The notes beneath the pieces are model-generated. The model did no database searches, was not told the origin of the DNA, and was given only the letters and a program-made list of their open reading frames with translations. 46,662 bases of DNA from Bacteroides sp. An322 (GTDB lineage Bacteria; Bacteroidota; Bacteroidia; Bacteroidales; Bacteroidaceae): assembly GCF_002161765.1 (NCBI RefSeq), contig NZ_NFIN01000024.1, forward strand, positions 1 through 46,662. The letters are read 5' to 3'. Shown here in pieces: positions 1-46,662 of the stretch. A program made the position numbers and the translations under genes. Positions within the stretch are counted from its first letter, which is position 1; every line of letters begins with the position of its first letter.

Positions 1-93
1 CTGACCATCGATTACGAATTCCTTGCTGAAACCGCAGAAGCTATGGTACAGATTGCATTCATCCAAATCATGCTTAACAAATTTATCGAATGA
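1..93 (+). CDS. Transposase, C-terminal fragment (cut by window edge)
   Basis: The reading frame is open from the first base and stops with TGA at 91-93, giving the last 30 residues of a protein that begins outside the window. The peptide contains DYEFLAETAEAMVQ and ends IMLNKFIE, which I recognise as the usual C-terminal helix of DDE transposases of Bacteroides insertion sequences (IS4/IS5/IS1182-like). The subfamily cannot be set from 30 residues. The stop lies only about 16 bp before the apparent element end. The catalytic residues are outside the window. Confidence 0.7.
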   Translation: MTIDYEFLAETAEAMVQIAFIQIMLNKFIE

Positions 94-109
94 AATCAAA
101 ACAGCTTCT
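1..109. mobile_element. Right end of an insertion sequence
   Basis: The inferred element end is at about 109. Sequence left of it belongs to the transposase gene and a short tail. Sequence right of it (from 110) resumes an unrelated HTH gene on the other strand in frame. Read inward, the end is AGAAGCTGTTTTGATTTC, a plausible terminal inverted repeat. The other end and any target duplication are outside the window, so family and boundary (plus or minus 2 bp) are not proven. Confidence 0.6.
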
Positions 110-271
110 TAATACTTTGGCTATATTGACCAATGTATCTAGTGTCGGCTGTGTAACATTGGAGCACCATTTTGAAATAGTAGATGGATCTTTACCTAAT
201 TGTTCCGCCAACCATTTTCCTGTTCTTTTCTGCTCAACCAGAACCAGCTTTAATCTATTAACATCCTTCAT
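83..271 (-). pseudogene. Small XRE/HTH DNA-binding protein, 3' end replaced by an insertion sequence
   Basis: The gene starts at ATG 271 (MKDVNRLKLV...) and keeps a full lambda-repressor-like HTH: LAEQLGKDPSTISKWCSN is the helix-turn-helix, followed by the scaffold helix TLDTLVNIAKVL. A longer upstream frame exists (to 400) but adds residues not typical of the family. The last eight residues (RSCFDFIR) are encoded by the insertion sequence, as the junction falls at about 109/110. The natural C-terminus, usually another 8-12 residues, is lost. It may still fold and bind DNA; I call it disrupted. It lies downstream of three other minus-strand genes. Confidence 0.65.
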
Positions 272-396
272 ATATGCACTAGTAATATTTGACATTTTGC
301 AAATGTATTGAAAAATATTCAACCTCAGACATCTATAACCGATAAAATAGCAATATAGCATAAAAATTAACCTGTCATGTCTATTTTCCCAATTAC

Positions 397-1011
397 TCAT
401 TCGTCTTCTTCAAATCCTTCCGAAACATTTGCCACCAACGCTTTTCCGATTTCCAGCTGCAAGAATTTAGGCAACCGAAGCAACTTTGCCATAAGTTGGC
501 TGTAAGTGAACTCAACCTTGGTATCTAGTATCGGTTCTTCTTCGATATCCTTGTCAATCCTTTCTACGGACTCAGAGCCTTCGATGAAATCGGAATAGTC
601 CGGATTCTCTGGCCAATTTTCTATCGTACCATCATTATTGATCCTTAAACGGATATAGTCCCCGCAGTCCTCCGACTCCGGAACCAGACCGTTTGGCACA
701 TAATCGGCAATCTTACATATCGCCTTTTTGTCTTTATCGAGCAGGAAATATGTGCCGCTGTCGCATATCTTGGCCTGCAGATACAGATCCCCATATTCAG
801 GCTTCCAATTCAGTAGTTTATGCGTCTTCAAATTGATTATTCCTGACCACATACCCTTAGCAACCAGCGGATATTTGTTTTCATACAGTTCACCCATCCA
901 TGCATCCATATAGCTGCACATTTCCTCGTTATATGGGAAATATATCATAAGATAATGCGCAACCTCACTCAATTTCTTTTCCTTAATGCCAATCAAAATC
1001 TGTTTTGCCAT
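397..1011 (-). CDS. Hypothetical protein, 204 aa
   Basis: This intact minus-strand frame has an ATG start (1011) and a TAA stop at 1012 of the neighbour side only 25 bp from the next gene upstream, so the two probably share a transcript. I recognise no domain. It is soluble in appearance, with no signal peptide or membrane segment. Visible features are a Trp/Tyr-rich first half (residues 30-75), an acidic stretch around 145-170 (SVERIDKDIEEEP) and an acidic C-terminus (FEEDE). Such proteins are common as cargo on Bacteroidales mobile elements, which fits the nearby insertion sequence. Function unknown. Confidence 0.6.
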   Translation of the reverse strand: MAKQILIGIKEKKLSEVAHYLMIYFPYNEEMCSYMDAWMGELYENKYPLVAKGMWSGIINLKTHKLLNWKPEYGDLYLQAKICDSGTYFLLDKDKKAICKIADYVPNGLVPESEDCGDYIRLRINNDGTIENWPENPDYSDFIEGSESVERIDKDIEEEPILDTKVEFTYSQLMAKLLRLPKFLQLEIGKALVANVSEGFEEDE

Positions 1012-1036
1012 AATCAGTAAATATCAATAGTAACTA

Positions 1037-1639
1037 TTAATCTTCATCATCATTAAGTTCAGTCCGGTTCTTAGTTTTAAGTTCTTTTTCAAAAGTTTCC
1101 AATTCATCTTTAAGCCGTTCATGAAAAGTATCCTCACCGTCATCACCACTCATCATTCGGTCCACACGTGTTGCATAAATTTCAGCTATTCGAATTTGTT
1201 TATAAGCTTCTTTCAAGGTTTCTACCGTGCTGTCTGATAACTCCAACACATCTGCATCATTCGGATAATGGTCGTATATGCAATGACGGATTGAATATAA
1301 AACCGGAATTTGCTCATCATTGGAAGTCCCGGTCATACATAATCTGGTAGATTGAAAAATCACACCGCCATTGAAAAAACGCCCGTCAGCATATTGGGAG
1401 TCAGCTTTTACTACCTCTTCATTACTCAACAGAAATGATTCCGCTTCTTTATAAGTTGCAAACATCAAATAACCCCTATAACTATGATAGGAATGAGGTT
1501 GATCTCTCTCCTCAATAGTCCAGTAATCTTCATGCACTTTGACTGGTTTCGGCTGCAATGCTCTTGCGATATCATGCTCAATACTCCGTTCGATATCTCC
1601 TATTACGTATTCCTGGTAATCAAAATATCCTCCGCTCAT
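1037..1639 (-). CDS. Hypothetical protein with MSGGYFDYQEY N-terminus, 200 aa
   Basis: The frame begins at ATG 1639. The opening MSGGYFDYQEYVIGDI resembles the MSGGxFDYxQYxI opening I know from small proteins of Bacteroidales phages and conjugative elements; no function is assigned to that family. The middle contains a Tyr/His-rich region (HSYHSYRGYLMF). The C-terminal 70 residues are strongly charged and helical (ERLKDELETFEKELKTK) and may form a short coiled coil. It lies 25 bp upstream of the 204-residue gene and about 55 bp downstream of the ATPase gene on the same strand. Confidence 0.6.
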   Translation of the reverse strand: MSGGYFDYQEYVIGDIERSIEHDIARALQPKPVKVHEDYWTIEERDQPHSYHSYRGYLMFATYKEAESFLLSNEEVVKADSQYADGRFFNGGVIFQSTRLCMTGTSNDEQIPVLYSIRHCIYDHYPNDADVLELSDSTVETLKEAYKQIRIAEIYATRVDRMMSGDDGEDTFHERLKDELETFEKELKTKNRTELNDDED

Positions 1640-1693
1640 AATATATCATTCTGATGTTTATACAATTTATTTATCCTATACTGCTCATCCAAA

Positions 1694-3040
1694 TTACAAA
1701 AACATCGTCATATACACCGGAATATACTCTATCCCATTTTCCCTCCTGTAATCCTTGGTATAAATCAGGTATTTGTTAATTATCCGATCCGAGAATTTGG
1801 AGCAGAACTCGTCTAATGACTTATGCGTCTTGTAGCCTGATGACTTCACTTCTATTGGCGAAATCTTATGCTTATCCGGAATAACAAAGTCTATCTCGTA
1901 GTATTTCTTCCCTTCAGCGTATGGGATGGTATGATAGAACAGGTTCTTTCCCGTAGCCTTCAACATTTGGGCTATGACATTCTCATATACATATCCCATG
2001 TTGGTACTAAGCTTATCATTCAACAACTTGTCATAAATTACATTCTCTGTAATGTCGGCATCCTTGAATGCAAGTGTGACAAACAAGCCCGTATCAGACG
2101 CATACATCTTGAAATATTCTTCATTCTTTGTCAAGGCCAATCCTGCATTCGGGTCATCAGAATGATACACCACGTTCACCGTCATGGAGTCCTCCATTTC
2201 TTTCACGATATTCACAATCCTTTCCGCCCTTTCATCCGAAATAGCCTTACTTACTTGATAACGCATCGCGTTTCTGCTGAGTTGTGCCGGAATGGCATCG
2301 TATAATGCTTTGGCCCTTCCTGAATCGTCAATCTTTCCGAAATCTTCTTCATAAAGAGCGATTATGTCCCGTTTTGCCTGGTCAACGGCTGTAAAATTGT
2401 TCGTCTTGATATACGCTGAAACAGCCTGCGGCATCCCTCCTACAAGCATATACAGGCGGAAATCCCTCATGAGTTTGCGATGAACGGCGTCGCCCAAGGG
2501 CATTTTCTTTTCAAATGCAGTACGCAACAACGGAATGGTTGCAGTATCTCCAAGAGCCCATCTGAATTCTTCATAGTCCATCGGATACATGTCTACTTTT
2601 GTTTCTTCGCTCGGAACAAGGATATTGCGGCTCTTAGAACGAACCGAAATCAATGAACCAGTCTCGATATAATCGTAACGATGATCCTTTACCAGATGCT
2701 TGATGGACTGCCTCGCAAGAGGTTGCAACTGGACTTCATCAAAAATAATCACCGACTCTCTTTCATACAGTTGTACCTGATATATGAACTGCAACCTGAT
2801 AAACAGGTAATTCAAGTCTGAAATATCATTGAACAAATCGCTCACCTCTCTTGACACCTTCGAAAAATCAATCAATATGTATGACTTATACTCATGACGT
2901 GCGAATTCCTCCGCGATGGTTGATTTCCCGATACGTCTGGCACCTTGTATCAGTAATGCCGTATCTCCGTTGCGTTCAGTCTTCCACTTGAGCATTGTAT
3001 CGTAAATCTTTCGTTTGAAATAGATTACATTATCTTCCAT
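1694..3040 (-). CDS. AAA+ ATPase with DUF4143-type C-terminal domain
   Basis: This 448-residue protein belongs to the AAA_14/DUF4143 ATPases, which are abundant in Bacteroidales and have no settled function. It has a Walker A motif (QGARRIGKST, about residues 32-41), a Walker B region with SVIIFDEVQ (about 95-103) and a sensor-like stretch (YIETGSLIS, about 125-133). The C-terminal part carries the restriction-like fold hallmark EIDFVIP...ISPIEVKSSGY (about 385-407), which in this family is often called a degenerate PD-(D/E)xK nuclease. The start at 3040 fits a promoter-like box at 3060-3067. A second, divergent member lies at 20970-22163. Confidence 0.85.
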   Translation of the reverse strand: MEDNVIYFKRKIYDTMLKWKTERNGDTALLIQGARRIGKSTIAEEFARHEYKSYILIDFSKVSREVSDLFNDISDLNYLFIRLQFIYQVQLYERESVIIFDEVQLQPLARQSIKHLVKDHRYDYIETGSLISVRSKSRNILVPSEETKVDMYPMDYEEFRWALGDTATIPLLRTAFEKKMPLGDAVHRKLMRDFRLYMLVGGMPQAVSAYIKTNNFTAVDQAKRDIIALYEEDFGKIDDSGRAKALYDAIPAQLSRNAMRYQVSKAISDERAERIVNIVKEMEDSMTVNVVYHSDDPNAGLALTKNEEYFKMYASDTGLFVTLAFKDADITENVIYDKLLNDKLSTNMGYVYENVIAQMLKATGKNLFYHTIPYAEGKKYYEIDFVIPDKHKISPIEVKSSGYKTHKSLDEFCSKFSDRIINKYLIYTKDYRRENGIEYIPVYMTMFL

Positions 3041-3059
3041 TTATCTTCAAATTTATGTG

Positions 3060-3067
3060 CGAATATA
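3060..3067 (-). promoter_or_regulatory. Bacteroides-type -7 box for the ATPase gene
   Basis: On the minus strand this reads TATATTCG, one step from the Bacteroides -7 consensus TAnnTTTG. It lies 20 bp upstream of the ATG at 3040, the usual distance for a short leader. No clear TTTG -33 box is seen. Confidence 0.4.
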
Positions 3068-3168
3068 CGTTTTATAAATATCTCCACCAAATTCCAAACG
3101 CATAAAATGTCAATATCCACCAAATCTTTTCCACTCTACCAGTCAATCAGCACTAAATTCTCAAAATA

Positions 3169-3201
3169 TTTGATTGAAATGCGATTTATTTGCTAATTTT
3201 G
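3169..3201 (+). promoter_or_regulatory. Bacteroides-type promoter (TTTG, 21 bp, TAATTTTG)
   Basis: TTTG at 3169-3172 and TAATTTTG at 3194-3201 match the -33/-7 pattern with 21-bp spacing. Transcription would start near 3208. The next sizeable gene starts at 3554, so either the leader is about 345 nt long or the small frame at 3233-3367 is the first gene. Confidence 0.55.
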
Positions 3202-3232
3202 CATCGATTTAAAGACAATATAAACACTAACA

Positions 3233-3367
3233 ATGCGTAGATACAGAATGAACATATTATCAATAGCAACCGCAATTCAGAGCAATAAACGCACTGAATC
3301 TGTATCGTGTGTTCATGTTTCACGCATTGAACCTCGTATAGTAAATACTTTCCAACGAACATCATAA
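3233..3367 (+). CDS. Possible small protein, 44 aa
   Basis: The ATG at 3233 follows a good promoter (3169-3201) by about 25 nt, in the A-rich context usual for Bacteroidales starts. The frame encodes 44 residues beginning MRRYRMNILSIATAI, basic and without a recognised domain. The only evidence is position and promoter. The 3368-3553 stretch after it shows no gene, only possible leader sequence for the metallophosphoesterase. It may be a non-coding leader instead. Confidence 0.3.
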   Translation: MRRYRMNILSIATAIQSNKRTESVSCVHVSRIEPRIVNTFQRTS

Positions 3368-3553
3368 GTACACTTTGTACTTTGAATGAGAATATAAGCC
3401 GAATAGTTGGAGGGTCTTTGCAAACTTTCCAACTATTTTGTTTTATGCCCATTTGTGACAGTCGCCTTTGTGATGCTCTTCTGTCATTTCCGTCTGATGG
3501 GTTATTGGTAACTAAATTATTAACGTGCAGTGATGCACAAAAATTGAGAAAAG

Positions 3554-4132
3554 ATGAACTATAAATTTGATGGCAGCAACCTGTTCTTTACATCTGACAC
3601 ACATTTTTATCATGGGAATATCATTCGTTTCTGTAACAGACCATTCAAAAGTGTGGAAATGATGAATGAAACCATCATATCCAACTGGAATAATACAGTC
3701 GGGCAAGATGATATCGTGTTTCATTTAGGTGATTTTTGTCTTGGCGGTTCAGCAGAGTGGAATAAAATACTTGACAGATTGAACGGCAAGATATATCTGA
3801 TTATGGGCAATCACGATTTGAAAAATATACGTCAAGGGTACATTGGCAGATTTGAGCATGTAGCAATGCAGATGCACATAGAGGTAGGCAAACAGAAGAT
3901 ATATTTGAACCATTACCCTTTTCTATGTTTTGATGGCGGATATAAAGATGTGTGGCAACTGTTCGGACACGTTCACACGAGAAAGAACAACACAGGAATT
4001 GATGCTGCCCGGCTTCAATACCTCTACCCGACACAGTACGATATCGGAGTTGACAACAATAACTTTACACCGGTATCATTTGAGCAAGTTAAGAGAATAA
4101 TAACCAAACAAATTGAAAAAGGAGGACAGTAG
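3554..4132 (+). CDS. Metallophosphoesterase (calcineurin-like), 192 aa
   Basis: The five metal-ligand motifs of calcineurin-like phosphoesterases are all present in order: DTHFYH (15-20), GDFC (about 55-58), GNHD (about 76-79), the single His in LNHYPF, and GHVH (about 135-138). The enzyme should bind two metal ions and hydrolyse a phosphoester; the substrate cannot be read from sequence. It is short and soluble, with no signal peptide. It is followed after 1 bp by a second, truncated phosphoesterase gene, so the two were probably co-translated. Confidence 0.85.
   Translation: MNYKFDGSNLFFTSDTHFYHGNIIRFCNRPFKSVEMMNETIISNWNNTVGQDDIVFHLGDFCLGGSAEWNKILDRLNGKIYLIMGNHDLKNIRQGYIGRFEHVAMQMHIEVGKQKIYLNHYPFLCFDGGYKDVWQLFGHVHTRKNNTGIDAARLQYLYPTQYDIGVDNNNFTPVSFEQVKRIITKQIEKGGQ
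4121..4125 (+). promoter_or_regulatory. Strong Shine-Dalgarno (GGAGG) before the truncated phosphoesterase
   Basis: GGAGG lies 8 bp before the ATG at 4134. Strong Shine-Dalgarno sites are uncommon in Bacteroidales. It selects 4134 as the start over the in-frame ATG at 4113, which lies upstream of the site. Confidence 0.5.
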
Positions 4133-4133
4133 A

Positions 4134-4469
4134 ATGAAGATACAATATATGAGCGATCTGCATTTGGAATTCTGTGATAATAGCAGGTGGCTGAAACATA
4201 ATGAATTGCCGGTAACAGGCGATATTCTGGTACTTGCCGGAGATATATTCTATCTGAAAAACAGGATCGCACCTTTGAACAACTTTTGGAAATGGGCTTC
4301 CGCGAATTATCGTCAGGTGCTCATTGTACCCGGGAACCATGAGTATTACAATTATTGCGATGTAATGGATAATGGATTGCAATGGAATTGGATGTTCAAG
4401 AACAATATAGGATACTATCAAAATCAGGTAGTGAGGATTGATGACACCGACTTTATCATGAGGAAATGA
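4134..4469 (+). pseudogene. Metallophosphoesterase, truncated after the third motif
   Basis: The 111-residue product starts MKIQYMSDLHLEF and has the first three motifs of a calcineurin-like phosphoesterase: DLHLE (8-12), LAGDIFY (about 36-42) and GNHEYY (about 66-71). It then ends at ...TDFIMRK, where intact relatives continue for another 100 or more residues carrying the two C-terminal His ligands (the GHxH motif). Without those the metal site is incomplete, so I treat it as a 3'-deleted relic. A terminator-like hairpin follows at 4513-4540. It is unlike its neighbour at 3554 in sequence, so this is not a simple tandem duplication. Confidence 0.65.
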
Positions 4470-4512
4470 CGGCTTATAAACAACCATAACCATTTATAAC
4501 CGACCATCACAA

Positions 4513-4540
4513 AGTCGCTGATAGTCAGCGGCTTTTTCTT
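4513..4540 (+). terminator. Rho-independent terminator
   Basis: AGTCGCTGA (4513-4521) can pair with TCAGCGGCT (4525-4533) around the 3-nt loop TAG, followed by a T-rich run TTTTTCTTTTT. It fits the end of the phosphoesterase transcript. Confidence 0.6.
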
Positions 4541-4727
4541 TTTAACACATTCCAGTCGCTTTTTGGTAGCAGGAAATAATCGCCCTATTTTTGTATCGTA
4601 TTTCTACCGCGGAACATTTCGAGGGAAAGCCCCGATGTCACACCGAGGCAGTAGTTGACGTGTGTTGACACAACCACTCTCTATTGTAGCCATCATTGCG
4701 CAAACTTAAGCTACAAAGAACGGATGA

Positions 4728-4904
4728 GAGAACGTAGGCGGCAACCTAAACGAATGGTACACACCCGAAGAAATACAGGAAAAATACGGCATGACCTGTG
4801 TCACCATCCGTTCGCAAGTGTACTGCAACAATATCCCCTCAAAGAAAGAACATGGACAAATCTACTACTCAATACACGGGAGCGAACCTTCAATGACTCC
4901 ATGA
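4728..4904 (+). pseudogene. Relic of a mobile-element HTH protein (excisionase/recombinase-accessory type)
   Basis: One frame, without a start codon and closed by TGA at 4725 upstream and 4902 downstream, encodes NEWYTPEEIQEKYGMT, then IRSQVYCNNIPSKKEH and GQIYYS. This is the MerR/excisionase-like DNA-binding pattern found in accessory proteins of Bacteroidales integrative elements. The rest of the gene is missing or frameshifted. A different frame just downstream (about 4901-4985) reads RYESIVNDRYDFLDKVY and may be a further fragment. The region 4470-5738 otherwise lacks intact genes. Confidence 0.5.
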
Positions 4905-5041
4905 CAGAAAAGGCCGAAGCCATAAGATGCCGACGGTATGAATCCATTGTGAACGACCGCTACGACTTCTTGGACAAGGTTTACATTTACCTTTTTCTAT
5001 TTGCGACGCTTCCTCCGCCTTTTATAAAATATAACCTTTCG

Positions 5042-5100
5042 CAATATACTATATTGACCGCCTCAATATACAATATTCACGTCCACAATATACTATATTG
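5042..5100. repeat. Three 15-bp palindromes phased at 22 bp
   Basis: CAATATACTATATTG occurs at 5042-5056 and again at 5086-5100, with a variant CAATATACAATATTC at 5064-5078. The starts are exactly 22 bp apart, about two helical turns, so a protein bound to each would sit on one face of the DNA. The perfect copies are inverted repeats with a single central base. Possible roles are an operator for a dimeric regulator or an iteron-like binding array; no gene follows within 600 bp. Confidence 0.6.
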
Positions 5101-5167
5101 CATTTAACAATACAAAATCCCCTCTGTAAATATCAAAAATATTACCTTATTTAATTAAAAAACTTCT

Positions 5168-5375
5168 GGAAGCCCTGTCCGTGGCAAGACCAAAGCTTCT
5201 TTTTTCCTGCAAGTATCGTCTGAAGCCTCAGACAGTACTTAAAAACTTCTACAAGCATCATCTGTGCCTCGGACAGTGCTAAAAATTTTCCGCAAGTGCC
5301 GTCCGAAGCTTCGGACAGCACTCATAATTTTCCGTAGTTCCTATCGGAGATGTAGACGGAAGTTCTTATGTTTTT
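5168..5375. repeat. Degenerate tandem repeat, period 41-42 bp
   Basis: Units start near 5168, 5210, 5252, 5293 and 5334. The three central units share CAAG(T/C)(A/G)(T/C)C(G/A)TC followed by an imperfect palindrome such as GTCCGAAGCTTCGGAC (5301-5316 in the best unit) and an A/T run. Outer units are worn. The same period and palindrome-centred design recur at 8731-8985 and 12700-12800. No protein is encoded with support. Confidence 0.55.
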
Positions 5376-5385
5376 GCAGATTAAG

Positions 5386-5451
5386 CCAATATAAAAAACC
5401 AAACGCAGCTTACGCATGGGCTTGCCCATTGCCCACCACATTTTATATTGG
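5386..5451. other. Nested dyad in non-coding mobile-element DNA
   Basis: Outer arms CCAATATAAAA (5386-5396) and TTTTATATTGG (5441-5451) are perfect 11-bp complements. Inside, ATGGGC (5416-5421) and GCCCAT (5424-5429) form a second perfect stem with a 2-nt loop. The region onward to 5711 has no gene that I can support. Nested dyads of this sort occur at transfer origins and single-strand origins, but nothing here proves such a role. Confidence 0.4.
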
Positions 5452-5711
5452 GGTAGCCTAATAACCCATCTGACCTAAAGGCCGAATGGGAGTGCCAGTG
5501 CAAGCAGCAAGCTACGGCGACTCACTTTTAGATATCCTTCCGCTTGGCAATGCAAAGTAAAGGCAAGGCTGGCGAAAGTCAATCACCTTGTGCTTTCGTG
5601 GAAGCATTTGGCGTTGATGTGGAAGCCTATGGCATTCCTATTTAAGTCATAATCAGTAAAACCGTCACAATCCTCCGTGGAATTGTTACGTCCTTTTGCA
5701 GCATATACCGC

Positions 5712-5719
5712 TATTTTTG
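5712..5719 (+). promoter_or_regulatory. -7 box TATTTTTG for the redox cluster
   Basis: TATTTTTG matches TAnnTTTG and lies 19 bp before the ATG at 5739. The -33 element is unclear. Confidence 0.55.
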
Positions 5720-5738
5720 CACCCAAAGAAGAAGCGTT

Positions 5739-6800
5739 ATGAATATAGATAATAAAATAAGCAGAAGGGATTTTATCAGGACTTCCGCCCTGACAGGAGG
5801 AGCATTGTTTGTTTCCACGGCGATACCGGGGCAGGCGATGAATCTATTGCAGGAACAGAAGAACGATAACAAGTTTACCAATGATGAGTTATTGAAAGGC
5901 GTGTGCGACATCCATCTGCATTGCCGCCCGGATTCGCGGGAGCGGTCGGTGGATGAATACGGCTTTATAAAAGATGCAATGGCGGCAGGCTACCGTGCCG
6001 TGATGTTCAAGTCCAACGATTTCAGTTGCCACGACCGGGCGTACATCATCCGTCAGGCATTGCCGGGTGCGGAGTGCTTCGGCAGTTTCTGCATGAACCG
6101 GGTGCATGGCGACAGGGTGAATGTGTTTGCAGCGCAAAAGGCGGTCGAAACGAGCGGCGGGCTGTGCCGCTGCATTTGGATGCCGACTTTGGATGCCGCC
6201 TACCAATATCAAAGTGAAGGACGAAAGGAGAAAGGCATTCCGGTGCTGGACGATAACGGACAAGTCTTGCCGGAAGTGGTCAGGGTAATGGAAATATGCG
6301 CCGAGGCGGACATCATCTTTGCGACAGGACATTCCTCGCCGAAAGAGAGCATTACGCTTGTCCGCAAGGCGAAGGAAGTCGGCGTGAAACGTATTGTCGT
6401 TACCCATGCCAATTCGTATATCTGGACAATGACACCCGACCAAATCAAGCGGTGCATCGACCTTGGTGCATACATTGAATACTGTTACCTGCCTTGCCTT
6501 TGGGGAGAGGGAACGAAGATGCCCCAATACCAACGGCAAAGCATCGAAGATTTCGCTTCGTTCGTCCGCATCGATCCAACACGGAGTTTCATCTCTACGG
6601 ACTTGGGACAGGCGGTGATGCCGCGTCCCATTGAGGGCATGAGAGATTGCATCGTGAAACTGCAAGCCGTCGGAATTTCCCAAAGCGACATAGACCTGCT
6701 TGTCCGTCGCAATCCGGTATGGCTGATAGGTTGGATAAATAAAAAAAGAATATGGACAGACGGGATTTTATCAAAAGCGGACTTCTTGCCGCAGCCGTAG
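5739..6800 (+). CDS. Tat-exported amidohydrolase-like protein (DUF6282 type)
   Basis: The 353-residue protein begins with a twin-arginine signal (SRRDFIRTS, 8-16, then a hydrophobic stretch ending near AIPGQA at 33), so it should be exported folded to the periplasm. The mature part opens with DIHLHCRPD (57-65), the metal-binding HxH strand of the amidohydrolase superfamily. Later metal-ligand candidates are His in ATGHSS and VTHANS and Asp in STDLGQ. The sequence matches my memory of DUF6282 proteins, whose substrate is unknown. It overlaps the following reductase gene by 49 bp in another frame, which implies a tightly linked operon. GC-rich codon use differs from the flanking DNA. Confidence 0.75.
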   Translation: MNIDNKISRRDFIRTSALTGGALFVSTAIPGQAMNLLQEQKNDNKFTNDELLKGVCDIHLHCRPDSRERSVDEYGFIKDAMAAGYRAVMFKSNDFSCHDRAYIIRQALPGAECFGSFCMNRVHGDRVNVFAAQKAVETSGGLCRCIWMPTLDAAYQYQSEGRKEKGIPVLDDNGQVLPEVVRVMEICAEADIIFATGHSSPKESITLVRKAKEVGVKRIVVTHANSYIWTMTPDQIKRCIDLGAYIEYCYLPCLWGEGTKMPQYQRQSIEDFASFVRIDPTRSFISTDLGQAVMPRPIEGMRDCIVKLQAVGISQSDIDLLVRRNPVWLIGWINKKRIWTDGILSKADFLPQP

Positions 6801-8041
6801 GAGCCATGAACGGCCCGAAAGCCATTGCGCAGGAAGCCGAGAAGCAGGCGGTGCGGGAACAGCTTGTCAAGGATATTCTGAATTACAATCCGCAGATGCA
6901 ATACCGCCCGATGGGGCGCACGGGCGTGAACGTGTCGGCGTTGGGCTTCGGCATGTTGCGCCTGCCGATGAAGGACGGGCACGTGGATTTCGACCGGACC
7001 ACGCCGATGGTGCGCCGTGCCATCGAGGGCGGGGTGAACTACATCGACACGGGGCGTGTCTATCTCGGCGGAGAAAGCGAACAGGCGGTAGGCAAAGCCC
7101 TTGCAGGAGGCTGGCGCGACCGGGTGTATGTCACGTCCAAGATGCCGTGGTGGGAGATGCGGTCAGCGGACGACTTTGAGAAGTTCTTTGACCAGTCACG
7201 CCGCGCCATCGGCACGGATGTCATCGACTTCTACCACATCCACATGATTATGCACCGTGCGTGGAAGGACTACGTGCTGCCCTACAAGCTCATCGAGAAG
7301 ATGGAGCGGCTGAAAGCGCAGGGCAAAATCCGCTTCATGGGCTTCTCTTTCCACGACAGCCTGCAACTCTTCAAGCGGGTGGTGGAATATACCCCTGCAT
7401 GGGACTTCTGCCTCATCCAGCACAACTACTTGGACTACGAATACGAGGCGGGTGTGCTCGGCCCGAAATATGCCGCCGCCAACGGCATGGGACTGGCGGT
7501 GATGAAGCCCGTCCGCACGGGATTCCTTGCCAACCTGCCGCAGACGATGCGTGACGCGCTTGCCTCCACGGGCATCCGCAAGCCCGACACGGAGTGGGCG
7601 TTGAACTACCTGTGGGACATTCCCGAAGTCAGCGTGGCGGTGAGCGGCATGGGAAGTATGGAAGATGTAGAGGAAAATCTGAAATACGCCGCCAAAGCCC
7701 GTCCCAACATGCTCACCCCTGCCGAGCGCGAGGCGTTGGGAGCTGCCATCTATGCCTACCGCCACGCGCCGGGACACATCGACTGCACGGGCTGCTATCA
7801 GTGCATCCCCTGCCCGCACAATGTCGCAATCGGCTACATCTTCGCCTACGTGTACAACAACTATATCCTGCACCGGAACAAGGAGCGGGCAATGGCGGAC
7901 TATACCGTTTCGATGTCGCCCGTCCAGCGTGGCGACCCGGCATCTTCGTGCGTCGCCTGCGGCGAATGCCTGGCGAAATGCCCGCAGCATTTGGATATTC
8001 CCACTCTGCTGGCAAGGGTGAAGGAAACAATGGGAAAATAA
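6752..8041 (+). CDS. Aldo/keto reductase with ferredoxin-like C-terminal domain, Tat signal
   Basis: The 429-residue protein starts MDRRDFIKSG, a Tat signal with a short hydrophobic stretch to about residue 27. The aldo/keto reductase barrel follows, with the tetrad residues D99, Y104, K130 and H164 visible (YIDTGRVY, VTSKM, FYHIH). After about residue 340 comes an iron-sulphur part: C345, C348, C351 and C354 in CTGCYQCIPCP, and C400, C403, C406 and C410 in CVACGECLAKCP. This could hold one or two 4Fe-4S clusters, suggesting electrons move between clusters and the NADP-like site or a partner. Substrate unknown. The start inside the previous gene is supported by the signal peptide. Confidence 0.85.
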   Translation: MDRRDFIKSGLLAAAVGAMNGPKAIAQEAEKQAVREQLVKDILNYNPQMQYRPMGRTGVNVSALGFGMLRLPMKDGHVDFDRTTPMVRRAIEGGVNYIDTGRVYLGGESEQAVGKALAGGWRDRVYVTSKMPWWEMRSADDFEKFFDQSRRAIGTDVIDFYHIHMIMHRAWKDYVLPYKLIEKMERLKAQGKIRFMGFSFHDSLQLFKRVVEYTPAWDFCLIQHNYLDYEYEAGVLGPKYAAANGMGLAVMKPVRTGFLANLPQTMRDALASTGIRKPDTEWALNYLWDIPEVSVAVSGMGSMEDVEENLKYAAKARPNMLTPAEREALGAAIYAYRHAPGHIDCTGCYQCIPCPHNVAIGYIFAYVYNNYILHRNKERAMADYTVSMSPVQRGDPASSCVACGECLAKCPQHLDIPTLLARVKETMGK

Positions 8042-8044
8042 TCC

Positions 8045-8079
8045 TTGCCTCGCTCCCCGATTTTCCTTATCTTCGCAAA
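8045..8079 (+). promoter_or_regulatory. Promoter region, duplicated at 12122-12156
   Basis: Contains TATCTTCG, a -7-like box, 20-30 bp before the ATG at 8100. The 35 bases match 31 of 35 bases at 12122-12156, where no intact gene follows. It shows that the YdeI-like gene has its own promoter as well as possible read-through from the reductase. Confidence 0.5.
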
Positions 8080-8099
8080 CGAAACAACCAGCAAAAAGT

Positions 8100-8675
8100 A
8101 TGAGTACCATTAAACCGCAAAACATATTATCCATACAAAACCGCGATGAATTTCGCCAATGGCTTATGACGCATCATGCCACCGAAAGGGAGTGTTGGGT
8201 GAAGGTCAAGCGCGGGCGTCCTATGGACGACGGGACATTCTGGTACATCGACGCAGTAGAGGAAGCGATGTGTTTCGGCTGGATTGACAGCACTTTGAAA
8301 CGGCTGGACGGCGAGGCATACCAACGGTTTGCGCCACGCGCGAAAGGCAGCCTGTGGTCGGAACTGAACAAGGAACGATGCCGCCGCATGGAGCGGTTGG
8401 GGCGCATGACGGATGCGGGGCGCGACGTGCTGCCCGACATGTCGCCCGGAGGTTTCACCATCGACGAGGAAATCCTGTCAGCCCTCCGGCAAGACCCCAT
8501 TGTGTGGCGGAACTTCCAAAACTTCCCACCCTTATACCGGCGTGTGCGCATTGACACGATACAAATCAAGAAAAAACAACGTCCTCTCTTTGAAAACCGT
8601 CTGAAAAAGTTCATTGACAACACCCGCCTCGGCGTGATGTATGGTGAGTGGAATGATAATGGCAGATTGCTATAA
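8100..8675 (+). CDS. YdeI/OmpD-associated family protein
   Basis: This soluble 191-residue protein shows the family pattern: an N-terminal FRQWLMTHHATERECWVKV segment, then the conserved AVEEAMCFGWIDST (about 51-64), RFAPRAKGSLWSE (about 77-89) and a basic C-terminal part (IKKKQRPLFENRLKKF). Family members are called YdeI or bacteriocin-protection proteins, but the biochemical role is not established. It lies 58 bp downstream of the reductase gene, with its own promoter-like box. The start follows CAAAAAGT in an A-rich context. Confidence 0.75.
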   Translation: MSTIKPQNILSIQNRDEFRQWLMTHHATERECWVKVKRGRPMDDGTFWYIDAVEEAMCFGWIDSTLKRLDGEAYQRFAPRAKGSLWSELNKERCRRMERLGRMTDAGRDVLPDMSPGGFTIDEEILSALRQDPIVWRNFQNFPPLYRRVRIDTIQIKKKQRPLFENRLKKFIDNTRLGVMYGEWNDNGRLL

Positions 8676-8730
8676 AGCGGTAAATCCCTTGCCACGTCAA
8701 AAAATCGTCCAATCCGCCCCGACAACCGCC

Positions 8731-8985
8731 GTCCCCAGCGGGGACAGCGCGAATCCTGACGGAGAAGCACTATTCCCGGCGGGGACAGTATCAATCCTAC
8801 AGGATAAGCACTTTCCCCGGCGGGGACGATGCCAATCGGCGCGGATAAGGGCTGTCCCCGCTCTGTTTTCCGCTTATCCGTCAGGATTTGCATTGGCGAC
8901 GGCTCGGACAGAGCTTATCCTGTAGGATTAGTGCTGTCGGAGGTCTCGGACGATGCTTATCCCGCAGGATTGCTCCTGTTCGAGG
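8731..8985. repeat. Degenerate palindromic repeats, period about 41-42 bp
   Basis: GC-rich palindromes such as GTCCCCAGCGGGGAC (8731-8745) recur at about 8773 and 8814, with worn copies at about 8852, 8899 and 8933. Between them lies a second palindrome type, for example ATCCTACAGGAT (8794-8805), also near 8921 and 8960. Alternation of the two palindromes gives the 41-42-bp period. Together with 8986-9144, which holds nothing I recognise, this fills the 509-bp gap after the YdeI-like gene. Confidence 0.55.
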
Positions 8986-9144
8986 GGAGGCTATCTCATC
9001 CCGGACATGAGACTACCTCAGGTCGGTCTTGAGATACCCTAAGGTCTGACCTTTGCTGAACGGTATTCTGAAACCATTTGCATTTTCAGTGAAATTGGTA
9101 CAAACGCAGAGGATATGTCTATTCTGTTTCGGCTTGTGCCGCCG

Positions 9145-9152
9145 TATCTTTG
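9145..9152 (+). promoter_or_regulatory. -7 box TATCTTTG
   Basis: An exact TAnnTTTG match 33 bp before the ATG at 9185. It probably drives the three-gene run 9185-11160. Confidence 0.6.
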
Positions 9153-9184
9153 CAAAGTGAATGGTCAACTAAAACAGAATTGAT

Positions 9185-9613
9185 ATGATACGGAATCTAT
9201 TAACCGCATTGCTCTTGTTCGGATTGCTGTCGTGCGACGGGGCAGAGAGGAAAACGCAGCCGGGCATGTGCGCCAAGGAAGAAATGGCTGTCGACGGCAT
9301 CGTGCGCCTTTCGAAAGTCGAGGTCTATCCGCAGTTCGTTGATGAATACATAAAATATGTGACCGAGGTGGGCGAAATCTCCCTGCGTACCGAACCGGGC
9401 GTGCTGACTATGTATGCCGTTGCTGAAAAGGAGAATCCCTGCCAAATAACCATCCTTGAAACATACGCGAGCCGGGAGGCATACGACAAGCACATCGCTT
9501 CCGCACATTTCCAGAAATACAAGCAAGGGACGCTGCACATGGTCAAATCGTTGGAACTGACTGACCAGACACCGCTCAATCCCGACAACCGAATCAACAA
9601 CTTTATAAAATAA
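9185..9613 (+). CDS. Lipoprotein with antibiotic-biosynthesis-monooxygenase-like (ABM) domain
   Basis: The N-terminus is a lipoprotein signal: a hydrophobic stretch then LLSC (14-17), so the protein is probably lipidated on Cys17. The mature part is a ferredoxin-like-fold ABM domain: VRLSKVEVYPQFVDEYIKYV, then EPGVLTMYAVAEKENPCQI and YDKHIASAHFQKYKQ. Cytosolic relatives (YgiN, ActVA-Orf6) act as quinol monooxygenases or heme enzymes without cofactors; for this secreted form the substrate is unknown. It leads a three-gene run with the cupin and the ACMSD-like hydrolase (12-bp gap, then a 4-bp overlap). Confidence 0.75.
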   Translation: MIRNLLTALLLFGLLSCDGAERKTQPGMCAKEEMAVDGIVRLSKVEVYPQFVDEYIKYVTEVGEISLRTEPGVLTMYAVAEKENPCQITILETYASREAYDKHIASAHFQKYKQGTLHMVKSLELTDQTPLNPDNRINNFIK

Positions 9614-9625
9614 AATGTTCGACAC

Positions 9626-10138
9626 ATGAAAAAGATACTGTTTTTATTATTCGTAGCAACAATGACTAATATTCAAGGAATTATGGCACAGGAAAAGATT
9701 ACAGAAACCGTAGCGGACGGAAAGGCCGCTTTCCAGCGGGAAATGATATTCCCTATCGGCGAACCGAACACCGCATACGCCAAGTACTTCATCGGCAACA
9801 GCTATCTGGCTCCCATATCCAAGGAACAGATACCGTTCAACAATGTCACTTTCGAGCCGGGCTGCCGCAACAACTGGCACATTCACCATGCCACCAAAGG
9901 CGGCGGGCAGATGCTGGTCTGCGTAGCCGGAAAGGGCTGGTATCAGGAGGAAGGCAAGCCTGCCGTGCAGATGCTTCCGGGTGATGTCATCCACATTCCG
10001 GCGAATGTGAAGCACTGGCATGGAGCGGCGGCGGATAGTTGGTTTGCGCATCTCGCCTTTGAGGTGCCCGGAGAAAACACGTCCAACGAATGGCTGGAGC
10101 CTGTGACCGACGAAGAATATAACCGGTTGGGGAAATGA
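9626..10138 (+). CDS. Secreted cupin-domain protein
   Basis: The 170-residue protein has a cleavable signal peptide (MKKILFLLFVATMTNIQGIMAQ). A single cupin domain follows, with the metal-binding first motif NWHIHHATKGGGQML (about 88-102), GKGWYQEEGK, and the second motif PGDVIHIPANVKHWHG (about 121-136). The His residues there would bind one metal ion. Related proteins are often annotated as carboxymuconolactone decarboxylase/cupin partners, which fits a ring-cleavage or detoxification theme with its neighbours, but that is inference. Its stop overlaps the next start (ATGA). Confidence 0.8.
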   Translation: MKKILFLLFVATMTNIQGIMAQEKITETVADGKAAFQREMIFPIGEPNTAYAKYFIGNSYLAPISKEQIPFNNVTFEPGCRNNWHIHHATKGGGQMLVCVAGKGWYQEEGKPAVQMLPGDVIHIPANVKHWHGAAADSWFAHLAFEVPGENTSNEWLEPVTDEEYNRLGK

Positions 10139-11160
10139 GATTGCTCACTTTATTGTTTGCGGGAATGTCTCTTGGTTCCGTACCTCTTTGCGGGCAGACG
10201 GTCGATGTCCACACCCACATCATCATCCCCGAATACGTGGAGGTGCTGCGAGCGCACGGGGCGGAATTGGAAGAGACCTTCCCGTTGCCCGAATGGGATG
10301 CCGGGCGGCATATCGCCTTTATGGACAGCGCCGACATCCGTACCGCCGTGCTGACGATGCCCGCCCCGCAGCCGTATTACGGTGATGCGGAGGAAAGTGC
10401 CGAGTGCATCCGCCGGGTGAACGAGGTTTCGGCAAGGGTGAAGCAGGACTATCCTGGCAGGTTCAAGTTCTGCGCCGCCCTGCCTCTGCCAGATGTGGAT
10501 GCCGCCATCCGGGAAGTCATTTACGCGCTTGATACCTTGGGAGCGGACGGCGTGAAGCTGGCGACCAACAGCCGGGGGCAATACTTGGGCGATGAGGCGT
10601 TGGACCCGCTGATGGAGGTACTGAACGAGCGTCACGCCGTCATCATCATCCATCCGCACCGCCCCACGCCTTACCCGGAGAAAATCATATCCACCACACC
10701 GCTGGCGATGTACGAATATCCGGCGGAGACCACCCGCGCCGTGGTGAATATGTTGGCAAGGAATATACTAGTGCGCTACCCGAACCTGAAAGTGGTCGTG
10801 CCTCATTGCGGCTCGTTCCTGCCGTTGGCGTTGCCGAGAATGAAATCCATCCTCCCGGCAATGGTCGCGCAGGACTATATGCAACCGATAGACTGGGAAG
10901 CCAACCTGTCGCGCCTCTACTTCGACTTGGCAGGCAATCCTACCCCCGAAGTCCTGCATTCGCTGCTCACCATCACCACGCCCGACCACATCCTCTACGG
11001 TTCGGATTACCCCTATCTACCCGATGCCGTACTGAAAGCCAATCTGCAAAGGCTGAAACAGATGCTGGCTGCGGATGAGGAATTGGCTCCTTACAGGGAG
11101 GATATACTGTGGAAGAATGCGGAGCGGCTGTTTGAGGGAAACGCTATTGATGAAAGATGA
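10135..11160 (+). CDS. Secreted amidohydrolase of the ACMSD-like family
   Basis: The 341-residue protein begins with a probable signal peptide (MRLLTLLFAGMSLGSVPLCGQ) and then DVHTHII (24-30), the HxH metal site of amidohydrolase_2 enzymes. Other ligands are visible as His in IIIHPHRP and VVPHCGS and Asp in LYGSDYPY. This is the pattern of ACMSD and gamma-resorcylate decarboxylase relatives, which decarboxylate or hydrolyse aromatic or muconate acids. The substrate here is unknown. The gene overlaps the cupin gene by 4 bp, and the AraC regulator faces it convergently 9 bp away. Confidence 0.8.
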   Translation: MRLLTLLFAGMSLGSVPLCGQTVDVHTHIIIPEYVEVLRAHGAELEETFPLPEWDAGRHIAFMDSADIRTAVLTMPAPQPYYGDAEESAECIRRVNEVSARVKQDYPGRFKFCAALPLPDVDAAIREVIYALDTLGADGVKLATNSRGQYLGDEALDPLMEVLNERHAVIIIHPHRPTPYPEKIISTTPLAMYEYPAETTRAVVNMLARNILVRYPNLKVVVPHCGSFLPLALPRMKSILPAMVAQDYMQPIDWEANLSRLYFDLAGNPTPEVLHSLLTITTPDHILYGSDYPYLPDAVLKANLQRLKQMLAADEELAPYREDILWKNAERLFEGNAIDER

Positions 11161-11169
11161 CACAAGACA

Positions 11170-12069
11170 TCACAGCCGCATCTTCCCGACGTATTCCGAC
11201 GGCGTAACCCCCTCCTGCTTCTTGAACATCCGGCTGAAATGCTGGGGATATTCGAAGCCGAGGCGGTCGGACACTTGGGAGACGGTTCCCCCTGCCGCCA
11301 GCCCGTTCTTGGCAAGCTGGATGACGAACTGGCGGATGTGGTTGCTCGCCGTGTCTCCGGTGGTCTTCTTGATGACATCGCCGAAGTAATTGGCGGACAT
11401 GCACAGTTTGTCGGCGCAATACTGCACGGTGGGCAGACCGAGGGTCAGTTGGAGCTTGTCCTCGAAATACTCACGGAGCAGGCGGTCGAAGCGGACAAGG
11501 ATGTCGGAGTTCTCTATCTTTCGGGTGACGAACTGGCGGTTGTAGAACCGCTGGCAGAAATTGAGCGTAAGTTCGATGTAGCCCACGAGGATGGCTCGTT
11601 GAAATTCGTCCGGTTTCTTTCCCAGTTCCTCGCGAATCTGACGCATCAGGGAAGACAGAATGTCGTGCTCCTCATCGGTCATGTGCAGGGCTTCGTTGAT
11701 ACGGTAATCAAAGAAAGAATACTCCTTGATACGCCTTTCCAGCGGGAAACCGTGCAGCAGGTCGGGATGGAACAAGAGTGCCCAGCCCGTCAGCATCACC
11801 TCCTCGCCGTTGTCCTTCTTGCCGCCTATCTGCCCGGGGGCCACACAGATGACCGTACCCTTCTTGTAATCATACTTGCCGCAGCCGTATGCCAGGTCTA
11901 TCTCCGCCTCATCGTGGAAGAAGATGCCGTACACGCCGTAATCGTTCAGGCTGTGGCGCACGGGCGACACTTCGGCATAGTCGATGACGCTGACCAGCGG
12001 GTGCTGCTCTTTGCATCCAACGTAGCGACTGTAGTCGTTGACGTTCCTTACTTTCAGTATCTTGCTCAT
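11170..12069 (-). CDS. AraC-family transcriptional regulator
   Basis: This 299-residue protein begins MSKILKVRNVNDYSRYVG. A start at 12144 is possible but would place the promoter box 12092-12099 inside the gene, so 12069 is preferred. The N-terminal half looks like a cupin-type sensor (VYGIFFHDEAEIDLAYGCGKYDY). The C-terminal 100 residues hold the two AraC helix-turn-helix units: CADKLCMSANYFGDVIKKT, then VSQVSDRLGFEYPQHFSRMF and the end GVTPSEYVGKM. It probably controls the redox cluster on one or both sides. Ligand unknown. Confidence 0.85.
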   Translation of the reverse strand: MSKILKVRNVNDYSRYVGCKEQHPLVSVIDYAEVSPVRHSLNDYGVYGIFFHDEAEIDLAYGCGKYDYKKGTVICVAPGQIGGKKDNGEEVMLTGWALLFHPDLLHGFPLERRIKEYSFFDYRINEALHMTDEEHDILSSLMRQIREELGKKPDEFQRAILVGYIELTLNFCQRFYNRQFVTRKIENSDILVRFDRLLREYFEDKLQLTLGLPTVQYCADKLCMSANYFGDVIKKTTGDTASNHIRQFVIQLAKNGLAAGGTVSQVSDRLGFEYPQHFSRMFKKQEGVTPSEYVGKMRL

Positions 12070-12091
12070 AGTTCTTTCCGTTAAACCTGTA

Positions 12092-12099
12092 CAAAGATA
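12092..12099 (-). promoter_or_regulatory. -7 box TATCTTTG for the AraC gene
   Basis: Read on the minus strand, an exact TAnnTTTG match 22 bp before the ATG at 12069. It supports that start. Confidence 0.6.
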
Positions 12100-12121
12100 A
12101 CGTTTCTCTTTCCCATTCCCA

Positions 12122-12156
12122 TTGCCCCGCTCCCTGATTTTCACTATCTTCGCAAA
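12122..12156 (+). promoter_or_regulatory. Orphan promoter copy
   Basis: Matches 31 of 35 bases of the promoter region 8045-8079 and includes TATCTTCG. The ATG that follows (12170) reaches a stop after three codons (MAR, TAG), so the gene it once served is gone. It lies between the divergent AraC and lipoprotein genes. Confidence 0.45.
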
Positions 12157-12228
12157 GCAAAAAGCAGAAATGGCCAGATAGAAGACAGTCTGCTTTCTTA
12201 ACCTGTCTTATCATCGCATTGTTATTTT

Positions 12229-12236
12229 TACTTTTG
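12229..12236 (+). promoter_or_regulatory. -7 box TACTTTTG
   Basis: An exact TAnnTTTG match 28 bp before the lipoprotein ATG at 12265. No convincing -33 box. Confidence 0.5.
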
Positions 12237-12264
12237 GCTTTGAAATCAACAAATAGATAGAAAT

Positions 12265-12687
12265 ATGAAAAAAGAAATGGTACTGAAAATGTTTTTGCTA
12301 TGCCTGTGCATAGCTGGTTTTGTAAGCTGTAGTGATGATTCAAACGACATCGCATTCAATGGCGAATCTTTGGAGCAAACCCAATGGAGTGGGACAATGT
12401 ACTTTTATTCTAATGGAGAAGTAACAGGAGAAAACAGTTACGGCATTTCATTCCTGACCGATGATTCAGGAATAACCAGTACAACGGATGAAAATGGTTA
12501 TCACACTAAAAGTTATTTTACGTACAGCATCACTGATAATCTGATAACCTTTACGGTAGATAAATCCGATTGGCTTGACGGCTATTGGTTTCTGAAAAGT
12601 TTCAATAAGGACGCTATGGAATTGGAGCAATCAACGGGTGAAGAGAATGCGTATAAACAAGTGCTTGTCTTGAAAAGGACTTATTAA
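12265..12687 (+). CDS. Hypothetical lipoprotein, 140 aa
   Basis: The signal MKKEMVLKMFLLCLCIAGFVSC ends in a lipobox with Cys22, followed by SDDSND, so it is a small outer- or inner-membrane lipoprotein. The mature 118 residues are rich in Thr, Ser, Tyr and Asn (LEQTQWSGTMYFY, HTKSYFTYSI) and look beta-rich, like lipocalin-type small Bacteroidales lipoproteins. No family is recognised. Base composition is lower in GC than the cluster around it, so it may be a separate arrival. Confidence 0.65.
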   Translation: MKKEMVLKMFLLCLCIAGFVSCSDDSNDIAFNGESLEQTQWSGTMYFYSNGEVTGENSYGISFLTDDSGITSTTDENGYHTKSYFTYSITDNLITFTVDKSDWLDGYWFLKSFNKDAMELEQSTGEENAYKQVLVLKRTY

Positions 12688-12699
12688 TCATCCCTTTTC

Positions 12700-12800
12700 A
12701 TATATCCTGCAGGATTGGCATCATCCGAGCCTCCGACAGCATCAATCGGGACGGATTGGTTCTGTCCTAGGCATTTTCGGGGCAAATTCTGCGGGATTAC
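12700..12800. repeat. Short copy of the palindromic repeat element
   Basis: ATCCTGCAGGAT (12705-12716) is followed by imperfect palindromes ATCCGAGCCTCCGACAG (about 12724) and CTGTCCTAGGCATTTTCGGGG (about 12763), about 40 bp apart. The components match the 8731-8985 array. The rest of the gap to 12975 shows a hairpin-like pair (GGTGTGCC at 12824, GGCACACC at 12844) and the next promoter. Confidence 0.45.
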
Positions 12801-12944
12801 CGAAAGAAAAGCCTACATGCAGGGTGTGCCGTAACAGATACATGGCACACCTTTTTTATTTCCCGATGCAGCTCCCTTCCCAATTTCCGTAAAAATGGTA
12901 CGCTTCCCCCACTTATGGTTACGGTGTTCCTCCTTGTTCCGGTG

Positions 12945-12952
12945 TAATTTTG
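12945..12952 (+). promoter_or_regulatory. -7 box TAATTTTG
   Basis: An exact TAnnTTTG match 24 bp before the ATG at 12976. It probably drives the run 12976-15427. Confidence 0.55.
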
Positions 12953-12975
12953 CATCAGATAAAAACAAGAATACA

Positions 12976-13188
12976 ATGAAACAGAAAACAGAATTACCTG
13001 AAGAATTGTGCGCGGACGAGGCGGTGTGCTTCATCGCATACCGTCACCACGTCACACCGCAACAACTCTTGCGCCATTTCCTTTGTGGGGATACATCCAT
13101 ACCCTTGGAGGATAACGAAGTCGAAATACTGAAAGGACTATCTGAACTGGTCAAAGATGATAGAATTGCGAACATAAAAACAAGATAA
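12976..13188 (+). CDS. Small hypothetical protein, 70 aa
   Basis: The start at 12976 (MKQKTELPEELCADEAVCFI) is chosen because it follows the -7 box by 24 bp; the longer frame from 12895 would begin upstream of the promoter. The protein has Cys residues at about 12 and 18 and a His pair in YRHHVTPQQLLRHFLC, but no recognised family. It is 2 bp upstream of the flavin reductase gene, so it is very probably co-translated with it. Confidence 0.6.
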   Translation: MKQKTELPEELCADEAVCFIAYRHHVTPQQLLRHFLCGDTSIPLEDNEVEILKGLSELVKDDRIANIKTR

Positions 13189-13190
13189 CA

Positions 13191-14761
<1,571 letters not shown>

Positions 14762-14773
14762 TCTCGGACACCT

Positions 14774-15427
14774 ATGGAACAACGAGAATTTCTGAAGAAG
14801 TCTGCACTCGCTGCTTTGGGTACAGCCGTAGCCGGAACAGGGATTGTGCAGGCTTTCAACCTCGTAAACGATAATGAATCAAAGACAGAAAAAATGAAGA
14901 TAGTAGTATTGACGGGCAGTCCCCGTAAGAACGGAAATTCTGCTTATTTGGCGGAACAGTTCATCAAAGGCGCGGAAGAAAAAGGGCACGACGTGTTCCG
15001 TTTCGACTGTGCTTTCAAGCAGGTGGAGCCGTGCCGCGCCTGCAACCGTTGCGGCATGGACGGGCCATGTATTTTCAACGACGACTTTCAGGAACTCCGT
15101 CCGCACCTGATAGAAGCGGACATGGTGGTGTTCGCTACGCCGATGTATTATTTCAGCATCTCGGCACAGATGAAACGGGTTATCGACCGTTTCTATGCCA
15201 TCAACGGGCAGATAAAGGGAGCGTCGAAGAAGGCCGCTTTCCTGATGACCTACGCTGATACCGCCAAGAAGGAAGCGGAGCCGATGCTGGTGCATTACCA
15301 TACGCTGATGGATTACCTCGGCTGGACAAGTGTAAGCGAAGTGGTGGCTTCAGGCGTATGGACGGCAGGTAGCGTCAGGAATACGGATTATCCGCAGCAA
15401 GCCTATCAATTAGGGAGAAGTTTATAA
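14774..15427 (+). CDS. NAD(P)H-dependent FMN reductase / flavodoxin-family protein with signal peptide
   Basis: The 217-residue protein opens with MEQREFLKKSALAALGTAVAG, a Tat-like signal in which the twin arginine is QR; export is likely but unproven. The flavodoxin-like domain has the FMN phosphate loop TGSPRKNGNS (about 46-55), then a Cys-rich segment CRACNRCGMDGPC (about 89-101) and ATPMYYFSISAQMK, as in iron-sulphur flavoprotein relatives. It probably transfers electrons from NAD(P)H to quinones or other oxidants. It ends the redox cluster; the hipA remnant lies just after it on the other strand. Confidence 0.8.
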   Translation: MEQREFLKKSALAALGTAVAGTGIVQAFNLVNDNESKTEKMKIVVLTGSPRKNGNSAYLAEQFIKGAEEKGHDVFRFDCAFKQVEPCRACNRCGMDGPCIFNDDFQELRPHLIEADMVVFATPMYYFSISAQMKRVIDRFYAINGQIKGASKKAAFLMTYADTAKKEAEPMLVHYHTLMDYLGWTSVSEVVASGVWTAGSVRNTDYPQQAYQLGRSL

Positions 15428-15475
15428 GTAACGTGAATTCGATGAATTTAAGAGGCGGAAAAGTGTGTTAGATGA

Positions 15476-16006
15476 AATCACAAGCTGGTTTATCCATTTC
15501 TTGGCTGGCAGCAGGTTTTCTTCCTCGCTTTTCTCAATCTCCATGCTGGCCGCTATCAGTTCTCACACATCCGCCAAAGGGGGAATCTTCAAGGATTCGT
15601 CCACGTTGATGAAATCCCCCTCCTTCTCTTCCTTGAAACGGAAACCTCCCATACGTGAGAAATCGTCTATGCCCGTCAGAAAGTCAAACGATGACAACCG
15701 ACGTACCGGCCTGCCTTCTTCCAATGCGGCTATCTGCTCCCGTCGCAAAAGCAAGGTACGCCCCCAACGGTCTGGCAAGGCATCCGAAAAGCACCCGAAT
15801 ATGTCTTTTCCCGGCTGCGTATATTGTATCCCGGGATAATTGTTCAAGTCTTCACTCAGAAACAAATCGCCGTGCTTCCTCAACCACTCATCATGGAACG
15901 AGAAGCTATAGCTGTCGGAACCACGAAGCGATTCATACCCCAACTCTCCGACAAACTCTATTTCCTTGAGCCAGTCAAAATCGGCATATACATAAAGTTT
16001 CTTCAT
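15476..16006 (-). pseudogene. hipA: HipA-like kinase, 5' part only with an internal TGA
   Basis: From ATG 16006 the frame encodes 147 residues of a HipA N-terminal region: VGELGYESLRGSDSYSFSF, then FGCFSDALPDRWGR (about 70-83). It stops at TGA (15563-15565) after PPLADV. The same frame continues past that stop for 29 codons that still look like HipA (ELIAASMEIE..., LLPAKKWINQLVI) down to 15476, where similarity ends. A CGA-to-TGA change is the simplest cause. The kinase core is then deleted. The toxin is therefore dead. The start lies 3 bp after the hipB stop, as in an intact hipBA operon. Confidence 0.8.
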
Positions 16007-16009
16007 CGC

Positions 16010-16330
16010 CTATTCCTTTTTAGATGCCCGTTCCCTTGTCTTCAGGCTCAAATCTTGCAAAGCCTTTCCCAACTTGTCTTCCTTGGCCAGCCACAGAATA
16101 TCATCATCTAATTGCAGGGCGTAAAGCACCCGGAGATAAATGCCTATTGCCACCGTAGGAACACCTTTTTCTATGCGTGACACGGTTAGTGGAGAACAGG
16201 TTGCCCGTTCCGCCACCTGAGCCACGCTCAGATTCCTGCGCAACCGAGCCAACTTTATCTGCTCTCCCACCACTTGCATCTTTTGTTCCAATTTCCGTGG
16301 CAACTTGGTGCCCATTGTATTCTTAGTCAT
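16010..16330 (-). CDS. hipB: HipB-like antitoxin, XRE family
   Basis: The ATG at 16330 begins MTKNTMGTKLPRKLEQKM; a TTG two codons upstream is less likely. The 106-residue protein has a canonical XRE helix-turn-helix: LSVAQVAERATCSPLTVSRIEKGVPTVAI (about 34-62). The C-terminal tail is basic. In the HipBA family the antitoxin binds operator DNA and the HipA kinase. Here HipA is broken, so the gene may remain only as a repressor. The 16331-16761 gap upstream holds an inverted repeat and a promoter. Confidence 0.8.
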   Translation of the reverse strand: MTKNTMGTKLPRKLEQKMQVVGEQIKLARLRRNLSVAQVAERATCSPLTVSRIEKGVPTVAIGIYLRVLYALQLDDDILWLAKEDKLGKALQDLSLKTRERASKKE

Positions 16331-16448
16331 AACCAATCATATAATATGTAAAAATAATGCTTTTTATTTATTTAATGATAGGTTTACATCAAAAAATAAT
16401 GGTTTACTCCCGAGAATACTTGCTGGCCAAAAGAAACATATTCGTCCA

Positions 16449-16514
16449 TTCCTGCTACTTGACTTTAAAGCCGCACATATATATGCGAATAATAAAGTCA
16501 AGTTAAGGCAGGAA
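16449..16514. repeat. Imperfect long inverted repeat
   Basis: TTCCTGCTACTTGACTTTA (16449-16467) pairs imperfectly with 16493-16514, which begins TAAAGTCAAGTTAAGGCAGG and has a 3-base insertion. Inner bases CGCA (16472) and TGCG (16484) pair too, giving a cruciform-like or terminator-like hairpin between hipB and the DUF262 gene. Confidence 0.45.
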
Positions 16515-16633
16515 GGAGGAAGAGAATTAAGAAACGAACAAATGCACTACTATCAATGATTTAACAATGATTTAACAATACAAATAAAAATAAGATTTTT
16601 CCGTTTCGATGCTGTGCGTATGCCAAAATATGC

Positions 16634-16641
16634 TACTTTTG
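16634..16641 (+). promoter_or_regulatory. -7 box TACTTTTG before the DUF262 gene
   Basis: An exact TAnnTTTG match, 120 bp upstream of the ATG at 16762; the leader would be about 115 nt. No other candidate lies closer. Confidence 0.4.
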
Positions 16642-16761
16642 TGTTACAATTCTGTTACCCGATATGATATGAGTAACAAAAGAAATTAACGAACGGCAAT
16701 TATGGGAGGTTTGGAGATGTGTTGGTGAAAATAAAATAAAATCAATAACCATAGAAGGATT

Positions 16762-18675
16762 ATGAAATCTGGCTATAAGGAAATAGGCTTTGGCAAGCAA
16801 ACTATCGCCAAAGTATTTGAAGAATGGTATACAGTCCCATCTTATCAAAGACACTATGTCTGGGAAAGTGACAATGTCAATGATATGTTGGAAGATTTTT
16901 CTGCGAACTATATAGAGCATGATAACGAAGAGTATTTTCTTGGTTCGTATATTATTCAAAGCAAAGACAAAAACAACGATTTGTTAGACGGACAACAACG
17001 TATCACAACCCTCTTCTTGCTTTTTGCATTTTTAAGAGACTATAGTAAGTCATCGGAAGATGTTAAGGAAAATTGCGAAGCACTCATCTTTCAGAAAGCA
17101 AACAAGATAAGACATATAGAAGAGCGCATTCGATTGTCGTATGAAATCAGAGGCAACGTAAAGAAGTTTATCGAGGAATACTTGATGACTCCTGGAAGCA
17201 TAACCAACCATTGGTCAGAAATAGAAAAGAAAGCCAACGATAAAACAGAAAGCACATCTATCCAACGGATGTGTAATGCACTCATTTGTTATAACACATT
17301 CTTTATGGAACATCCGGACATCAATTTAGATGCTTTTTTAGGATTCATACTTAACAATGTCGTGATGATATACATCTCTGCAGACTCATTGGAAGATGCT
17401 TTCAGGCTGTTTTCTGTAATGAATGACCGTGGTCAGAAGTTGAGCAATGCCGACATTCTAAAATCATCTAATCTTGAAAAGATTGATGACGATAAAGACA
17501 TGAACAACTATGCTCGTGAATGGGAGAATATGCAAGAAGACCTAGGAAACGATTTCGACCGTTTCTTGGCATACGTAAGAACCATGCTCCTCAAAAAACG
17601 TCAGAAGATGAACCTGCTTGATGAATATGACAAACAGATATTCAAAGCAGGACTGATAAAGCAAGGCAAAGAGTTCTTCAATTATGTATTTAATGTATAC
17701 CGAGACTATAATAGACTGATTAACTTAAATGATAATGATGATGTGGAATATTGCACTTTAATTCGCATACTCATTAACTGCATGCCTTCAACGGATTGGA
17801 TTCCTGTTGTGCTGTCTTATGGGAGAAAGTACGGAAATAATGGGCTTTTAACATTCACACAGAAAGTCGCATGCAAAAATATTGCAGATGCTGTATGTGG
17901 AAAAACTCCATCTTATCGCATTGACAACCTCAACAACATCATTAACCTAATAAACGAATCCATCGATTATCAGACAGTACTAAATGCCAAAGATTACTAT
18001 TCTTTCAACGAAAATATCTTTATGGCAAATATACAAGCAGAGGTATATGGACGTAGATATACTTATGCCTTGCTAATGATGTTGGAATATAAATATAAAG
18101 ACAAATCTGAATGGAAAGAATTCGGTACAATATCAATAGAACACATATTACCACAGAATCCCAAAGCAAACAGCAAATGGATTATAGATTTTGATGAAGA
18201 ACAAAGAAACTATTATACTCATCGGATTGGAAATCTATGCCTTATTGGCCGTAGAAAGAACTCATCTTTAGGCAATCTTGACTACCAAGAAAAGTTGAAA
18301 AAATACTTTGAAAAGAATATCGGATCATTCGCACATACTCAAAAGATTTACAAGACGTATCCAACCGAATGGACACCAGCAACAGTTGAAGAGAACCAAC
18401 AAAGGGTTATAAACGACATAAAAGAAATATTCGGTATTAAAAACTATACATCTTCAGAACCCGTAAAATCATCCACATATCCAAATAGTACAAAGATTTC
18501 GTACATGGATCAGCAAAAAGCAATATACCCAAATGCATATCAACCTTGGACACAAGACGATGACCAGCAATTATTGTTTCTTTATTCACAAGGGAAAAAC
18601 TTATATGAACTTATGGAAATCTTTGGAAGAAACGAAGGAGCAATCAGGTCAAGAATTTCAAAACTAACAGAATAG
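16762..18675 (+). CDS. DUF262/DUF1524 (GmrSD-like) protein with C-terminal HTH
   Basis: The 637-residue protein has the DUF262 N-terminal domain with VPSYQRHYVW (25-34) and DGQQR (76-80), a nucleotide-binding ParB-like site, and a C-terminal DUF1524 His-Me/HNH-like nuclease with EHILPQNP (H461) followed by HRIGNLCLIGRRKNSSLGN. This arrangement is that of GmrSD/SspE-type enzymes, which cut modified phage DNA (type IV restriction) or act with phosphorothioation systems. An extra tail (about 595-637, WTQDDDQQLLFLYSQGKN... GAIRSRISKL) looks like a small DNA-binding HTH. It is AT-rich compared with the redox cluster. No modification genes are adjacent. Confidence 0.85.
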   Translation: MKSGYKEIGFGKQTIAKVFEEWYTVPSYQRHYVWESDNVNDMLEDFSANYIEHDNEEYFLGSYIIQSKDKNNDLLDGQQRITTLFLLFAFLRDYSKSSEDVKENCEALIFQKANKIRHIEERIRLSYEIRGNVKKFIEEYLMTPGSITNHWSEIEKKANDKTESTSIQRMCNALICYNTFFMEHPDINLDAFLGFILNNVVMIYISADSLEDAFRLFSVMNDRGQKLSNADILKSSNLEKIDDDKDMNNYAREWENMQEDLGNDFDRFLAYVRTMLLKKRQKMNLLDEYDKQIFKAGLIKQGKEFFNYVFNVYRDYNRLINLNDNDDVEYCTLIRILINCMPSTDWIPVVLSYGRKYGNNGLLTFTQKVACKNIADAVCGKTPSYRIDNLNNIINLINESIDYQTVLNAKDYYSFNENIFMANIQAEVYGRRYTYALLMMLEYKYKDKSEWKEFGTISIEHILPQNPKANSKWIIDFDEEQRNYYTHRIGNLCLIGRRKNSSLGNLDYQEKLKKYFEKNIGSFAHTQKIYKTYPTEWTPATVEENQQRVINDIKEIFGIKNYTSSEPVKSSTYPNSTKISYMDQQKAIYPNAYQPWTQDDDQQLLFLYSQGKNLYELMEIFGRNEGAIRSRISKLTE

Positions 18676-18701
18676 AATCATGGTACAACAACGTATATAC
18701 A

Positions 18702-19301
18702 ATGAGAACTACAAAAATCCTTTTCCTCCACGGTTTCTTTGCTTCGGGCAGCTGCATACCTGCCCAAGCATTGAAGCAAGCATTTGCTGGTAAAGCGGAA
18801 GTCCTCACGCCCGACCTCCCGCTTCACCCTCGCGAAGCGTTGGCTTTTATTACAAAACTTTGCGAACGCGAGCATCCCAATGTATTGGTGGGCAATAGCA
18901 ACGGCTCTTTCTTGGGACAGATAGTGGCATCACGTTTGGGAATACCTGCCCTGTTGGGAAATCCCCATTTTGAAATGACTTGTTTCCTCTCCGAACGCAT
19001 TGGGGCGCATGAGTACAAATCACCACGAGCCGACGGACGGCAACATTTCGTGATTGACCAACTGCTGATAGACGAGTTTGCCGACATACAAGTCCAACAA
19101 TGGGATGCCTACCGACCGGAACTGGATAACCGCATCTGGGGACTATTCGGAGAGAATGACCATTTGGCACACTTTGAACCGTTGTTCCTACAACACTATA
19201 CCCATGCTTATCACTTTCCCGGTGCCCATACACCTACGGCAGAAGAGGTACGGGAGTATTATGTGCCGTTGGTAGAAAGACTATATACAACAATCCTATA
19301 A
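18702..19301 (+). CDS. YqiA/YcfP-family alpha/beta hydrolase
   Basis: The 199-residue protein shows the YqiA pattern: ILFLHGFFASGS (6-17, oxyanion region), the nucleophile elbow VGNSNGSF (Ser about 66) and the acid/His part GLFGENDHLAHFEP and PGAHTP. These small hydrolases cleave esters; the natural substrate is not known. The elbow has Asn after Ser where YqiA usually has Leu. It begins 26 bp after the DUF262 gene and leads into the DUF6155 gene 9 bp downstream. Confidence 0.8.
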   Translation: MRTTKILFLHGFFASGSCIPAQALKQAFAGKAEVLTPDLPLHPREALAFITKLCEREHPNVLVGNSNGSFLGQIVASRLGIPALLGNPHFEMTCFLSERIGAHEYKSPRADGRQHFVIDQLLIDEFADIQVQQWDAYRPELDNRIWGLFGENDHLAHFEPLFLQHYTHAYHFPGAHTPTAEEVREYYVPLVERLYTTIL

Positions 19302-19310
19302 CAAACGAAT

Positions 19311-19823
19311 ATGTCAAAAGCAAAACTAAAGAAATACCTGCAAACGCTGTCCAAAGAACAAGTCATAGAAGTGATGCTTGAACTTTATGACGCACGAAAA
19401 GAAGCCAAGGAATATCTGGAGTTCTATCTGACTCCTGACAGCAATGCCGAATTGGAGAAATGCAAGAAAGCTATCCGTCAGGAGTTCTTCCCTACCCGTG
19501 GCTTTTCTGAAAAGCCGTCATTCACCAAGTGTCGGAAAGTCATTTCCGATTTCCAAAAGTTGAAACCAGACCCCGTCTGTGTCGCTGACCTAATGCTATT
19601 CTACATTGAACAGGGGTGCGAATATACCGTAACTTTCGGCGACATGTGGGAGCAATATTACACAACTTTGGAAAACAATTTCGACAAAGCCATGAAGTTT
19701 ATTTTCATGCATGGCTTGTTAGCCACTTATTATGAACGGATAGAGAATTTGCTTGATAATGCCAGCAATTGTGGTTGGGGATTTTATAATACGCTTTCGG
19801 ATATTTATCATCAGTACAGATAA
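19311..19823 (+). CDS. DUF6155-like protein, 170 aa
   Basis: The sequence opens MSKAKLKKYLQTLSKEQVIEVMLELYDARKEAKEYLEFYL, which I recognise as the DUF6155 family, helical proteins of unknown function. A second conserved stretch is FPTRGFSEKPSFTKCRKVISDFQKL. No membrane segments. It probably shares a transcript with the YqiA-like gene. It converges on the CoiA-like gene with only 7 bp between the stops. Confidence 0.7.
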   Translation: MSKAKLKKYLQTLSKEQVIEVMLELYDARKEAKEYLEFYLTPDSNAELEKCKKAIRQEFFPTRGFSEKPSFTKCRKVISDFQKLKPDPVCVADLMLFYIEQGCEYTVTFGDMWEQYYTTLENNFDKAMKFIFMHGLLATYYERIENLLDNASNCGWGFYNTLSDIYHQYR

Positions 19824-19830
19824 GAGTGCG

Positions 19831-20931
19831 TCAACCTTTCCTTTCAAAAGCTGGACAAACTTTTGCATGCTCAGGGTTTACCCTTTGTTGAGGTAATTTT
19901 AAACTTCCATAACAACCACAATTTGCCCATCCATCCCTATTTGCCCATTGGAGATTCTTTTTACAATCGAAACAAGTTTTTTCAACGGCGTTATCATTCA
20001 TATCTGATTGCAAATGTTCTGGTTGGAGAACTTGTTTCGTCTCAGGTTTAGAAAAAACTGCAACGGGCTTTTCTCTATCCATTCTTCTACGATTGTGTAA
20101 AATGTCATGGTATCTCCTCTGATTTTCTTCTCGACACCTATCGTATTCTTTTTGTCGTTTGCGATAAACATCCATTTTAGCAGTATATTCTTCAGCCTTG
20201 CAAAGATGGAATTCTTTTCCATTTTGAAAGATTGTCAAGGAACGCCAATAGTTATCTTTATCCATGACTGTACAGCATTCATGTTTCAAAAGGCATTTTG
20301 CGCACTCCTCATCCGATACAATCCGGATTGACTTCCCCGCATTTTCGTATTTCTTTTCTATTAAATTGAAATAAATGTCATTGTTTAGCCATCTTCTATT
20401 TCCGTCACAATCCAAAAGGAATTTCTTCAACGAATCACGGTCATCTATTTTCTGCCCAACCAAATCAATCTCAAGGCAATTCAGATTTTCGAAATCAATC
20501 CTCTGCTTATGTCTCACATAATCTTTGAAACAAAATTCAATTAGATATTTCTGATTATCTTTTGTTGTAGCAATAATATCTGGCTGCCTATCTTCACGTT
20601 CAAAGTCACCATTGATTTCAACTGTTTTAAACTCAACAGATTTCGGTTTGAATATTCCATAATAAGAAGGCATGTAGATTCGTTTTTCGCTTTTAATTAT
20701 TTGCTCTGCAAGCTTAAAAACTATTACCTTTAGACAAATCTTCAGATTGGCACCACGTTCTTTGCTTGCATGAGCAAAACCATGCGCCCTCTCTGCGCCA
20801 TGACGAGCAATTAAGTTTTCACGACAATAAGGACAAATGCAATTGCATGCTACCCCTCTTGGAACATCATCTACATAAACCATCTTGCCTCTCTTATCTT
20901 CTGCCCATGAGAATGCTTCTTGATAATCCAT
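19831..20931 (-). CDS. CoiA-like nuclease candidate with zinc-binding ends
   Basis: The start is ATG 20931; a TTG at 20940 would add three residues. The 366-residue protein opens with a Cys-rich site CNCICPYCRENL (29-40), then HGAERAHGFAH (44-54), the N-terminal pattern of competence protein CoiA-like proteins. A nuclease-like core follows: RQPDII (about 114), then LIEFCF and RHKQRIDF, resembling the D...ExQ/K of a PD-(D/E)xK fold. The C-terminus has a second Cys group (CFDCKKNL, CGCYG, CPAF), probably zinc-binding. CoiA relatives occur in natural competence and in defence islands; the context here favours defence or DNA repair. Confidence 0.55.
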   Translation of the reverse strand: MDYQEAFSWAEDKRGKMVYVDDVPRGVACNCICPYCRENLIARHGAERAHGFAHASKERGANLKICLKVIVFKLAEQIIKSEKRIYMPSYYGIFKPKSVEFKTVEINGDFEREDRQPDIIATTKDNQKYLIEFCFKDYVRHKQRIDFENLNCLEIDLVGQKIDDRDSLKKFLLDCDGNRRWLNNDIYFNLIEKKYENAGKSIRIVSDEECAKCLLKHECCTVMDKDNYWRSLTIFQNGKEFHLCKAEEYTAKMDVYRKRQKEYDRCREENQRRYHDILHNRRRMDREKPVAVFSKPETKQVLQPEHLQSDMNDNAVEKTCFDCKKNLQWANRDGWANCGCYGSLKLPQQRVNPEHAKVCPAFERKG

Positions 20932-20969
20932 AGCTCGCAACTTTCACTTTGAGTTTACTTATCAATTCT

Positions 20970-22163
20970 TTAATAGACAAAGAACAACTTCCTCAAATCC
21001 ATCGAAAGGAAATCCTCCGCACTGATTCCGCCGTCTCCCACGATGAACGCCGATTGCGGATTGAAAAGTTTGCGGAACTTATCCAATCCGTCCGTACGCT
21101 TCTCTGCATTGCTTTTCACTTCGATGGCTACCACCGAACTTTTCTTGCGCAAGATGAAATCCACTTCATCGTCCCGTTCGCGCCAATAGAACACTTCAAA
21201 GCGATGCACAAAGGCTTGGCTTACTAAATAGGCGCCGATGCCTGACTCAAAGATGCGTCCCCATGCCTTGCGGTTGAGAATGGCCTGTTCAAAGGTCAAC
21301 GGGCTATACGCCATCTTCAACGCATTGTTATAAACTTGCAACTTGGGAATACTGGCACGTCTCCGAGCCATATCCACACTGAACTTCTGGAGTCCACACA
21401 GCAATCCGCTTTCATCCAACAGGTTGATATATCCTGCCAAGGTCACCGTGTTTCCGGCATCTTGAAGAGCCCCCAACATCTTATTCAACGAAAGCAACTC
21501 TCCCGAATAGGCTGCACCCAATTCAAAGGTCTGGCGGAGCAAGGCAGGCTTGCTTATCGGTGTATCCATCAGAATGTCTTTATTGATGGTAGCCTCGATA
21601 ATGGCCGACTGGATATATTGGCTGAATCGGTCTTCATCACCAATCAAGGTAGCCGCACCGGGATAGCCTCCATAGAACAAGTATTGATCAAGCGAAAAGC
21701 CGAAACATTCCTGCATTTCCCGATAACTCCAATGGCTCATGCGTATCTCCTCGAATCGTCCGGCAAGGGATTCGGACAAGCCTTTTTCCAACAATACACG
21801 GCTGCTTCCCAAAAGCAAGACCTTGATGTCGCGGTCATGGAACGTATCATCGTCCCATTCCTTTTTCACCACCTCGCTCCAGTTGGCTATCTTCTGTATC
21901 TCATCAATCACAAGGATAACGCTCTCCCATCCCCGACTTGCCTTCAAGCTGCGCACAGCCGCCCAGCAATCGGAAATCCAAGCACTGTTCGTAGCCGGAA
22001 CATTGTCGGCAGAAAAGAACTGATAAGGCATATCCAAATCCTGAAGCACTTGCTTGACCACAGTGGATTTGCCTATCTGACGGGCACCCATCACCACTTG
22101 TATGAATTTCCGTGGCTCTTTCATCCTATCTATAATTACCTGATATTCCGCTCGTTTATACAT
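20970..22163 (-). CDS. AAA+ ATPase with DUF4143-type C-terminal domain
   Basis: The 397-residue protein has Walker A MGARQIGKST (about 25-34), Walker B ILVIDEIQ (about 83-90) and a sensor LLLGSSRVLLEKGLSESLAGR (about 116-136), then DUF4143 features ending in DEVDFILRKKSSVVAIEVKS (about 339-358), the restriction-like D...ExK. It is a different subfamily from 1694-3040. Its 5' end and upstream DNA are duplicated at 29370-29457. It lies 38 bp from the CoiA-like gene on the same strand, so the two may share a transcript. Confidence 0.85.
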   Translation of the reverse strand: MYKRAEYQVIIDRMKEPRKFIQVVMGARQIGKSTVVKQVLQDLDMPYQFFSADNVPATNSAWISDCWAAVRSLKASRGWESVILVIDEIQKIANWSEVVKKEWDDDTFHDRDIKVLLLGSSRVLLEKGLSESLAGRFEEIRMSHWSYREMQECFGFSLDQYLFYGGYPGAATLIGDEDRFSQYIQSAIIEATINKDILMDTPISKPALLRQTFELGAAYSGELLSLNKMLGALQDAGNTVTLAGYINLLDESGLLCGLQKFSVDMARRRASIPKLQVYNNALKMAYSPLTFEQAILNRKAWGRIFESGIGAYLVSQAFVHRFEVFYWRERDDEVDFILRKKSSVVAIEVKSNAEKRTDGLDKFRKLFNPQSAFIVGDGGISAEDFLSMDLRKLFFVY

Positions 22164-22198
22164 ACTATTACATTTTACTCAGTGGACTAAGTATTTTT
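22111..22198. repeat. Left copy of an 88-bp direct repeat (5' end of the ATPase gene)
   Basis: This segment covers codons 1-18 of the DUF4143 ATPase and about 35 bp before its ATG. It is about 88% identical to 29370-29457 in the same orientation, and the two copies bracket the DUF262/hsdM relics and the Wadjet operon. Confidence 0.7.
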
Positions 22199-22259
22199 GC
22201 TCAATGCAAAGGTAACAAATATATTCGAGTAATTATCATGGATTTACAAAGAAAAATTA

Positions 22260-22267
22260 TATCTTTG
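22260..22267 (+). promoter_or_regulatory. -7 box TATCTTTG
   Basis: An exact TAnnTTTG match 84 bp before the ATG at 22351 of the DUF262 relic. Confidence 0.45.
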
Positions 22268-22350
22268 CACACATACAAGCGTTCTGTAACATCTGCGGAG
22301 AAAGCCTTTGCCAATTAATGCCTTGTGCATGGGAGAGGACATTTCGCAAA

Positions 22351-22759
22351 ATGGCTGAAAAATACAACGCATCCAATATTGCATTAGAACAGATTTTAAA
22401 CTATATCAAGTCTGGCGAAATCGCCATACCAGAGATTCAACGCCCCTTCGTATGGAAACCTCGACAAGTGAGAGATCTTATCGACTCACTTTATACGGGA
22501 TATCCAACAGGATACCTCATCATCTCACAAAGCCCTAACATTAAATTAAAAGACGGGACTTTAGCAGAAGGTAAGAAAATCATAAATGAAAGACTTGGTC
22601 AGTTTGCTAGGTGGACGTGATTTTGAGACCCGCGAATACAAAGAATCTATAGCCGAAGATTCATTCAGATTGCTCACCGATGGAGTTATCGATTTCATGA
22701 ACGAATATACTTTTACCAATTTTGTGCTTGCTATCAAGTCTGCCGGATTTATATTGTAG
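22351..22759 (+). pseudogene. DUF262 protein relic with internal deletion
   Basis: The first piece (ATG 22351) encodes a DUF262 N-terminus: QILNYIKSGEIAIPEIQRPF, VWKPRQVRDLIDSLY and GYPTGYLII. It reaches a stop at 22618-22620 just where the DGQQR site should follow. In another frame, 22586-22759 encodes MKDLVSLLGGRDFETREYKE and FTNFVLAIKSAGFIL, a stretch that belongs to the middle of the same family. So a deletion joined residue about 80 to an interior region out of frame, and the 3' half is lost as well. The original gene would have been a GmrSD-like defence protein, distinct from that at 16762. Confidence 0.65.
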
Positions 22760-22795
22760 GTTCAGATAGCATCCTTTTATGGTTTCCGTCCCAAA

Positions 22796-22861
22796 ACCGT
22801 ATGTTTTTGGTTCGGAAACCGTACGGTTTTGGGACGGAGAACGTACGGTTTTGGAACGGAA
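22796..22861. repeat. Three tandem 22-bp repeats
   Basis: Units begin at 22796, 22818 and 22840, each of the form (A)CCGTACGGTTTTGG then (G/A)ACGGA. Just before them, 22784-22799 carries an inverted partial copy (TTTCCGTCCCAAAACC). A partial fourth unit starts at 22862. Units are contiguous with no spacers, so this is not a CRISPR array. Confidence 0.65.
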
Positions 22862-22945
22862 AACGTAAAAGAAAGATTGCTTAAAACAGAATTTGACCCA
22901 TTCAATCATGCATTAATTCGTATTCTGTAAAACAAGAATAAAAAT

Positions 22946-23010
22946 ATGGCTAAAAAACAAATACGGTAGATATCGGCATTGAAAAGGAGATATGGAAAGC
23001 GAATGAACCT
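22946..23010 (+). pseudogene. Probable hsdM (type I methyltransferase subunit) N-terminal relic
   Basis: ATG 22946 begins MAKKQ, a one-base shift follows, and the next frame reads TVDIGIEKEIWKANEP. This resembles the opening of Bacteroidales HsdM proteins (MAKK..., DIGIEKELWKAA). Only about 20 codons remain before the match is lost. With the DUF262 relic it points to a decayed restriction locus. The region 22863-22945 holds another short open stretch of uncertain origin (KERLLKTEFDPFNHALIRIL). Confidence 0.4.
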
Positions 23011-23061
23011 CGTTTCCGCCATTGCCGCATATTGCCTGTTTGACAAAAAGCCATCCATTAA

Positions 23062-23907
23062 CTACAACCCTATATAACCTTCTTGATCATACGCTTTTCG
23101 CTCACGATGAATTAAATCTATTAATTGCTGTATTTCGCACACATCCGATTTAATATCCTTAAAACGGCAATACTGCTCATCGTATCTTTTGCTGGAGCCT
23201 GACTTCAAGCGAGATTCAATATCGCCCGGAATTAAAAACGAAGCACGTTCTTTACCCAAATATTGTTGAAAATCAAAAAGAAAGATGTGTATTCCAGCCA
23301 AATCAAAATCACCGAAGTGAAGATAGTGGTTGGAAATCGTACAGAGCCATCTTCTAAGATCAGTGGATTGTGGGTACCGAGACACGAAGAGCACCCTATC
23401 AGAAAGCTTATGCGCTTGAAGATATTCCTCAAAGAATACTCTTTGCTTACGAATCATCCTAAAATTTTCCATATTCTCAATGCCCGTCACAACCACGTCT
23501 TCCGGAATGGCAAACTTCTCCCAGTCTGAGACAAAAAGGAAACTTCCTTCCTGCGGATTTACCACAAAAGGCTTTCCATCAAGAAGACACTCAATCGGTT
23601 CATAGCTGTTTACGGGGAATCCTGGACAGGAACGAACCATAACAAGTTTGGAGTTCCCTGTTTCCGCCGCCATTGAAGCACGGGAATCCGAAGCATTTAC
23701 TTCAAGCATGCGATAGTTCTCATCCTTATCTATAAGAAATCTTTTTAAAGCCTCGGTGTCACGGGCACGATATGATTTTCTTGAGCCACGGGAAGTAACC
23801 AGCAGCATGCCTTCAGCCAGCAGTTCGTCACGCAACTTGCTGTTTAGCTTTGAGCCCGCAACTTGTTCTCCCGCTATTAACGCCTGTATAGATGCACTTA
23901 CGACCAT
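23062..23907 (-). CDS. jetD: Wadjet JetD-like TOPRIM nuclease
   Basis: The 281-residue protein is the last gene of the four-gene SMC operon. Its C-terminal half has the TOPRIM signature: an acidic strand VVTGIENMENF (E144 or E147) and HFGDFDLAG with D200 and D202. In Wadjet systems JetD is the topoisomerase VI-like nuclease that cuts circular plasmids after loop extrusion by the SMC complex. The N-terminal part looks like a winged-helix region (LRDELLAEGMLLVTSRGSRK). It starts 12 bp after the JetC stop. Length is on the short side compared with the well-studied type I JetD. Confidence 0.8.
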   Translation of the reverse strand: MVVSASIQALIAGEQVAGSKLNSKLRDELLAEGMLLVTSRGSRKSYRARDTEALKRFLIDKDENYRMLEVNASDSRASMAAETGNSKLVMVRSCPGFPVNSYEPIECLLDGKPFVVNPQEGSFLFVSDWEKFAIPEDVVVTGIENMENFRMIRKQRVFFEEYLQAHKLSDRVLFVSRYPQSTDLRRWLCTISNHYLHFGDFDLAGIHIFLFDFQQYLGKERASFLIPGDIESRLKSGSSKRYDEQYCRFKDIKSDVCEIQQLIDLIHRERKAYDQEGYIGL

Positions 23908-23919
23908 ACGATCTCCAAC

Positions 23920-26900
23920 TTATTTTATTCGTTTCAACAATTTTTCTACTCTCGTCTTCACTCCATGTTTGCTCAAGAGATAGGTATACCGGTAGTCGTA
24001 AGGATTGTATGACGTCGGCGAACTGTTGATGAGATAGATATTCCGTGAATTGGCAAATTGCAGAATTCCTTTGATATTGTTAGGATGCAAGCGTCCTATC
24101 TCATCCATCATGCAGTGTACGATGAAATCACCGCTCTTCCGGGCTGCCTTTTTCTTAAAGACATTGATGAGCATGATATTGACCATTGCCTTTACAAGGA
24201 TGTCTGTCCCATCCGAACCTACATTGTTGATACGCTCAACCCAGTTTGTATCGTTGTCGTTCTCCTTCACACGGAACTGCAAACGGAAGGCATCGCCTAA
24301 GGATACTGCCGGGCGATTGGGTTCATTTTGCAACTGATGAGACAGGCTCTTCAGGTAATCCACAACCTTACGGTTCACCTCATCCCGGTTATCACTGGAG
24401 AAAAGATTCAGTTCGCCAATGGAGAGCGCATTTTCCACCGCATAATCGTGGATAGATATGAGCAGTTGCATGAGCTTGTCGGATGATTCATTCGCTCTGA
24501 GTTCAATACTCTTGATTACTCCCGCAAAATTCTTTTCCACGAAATCCCGGTTTATATCAAGTATCACCCCGTCTACGTCCGACCTGCGCTTCATCAGTGA
24601 GCCAATTTCTGTCGAAATACGTCCCAAGATATCTTTATAATGTTCGCTGGTGCGTCTGCGGAACTCCTCGATTTTATTGTTGTCCATGAAGTCCTGCAAA
24701 TCCACAGCAATCTGCAGATAATCATTGTCTGTTACAGGCATTGTATTAAAATGGAACGCATTCTGAGGCTTGAAATTACGGTTGAAGCTGACGACGATGT
24801 CTTTCAGCTTGTCGATTGATTCGCGCTTTTGATTAACAGTACCTCTAAGCTGACTCAATAGTTGCTGGCAAGACAATTCTGTATTCATCGTGTTGCCGTC
24901 AGCGAGGAACGTATCAGGCACCAAATGTTCATTCTCTACCATCTGGCGGTAAAGTTCCAATCCTTCTCTCCTATATGTCAGTTCCTTAAGAAGTGTTTTC
25001 TGACGCTCTTCCATTTCCTTACACTTTTTCCCGATACGTGTCCGCCTGTCTTCATAACGCTGGCGCAACATGAATAGCCGCTGCTCAATAGCCTTGATTG
25101 CCTTTTTGATTTCCGGTTCCCTGGCGAAAAGGTTCTTTTCCGCATCACGGTATCTGATAACTATCGGACGCTCTCTATCAATTCTTTTCAATTGTTCCAT
25201 CAGACCTTCCAAAGCCCTGCGATATTGTTCGAGCAAAATGGTATCAACACCTTTACCCGCAAGTTCCGCTTTCTGTTGTTCATCAAGCTGTCTCTTTTGA
25301 GCCGCAAACTCTTTTCCACGCCTTTCCGCTTCTGACTGTTGTGCTTCTTTAAAAATGCGCAACTCCTCATCAAGTGCCTTAAAAGCCTTGTTGAATGACG
25401 AATCGAGTTCTTTAAGGTCTTTCTTATTCTTTGATTCACTTTTCTCACGAGCATCCTTCTCCGATTGCACTTTCAGCAATGCTTCGTTGAAAAGACGTTC
25501 ACGAATCTCTTTTTCCTGAGCAATCCGCTCCTGCTCTTCCATTTCCAGCTGATGTCGACGGTTTTGCAGATCCTGCCGTTTGACAGGAATCTGTTCTTCT
25601 TCGACCTTTAATAATGTAGCTTGCTGACGAAGAGGGTTGAGTCGAGCCGCATATTTCTTGCCAAGTTTAGCTATTTCTTCCTGAAGGGTTATGGGCAATT
25701 GCATGAGCCGGCGGTTAATCTGCCGTACCCGTTCTTCCAAATCCTTTTTCTCCAATCTATACTCGTCAGGCGTGCGGTGCACGGATGCGATATTATCCAA
25801 GTCCAACTTTACGCCATACAGGCTGCCGGACGCTACGTCCAACTGAGGTTCAATCCCTTGCGCATACAGAATCCGTTCCTCGTCAACCACTTTGCCTATC
25901 GTGTTTTCCCAGCCTTCCTTATTCTCGCAGAGCCATTTGTAAAAAGAGCCGTCCAAACGGGCAAGCAACTCATCAATCTTCGCAATTTGTTCACGAATTT
26001 GCGTACGGTCAGCCTCAAGACGTTCTTGCTCATGCTGAGAGGCCTGTTTCATTTCCGACTCTTTCATCTCATACTCGGCAGTAATCTGAGCAATCTGGCT
26101 TTTTACGGCAGTCTGCCGGGCAGTATTTTCTTTCTCAGTCCAATCCAACTGCAAAAGCCGTTCATCTATCCGCTTTATTTCATCAGCCAAAGGATGCCAC
26201 TGGCGGAGTTCCTTCAGCGCATTGTCGGCTCTGTTCTGTTCAGCCAACAACATTTGCAGGCGTTCGTCAGATTCATGCCGCCAGCTGTTAAAAGCATCCA
26301 TAACCTGATTCCTATTCTTTGCGCGTTCCTCTTCCAGCCTGTTGCGTTTTATCTGAAGTTCTGCCTGTTTCTGATAATATGCCTCCTTTTGAATGTTCTC
26401 GAATGCTTGACGTGCATTCTCCAGTTTACCCCTTGCGATGTTGTACTTTTCCTCTATCGATGCATGGGTTTTCAATAAATCATCCAACAATGTTTGTTTC
26501 TCTGCCGCTTCCTGCTTGATAGCAGTCTCTCGTTCGGCAAGAGCGAGTATAGCCTCAATGCCGTTTGCCTCGAAATCCTTTCTTGCCTGTGCTATTTCTT
26601 TCAGTTTGCTTCGATTAGCACCAAGTTCTTGATTGAGCGAGTCTTTTTCTTTTTCATATTCTTCCGTAAGTTCTTTCTCACGTTTACGTTCTTTCTCAAT
26701 GTCGGCTTTCACTTTCTCCGCTTCAACCTCTAAAAGCGGCAGGCGCTGTTCACTATAAGCTACAGCATGATTCAGCATACGCCATACATCCTGCAATTGC
26801 TGGTCGAGCGCAACAATTTTACGGCCTTGTTCCGCTATATTCAATGCCTGTTGCCGCACCGGATAAATCCCGTCACGTGTCTGACGGAACCAACAGTCTA

Positions 26901-27570
26901 TCTCGTCATATTCCCGTTCGAAGTCCGTTACAAGCCGCCTGTAGGTTTGCAAATCAATCGGCAGTTCTTCATCCGTCATAGACTGTATAATCGTGTTCTT
27001 TACAAAGTCCGCGTCTAATTTCGTATTCAGGAAAACATTCTGGATGCTTCGTGGAATGTTCTGATAATGCGAACTCTGCACCAATGCATAACGTGTATAT
27101 TTATGGTCATGCGTATTGCCGAAAATAATGTCCTTGAACATCACACCCGATTCCACTCTCGTGGAAACAGCGATATTCCGGTCTATGCGTTCCCGAATCT
27201 TCACCCAGTCACTCAATACCTGATTATCGTCGGTAATAAGCCACTCACGCTGATAGGGCGCATCTATGAACCGCCATGAAGCACGTCCCTGATACCTGCT
27301 GACCAATATGGTATATGCGCCATTGTCACGCATCACCTCATAAAGGATGTAGGAGTTTGACTGGCGGAAATAGAATTCATCAAACGGCTTCTGTCCCTGC
27401 TGGATGCCCAGACGCTGCTTGTCGGCATTATAGAAAAACAGCAATGCTCTCAATACGGTACTTTTACCCACACCCTGCGTTCCTGTGAAATGCACATTGC
27501 CATCTACGGAAATCTCCGCGTATGGAATGTTGGCGCTATTTATAAAAATAATCTTATTCAGGCACTTCAT
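23920..27570 (-). CDS. jetC: Wadjet JetC-like SMC/MukB-type ATPase
   Basis: The 1216-residue protein has Walker A GTQGVGKST (30-38) next to the N-terminus, two long coiled-coil arms rich in Glu, Lys, Arg and Gln (about 240-440 and 600-900) and a C-terminal head with a Walker B region IVHCMMDEIGRLHPNN (about 1150-1165). This is the SMC/MukB design: a hinge-folded dimer that uses ATP to extrude DNA loops. In Wadjet it senses circular plasmids. It overlaps the JetB gene by 17 bp, an operon sign. The head motifs look intact, so the protein is probably active. Confidence 0.85.
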   Translation of the reverse strand: MKCLNKIIFINSANIPYAEISVDGNVHFTGTQGVGKSTVLRALLFFYNADKQRLGIQQGQKPFDEFYFRQSNSYILYEVMRDNGAYTILVSRYQGRASWRFIDAPYQREWLITDDNQVLSDWVKIRERIDRNIAVSTRVESGVMFKDIIFGNTHDHKYTRYALVQSSHYQNIPRSIQNVFLNTKLDADFVKNTIIQSMTDEELPIDLQTYRRLVTDFEREYDEIDCWFRQTRDGIYPVRQQALNIAEQGRKIVALDQQLQDVWRMLNHAVAYSEQRLPLLEVEAEKVKADIEKERKREKELTEEYEKEKDSLNQELGANRSKLKEIAQARKDFEANGIEAILALAERETAIKQEAAEKQTLLDDLLKTHASIEEKYNIARGKLENARQAFENIQKEAYYQKQAELQIKRNRLEEERAKNRNQVMDAFNSWRHESDERLQMLLAEQNRADNALKELRQWHPLADEIKRIDERLLQLDWTEKENTARQTAVKSQIAQITAEYEMKESEMKQASQHEQERLEADRTQIREQIAKIDELLARLDGSFYKWLCENKEGWENTIGKVVDEERILYAQGIEPQLDVASGSLYGVKLDLDNIASVHRTPDEYRLEKKDLEERVRQINRRLMQLPITLQEEIAKLGKKYAARLNPLRQQATLLKVEEEQIPVKRQDLQNRRHQLEMEEQERIAQEKEIRERLFNEALLKVQSEKDAREKSESKNKKDLKELDSSFNKAFKALDEELRIFKEAQQSEAERRGKEFAAQKRQLDEQQKAELAGKGVDTILLEQYRRALEGLMEQLKRIDRERPIVIRYRDAEKNLFAREPEIKKAIKAIEQRLFMLRQRYEDRRTRIGKKCKEMEERQKTLLKELTYRREGLELYRQMVENEHLVPDTFLADGNTMNTELSCQQLLSQLRGTVNQKRESIDKLKDIVVSFNRNFKPQNAFHFNTMPVTDNDYLQIAVDLQDFMDNNKIEEFRRRTSEHYKDILGRISTEIGSLMKRRSDVDGVILDINRDFVEKNFAGVIKSIELRANESSDKLMQLLISIHDYAVENALSIGELNLFSSDNRDEVNRKVVDYLKSLSHQLQNEPNRPAVSLGDAFRLQFRVKENDNDTNWVERINNVGSDGTDILVKAMVNIMLINVFKKKAARKSGDFIVHCMMDEIGRLHPNNIKGILQFANSRNIYLINSSPTSYNPYDYRYTYLLSKHGVKTRVEKLLKRIK

Positions 27571-28111
27571 CTTCGTTTGCTATTTGAATGATTTCAACCA
27601 ATTCCTCGGCATAACGGAATGCCGAAGTAATCTTAAAAGTCTCATCAAGTTCGCTTACACATTCTGCAAAGCCCATATTTTGCATTTCCTGAAGCAGCTT
27701 GTTGACTATCTCGATACGAGACCCCGCTCCGTATTTCTTGAACAAATGGTTTGCCTTCTCCTTCAATTCGATATCCAAACTTATCTGTTCCATCAAATGA
27801 CTCTTACGAAACTGGTATCCGGCAGTACATGACTGATTATAACATTTCAGGAAGTCCAGATAGTCAAGCCATTTTGAAAAACTGTCCAATTTCTGCTCTA
27901 TCGTCTGCTTGCTCTCTCCTATCCGTGAGAAATAGAAATAACCATCCCCAGATTCCAGTTGCAGGCCGATTTCCCGGAAATAATCGGTATAATCCTCCAC
28001 ATTCTCCTCGATGTCCTCATACAAATGACGAACAGCGGTATCTGTGCTGTCTACCGAAAGGAATTCGCCCCGACTTAAACGCTCGTATATTCTTTGTGTA
28101 TTATTCCGCAT
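27554..28111 (-). CDS. jetB: Wadjet JetB-like protein (MukE/DUF4194-like)
   Basis: The 185-residue protein is small and mainly charged, with a winged-helix look (RIYERLSRGEFLSVDSTD, then YFREIGLQLESGDGYFYFSR). The latter stretch, a beta hairpin ending in YFYFSR, is the typical signature of DUF4194/MukE-type SMC partners. It bridges JetA and JetC. The gene overlaps JetA by 11 bp and JetC by 17 bp, so translation is probably coupled. Assignment rests on both the pattern and its position between the other Jet genes. Confidence 0.75.
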   Translation of the reverse strand: MRNNTQRIYERLSRGEFLSVDSTDTAVRHLYEDIEENVEDYTDYFREIGLQLESGDGYFYFSRIGESKQTIEQKLDSFSKWLDYLDFLKCYNQSCTAGYQFRKSHLMEQISLDIELKEKANHLFKKYGAGSRIEIVNKLLQEMQNMGFAECVSELDETFKITSAFRYAEELVEIIQIANEDEVPE

Positions 28112-29300
28112 AAATTATAGGATATTCAATGTCTTGATAAATCGCATATTCTCCCGTCATCCGGCATTCATCAGGATGCAAGATAACCAACTGGCAGAAG
28201 AGAGCCGCATAATCTTCAATACTACGCTTTTCTTTATAGTCATACCTCAAGATGAATTTAAACAAATCATAGCTTGATGCTAAAAACGCATTCCATACTT
28301 CCGCGGCATCCACCTCCTTCAGCTGTTGAATATGCTCTTGCAAATCCTCTTCTGTCAACGGACCGGCTTCTGTCCTTATGGTTTTCTGTGTGCCATTACG
28401 CTCAGCAATCCGTCTCAGCAACTTAACAACCTGTTCATTTTCTCTCAGCATTTCTAAAGACAGACGAACCTTGTTATATTGGCGTGATTCCATCCAAAGA
28501 GGATTCCTTTCTTCCAGCACCTGCACAAGGTTTGTATCAGTCTTGATAAGCAGCTGATCTTGCAGATATTTCAATTTCCGGATCTTTTTGTAAAGTTGAT
28601 TTTGCTGGTCAATCTGATTGATGTAGAAAATAATCTGTCTGTCAATCTCCATTAACGCATGATAAGCTTCAACAAAATCATGTTTCACATCGCTACAGGT
28701 CTTTGCCATGTGCGGATCGTTAGCCATGATAAAAAATGCATGCTCATTATCCATCAACTTTTCACATTCACGTATCATGGCACGAATGCTATGACTCTTT
28801 TCATCCAGATTCTGCAGTTTCTTCTTTTTAATGATATAATTGGGTTCTTGTTTATAGGCATTATCCATATTACGCTTCAAGTCTACCACATTCTTCAAGG
28901 TCCTGAATCCGGTCTTCTTTAAAAGTTGCCGTACATTATCCTGATATCCGGCCTTACGGTTAGAGTTCGTCTCTTGCAGGAAATATCCGATATACTCTTT
29001 CAAAGTGTTGATGCACTCCTGTACGCTCAATACGCTAATTTCCTCGTTGACATTCAGCACTTCCTCAAAGAAATTCAAATAATCACTCTCTATTTCAACC
29101 ATATTGCCAGACTCCACCAGTACGCCATATTCTATCAACTTTCTCAACCTAACTTCATTTCCTCCGACAAGGTCAATGGCAAGCCCCAGCGGAAACTTCA
29201 TGAGTTTCCGTTTCTCAAACATCTCACTCAGCAACTTTTGCTCACGCGAAAGTGTTTTGGTAAGTTCTTCTATACTCCTAAAATGCGTCAGGACATCCAT
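28101..29300 (-). CDS. jetA: Wadjet JetA-like protein (kleisin/MukF-like)
   Basis: The 399-residue protein heads the four-gene SMC operon. It is helical and acidic, with a winged-helix-like N-terminus (LAIDLVGGNEVRLRKLIEYGVLVE, about 39-62) and a central coiled-coil region (KKKLQNLDEKSHSIRAMIRE, then YINQIDQQNQLYKKIRKLKY), as expected for the kleisin subunit that links the JetC heads. Single-protein similarity is weak, so the call depends on gene order JetA-JetB-JetC-JetD. The start at 29300 is ATG. No convincing promoter box is visible between it and the ATPase remnant. Confidence 0.7.
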   Translation of the reverse strand: MDVLTHFRSIEELTKTLSREQKLLSEMFEKRKLMKFPLGLAIDLVGGNEVRLRKLIEYGVLVESGNMVEIESDYLNFFEEVLNVNEEISVLSVQECINTLKEYIGYFLQETNSNRKAGYQDNVRQLLKKTGFRTLKNVVDLKRNMDNAYKQEPNYIIKKKKLQNLDEKSHSIRAMIRECEKLMDNEHAFFIMANDPHMAKTCSDVKHDFVEAYHALMEIDRQIIFYINQIDQQNQLYKKIRKLKYLQDQLLIKTDTNLVQVLEERNPLWMESRQYNKVRLSLEMLRENEQVVKLLRRIAERNGTQKTIRTEAGPLTEEDLQEHIQQLKEVDAAEVWNAFLASSYDLFKFILRYDYKEKRSIEDYAALFCQLVILHPDECRMTGEYAIYQDIEYPIIYAE

Positions 29301-29369
29301 TTGCTCAAAACTCTGTGATTTTTACTTTTGCCATAAACTTTCATTTCTAAAAAACTGCAGTAACAACTA

Positions 29370-29457
29370 CGAGGTTCTTTCATTCTATCTGTAATTACTT
29401 GATATTCTGCTCGCTTATATATGCTATTACTTTTTACTCAGTGGATTAAGTATTTTT
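29370..29457 (-). pseudogene. 5' remnant of a DUF4143 ATPase paralogue (right copy of the direct repeat)
   Basis: On the minus strand the segment encodes YKRAEYQVITDRMKEPR, matching codons 2-18 of the ATPase at 22163, and the same upstream DNA. The ATG is ATA here. Most differences are synonymous third-base changes (for example AAA/AAG, GCG/GCA, CCA/CCT), so it diverged as a working gene and was cut later. Similarity ends at 29369, next to the Wadjet upstream region. Confidence 0.65.
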
Positions 29458-29494
29458 CATTAGATTACAAAAATAAGAAACAATTTTGCAGATA

Positions 29495-29530
29495 CAAAAA
29501 AAGCTGTCTCAAAAATGAGACAGCCTCCTC
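29495..29530 (-). terminator. Terminator after the tRNA-Lys pair
   Basis: GCTGTCTC (29503-29510) and GAGACAGC (29517-29524) form an 8-bp stem; a run of A on the plus strand (29496-29502) gives the T-tract for minus-strand transcription. It ends the tRNA transcript. Confidence 0.7.
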
Positions 29531-29557
29531 TTTTTTCTCTACAACCTCACGGCTTGG

Positions 29558-29630
29558 TACACCCTCAGGGACTCGAACCCTGGACCCACTGATTAAGAGT
29601 CAGTTGCTCTACCAACTGAGCTAAGAGTGC
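29558..29630 (-). tRNA. tRNA-Lys (anticodon CUU)
   Basis: The 73-nt minus-strand sequence folds as a cloverleaf with acceptor strand GCACTCT, D-arm GCTCAGTTGGTAGAGC, anticodon arm ACTGA-CTCTTAA-TCAGT (anticodon CTT), the T-arm with TTCGAGT and discriminator A at 29558. CCA is not encoded. It is identical to the copy at 29677. Its 3' end faces the accessory region. Confidence 0.95.
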
Positions 29631-29676
29631 ATCCATAACTATAAATTGTCAAATTTCCCGTGCAAACCCTCTAAAG

Positions 29677-29749
29677 TACACCCTCAGGGACTCGAACCCT
29701 GGACCCACTGATTAAGAGTCAGTTGCTCTACCAACTGAGCTAAGAGTGC
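29677..29749 (-). tRNA. tRNA-Lys (anticodon CUU), second identical copy
   Basis: Same 73-nt sequence as 29558-29630, separated from it by 46 bp and on the same strand. It lies first behind the promoter at 29773-29804, so the two are probably cut from one transcript. Confidence 0.95.
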
Positions 29750-29772
29750 AACTTCTTTTTCGTTTGCGGGTG

Positions 29773-29804
29773 CAAATGTATAACCTTTATTTGACATAGC
29801 CAAA
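29773..29804 (-). promoter_or_regulatory. tRNA operon promoter (TTTG, 20 bp, TACATTTG)
   Basis: Read on the minus strand: TTTG at 29801-29804 and TACATTTG at 29773-29780, spacing 20 bp, just before the tRNA 5' end at 29749. Confidence 0.7.
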
Positions 29805-29968
29805 TATTTCGACACAAATCTTACAAGAAATTTATTTAGGCACGATTTAGGAATGTTTTTAAAGGCTTCTTAAAGCACTATTTTACTCTCTGGCGTATGA
29901 ATTTTCGTATTAAAACAGAAGGTCCTAAAAAAACTAGGACACACTCTCTATGAAAACCAATTTTATGC

Positions 29969-29999
29969 TTTGTATAATCAACCTCATTCTGTATCTTTG
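29969..29999 (+). promoter_or_regulatory. Promoter (TTTG, 19 bp, TATCTTTG)
   Basis: TTTG 29969-29972 and TATCTTTG 29992-29999 fit the consensus well. Transcription would begin near 30006, which selects ATG 30019 and excludes the upstream in-frame ATG 29950. Confidence 0.7.
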
Positions 30000-30018
30000 C
30001 AAAAAAATAGAATGTATT

Positions 30019-30771
30019 ATGCAGGCAAGTGACAGTATTGTAATCATACCGACTTACAACGAACAAGAAAATATAGAAAATATCATCCGGGCAGTGTTCA
30101 GACTAGAAAAATGTTTCCATATTCTAATTATTGATGACAACTCCCCCGATGGTACCGCTCGAACTGTACAACAGTTGCAGGCTGAATTTCCCGAACGCCT
30201 GTTTCTGGTTGAGCGGAAAGGAAAATTAGGTTTAGGAACAGCATACATTACCGGATTCAAATGGGCTATCGAACATCAATACGACTATATATTTGAAATG
30301 GATGCAGATTTCAGCCATAGTCCTAACGACCTGCCCCGTCTATACGAGGCTTGTCATGACGAAGGTTTTGATATTGCAATCGGGTCACGCTACATCAGTG
30401 GAGTAAATGTAGTCAACTGGCCCATGGGAAGAGTATTAATGTCTTACTTTGCTTCTAAATATGTACGAATGATAACAGGGCTTCCCATTCACGATACGAC
30501 TGCCGGATTCAAATGCTACCGCCGCTGTGCTTTGGAAACCATACCTCTTGACAAAATCCGTTTCAAGGGATATGCGTTCCAAATCGAAATGAAGTTTACA
30601 GCATATAAATGCGGCTGCAAAATTAAAGAGGTTCCGGTTGTTTTCGTCAACAGAGTGTTGGGCACTTCGAAAATGAACAGCAGTATTTTCGGTGAAGCCG
30701 TTTTCGGAGTTATCCGGCTAAAATGGGATAGTTTATTTAAAACTTATCCACAAATACCTAAATCCAATTAG
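30019..30771 (+). CDS. Polyprenol monophosphomannose synthase-like glycosyltransferase (family 2)
   Basis: The 250-residue protein starts MQASDSIVIIPTYNEQENIE. It has the family-2 nucleotide-sugar pattern: PTYNEQENIE (11-20), IIDDNSPDGT (38-46), EMDADFSHSP (93-102; DxD at D95/D97) and GSRYISG. This matches dolichol-phosphate mannose synthase (DPM1) and bacterial Ppm-like enzymes that move a sugar to a polyprenyl phosphate at the inner membrane. No membrane anchor is visible at the C-terminus. It heads a five-gene plus-strand run. Confidence 0.85.
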   Translation: MQASDSIVIIPTYNEQENIENIIRAVFRLEKCFHILIIDDNSPDGTARTVQQLQAEFPERLFLVERKGKLGLGTAYITGFKWAIEHQYDYIFEMDADFSHSPNDLPRLYEACHDEGFDIAIGSRYISGVNVVNWPMGRVLMSYFASKYVRMITGLPIHDTTAGFKCYRRCALETIPLDKIRFKGYAFQIEMKFTAYKCGCKIKEVPVVFVNRVLGTSKMNSSIFGEAVFGVIRLKWDSLFKTYPQIPKSN

Positions 30772-30851
30772 GAAATAAGAAGGATAAGTTTTTATAACGA
30801 AAGAATTAATGCAAATTGTTTCAATCCAAGACTCAATAATTTTCTCACTCT

Positions 30852-32189
30852 ATGACAACATGTATTAAAAATGCAATTATCGTAAACGAAGGAAAAAAGA
30901 CACTTGGTTCTGTCATTATTGAGAATGGCATCATTAGTGCTATACAGACAAATGAAGCAGAATCAGGCACGTCATGCGACAATGTGATTGATGCACAACA
31001 ATGTTACCTCATACCAGGGGTGATTGATGACCATGTGCATTTCAGGGACCCTGGACTGACCCACAAAGCAGACATACTCAGCGAAAGCGCAGCAGCTGCT
31101 GCAGGAGGTGTTACTTCTTTTATGGACATGCCCAACTGCAATCCACAAACTATCACACTTGAGGCTTTGGAAAATAAATTCAACTTGGCTTCCGAAAAAA
31201 GCATCGTCAATTACTCGTTCTATTTCGGTGCAACCAATGACAATGCAGCCTTGTTTTCCCAACTGGACAAGAAACATGTTTGTGGCATCAAATTATTCAT
31301 GGGTGCCAGTACAGGCAATATGTTGGTAGAAAAACCAGAAGCTTTAAGACAAATATTCAGCAAAGCCGATATGCTAATTGCTGCCCATTGTGAAGAGCCG
31401 AGTATCATCCAATGGAATTCGGACCTGGTTCAAATGAAATACGGAGATGACCCGGATATTGCATTTCATTCAAAAATACGCAGTGAAGAAGCCTGTTGGC
31501 AATCATCCGCTTTAGCCGTACAACTAGCCAAAGAAACCGGAGCACGTCTGCATGTACTCCACATCAGTACAGCCCGCGAATTGGAATTATTCGAAGATAA
31601 GCCACTTGCAGAAAAACGTATCACGGCAGAAGTCTGTGTTCCGCATTTAGTGTTCTGCGACAAAGATTATGCTACACTGGGTGCCCGTGTCAAATGCAAT
31701 CCAAGCATCAAAACAGCAGTAGACCGGGAAATCTTACGATGTGCGCTAAATTCCGATACGATTGACGTCATAGCTACAGACCATGCTCCACATCTGCTCT
31801 CCGAAAAACAAGGTGGGGCACTGAAAGCCGTATCCGGAATGCCATCCATCCAATTTTCATTGGTTTGTATGCTGGAATTGGTACGGGACGGAGTATTGAC
31901 AATCGAGCAAGTCATTCAAAAAATGTGTCATGCACCAGCCGATTTATTCCAGATAGACAAACGAGGCTATATCCGTCCGGGATATAAAGCCGACCTGGTA
32001 CTTGTCAATCCGAATTGCGAATGGACTGTCACCCCCGACTGCATTCTAAGCAAATGTGGCTGGAGTCCATACGAAGGCAAGACATTCCATTCAAAAGTGG
32101 AAAAAACATTTGTTAATGGCGATTTGGTCTATTCAGACGGCACGGTAAATACATCCCATCGTGGAGAAGTACTCTTTTTCAACCGATAA
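30852..32189 (+). CDS. pyrC: Dihydroorotase
   Basis: The 445-residue protein has the cyclic-amidohydrolase metal site: DHVHFRDPG (60-68, H61 and H63), the carbamylated lysine K147 in CGIKLFMG, HCEE (H179), HVLHIST and ATDHAPH. It closes the ring of N-carbamoyl-aspartate to dihydroorotate in pyrimidine biosynthesis. Length and motifs fit class I dihydroorotases; allantoinase is a less likely alternative. The gene follows the glycosyltransferase gene by 80 bp. Confidence 0.9.
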   Translation: MTTCIKNAIIVNEGKKTLGSVIIENGIISAIQTNEAESGTSCDNVIDAQQCYLIPGVIDDHVHFRDPGLTHKADILSESAAAAAGGVTSFMDMPNCNPQTITLEALENKFNLASEKSIVNYSFYFGATNDNAALFSQLDKKHVCGIKLFMGASTGNMLVEKPEALRQIFSKADMLIAAHCEEPSIIQWNSDLVQMKYGDDPDIAFHSKIRSEEACWQSSALAVQLAKETGARLHVLHISTARELELFEDKPLAEKRITAEVCVPHLVFCDKDYATLGARVKCNPSIKTAVDREILRCALNSDTIDVIATDHAPHLLSEKQGGALKAVSGMPSIQFSLVCMLELVRDGVLTIEQVIQKMCHAPADLFQIDKRGYIRPGYKADLVLVNPNCEWTVTPDCILSKCGWSPYEGKTFHSKVEKTFVNGDLVYSDGTVNTSHRGEVLFFNR

Positions 32190-32197
32190 GCCTTTAT

Positions 32198-33103
32198 ATG
32201 AGAACAGAAATTAACGTTATCACATACGCTATCCACGATTTGGCTGATTACATCAATTGGATTTATTTTTTCCATGCATGGGACTTTCAGCCACGGTTTG
32301 CGTCAATTGCCGATATCCATGGATGTGATGCCTGCCGCGCCCAATGGCTGGCAAGTTTTCCAGCATCCGATATTCCCAAAGCCTCCGAGGCGATGCAATT
32401 GCATAAAGAAGCCATGCGTATGCTACGCCAACTGGATGAGGTTTGCCAAGTAAAAGCCGTTTACCGACTCATGGATGCTTACGGAGACGGTGATGACTTA
32501 ATTTTAAACGGAAAACGTATTCCTTTATTACGTCAGCAAACCCATATCCATACAGATGACCCCTATCTGTGTCTGAGCGATTTTGTCCGACCCTTATCAC
32601 AAGGCATAGCTGACACTGTAGGGGCTTTTGCCACAACTGCTGACGAAAGTGTAGAAAAAGAGTTTATACATGACCCTTACCGGCATTTGCTGGTTCAGAC
32701 ATTGAATGAACGATTGGCAGAAGCAGCTGCTGATAAATTACACGAAACCATTCGGAAAGAGGTTTGGGGATATGCCAAGGACGAACGCCTCACCCGGAAA
32801 CAATTACTGAATGAGGAATACCAAGGCATCCGTCCGGCAATAGGCTACCCTTCCCTGCCCGATTTATCCATCAGCTTTCTGTTAGACGAACTGATAGACA
32901 TGAAACGCATCGGTATCCGTTTGACTGAAAACGGCATGATGCAGCCTCACGCTTCTGTATGCGGATTCATGTTTGCCCACCCGCAAGCCCATTATTTTTC
33001 CGTAGGGAAAATCGACGAGCTCCAACTCGCCGATTATGCAGCCCGCCGCGGGAAAGATGTGGCATACCTTCGGAACTATTTAATAACGAATTTACAATAT
33101 TGA
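32198..33103 (+). CDS. Stand-alone B12-dependent methionine synthase activation domain
   Basis: The 301-residue protein carries the pattern of the MetH C-terminal reactivation domain, which binds S-adenosylmethionine and restores oxidised cobalamin: RKEVWGYAKDE (about 188-198), YQGIRPAIGYPSLPD (about 208-222), LLDELIDMKRIGIRLTENGM and SVCGFMFAHPQAHYFSVGKI. The preceding 180 residues are of no family I recognise, and the zinc/homocysteine, folate and cobalamin domains are absent. It may reactivate a MetH-like enzyme encoded elsewhere. It follows pyrC by 8 bp and precedes a membrane phosphoesterase by 11 bp. Confidence 0.75.
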   Translation: MRTEINVITYAIHDLADYINWIYFFHAWDFQPRFASIADIHGCDACRAQWLASFPASDIPKASEAMQLHKEAMRMLRQLDEVCQVKAVYRLMDAYGDGDDLILNGKRIPLLRQQTHIHTDDPYLCLSDFVRPLSQGIADTVGAFATTADESVEKEFIHDPYRHLLVQTLNERLAEAAADKLHETIRKEVWGYAKDERLTRKQLLNEEYQGIRPAIGYPSLPDLSISFLLDELIDMKRIGIRLTENGMMQPHASVCGFMFAHPQAHYFSVGKIDELQLADYAARRGKDVAYLRNYLITNLQY

Positions 33104-33114
33104 CAGGTTAAGAT

Positions 33115-34311
33115 ATGGTTTTACTACGCATTTCTTTGTTTTTTCTGATATTACTGCTACTGCCCGACTGGTATATTTACCGGTTCTATATACGGCAAAG
33201 TGCAAAAAAATGGAAACGCCGTTTATGGTGGGTGCCCACTATCGGATTGCTTTTGGCACTCCTTGTGTTCTTAGCCGCCTCCCATTCCTTACAACACGCT
33301 TTTAGTATCTACCTGATTATAGCACTCTGTATTGCAGTGCCTAAAATGGTTTTCATGATATGCGATACCTTTCTTTATCTTTGTAAAAAACTGGTGCAAA
33401 GCATATTCAAGCTCTCTGTATCGCTGCCTGTAGCCCGTTTATACACCTTATTTAAAGTGTGTCTTCCGCTATTGGCATCTCTTGCCACATGTGCTTACAT
33501 CGTATTCGGAGCCATTTTCGGGAAAGAATATTTTCAGGTAAAAGAAGTGACTTTCATATCTGCAGATTTGCCCCCGGCATTTGACGGTTACCGCATTTTG
33601 CAATTATCCGATATGCATACCGGCAGTTGGACCGACCAAGGAAATGCTTTACAGCGTGCCGTATCCCTCTGCAACGCACAACACCCCGACTTGATTGTAT
33701 TTACAGGCGATTTAGTCAATAGCCGGGCTGATGAGTTAAAGCCTTTTATGCCCATTCTATCACAGCTACGGGCTACAGACGGAATTTATTCGGTTTTGGG
33801 CAACCACGATTACGGTACATACGTACATTGGAATACCGAAGCTGAGCGGCTTGCCAATATCGACACATTAATATCCCGTGAAAAACAAATGGGTTGGGAC
33901 ATGCTGATGAACGAACATCGCATTCTGCATCGAGGCAATGATTCCATTGCTATCATCGGAGTTGAAAACAGCGGGAATCCTCCTTTTCCCGACCGAGGAA
34001 ATCTGCCTAAGGCACAAAAAGGAACAGAAAACATGTTTAAGGTTTTACTAAGCCATGACCCTACACATTGGCGCCGGGAAGTTTTGCCCCGTACAGACAT
34101 CCAACTGATGCTAGCAGGACATACCCACGACATGCAAGTCAACTTATTCGGCTTCTCTTTTTCTAAATTCGTTTATCCCGAACACCGGGGGATGTATCTG
34201 GAAGCCGGAAGAGGACTCTATGTCAATATAGGATTAGGCTATGTCATGTTTCCCATGCGTTTAGGAGCCTGGCCCGAAATTACGGTAATCACTTTGAAAA
34301 CAAAGAATTGA
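33115..34311 (+). CDS. Membrane-anchored metallophosphoesterase (YkuE-like)
   Basis: Four hydrophobic segments span about residues 1-20, 40-58, 63-82 and 118-137. A calcineurin-like domain follows: LQLSDMHTGS (about 163-172), FTGDLVNSR (about 196-204), LGNHDYGT (about 226-233), LLSHDPTHW, and LAGHTHDMQ (about 340-348). All metal-ligand motifs are present. Relatives such as YkuE hydrolyse phospholipid-type or UDP-sugar substrates at the membrane. It precedes the acyltransferase gene, which hints at lipid work, but the substrate is unknown. Confidence 0.85.
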   Translation: MVLLRISLFFLILLLLPDWYIYRFYIRQSAKKWKRRLWWVPTIGLLLALLVFLAASHSLQHAFSIYLIIALCIAVPKMVFMICDTFLYLCKKLVQSIFKLSVSLPVARLYTLFKVCLPLLASLATCAYIVFGAIFGKEYFQVKEVTFISADLPPAFDGYRILQLSDMHTGSWTDQGNALQRAVSLCNAQHPDLIVFTGDLVNSRADELKPFMPILSQLRATDGIYSVLGNHDYGTYVHWNTEAERLANIDTLISREKQMGWDMLMNEHRILHRGNDSIAIIGVENSGNPPFPDRGNLPKAQKGTENMFKVLLSHDPTHWRREVLPRTDIQLMLAGHTHDMQVNLFGFSFSKFVYPEHRGMYLEAGRGLYVNIGLGYVMFPMRLGAWPEITVITLKTKN

Positions 34312-34348
34312 AAATGAAGAATTAAAAATAAAAAATTGAGGATTGAAT

Positions 34349-35071
34349 ATGAAATTTATCTACATTATTTATCAAATTTGCATTGGGTTGCCCATTTTTC
34401 TAGCAGCCACTCTTCTTACTGCACTCACTACCATGCTGGGATGCTGGCTGGGAAACGGACATTTTTGGGGATATTATCCCGGGAAATTATGGTCACAACT
34501 GACTTGCTACTTATTTTTATTGCCTGTCAAAGTAAAAGGGAAAGAATTGATTGACCAACAAACCTCTTATGTATTTGTAGCCAATCACCAAGGTGCTTTC
34601 GACATTTTCCTTATTTATGGATTCTTGGGGCGCAACTTCAAATGGATGATGAAAAAAAGCCTTCGGGAAATCCCTTTCGTCGGAAAAGCGTGTGAATCTG
34701 CCGGCTTTATTTTTGTCGATAAGACAAGCCCGCGCAAAATATACAAGACCATTAAAGATGCAGAAAAAGTATTGCAGGGAGGAACTTCGCTGGTTGTTTT
34801 CCCCGAAGGGGCACGCACTTATACCGGACAAATGAATGCTTTTAAGAAAGGAGCATTTTTCATAGCCGACCAACTCCAAATGCCGGTTGTCCCATTGACT
34901 ATCAACGGTTCTTTCAAGATTCTGCCACGCACCGGAAAAATCTTATCCTGGCATCCGCTAACACTGACTATCCATGCCCCGATTTATCCGTTAGGCAAGA
35001 AAGGGGAAGAAAACTTGCAGATGCTGATGACTGAATCGTATCGGGAAATCGAAAAAGACCTCATAAAATAA
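34349..35071 (+). CDS. plsC: 1-acylglycerol-3-phosphate acyltransferase (PlsC family)
   Basis: The ATG at 34349 (MKFIYIIYQICIGLPIFLA) is preferred to a TTG two codons upstream. The 240-residue protein has an N-terminal membrane segment and the PlsC motifs: NHQGAFD (HxxxxD), FVDKTSPRK, FPEGARTYTG and PVVPLTI. It transfers an acyl chain to lysophosphatidate to form phosphatidate at the inner membrane. The motif order and length are normal. Other lysophospholipid acceptors cannot be excluded. It ends the five-gene run and is closed by the hairpin at 35082-35155. Confidence 0.85.
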   Translation: MKFIYIIYQICIGLPIFLAATLLTALTTMLGCWLGNGHFWGYYPGKLWSQLTCYLFLLPVKVKGKELIDQQTSYVFVANHQGAFDIFLIYGFLGRNFKWMMKKSLREIPFVGKACESAGFIFVDKTSPRKIYKTIKDAEKVLQGGTSLVVFPEGARTYTGQMNAFKKGAFFIADQLQMPVVPLTINGSFKILPRTGKILSWHPLTLTIHAPIYPLGKKGEENLQMLMTESYREIEKDLIK

Positions 35072-35081
35072 GAATCAAAAA

Positions 35082-35155
35082 CAGAAGCACAAAGGCACAG
35101 AGTATTAGTTCCTAAAACTTACGAGAACTATTTTCTCTGTGCCTTTGTGCTTCTG
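35082..35155. terminator. Bidirectional terminator: 21-bp perfect inverted repeat
   Basis: The arms 35082-35102 and 35135-35155 are exact 21-bp complements of each other, separated by 32 bp. The stem is perfect and sits between the convergent plsC and glmM genes. There is no clean T-run, so it may act mainly as an RNA hairpin or a repeat element of the genome. Confidence 0.6.
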
Positions 35156-35171
35156 TATTCTATTGTGTAAA

Positions 35172-36557
35172 TTACAATCTGCCTTCAACTAAGCCAGCCA
35201 CTTTCTTAGCTAACCCATTGGCTTCTTCCACTGTGCCTGCTTCCGAATAAATACGGATAATCGGCTCGGTATTGCTTTTGCGCAAATGAACCCAACCGTT
35301 TGCAAAATCAATCTTCACACCGTCTATATCATTCACTTCCTCGTTATGATACGCTTCTTTTACCTTTTCCAATATTGCGTCCACATCAGTTTCAGGTGTC
35401 AAATCAATACGGTTCTTTGCCATATAATACATCGGATAAGTAGCCCGAAGTTCACTTACTTTCTTTCCTTCATGTGCCAAATGGCTTAAAAACAAAGCAA
35501 TGCCTACCAAAGCATCACGTCCATAATGAGCAGCCGGATAAATCACTCCGCCATTGCCTTCACCGCCAATTACGGCATTTACTTCCTTCATTTTAGCCAC
35601 AACATTCACTTCTCCCACGGCAGATGCAAAATAATGCATACCATAACCACAGGTCACGTCACGCAGGGCACGGGTCGAACTTAAATTCGAGACAGTATTG
35701 CCCGGTGTATGTTTCAACACATAATCAGCCACACTGACCAATGTATATTCTTCGCCATACATCGTACCGTCTTCACAAATCATTGCCAGACGGTCTACAT
35801 CTGGGTCTACAACAAATGCCACATCATTCCCGCCTTTTTTCATCAGACTCATGATATCCCCTAAGTTCTTTTCCAAAGGTTCCGGATTATGCTGGAAATT
35901 ACCGGTTGGTTCGCAATACAGTTTTTCTACATGCTTCACGCCCAAACGCTCCAACAATTGAGGCAAAATTACACCACCCACCGAATTGACGCAATCAATG
36001 GCTACATGAAAATCAGCCTTACGAATTGCTTCCACATCAACTAAATCCAATGCCAGGACCCGTTCGATATGCTTCTCGTTGTAACTTAAATCTTCTGTAT
36101 AACTGCCTATATGCTCAACATCAGCATAATCAAAAGACTCGGCTTCAACAATGCGCAATACTTCTTGTCCTTCTTCTGCATTCAGAAATTCGCCGTGTTC
36201 GTTCAATAATTTCAGCGCATTCCATTGCTTCGGGTTATGGCTTGCAGTCAAAATAATGCCGCCGCAAGCTTCTGCCATTGTTACTGCCAGTTCTGTAGTC
36301 GGCGTAGAAGCCAAACCAATATCAATGACATCAAATCCCATTCCCATTAACGTTCCGCATACGACCCGACGAACCATTTCGCCCGACATGCGTGCATCAC
36401 GCCCTACTACAATCCGATTGCTTTTTACCGTAGAAATACGACGAATCAGTGTCGCATAGGCAGAAGTGAATTTTACCATATCCAACGGAGTCAGCCCTTC
36501 TCCCGCTTTGCCTCCGATTGTTCCCCGAATACCGGAAATTGATTTTATTAAAGCCAT
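35172..36557 (-). CDS. glmM: Phosphoglucosamine mutase / phosphohexomutase
   Basis: The 461-residue protein has the phosphohexomutase signature: active serine loop TASHNP (104-109, S106), metal loop DPDVDR (251-256), sugar loop GEGNGG (332-337) and the C-terminal phosphate-binding RKSNTEPIIRIY. It isomerises glucosamine-6-phosphate to glucosamine-1-phosphate for peptidoglycan and LPS, or acts as phosphoglucomutase/phosphomannomutase; Bacteroidales copies are usually named GlmM. It lies 30 bp downstream of the DUF4827 lipoprotein gene. Confidence 0.9.
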   Translation of the reverse strand: MALIKSISGIRGTIGGKAGEGLTPLDMVKFTSAYATLIRRISTVKSNRIVVGRDARMSGEMVRRVVCGTLMGMGFDVIDIGLASTPTTELAVTMAEACGGIILTASHNPKQWNALKLLNEHGEFLNAEEGQEVLRIVEAESFDYADVEHIGSYTEDLSYNEKHIERVLALDLVDVEAIRKADFHVAIDCVNSVGGVILPQLLERLGVKHVEKLYCEPTGNFQHNPEPLEKNLGDIMSLMKKGGNDVAFVVDPDVDRLAMICEDGTMYGEEYTLVSVADYVLKHTPGNTVSNLSSTRALRDVTCGYGMHYFASAVGEVNVVAKMKEVNAVIGGEGNGGVIYPAAHYGRDALVGIALFLSHLAHEGKKVSELRATYPMYYMAKNRIDLTPETDVDAILEKVKEAYHNEEVNDIDGVKIDFANGWVHLRKSNTEPIIRIYSEAGTVEEANGLAKKVAGLVEGRL

Positions 36558-36587
36558 AACTTTTGTGTTTGTGGATTTACGGAAATC

Positions 36588-37283
36588 TTATTTTCCTAAA
36601 CTATACGTAATTTCATAATAGCACGGATAAACATACTTCACAGCATTCGCGGTACCCTCTGCATGAGGAATAAGCAACCTCACCCGCGCCACATCATCCG
36701 AAGAAGCTGTACGTGAAGGTTTTATATAATGCAAAGGCAACAACCAGCCCGTTGGCACCGAAGTTGTTCCATAAACAGGATACATTATATAACTGCTTGT
36801 AAAAGCTGCCGAATAAGAAGTTCCATTGATGGTCACCTTATATTCTTCGGGATGCAACATATACATGGGCAATGACCAAGAACTATCCACAATATAACCC
36901 GGATAATTAAGCAAATTCATGTTTCCTGTCAGCGTATCTCCCAAATGAAACATTTCGTCCCGTTCCTGCATGGCTATCTCGAAATAACGCGAAAGAATGG
37001 CATACGAACCATCCGGCAAAACAGATTCGCCCTTTCCTTTTTCGATAATATTCATATAGATTCCGCTTTCTTCGAACAGGACAAACTGATTCTCGGCGGT
37101 CATCGTGTCTTGTGCATAGAAGTCACTTTCACTGATTATCTGATAATTATGCGTATAAATCCATGATTCTATTGCATCTATTTCATCGTCCCGGTATTCA
37201 GCATACGTCTTGCCGTCATCACAGCTTGATAAAAATAAGGCAGCCAAAAACAACGCTGCAATTCCTTCTTTTATTCGTTTCAT
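36588..37283 (-). CDS. DUF4827-type lipoprotein
   Basis: The ATG at 37283 begins MKRIKEGIAALFLAALFLSSC, a lipoprotein signal with Cys21; a longer frame upstream adds a non-signal-like stretch. The 231-residue protein has the DUF4827 traits I remember from Bacteroidales: EIDAIESWIYTHNYQI, then an FKBP-like region (VLPDGSYAI...RYFE) and a final YPCYYEITYSL. Peptidyl-prolyl isomerase activity is not shown for the family. It appears to form an operon with glmM. Confidence 0.75.
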   Translation of the reverse strand: MKRIKEGIAALFLAALFLSSCDDGKTYAEYRDDEIDAIESWIYTHNYQIISESDFYAQDTMTAENQFVLFEESGIYMNIIEKGKGESVLPDGSYAILSRYFEIAMQERDEMFHLGDTLTGNMNLLNYPGYIVDSSWSLPMYMLHPEEYKVTINGTSYSAAFTSSYIMYPVYGTTSVPTGWLLPLHYIKPSRTASSDDVARVRLLIPHAEGTANAVKYVYPCYYEITYSLGK

Positions 37284-37439
37284 AATCGCTTTTAAGAATT
37301 TGTGACGGCAAAAATAATAAAATGCCTGCACATACACCAACAGTTTTCGAGTTTTTTAGTATTTGCTACAAAAGATAGATACAGAAAGCAGAGCCAATGA
37401 ATGCTTAATATAAAAAGGAAAAAGAAAGCAGCCGCATTT

Positions 37440-37470
37440 TTTGCGCATTCACGAAATAGTTGTATTTTTG
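37440..37470 (+). promoter_or_regulatory. Promoter of the HAD/capsule run (TTTG, 19 bp, TATTTTTG)
   Basis: TTTG 37440-37443 and TATTTTTG 37463-37470. Transcription would begin near 37477, giving a leader of about 105 nt before ATG 37582. The leader contains a 6-bp inverted repeat GCCGTT/AACGGC (37493-37498, 37520-37525). Confidence 0.6.
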
Positions 37471-37581
37471 CGTGGCTTTCATGAACAATACGTGCCGTTT
37501 GCTGTTCTTATTTTCAACTAACGGCAAATACACAAGTAAATGAAAGGTTAGATAAAGTAATGAACATAACAATTTGCAACT

Positions 37582-38016
37582 ATGCTGATAGCCGTTGATT
37601 TTGACGGAACCATCGTCGAACACAAGTATCCGGCAATTGGACCGGAAATCCCATTTGCCATCGAAACATTAAAAAGGCTGGCAGCCGAACGGCATAAGCT
37701 GGTACTTTGGACCGTAAGAGAAGGCAAGCTGCTGGATGAAGCCGTAGACTTTTGCCGGAAACGAGGATTGGAATTTTTTGCAGTCAACCGGGAATATCCC
37801 GAAGAAGAAAAGGAACAGAACAGATATTATTCGCGGAAACTTAAGGTTGACCTCTTTATTGACGACCGCAATTTGGGAGGACTGCCCGACTGGGGCGTTA
37901 TTTATGAAATGATCAACAAGCAACTCACTTATGCAGATTTGCTTGCCCTCTACGAGAGACAGGAACAGACAAACAACAAAAAGAAAAAAGGATTCTTTGC
38001 CAGTCTCTTCAAATAG
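37582..38016 (+). CDS. HAD hydrolase, BT_0820-like
   Basis: The 144-residue protein starts MLIAVDFDGTIVEH, which carries the HAD motif I DxDGT (D6, D8). TVREGKLLDEAVDF covers the motif II region, and a Lys and FIDDRNLGGLPDW cover motif IV. It resembles B. thetaiotaomicron BT_0820, a small HAD with no cap domain. The C-terminus is a basic tail (NNKKKKGFFASLFK), perhaps membrane-binding. The substrate is unknown. It lies 43 bp before the capsule export gene and may belong to the same run. Confidence 0.8.
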   Translation: MLIAVDFDGTIVEHKYPAIGPEIPFAIETLKRLAAERHKLVLWTVREGKLLDEAVDFCRKRGLEFFAVNREYPEEEKEQNRYYSRKLKVDLFIDDRNLGGLPDWGVIYEMINKQLTYADLLALYERQEQTNNKKKKGFFASLFK

Positions 38017-38059
38017 ACCGAAATTGTAAAACTGTAATAAATAGAGATTTAACTTTCAC

Positions 38060-38857
38060 ATGAAACTAAAACTACTCCTTTTCGCTATAGCTGTTTCAGC
38101 TTTTTTTACAGGATGTACATCTTATAAAGATGTGCCTTATCTGCAATATCCGCAGTTGGTGAATGAACTTGGAAAAGAAATTCCGCTTTACGATGCACAA
38201 ATCATGCCGAAAGACTTGCTGAGCATCACAGTCAATACATCCGACCCACAGGCTGCTGCACCATTCAATTTAACGATGCAAACGGCTATAAACTTGTCAC
38301 AACCCAATAGCTACGTCACCTCACAACCAACCCTTCAACAATACTTGGTAAGCAACGAAGGAGACATTGATTTTCCGGTATTAGGACGTCTGCACGTGGG
38401 CGGAATGACTAAAAACGAAGCTGAAGACATGATTCGTGAACGGCTTAAGCCCTACCTGAAAGAAACTCCGATTGTTACTGTCCGCATGGTAAACTACAAA
38501 ATATCCGTATTGGGCGAAGTGGCACACCCCGGAACTTTCACCGTCAGCAACGAAAAAGTAAATGTCCTCGAAGCACTTGCCATGGCAGGCGACATGACGG
38601 TCTACGGTGTCCGTACCAATGTCAAGCTAATCCGCGAAAGTGCCCAAGGGAAACAAGAAATTATCGAACTCGACCTGACCAAAAGCGACATCGTGCTCTC
38701 TCCTTATTTCTACCTGCGCCAAAACGATGTGCTTTATGTGACTCCCAATAAGACCAAAGCGAAAAACTCGGATGTGGGCAATACGACGACAGTCCTCTTA
38801 TCTGCCACATCGGTCTTAGTCTCCCTCGCCAGTCTGTTGGTAACCATTTTAAAATGA
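38060..38857 (+). CDS. Polysaccharide export lipoprotein (Wza-like)
   Basis: The 265-residue protein has a lipoprotein signal (MKLKLLLFAIAVSAFFTGC, Cys19). The Poly_export domain follows: IMPKDLLSITVNT, NEGDIDFPVLGRLHVGGMT (about 95-113) and SLBB-type VRMVNYKISVLGEVAHPGTF. The C-terminus ends in a membrane helix (VLLSATSVLVSLASLLVTILK). In the Wza/Wzc system this protein forms the outer-membrane channel for capsule or exopolysaccharide. It lies 21 bp before the tyrosine kinase gene. Confidence 0.85.
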   Translation: MKLKLLLFAIAVSAFFTGCTSYKDVPYLQYPQLVNELGKEIPLYDAQIMPKDLLSITVNTSDPQAAAPFNLTMQTAINLSQPNSYVTSQPTLQQYLVSNEGDIDFPVLGRLHVGGMTKNEAEDMIRERLKPYLKETPIVTVRMVNYKISVLGEVAHPGTFTVSNEKVNVLEALAMAGDMTVYGVRTNVKLIRESAQGKQEIIELDLTKSDIVLSPYFYLRQNDVLYVTPNKTKAKNSDVGNTTTVLLSATSVLVSLASLLVTILK

Positions 38858-38878
38858 TAATTAACACATAGATAACGT

Positions 38879-41314
38879 ATGATTGAAGAACAAAACATCG
38901 ACGAACTGAACAACGAAGAAAGCATCAATCTGTATGCAATCTTGTTCAAATACCTCGCCTATTGGCCCTGGTTTATCGTAAGTGTAATAGTATGCGTCAT
39001 ATTAGCATTTCTCTATTTACGCTATCAGGCACCGGTATACAACGTCACAGCTGCCGTATTAATTAAGGAAGAAGAACAAAAAGGAGGCAACTCTGCCGCC
39101 TCCCCGCTGGCTGCCATTCAGGATTTGGGTATGCTCTCTATGACCAGCAATTTCGACAATGAAGTGGAAATCCTCCATTCGCGTACCTTAATAAAGAAAG
39201 CGGTCAACGAATTGCACCTTTATACCAATATTGTAGAAAACCGTGTAACCGGATACGACATTCCGCTTTACAAAAATTCTCCGGTAGACGTGTTTATGAC
39301 ACCCGAACAAGCCGACAAGCTGAAAATGCCGGTTACTTTGAAAATGACTTATACCCCTACCGGCAAACTGACAGTCCACGCTGAATACATGGTAGATACA
39401 GAAATCGAAGAATTAGACAAGACGTTTTTGAAACTGCCTGCAGCCTTGCCCACTCCGGTAGGAGTCATTAACTTCACTCCGAACGACTCGATTCAAGGGT
39501 TGCCGAAAGAAGACGTCACACTGACTGCCTCTATCAGTTCGCCTACAGCTACCGCACAAGGCTATATGGGAAGCACGTCTGTAGAAGCAACTTCAAAAAC
39601 AACAACCATTGCCCAAATCAATGTGCAGAATACCAATAAGCAACGAGGAGTCGATTTCATCAATTGCTTAGTGGCTTTCTATAACCGCGATGCCAACGAC
39701 GAAAAAAACGAAGTGGCACAGAAAACTGCCGAGTTCATCGAAGAGCGTATCGGCATCATCAACCGCGAATTGGGTACAGCCGAAACCGAACTGGCTGATT
39801 TTAAGCAACGTTCGGGACTGACTGACTTAACCAGCGACGCCCAATTGGCTCTATCGGAAAGCTCCAGATACGAACAACAACGCATGGAAAATGCCACGCA
39901 AATCCAGTTGGTAGAGTTTTTGCGCAATTACATCTTCGACCCGAAAAACAACGATGAAGTTATCCCTTCCAATGTCGGATTGCAAGACCAGAACCTGACT
40001 TCCGCCATCGACCAATACAATACGATGATTATCGAGCGGAACCGCTTGTTGCGCACTTCTTCTGAAAACAACCCCGCTGTCATCAACATGAATACGGGAA
40101 TCGAAGCCATGCGCCACAGTGTACAGACTACGGTAGCCAGCGTATTGAAAGGATTGAACATCGCCAAGACAGACATCGAGCGTCAAGCCCGTAAATACGA
40201 AGGACGTATCAGCAATGCCCCTTTGCAAGAAAAAGAATTCCTAAGCATTGCCCGCCAACAAGAAATCAAGGCTGCCCTCTATACAATGTTGCTGCAAAAA
40301 CGGGAAGAAAACGCCATTACGCTTGCAGCCACAGCAAACAACGGACGCATCGTCGAAGAGCCTTTGGCAGACAGTGCTCCGGTATCACCCAACAAAAAAA
40401 TCATCCTGCTGGCTGCCCTGGTCATCGGTTTGGCAATTCCCGTTGCCATTATCTACTTGCGCAGTTTGCTAAAATATAAAATCGAGAACCGTGAAGACGT
40501 GGAAAGCATTACCTCGGTTCCGCTTCTTGCCGAACTACCCCATTGCAAAATGCCGGAAACCGGTTCTATCGTGATACGGGAAAACAAGAACGAAATCATG
40601 GAAGAAGCGTTCCGGCGGTTGCGCACCAACTTGATTTTCATGTTGGAAAACAATCAGAAAGTGATTCTTTTCACTTCTACACAACCCAGTGAAGGAAAAT
40701 CTTTCGTTGCAGCCAATACCGCAGTCAGCCTTGCTTTCTTGGGCAAGAAAACCCTAATTGTCGGTCTGGATATCCGCAAGCCCCGGTTGAGCCGTGTGTT
40801 CAACCTCCAGCACCATGCCAAAGGCATCACCAATTACCTTTCCGACCCGGAACACGTAGACCTTGCCGATGTGATTCAGCCTTCGGGAATCAGTCCGAAT
40901 CTTGACATCATGGTAGGTGGAGCCATACCGCCCAACCCGACCGAACTGGTGGCACGCGAAATTCTCGACCGCACCATGGAACAGTTGAAGCAACGTTATG
41001 ACTACATCATCCTGGATACAGCGCCGATTGGCATGGTGACCGATACGGCTATTATCAGCCGGATTGCCGATTTGTGTGTATATATTTGCCGTGCCGATGT
41101 GACTCCAAAAGCCGGATTCCGCTACATCAACCTGTTGCGCGACGAAAAGAAATTCCCGAAACTGGCAACAGTCATCAACGACATTGACATGAACAAACGT
41201 AAGAACAGTTACTACGGTTACGGAGCCAAATACGGATACGGAAGCAAATATTACAGCTACGGAAGCTATGGCTACGGATATGGATATAGCGACGAAAAGA
41301 AAAACAAAAGATAA
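38879..41314 (+). CDS. Polysaccharide biosynthesis tyrosine autokinase (Wzc-like)
   Basis: The 811-residue protein has a Wzz-type N-terminus with a membrane helix (about 34-54), a large periplasmic part with coiled coil, a second helix (about 508-526) and a cytosolic BY-kinase domain. Its Walker A is TQPSEGKS (601-608), followed by the A' motif [11 protein letters not shown] and the B motif IILDTAP. The tail, about residues 780-806, holds 12 Tyr in a Gly-rich run (SYGYGYGYS) as autophosphorylation sites. It polymerises and exports capsule together with the Wza-like gene upstream. Confidence 0.9.
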
Positions 41315-41328
41315 ATAAACCACCTAAA

Positions 41329-42576
41329 ATGAAAGACTTAAAGATAGCCGTAGCCGGCACAGGCTACGTCGGTTTGAGTATCGCCACCCTGCTGAGCCAA
41401 CGCCATCAGGTAACAGCAGTTGACGTTATTCCTGAAAAAGTAGACTTGATAAACCAACGCAAGTCTCCCATTCAGGATGAATACATCGAAAAATACCTTG
41501 CTGAAAAGGAACTGAACCTGACAGCAACCCTCGATGGAACCAAGGCATACAGCGATGCGGATTTTGTCGTTATCGCTGCCCCTACCAACTACGACCCGGT
41601 AAAGAATTATTTCGACACCAGCCACGTAGAAGAGGTGATTGAACTGGTTAAGCGGGTCAACCCGAATGCCATTATGGTCATCAAAAGCACAATTCCGGTG
41701 GGCTATACCGAAAATATCCGCAAAAAGATGCAAAGCGACAACATCATCTTTTCTCCGGAATTCCTTCGCGAAAGCAAGGCTTTGTATGATAACCTCTACC
41801 CCAGCCGTATCATCGTAGGACGTCCCGAAGGCGACCAACGGCTAGACGAAGCGGCTCATACCTTTGCAGCTCTCCTTCAGGAAGGAGCTATCAAAGAAAA
41901 TATCGACACCCTGTTTATGGGACTGACCGAGGCAGAAGCCGTAAAGCTTTTTGCCAATACCTACCTTGCCTTGCGGGTGAGCTATTTCAACGAACTGGAC
42001 ACATACGCCGAAATGAAAGGGCTTGACACGCAAGCCATTATCAACGGAGTCTGCCTCGACCCCCGCATCGGAACGCATTACAACAACCCTTCGTTCGGCT
42101 ATGGAGGCTACTGCCTGCCTAAAGACACGAAACAGCTTCTTGCCAACTATGCCGATGTCCCCGAAAACCTGATTCAGGCTATCGTGGAAAGCAATCGTAC
42201 CCGAAAAGATTTCATAGCCGACCGCGTCTTGCACAAAGCCGGATATTACGACTATTACAACCGGGGAGACTACAATCCCAACGAAGAACGCCAATGCACT
42301 ATCGGCGTGTACCGGCTGACCATGAAATCAAACTCCGACAATTTCCGCCAAAGCAGCATCCAAGGTGTCATGAAACGCATCAAGGCAAAAGGCGCCATTG
42401 TCATCATCTACGAACCGACCTTAGAGGATGGAAGCACGTTCTTCGGAAGCAAGGTAGTCAACGATTTAGACACATTCAAACGCCAAAGCCAGGCAATCAT
42501 AGCCAACCGGTATGATGCATCTTTGGACGATGTAAAAGAAAAAGTCTACACCCGCGACATATTCCGCAGAGACTGA
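41329..42576 (+). CDS. ugd: UDP-glucose 6-dehydrogenase / nucleotide-sugar dehydrogenase
   Basis: The 415-residue protein has the Rossmann motif GTGYVG (10-15), the KSTIPVGYT loop, the substrate-binding FSPEFLRES and the catalytic cysteine C262 in [10 protein letters not shown]. It oxidises UDP-glucose to UDP-glucuronate with NAD+, supplying capsule precursors; UDP-ManNAc dehydrogenase is less likely. It is somewhat longer than the common 388 residues, with a C-terminal extension. It follows wzc by 14 bp, and a strong terminator (42664-42706) ends the run. Confidence 0.9.
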
Positions 42577-42663
42577 CCCACACTCCTCCTGTCAATCAGT
42601 CAGTAAAGTACTGACAAAAATGCATACGGCTTCATCGCCCGACGAAGCCTGCTTCATCAGCCC

Positions 42664-42706
42664 ACGCATTAGGATTCATCAAGCAACGAACCCTAATGCG
42701 TTTTTT
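42664..42706 (+). terminator. Rho-independent terminator after ugd
   Basis: ACGCATTAGG (42664-42673) and CCTAATGCGT (42692-42701) form a 10-bp stem, then TTTTTT to 42706. Confidence 0.85.
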
Positions 42707-42748
42707 GTTGCATATATAATTCCAACTCTCAACTTTCAATTTTCAAAT

Positions 42749-42781
42749 TTTGAAGTTTTCAATTTAATTCATTACCTTCGC
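42749..42781 (+). promoter_or_regulatory. Promoter of ATPase/TOPRIM pair 1 (TTTG, 20 bp, TACCTTCG)
   Basis: TTTG 42749-42752 and TACCTTCG 42773-42780. The 26 bases 42756-42781 are identical to 44643-44668 in front of pair 2, and both lie in an AT-rich stretch that contains CAACTTTCAATT. Confidence 0.7.
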
Positions 42782-42837
42782 AATTAGAAAATGATTTTCG
42801 CAATTCATTTCTGAAAAATAATAAAAGCAGAAACAAA

Positions 42838-44028
42838 ATGAAACATCTGATAGTCAAGCATATCGGACCATTAGACCAAATTGACATCGAATTGAAAAAA
42901 GTCAACGTCATTATCGGTCCGCAAAGTTCGGGAAAAAGCTGTGTTCTCAAATTGGCATGTTATTGCACATGGGTAGAGAAACGTATCGAATTGACCCAAA
43001 AACCAGAGTATTTCCAAAAAGAAAATGTATTTATCAACGAATTGGTCCGCTTCCACAAACTAAAAGGCTATATCAAACCCGACACATACGTGGAATATGA
43101 GTCAGACTACATGCATTTTTCATACGATCATTCAAATCAGAAATTCCAATTCAACTGGAAAGATGCCCGCTGGGAATATACACGTTCTAAAGTAACTTAT
43201 ATTCCGGCAGAGCGGAACATGGTTGCTGTTATCCCCAATTGGTTCGATGTTAAATTGGCTGATGACAACATCCGTGATTTTATGTCCGATTGGGAAACAG
43301 CACGCAAGGCTACCCTAAACCAATTGGATGTACTTAATTTGGGCATTGCATATCATTACGAAGAATCATCCCATGCTGATAAAGTAAGAATCGAAAACGG
43401 CGAAGAACTGGATTTTACCAATACGTCAAGCGGATTGCAATCGCTTATCCCGTTATATGTACATCTCAACTATTTGAATAAGTTACAGTATGAACAAGAA
43501 AAAAACGAAAGTGTAAAAAGTGGATTAGAAAACCTGCTTTTGCTCACAATAATATATAAAGAACTTTTCGAACAAGAGACTAAGAAAGTTATAGCATCTG
43601 GAAAATCCCCGGAACGAGTATACTTCAATTTAACAAACAATTCTTCTGAACAGGTTGGCATTCTATTTGCTAACCAAGCATCTACAAATCGGTGTAAGGA
43701 AATACTCTCTAATTATACAAGCAACCATTTCTGCGACATCTTTCTGGAAGAGCCGGAAGAAAACCTCTTTCCTCCTACTCAGACGCAACTCATCAACTGG
43801 TTACTTGAAATTACCGAAGGACCTCATGCCAGCAATTTATCCATTGCGACCCATAGTCCTTATGTCCTTACCTCGTTATTAGAAAAACAGGATATCGACT
43901 TAGGACTATTCTTTACCGGAATAAAAGAAGGGAAATTAAGTGTTAAAACCGCAACAGAAGTCGATATGCAAGAAATCTATGATTATGGTGTGGATGCATT
44001 CTTTAACCTTGAAACTTTTGCAAAATAA
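42838..44028 (+). CDS. ABC/OLD-like AAA ATPase, pair 1
   Basis: The 396-residue protein has Walker A GPQSSGKS (27-34), a signature-like TNTSSGLQ (194-201), Walker B CDIFLEEPEENLFP (299-312) and an H-loop SIATHSP (335-341). This is the ABC-type ATPase of OLD/RecF-like and PARIS AriA-like proteins, which sense phage or nucleic acid and control a partner effector. Its stop (TAA) overlaps the ATG of the TOPRIM-like gene by one base (44028). It is unlike the second ATPase except in motifs, so it is not a recent duplicate. Confidence 0.8.
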   Translation: MKHLIVKHIGPLDQIDIELKKVNVIIGPQSSGKSCVLKLACYCTWVEKRIELTQKPEYFQKENVFINELVRFHKLKGYIKPDTYVEYESDYMHFSYDHSNQKFQFNWKDARWEYTRSKVTYIPAERNMVAVIPNWFDVKLADDNIRDFMSDWETARKATLNQLDVLNLGIAYHYEESSHADKVRIENGEELDFTNTSSGLQSLIPLYVHLNYLNKLQYEQEKNESVKSGLENLLLLTIIYKELFEQETKKVIASGKSPERVYFNLTNNSSEQVGILFANQASTNRCKEILSNYTSNHFCDIFLEEPEENLFPPTQTQLINWLLEITEGPHASNLSIATHSPYVLTSLLEKQDIDLGLFFTGIKEGKLSVKTATEVDMQEIYDYGVDAFFNLETFAK

Positions 44029-44640
44029 TGAAAGATTTAGATATCATCCCGGAATGCTATATAGACACCAACCTGATTGAGACAATACTCAACACAAAAG
44101 GTTGTTACACAGAAGGAGTCAACCATCAAAAGGGATGCAACACGGTAGTTAAAACCATGAATGACCCTAAAAAATGAATTTGCTTTAGGCATAGTAGATG
44201 CTGACAAACGACAACCTTCGTATGTAGAAGCATGCGCCGTCATCGCCCGAACCGAACATATCACCTTGCTCAAACACGGTAAAGATAATCACTATTTTCT
44301 TCGTATATCCCCAGCTATGGATACCTTTATACTATCCTGCGTAAAAGAAGCAAACATCCAATTAGAAGAATACGGATTAACCTACGACCTAAAATCATTT
44401 ACACGAATAACAAAAGAAGTAGAATCTAAGAATGACACCAGATTCAAAAAACTATTCAAACAGCTTCAACATACAAAAGAAATGATTGCCTTAGGTAATG
44501 TATTAGCTTATCTAAAATCGCATAAATATGATGCAGAAGAAGAGAAATTGAAAGAACTTTTTATGTGTAAAATGAAATCACAATGTATTTTCAGCCCTAA
44601 TTTTCAACTTTCAATTCCGTTTTCAATTTCCAATTTTTGA
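44028..44640 (+). pseudogene. TOPRIM-like partner of pair 1, split by an A6 shift
   Basis: ATG 44028 opens a 49-codon frame MKDLDIIPECYIDTNLIETI ending at TGA 44175-44177. The +1 frame from 44161 continues EFALGIVDADKRQPSYVEAC to 44640. Removing one A from the A6 run at 44169-44174 joins the two into about 200 residues. The first part has acidic residues (E9, E18) and NHQKG, the second the DxD of IVDADKR, so the shift splits a likely TOPRIM active site. The last 13 residues (NFQLSIPFSISNF) are encoded by the next promoter region. It may be a mutation, a phase-variable or programmed shift, or a sequence error. Confidence 0.6.
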
Positions 44641-44668
44641 AATTTTCAATTTAATTCATTACCTTCGC
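44636..44668 (+). promoter_or_regulatory. Promoter of ATPase/TOPRIM pair 2 (TTTG, 20 bp, TACCTTCG)
   Basis: TTTG 44636-44639 and TACCTTCG 44660-44667: the same boxes and 20-bp spacing as at 42749. The leader to ATG 44777 is about 105 nt and contains no gene. Confidence 0.7.
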
Positions 44669-44776
44669 CACCGGAAATACCAAGATAAGGGTTTACCTCT
44701 CCCTAAAGCACAATGGGACTGGTAACCGCGAAGCGTGCCCGGACGGGAAGTAAATACATACAAAAAAGAGCAAAAT

Positions 44777-45838
44777 ATGATAAACAACATTCATATACAA
44801 AACTTTAGAGGCATCAAAGACTGTACAATAGATGACCTAAAACGAATCAATCTTCTTTTAGGCTACAATAATTGTGGAAAGTCGTCTGTTCTCGATGCTT
44901 TGTTCCTCTATACCAGCTCTACAAATCCCCGCTTCGCAATGACTATCAACTGGGTACGGAGATATATGCATAATGGTCCGGATAACATGATTTTAAATTT
45001 CTATCAACTGAATCCGGACGCCACTATACACCTGAACGGCATTTATGACAACGAAACCAAACGCAGTGTGGCAATTAAATACCACGAAGAGCTTTCGCCT
45101 ACCCTGCAAGTCCCGCGAAATAATGTCTCTGCCGGAAATGACAAAATTTATACTTTAAGCATGAAGACCACAATAGAACATACGGATAAATCTACAGAAA
45201 CATACGAAACAGCAATCCAGGCGTCAAGCTCACATCCAGAAAATACAGTAGTCAAAGATGCGCCTAAAACCTACAAAGAAACATTGCACTGCATCTACCA
45301 GACTGCTTCAGATCCCTATCATGACAATTCCCAACTTTATTCCGTTATCTTGAAAAACAAACAAGAAAAGTTTGTCATAGATATATTAAAAGAAATAGAA
45401 CCTAATCTGAAAGACATTGTACTTGCAGACGGAGAATTGCTTGTAGACATGGGGTTTGACAAACGCATTCCCATTCAGGTGTTAGGTGACGGCATACGCA
45501 AACTGCTTTCACTCATTATCAGCATCTACTATTGCAGCAACGGCATCCTGCTCGTTGACGAAATAGACAATGGCATACATTACAAATCAATGCCTGTCAT
45601 GTGGCGTGCCCTCCTCAAAGCCGCCAAAGAATACAACGTACAACTCTTTGCCACCACACACAACATTGACTCTCTACAGACCCTCTGTAAAGTAGTGGAA
45701 GAAAAAAAAGATTCATTGTGGGAAGAAAATATAAGAGTCTACACTTTACGCAAAACAAGTGATGACACACTAAAAGCCATTAAGAGCACTTATAAACAAT
45801 TCAATCACTTAATCAATCAAGAAATTGAAATAAGATGA
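44777..45838 (+). CDS. ABC/OLD-like AAA ATPase, pair 2
   Basis: The ATG at 44777 begins MINNIHIQNFRGIKD, the usual opening of RecF/OLD-type ATPases; an upstream frame to 44735 lacks this. The 353-residue protein has Walker A GYNNCGKSS (29-37), signature LGDGIRKLLSL (236-246), Walker B GILLVDEIDNGIHY (256-269) and H-loop ATTHN (292-296), all apparently intact. Its stop overlaps the partner's start (ATGA at 45835). It probably gates or targets the TOPRIM-like partner. A role in phage defence is inferred from family resemblance. Confidence 0.85.
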   Translation: MINNIHIQNFRGIKDCTIDDLKRINLLLGYNNCGKSSVLDALFLYTSSTNPRFAMTINWVRRYMHNGPDNMILNFYQLNPDATIHLNGIYDNETKRSVAIKYHEELSPTLQVPRNNVSAGNDKIYTLSMKTTIEHTDKSTETYETAIQASSSHPENTVVKDAPKTYKETLHCIYQTASDPYHDNSQLYSVILKNKQEKFVIDILKEIEPNLKDIVLADGELLVDMGFDKRIPIQVLGDGIRKLLSLIISIYYCSNGILLVDEIDNGIHYKSMPVMWRALLKAAKEYNVQLFATTHNIDSLQTLCKVVEEKKDSLWEENIRVYTLRKTSDDTLKAIKSTYKQFNHLINQEIEIR

Positions 45839-46491
45839 TACGGATTTTCATAGAAAGCGGAGTAAATAAGGCATTAGATAGAGGCAAAGAGACAACGAAT
45901 GAACAAGATTTCGTAGAAAAGTTTATCTTATATCATTTCCCTCAGATGAGATTAGAAGATTTTGAAATCATTGGTACTGGTGGAAAAGATAAATTAGGAA
46001 ATACTGCACTTAAGTTTATTGAAAACACAATAGACGGAGGTACAAATATTGTAATTTTTGATGCCGATACATCGAGTAACAAAGGCGGATTCTCCAAAAG
46101 AAAAGCTGAAATTCTCAAAGCAAAAGAAGACTACAACATCGAATTCGACCTATTCTTATGGCCCAACAATCACGCAGATGGTGATTTTGAATCAATGTTA
46201 CTGCAAATAACCCAACATGAACATCGAGGTCTTATAGATTGCTACCGGAAGTATGAAAAGAGTGTCACACGGCTAGATCGAGGAAAAAAACTCTATCAAA
46301 CCTCAGGAAGAAAAGGCGAAATATTCAGTTACATTGCATCTTTAAGAAAAACCAGAAAAGAAAATGAAAAGTTCGGCAAGGGATATTGGGCATTTCAAAA
46401 TCCCAAATACTGGGATTTAGATTCAGCATATTTGCAACCGTTAAAAGAATTTCTAAAGAAATATCTTACAAACTGTAAGCATTCAATTTAG
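45835..46491 (+). CDS. TOPRIM-like protein (DUF3226 type), partner of pair 2
   Basis: The 218-residue protein has the TOPRIM-like acidic pattern: IFIESG (E7), NEQDFVEKF, GTGGKDKL (47-54), and NIVIFDADTS (D76, D78), then FLWPNNHADGDFESML. This is the design of DUF3226/OLD-family TOPRIM nucleases, which cut DNA or RNA with two metal ions. The gene starts within the ATPase stop codon. The last 16 residues are basic (LKKYLTNCKHSI). Its intact state contrasts with the split partner of pair 1. Confidence 0.8.
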   Translation: MIRIFIESGVNKALDRGKETTNEQDFVEKFILYHFPQMRLEDFEIIGTGGKDKLGNTALKFIENTIDGGTNIVIFDADTSSNKGGFSKRKAEILKAKEDYNIEFDLFLWPNNHADGDFESMLLQITQHEHRGLIDCYRKYEKSVTRLDRGKKLYQTSGRKGEIFSYIASLRKTRKENEKFGKGYWAFQNPKYWDLDSAYLQPLKEFLKKYLTNCKHSI

Positions 46492-46510
46492 GACTATAAA
46501 ATAGAATGCT

Positions 46511-46662
46511 TATCTTCGCGGCAGTTCAGCTTGGGATTTCATCGGAACTTTTAAAAAAAATCTTTAACGGGTGCAGGGACTATGTGAATATGGTTCCGGC
46601 AAGAATCGCTTTGGCTGCAAGCCAGTGTTAATTTTCAAAACTAATTTTTAACATAACTCGAT
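46511..46662 (+). promoter_or_regulatory. Promoter box and leader of a gene beyond the window
   Basis: TATCTTCG at 46511-46518 resembles the -7 box. The 144 nt after it contain only short frames (for example ATG 46596, 13 codons) and no gene start I can support. It may be the leader of the rest of the capsule locus. Confidence 0.4.

Follow-up and report, generated by a model that had tools for sequence, protein, structure and literature searches.

In the PARIS defence system, AriB, a TOPRIM protein, remains held by the ATPase AriA until phage trigger proteins release it to cut tRNA (PMC12409363, excerpt). In the OLD nucleases of classes 1 and 2 and in GajA of Gabija, ATPase and TOPRIM belong to one and the same protein, and GajA adjoins a helicase gene (PMC10568477, excerpt). 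AAA/TOPRIM_OLD pairs act as toxin-neutraliser pairs in assays, and within AbiL the toxic effector is given as AbiLii (PMC10440598, excerpt). Furthermore, the OLD-ABC dyads of BREX neighbourhoods couple their ATPases with TOPRIM, PD-(D/E)XK, HNH or PIN nucleases, and the swapping of effectors on OLD-ABC ATPases is a general principle already described (PMC12839542, excerpt); the available text of that source ties these dyads neither to the effector family nor to the capsule loci treated below.

The 46,662-nt contig of Bacteroides sp. An322 analyzed here (hereafter the window) carries four genes on the plus strand of 42838-46491, all of them downstream of wza, wzc and ugd, neighbours already named in the initial annotation and each identified by Pfam. 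With fair confidence we read them as two separate modules, each combining an OLD-type ABC ATPase with a predicted TOPRIM nuclease and each likely to be a PARIS-like, phage-triggered defence. The features are the following:

38060..38857, plus strand: wza-like polysaccharide export gene, context (Pfam Poly_export, 4e-18)
38879..41314, plus strand: wzc-like chain-length/tyrosine-kinase gene, context and anchor of the slot test (Pfam Wzz, GNVR, AAA_31)
41329..42576, plus strand: ugd, UDP-glucose/GDP-mannose dehydrogenase gene, context (Pfam UDPG_MGDP_dh N, central and C domains)
42749..42780, plus strand: promoter-like site 1, TTTG-N20-TACCTTCG (by consensus match alone)
42838..44028, plus strand: pair 1 ATPase, 396 aa, OLD-type ABC ATPase of PADLOC type PDC-M29A (5.9e-57; AAA_15 above cut-off)
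44028..44177, plus strand: pair 1 partner, first open piece, 49 aa and a stop, with the ECYIDTN motif
44161..44640, plus strand: pair 1 partner, second open piece in another frame, from the DxD motif to the C-terminus
44636..44667, plus strand: promoter-like site 2, TTTG-N20-TACCTTCG (by consensus match alone)
44777..45838, plus strand: pair 2 ATPase, 353 aa from ATG (GTG at 44735 possible), AbiLi/PDC-M38A type (AbiLi 3.9e-59; PDC-M38A 4.6e-56)
45835..46491, plus strand: pair 2 partner, 218 aa, DUF3226, predicted TOPRIM-like, AbiLii/PDC-M38B-like (Pfam, PADLOC, structure model)
46514..46662, plus strand: 3' end of an IS66-type (transposase) element, context

ATPase 1 and the frame of its partner overlap by one base (TAATG, the partner opening at 44028), and ATPase 2, ending at 45838, overlaps partner 2, starting at 45835, by four bases (ATGA), just as had been annotated. 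Both ATPases match Pfam AAA_15 above cut-off and have in common only a Walker A stretch (13/37 residues, BLASTP E 0.001), which agrees with the earlier statement that they share motifs alone. One copy of a 57-nt direct repeat, 88% identical, lies ahead of each pair, at 42734 and 44621, and the promoter-like sites at 42749 and 44636 sit inside it. These are the only matches to TTTG-N18-22-TAnnTT[TC]G, the Bacteroides promoter consensus in relaxed form, on the plus strand of 42561-46662; two are thus seen against a mean of 0.02 in 300 mononucleotide shuffles, with a pattern relaxed by one base after the sites had been seen, and the whole window has eight on the plus and four on the minus strand. 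The proposed twin promoters are upheld by this repeat and its two sites. In the leader of pair 2 (about 44690-44759), stretches of 27-49 bases recur elsewhere in eight other genomes of the host genus. Many genomes of the genus carry several copies of the IS66-type element, inside which the contig breaks at 46662, and in another genome of the genus (G004:C138, L166) an ATPase that is AbiLi-like by eye (AAA_21 match) lies near the end of an IS66 element. Elsewhere in the window, on the minus strand at 23062-29300, a four-gene MksBEFG/Wadjet-like operon is another defence candidate: it adjoins two tRNA genes (29558-29749) and encodes a MukB-like DUF3584 protein (5.8e-51), MksE (5.2e-40), a protein with DUF7281 at its end (1.2e-6) and, at 28101-29300, a fourth product with no Pfam or PADLOC match, while PADLOC weakly reports JetC (8.6e-6) and JetD (3.3e-5).

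Pair 2 has the nearer described relative. In PADLOC, its ATPase matches AbiLi over the full model (positions 1-340 of 340, 3.9e-59, 199 bits), with PDC-M38A nearly equal (4.6e-56, 189 bits) and AriA at 88 bits. Its partner matches DUF3226 in Pfam (35.9 bits, cut-off 27), PDC-M38B at 8.6e-7 and, weakly, AbiLii (7.8e-5, 21 bits). Judged by these profiles, pair 2 is close to the AbiL system (AbiLi/AbiLii) of Lactococcus, PDC-M38 in PADLOC, with which it shares the full-length AbiLi match, the DUF3226 partner and the two overlapping genes, and from which it differs in the weak AbiLii match and in a PDC-M38A score near that of AbiLi; being close to AbiL, it is not new. Its frames are open, and it is likely to be the functioning module in this genome. 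The same type stands at a capsule edge in genome G042, between a BT4734-like_N-like gene on one side and wzx/glycosyltransferase-like genes on the other (by eye), and G038 holds both pair types about 46 kb apart.

The initial annotation had called both partners TOPRIM-like, and their predicted structures bear this out: AlphaFold models support a TOPRIM fold for each, predicted to be of the OLD type in partner 1. Foldseek is by itself weak here, as neither partner model found a PDB match at E<=0.001; searching PDB sequences with the partner profiles gave a best E of 0.2 for one and nothing for the other.

Both pairs resemble PARIS in encoding an ABC ATPase and a protein of predicted TOPRIM fold as separate genes and, by analogy, in the hold-and-release principle predicted for them. 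The comparison with split OLD or PARIS-like systems made initially therefore stands as an analogy, and membership in PARIS is rejected: the best ATPase models are PDC-M29A for pair 1 (5.9e-57, 192 bits, vs. AriA 7.9e-11, 40 bits) and AbiLi for pair 2 (199 vs. 88 bits), and partner 2 and the intact relatives of partner 1 matched neither AriB in PADLOC nor DUF4435, which we take to be the AriB family, in Pfam. The profile comparison proposed with that annotation thus yielded DUF3226 for partner 2, AriA below other models and no AriB. Partner 1 shares its predicted TOPRIM fold and matching metal-site acids with the OLD nucleases and GajA (PMC10568477, excerpt), which differ in joining both functions in one protein. 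Gabija was likewise discarded, the genes being separate and no helicase-size frame lying between the pairs or after them up to the contig end.

The ATPase of pair 1 is thus of the PDC-M29A type, as in the two-gene PDC-M29 (A+B); membership of the pair in PDC-M29 was rejected, its partner not being M29B (no match for the window piece and eleven intact relatives). No row at cut-off or repeated between relatives was obtained for the partner-1 family in Pfam (window piece and five intact relatives), PADLOC 2.0.0 (window piece and eleven intact relatives) or NCBIfam (window piece and nine relatives). A scan of public genome contigs placed the family in at least 143 places, 80 of which were kept for locus analysis, with record titles nearly all from Bacteroidota and occasional exceptions, among them a Chlorobi record. 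An OLD-type ATPase lies directly upstream in 78 of these 80 loci (gap -11 to +8), the other two (L045 and L067) being cut by contig starts. The upstream ATPases form two groups, 43 near ATPase 1 (E <1e-80) and 35 divergent and mostly shorter (5e-13 to 1e-22). At a greater distance from ATPase 1, the relatives L012-L019 are followed by other small genes; in two of the four tested this gene is PDC-M29B (L015, 1.3e-61; L012, 3.7e-6), and in the other two, L013 and L014, there was no PDC-M29B match. M29B has a CDGxL..ELK motif and looks by eye like a PD-(D/E)xK nuclease, the L015 protein having no Pfam match. Since relatives of ATPase 1 carry either the partner-1 type or M29B, one ATPase lineage goes with two effector families or more. 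Pair 1 therewith comprises a known ATPase type and a known, predicted fold, in a partner family that has no library model and a pairing absent from PADLOC. The presumed metal acids (E, DxD and others) are conserved in 75/75 sequences of the family at five positions, whose residue correspondence to BpOLD is inferred from range starts and order.

Under the preferred reading, the small partner would be a two-metal TOPRIM nuclease, its fold predicted by AlphaFold. The ATPase would hold it inactive and sense phage infection; the released nuclease would then cut nucleic acid and stop the cell. Its target may be host tRNA, which is what AriB cuts, or else DNA, the substrate of OLD.

The description of two small TOPRIM-like partners holds for partner 2, which is intact, and fails for partner 1, whose gene is frame-broken: the frame opening at 44028 stops after 49 aa and the remainder (44161-44640) lies in another frame; the intact relative P0003 matches in two frames, through its residues 1-44 and 50-182. 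Intact relatives measure 178-196 aa; the close relatives P0006 (115 aa) and P0007 (102 aa) have the N-terminal part in common and a different ending. The gene is also split over two frames in G038 (L005), of the same genus, and bears internal stops in L047 and L091; the ATPase frame is open in all four loci, which are draft assemblies, sequencing error being a possible source of the breaks. Across the 78 loci, every upstream ATPase frame stays open for 274 aa or more; that of L048, the shortest and the one inspected individually, looks shortened in frame. Because its partner gene is broken, pair 1 is probably inactive in this genome, even with an open ATPase gene, and says little about the phenotype of this genome. 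An interrupted partner beside an open ATPase fits, in small numbers, an ATPase that restrains a harmful effector. That order is also expected of a toxin-antitoxin or selfish element, in which the ATPase would neutralize a TOPRIM toxin and the pairs would persist by addiction or by hitch-hiking in a variable capsule locus, giving no phage protection. The overlapping or abutting genes, the strict pairing and the assay behaviour of AAA/TOPRIM_OLD pairs (PMC10440598, excerpt) speak for this explanation, which we nevertheless hold to be rather unlikely, as the top family matches are defence candidates and AbiL, and other defence-candidate ATPases occur near the same wzc genes; neutralization and defence are, moreover, compatible with each other.

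The placement beside capsule genes, with the doubling inside 3.8 kb, had been called a layout not recognized as a described system. It is unusual, and it has parallels at four further loci of the host genus, where two or three genes for OLD-type ATPases lie no more than 8.5 kb from wzc. These came to light in a survey anchored on wzc, covering its 38 best matches (E<=3e-203, window excluded) among 61 genomes of the genus, with flanks of 8.5 kb, or shorter ones at contig ends. At E<1e-15, a threshold chosen after a first look, OLD-type ATPases were found in 8/38 wzc loci, in none of 40 loci of a second Wzc class and in none of 40 random regions (p 0.002 against each control, 7e-5 against both pooled); at 1e-4 the counts are 9/38, 2/40 and 1/40. 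All 15 ATPases of the eight loci lie on the wzc strand, and in five loci one starts 15-187 bp after wzc, three different types being represented. Requiring at least two ATPases per locus gives, by itself, p 0.05. Several positive loci have related wzc genes (L183/L184, 96%; L203/L204, 88%; L210/L211, 81%), and there are therefore about six independent lineages at most. L200 and L210 had prompted the test and the query set includes their ATPases; without them the result is 6/36 vs. 0/80 (p 7e-4). Pair 1 itself recurs near wza-wzc with further ATPase genes in two genomes, G027 (L061), with a HEC-02A-like and another M29A-like ATPase, and G055 (L063), with a full PDC-M56A/M56B pair. In L061, an open frame at 12564-13970 that looks by eye like a reverse transcriptase/maturase separates the ATPase genes from wzx. 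Among wzc loci from the family's other genera, 0/20 had OLD-type ATPases, even at 1e-4, so that the slot near wzc is supported within the host genus, where the locus near the capsule-export genes repeatedly acquires different OLD-type ATPase genes, and beyond it none was seen in 20 loci.

A scene of decay, in which a capsule locus holds an ordinary AbiL and a dying neighbour, with no joint function and the capsule setting due to chance, would account for the broken partner 1, the IS66 remnant at the contig end and the slot missing from 20/20 loci of other genera. It also agrees with the surroundings of partner-1 loci at large, where at least two classes of polysaccharide marker occur in 9/71 against 2/40 random regions, which is not significant (p 0.17). 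We consider it unlikely in view of the genus-level contrast (8/38 vs. 0/80), the shared strand of 15/15 ATPases and the conservation of the partner-1 family. By eye, pairs of that family also stand amid glycosyltransferase-, wzx- or sugar-nucleotide-like genes in other Bacteroidota (L098, L097, L082, L086, L033, L021), and in Butyricimonas synergistica (L035, 7006-10278) one lies shortly ahead of a NusG-type gene (UpxY-like by eye) and ugd. This last neighbourhood, together with the wzc strand and the short distances after wzc, could suggest that the pairs serve the capsule itself, e.g., as phase regulators or DNA-level switches; several different ATPase types fill the slot, 51/71 partner-1 loci have no polysaccharide marker in reach and most wzc loci (30/38) have no such ATPase, making a capsule function very improbable.

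Going beyond two defence modules, one may tentatively envisage that the capsule-export loci of this genus reserve a slot, directly behind wzc and on its strand, for pairs of OLD-type ATPase and nuclease that are exchanged rapidly, by which an intracellular suicide defence would be co-expressed, and perhaps switched, with a phage-filtering capsule; pair 1 would then be a PARIS-like system in its own right, widespread in Bacteroidota, with a TOPRIM family of its own and an ATPase that elsewhere works with another nuclease. This wider picture is possible and, in our estimation, doubtful. The literature searched, covering few subscription papers, returned nothing on the partner-1 family, PDC-M29 or a defence slot at wzc.

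Pair 1 represents a conserved two-gene module whose effector has no model in the three libraries, and it would therefore be overlooked by annotation that relies on them; candidate catalytic residues can now be named for mutation, E9, D60 and D62 in its partner family and E7, D76 and D78 in partner 2. Besides, the locus offers a testable link between capsule loci and intracellular defence, namely whether cells that show a given capsule may also be primed with a matching nuclease defence.
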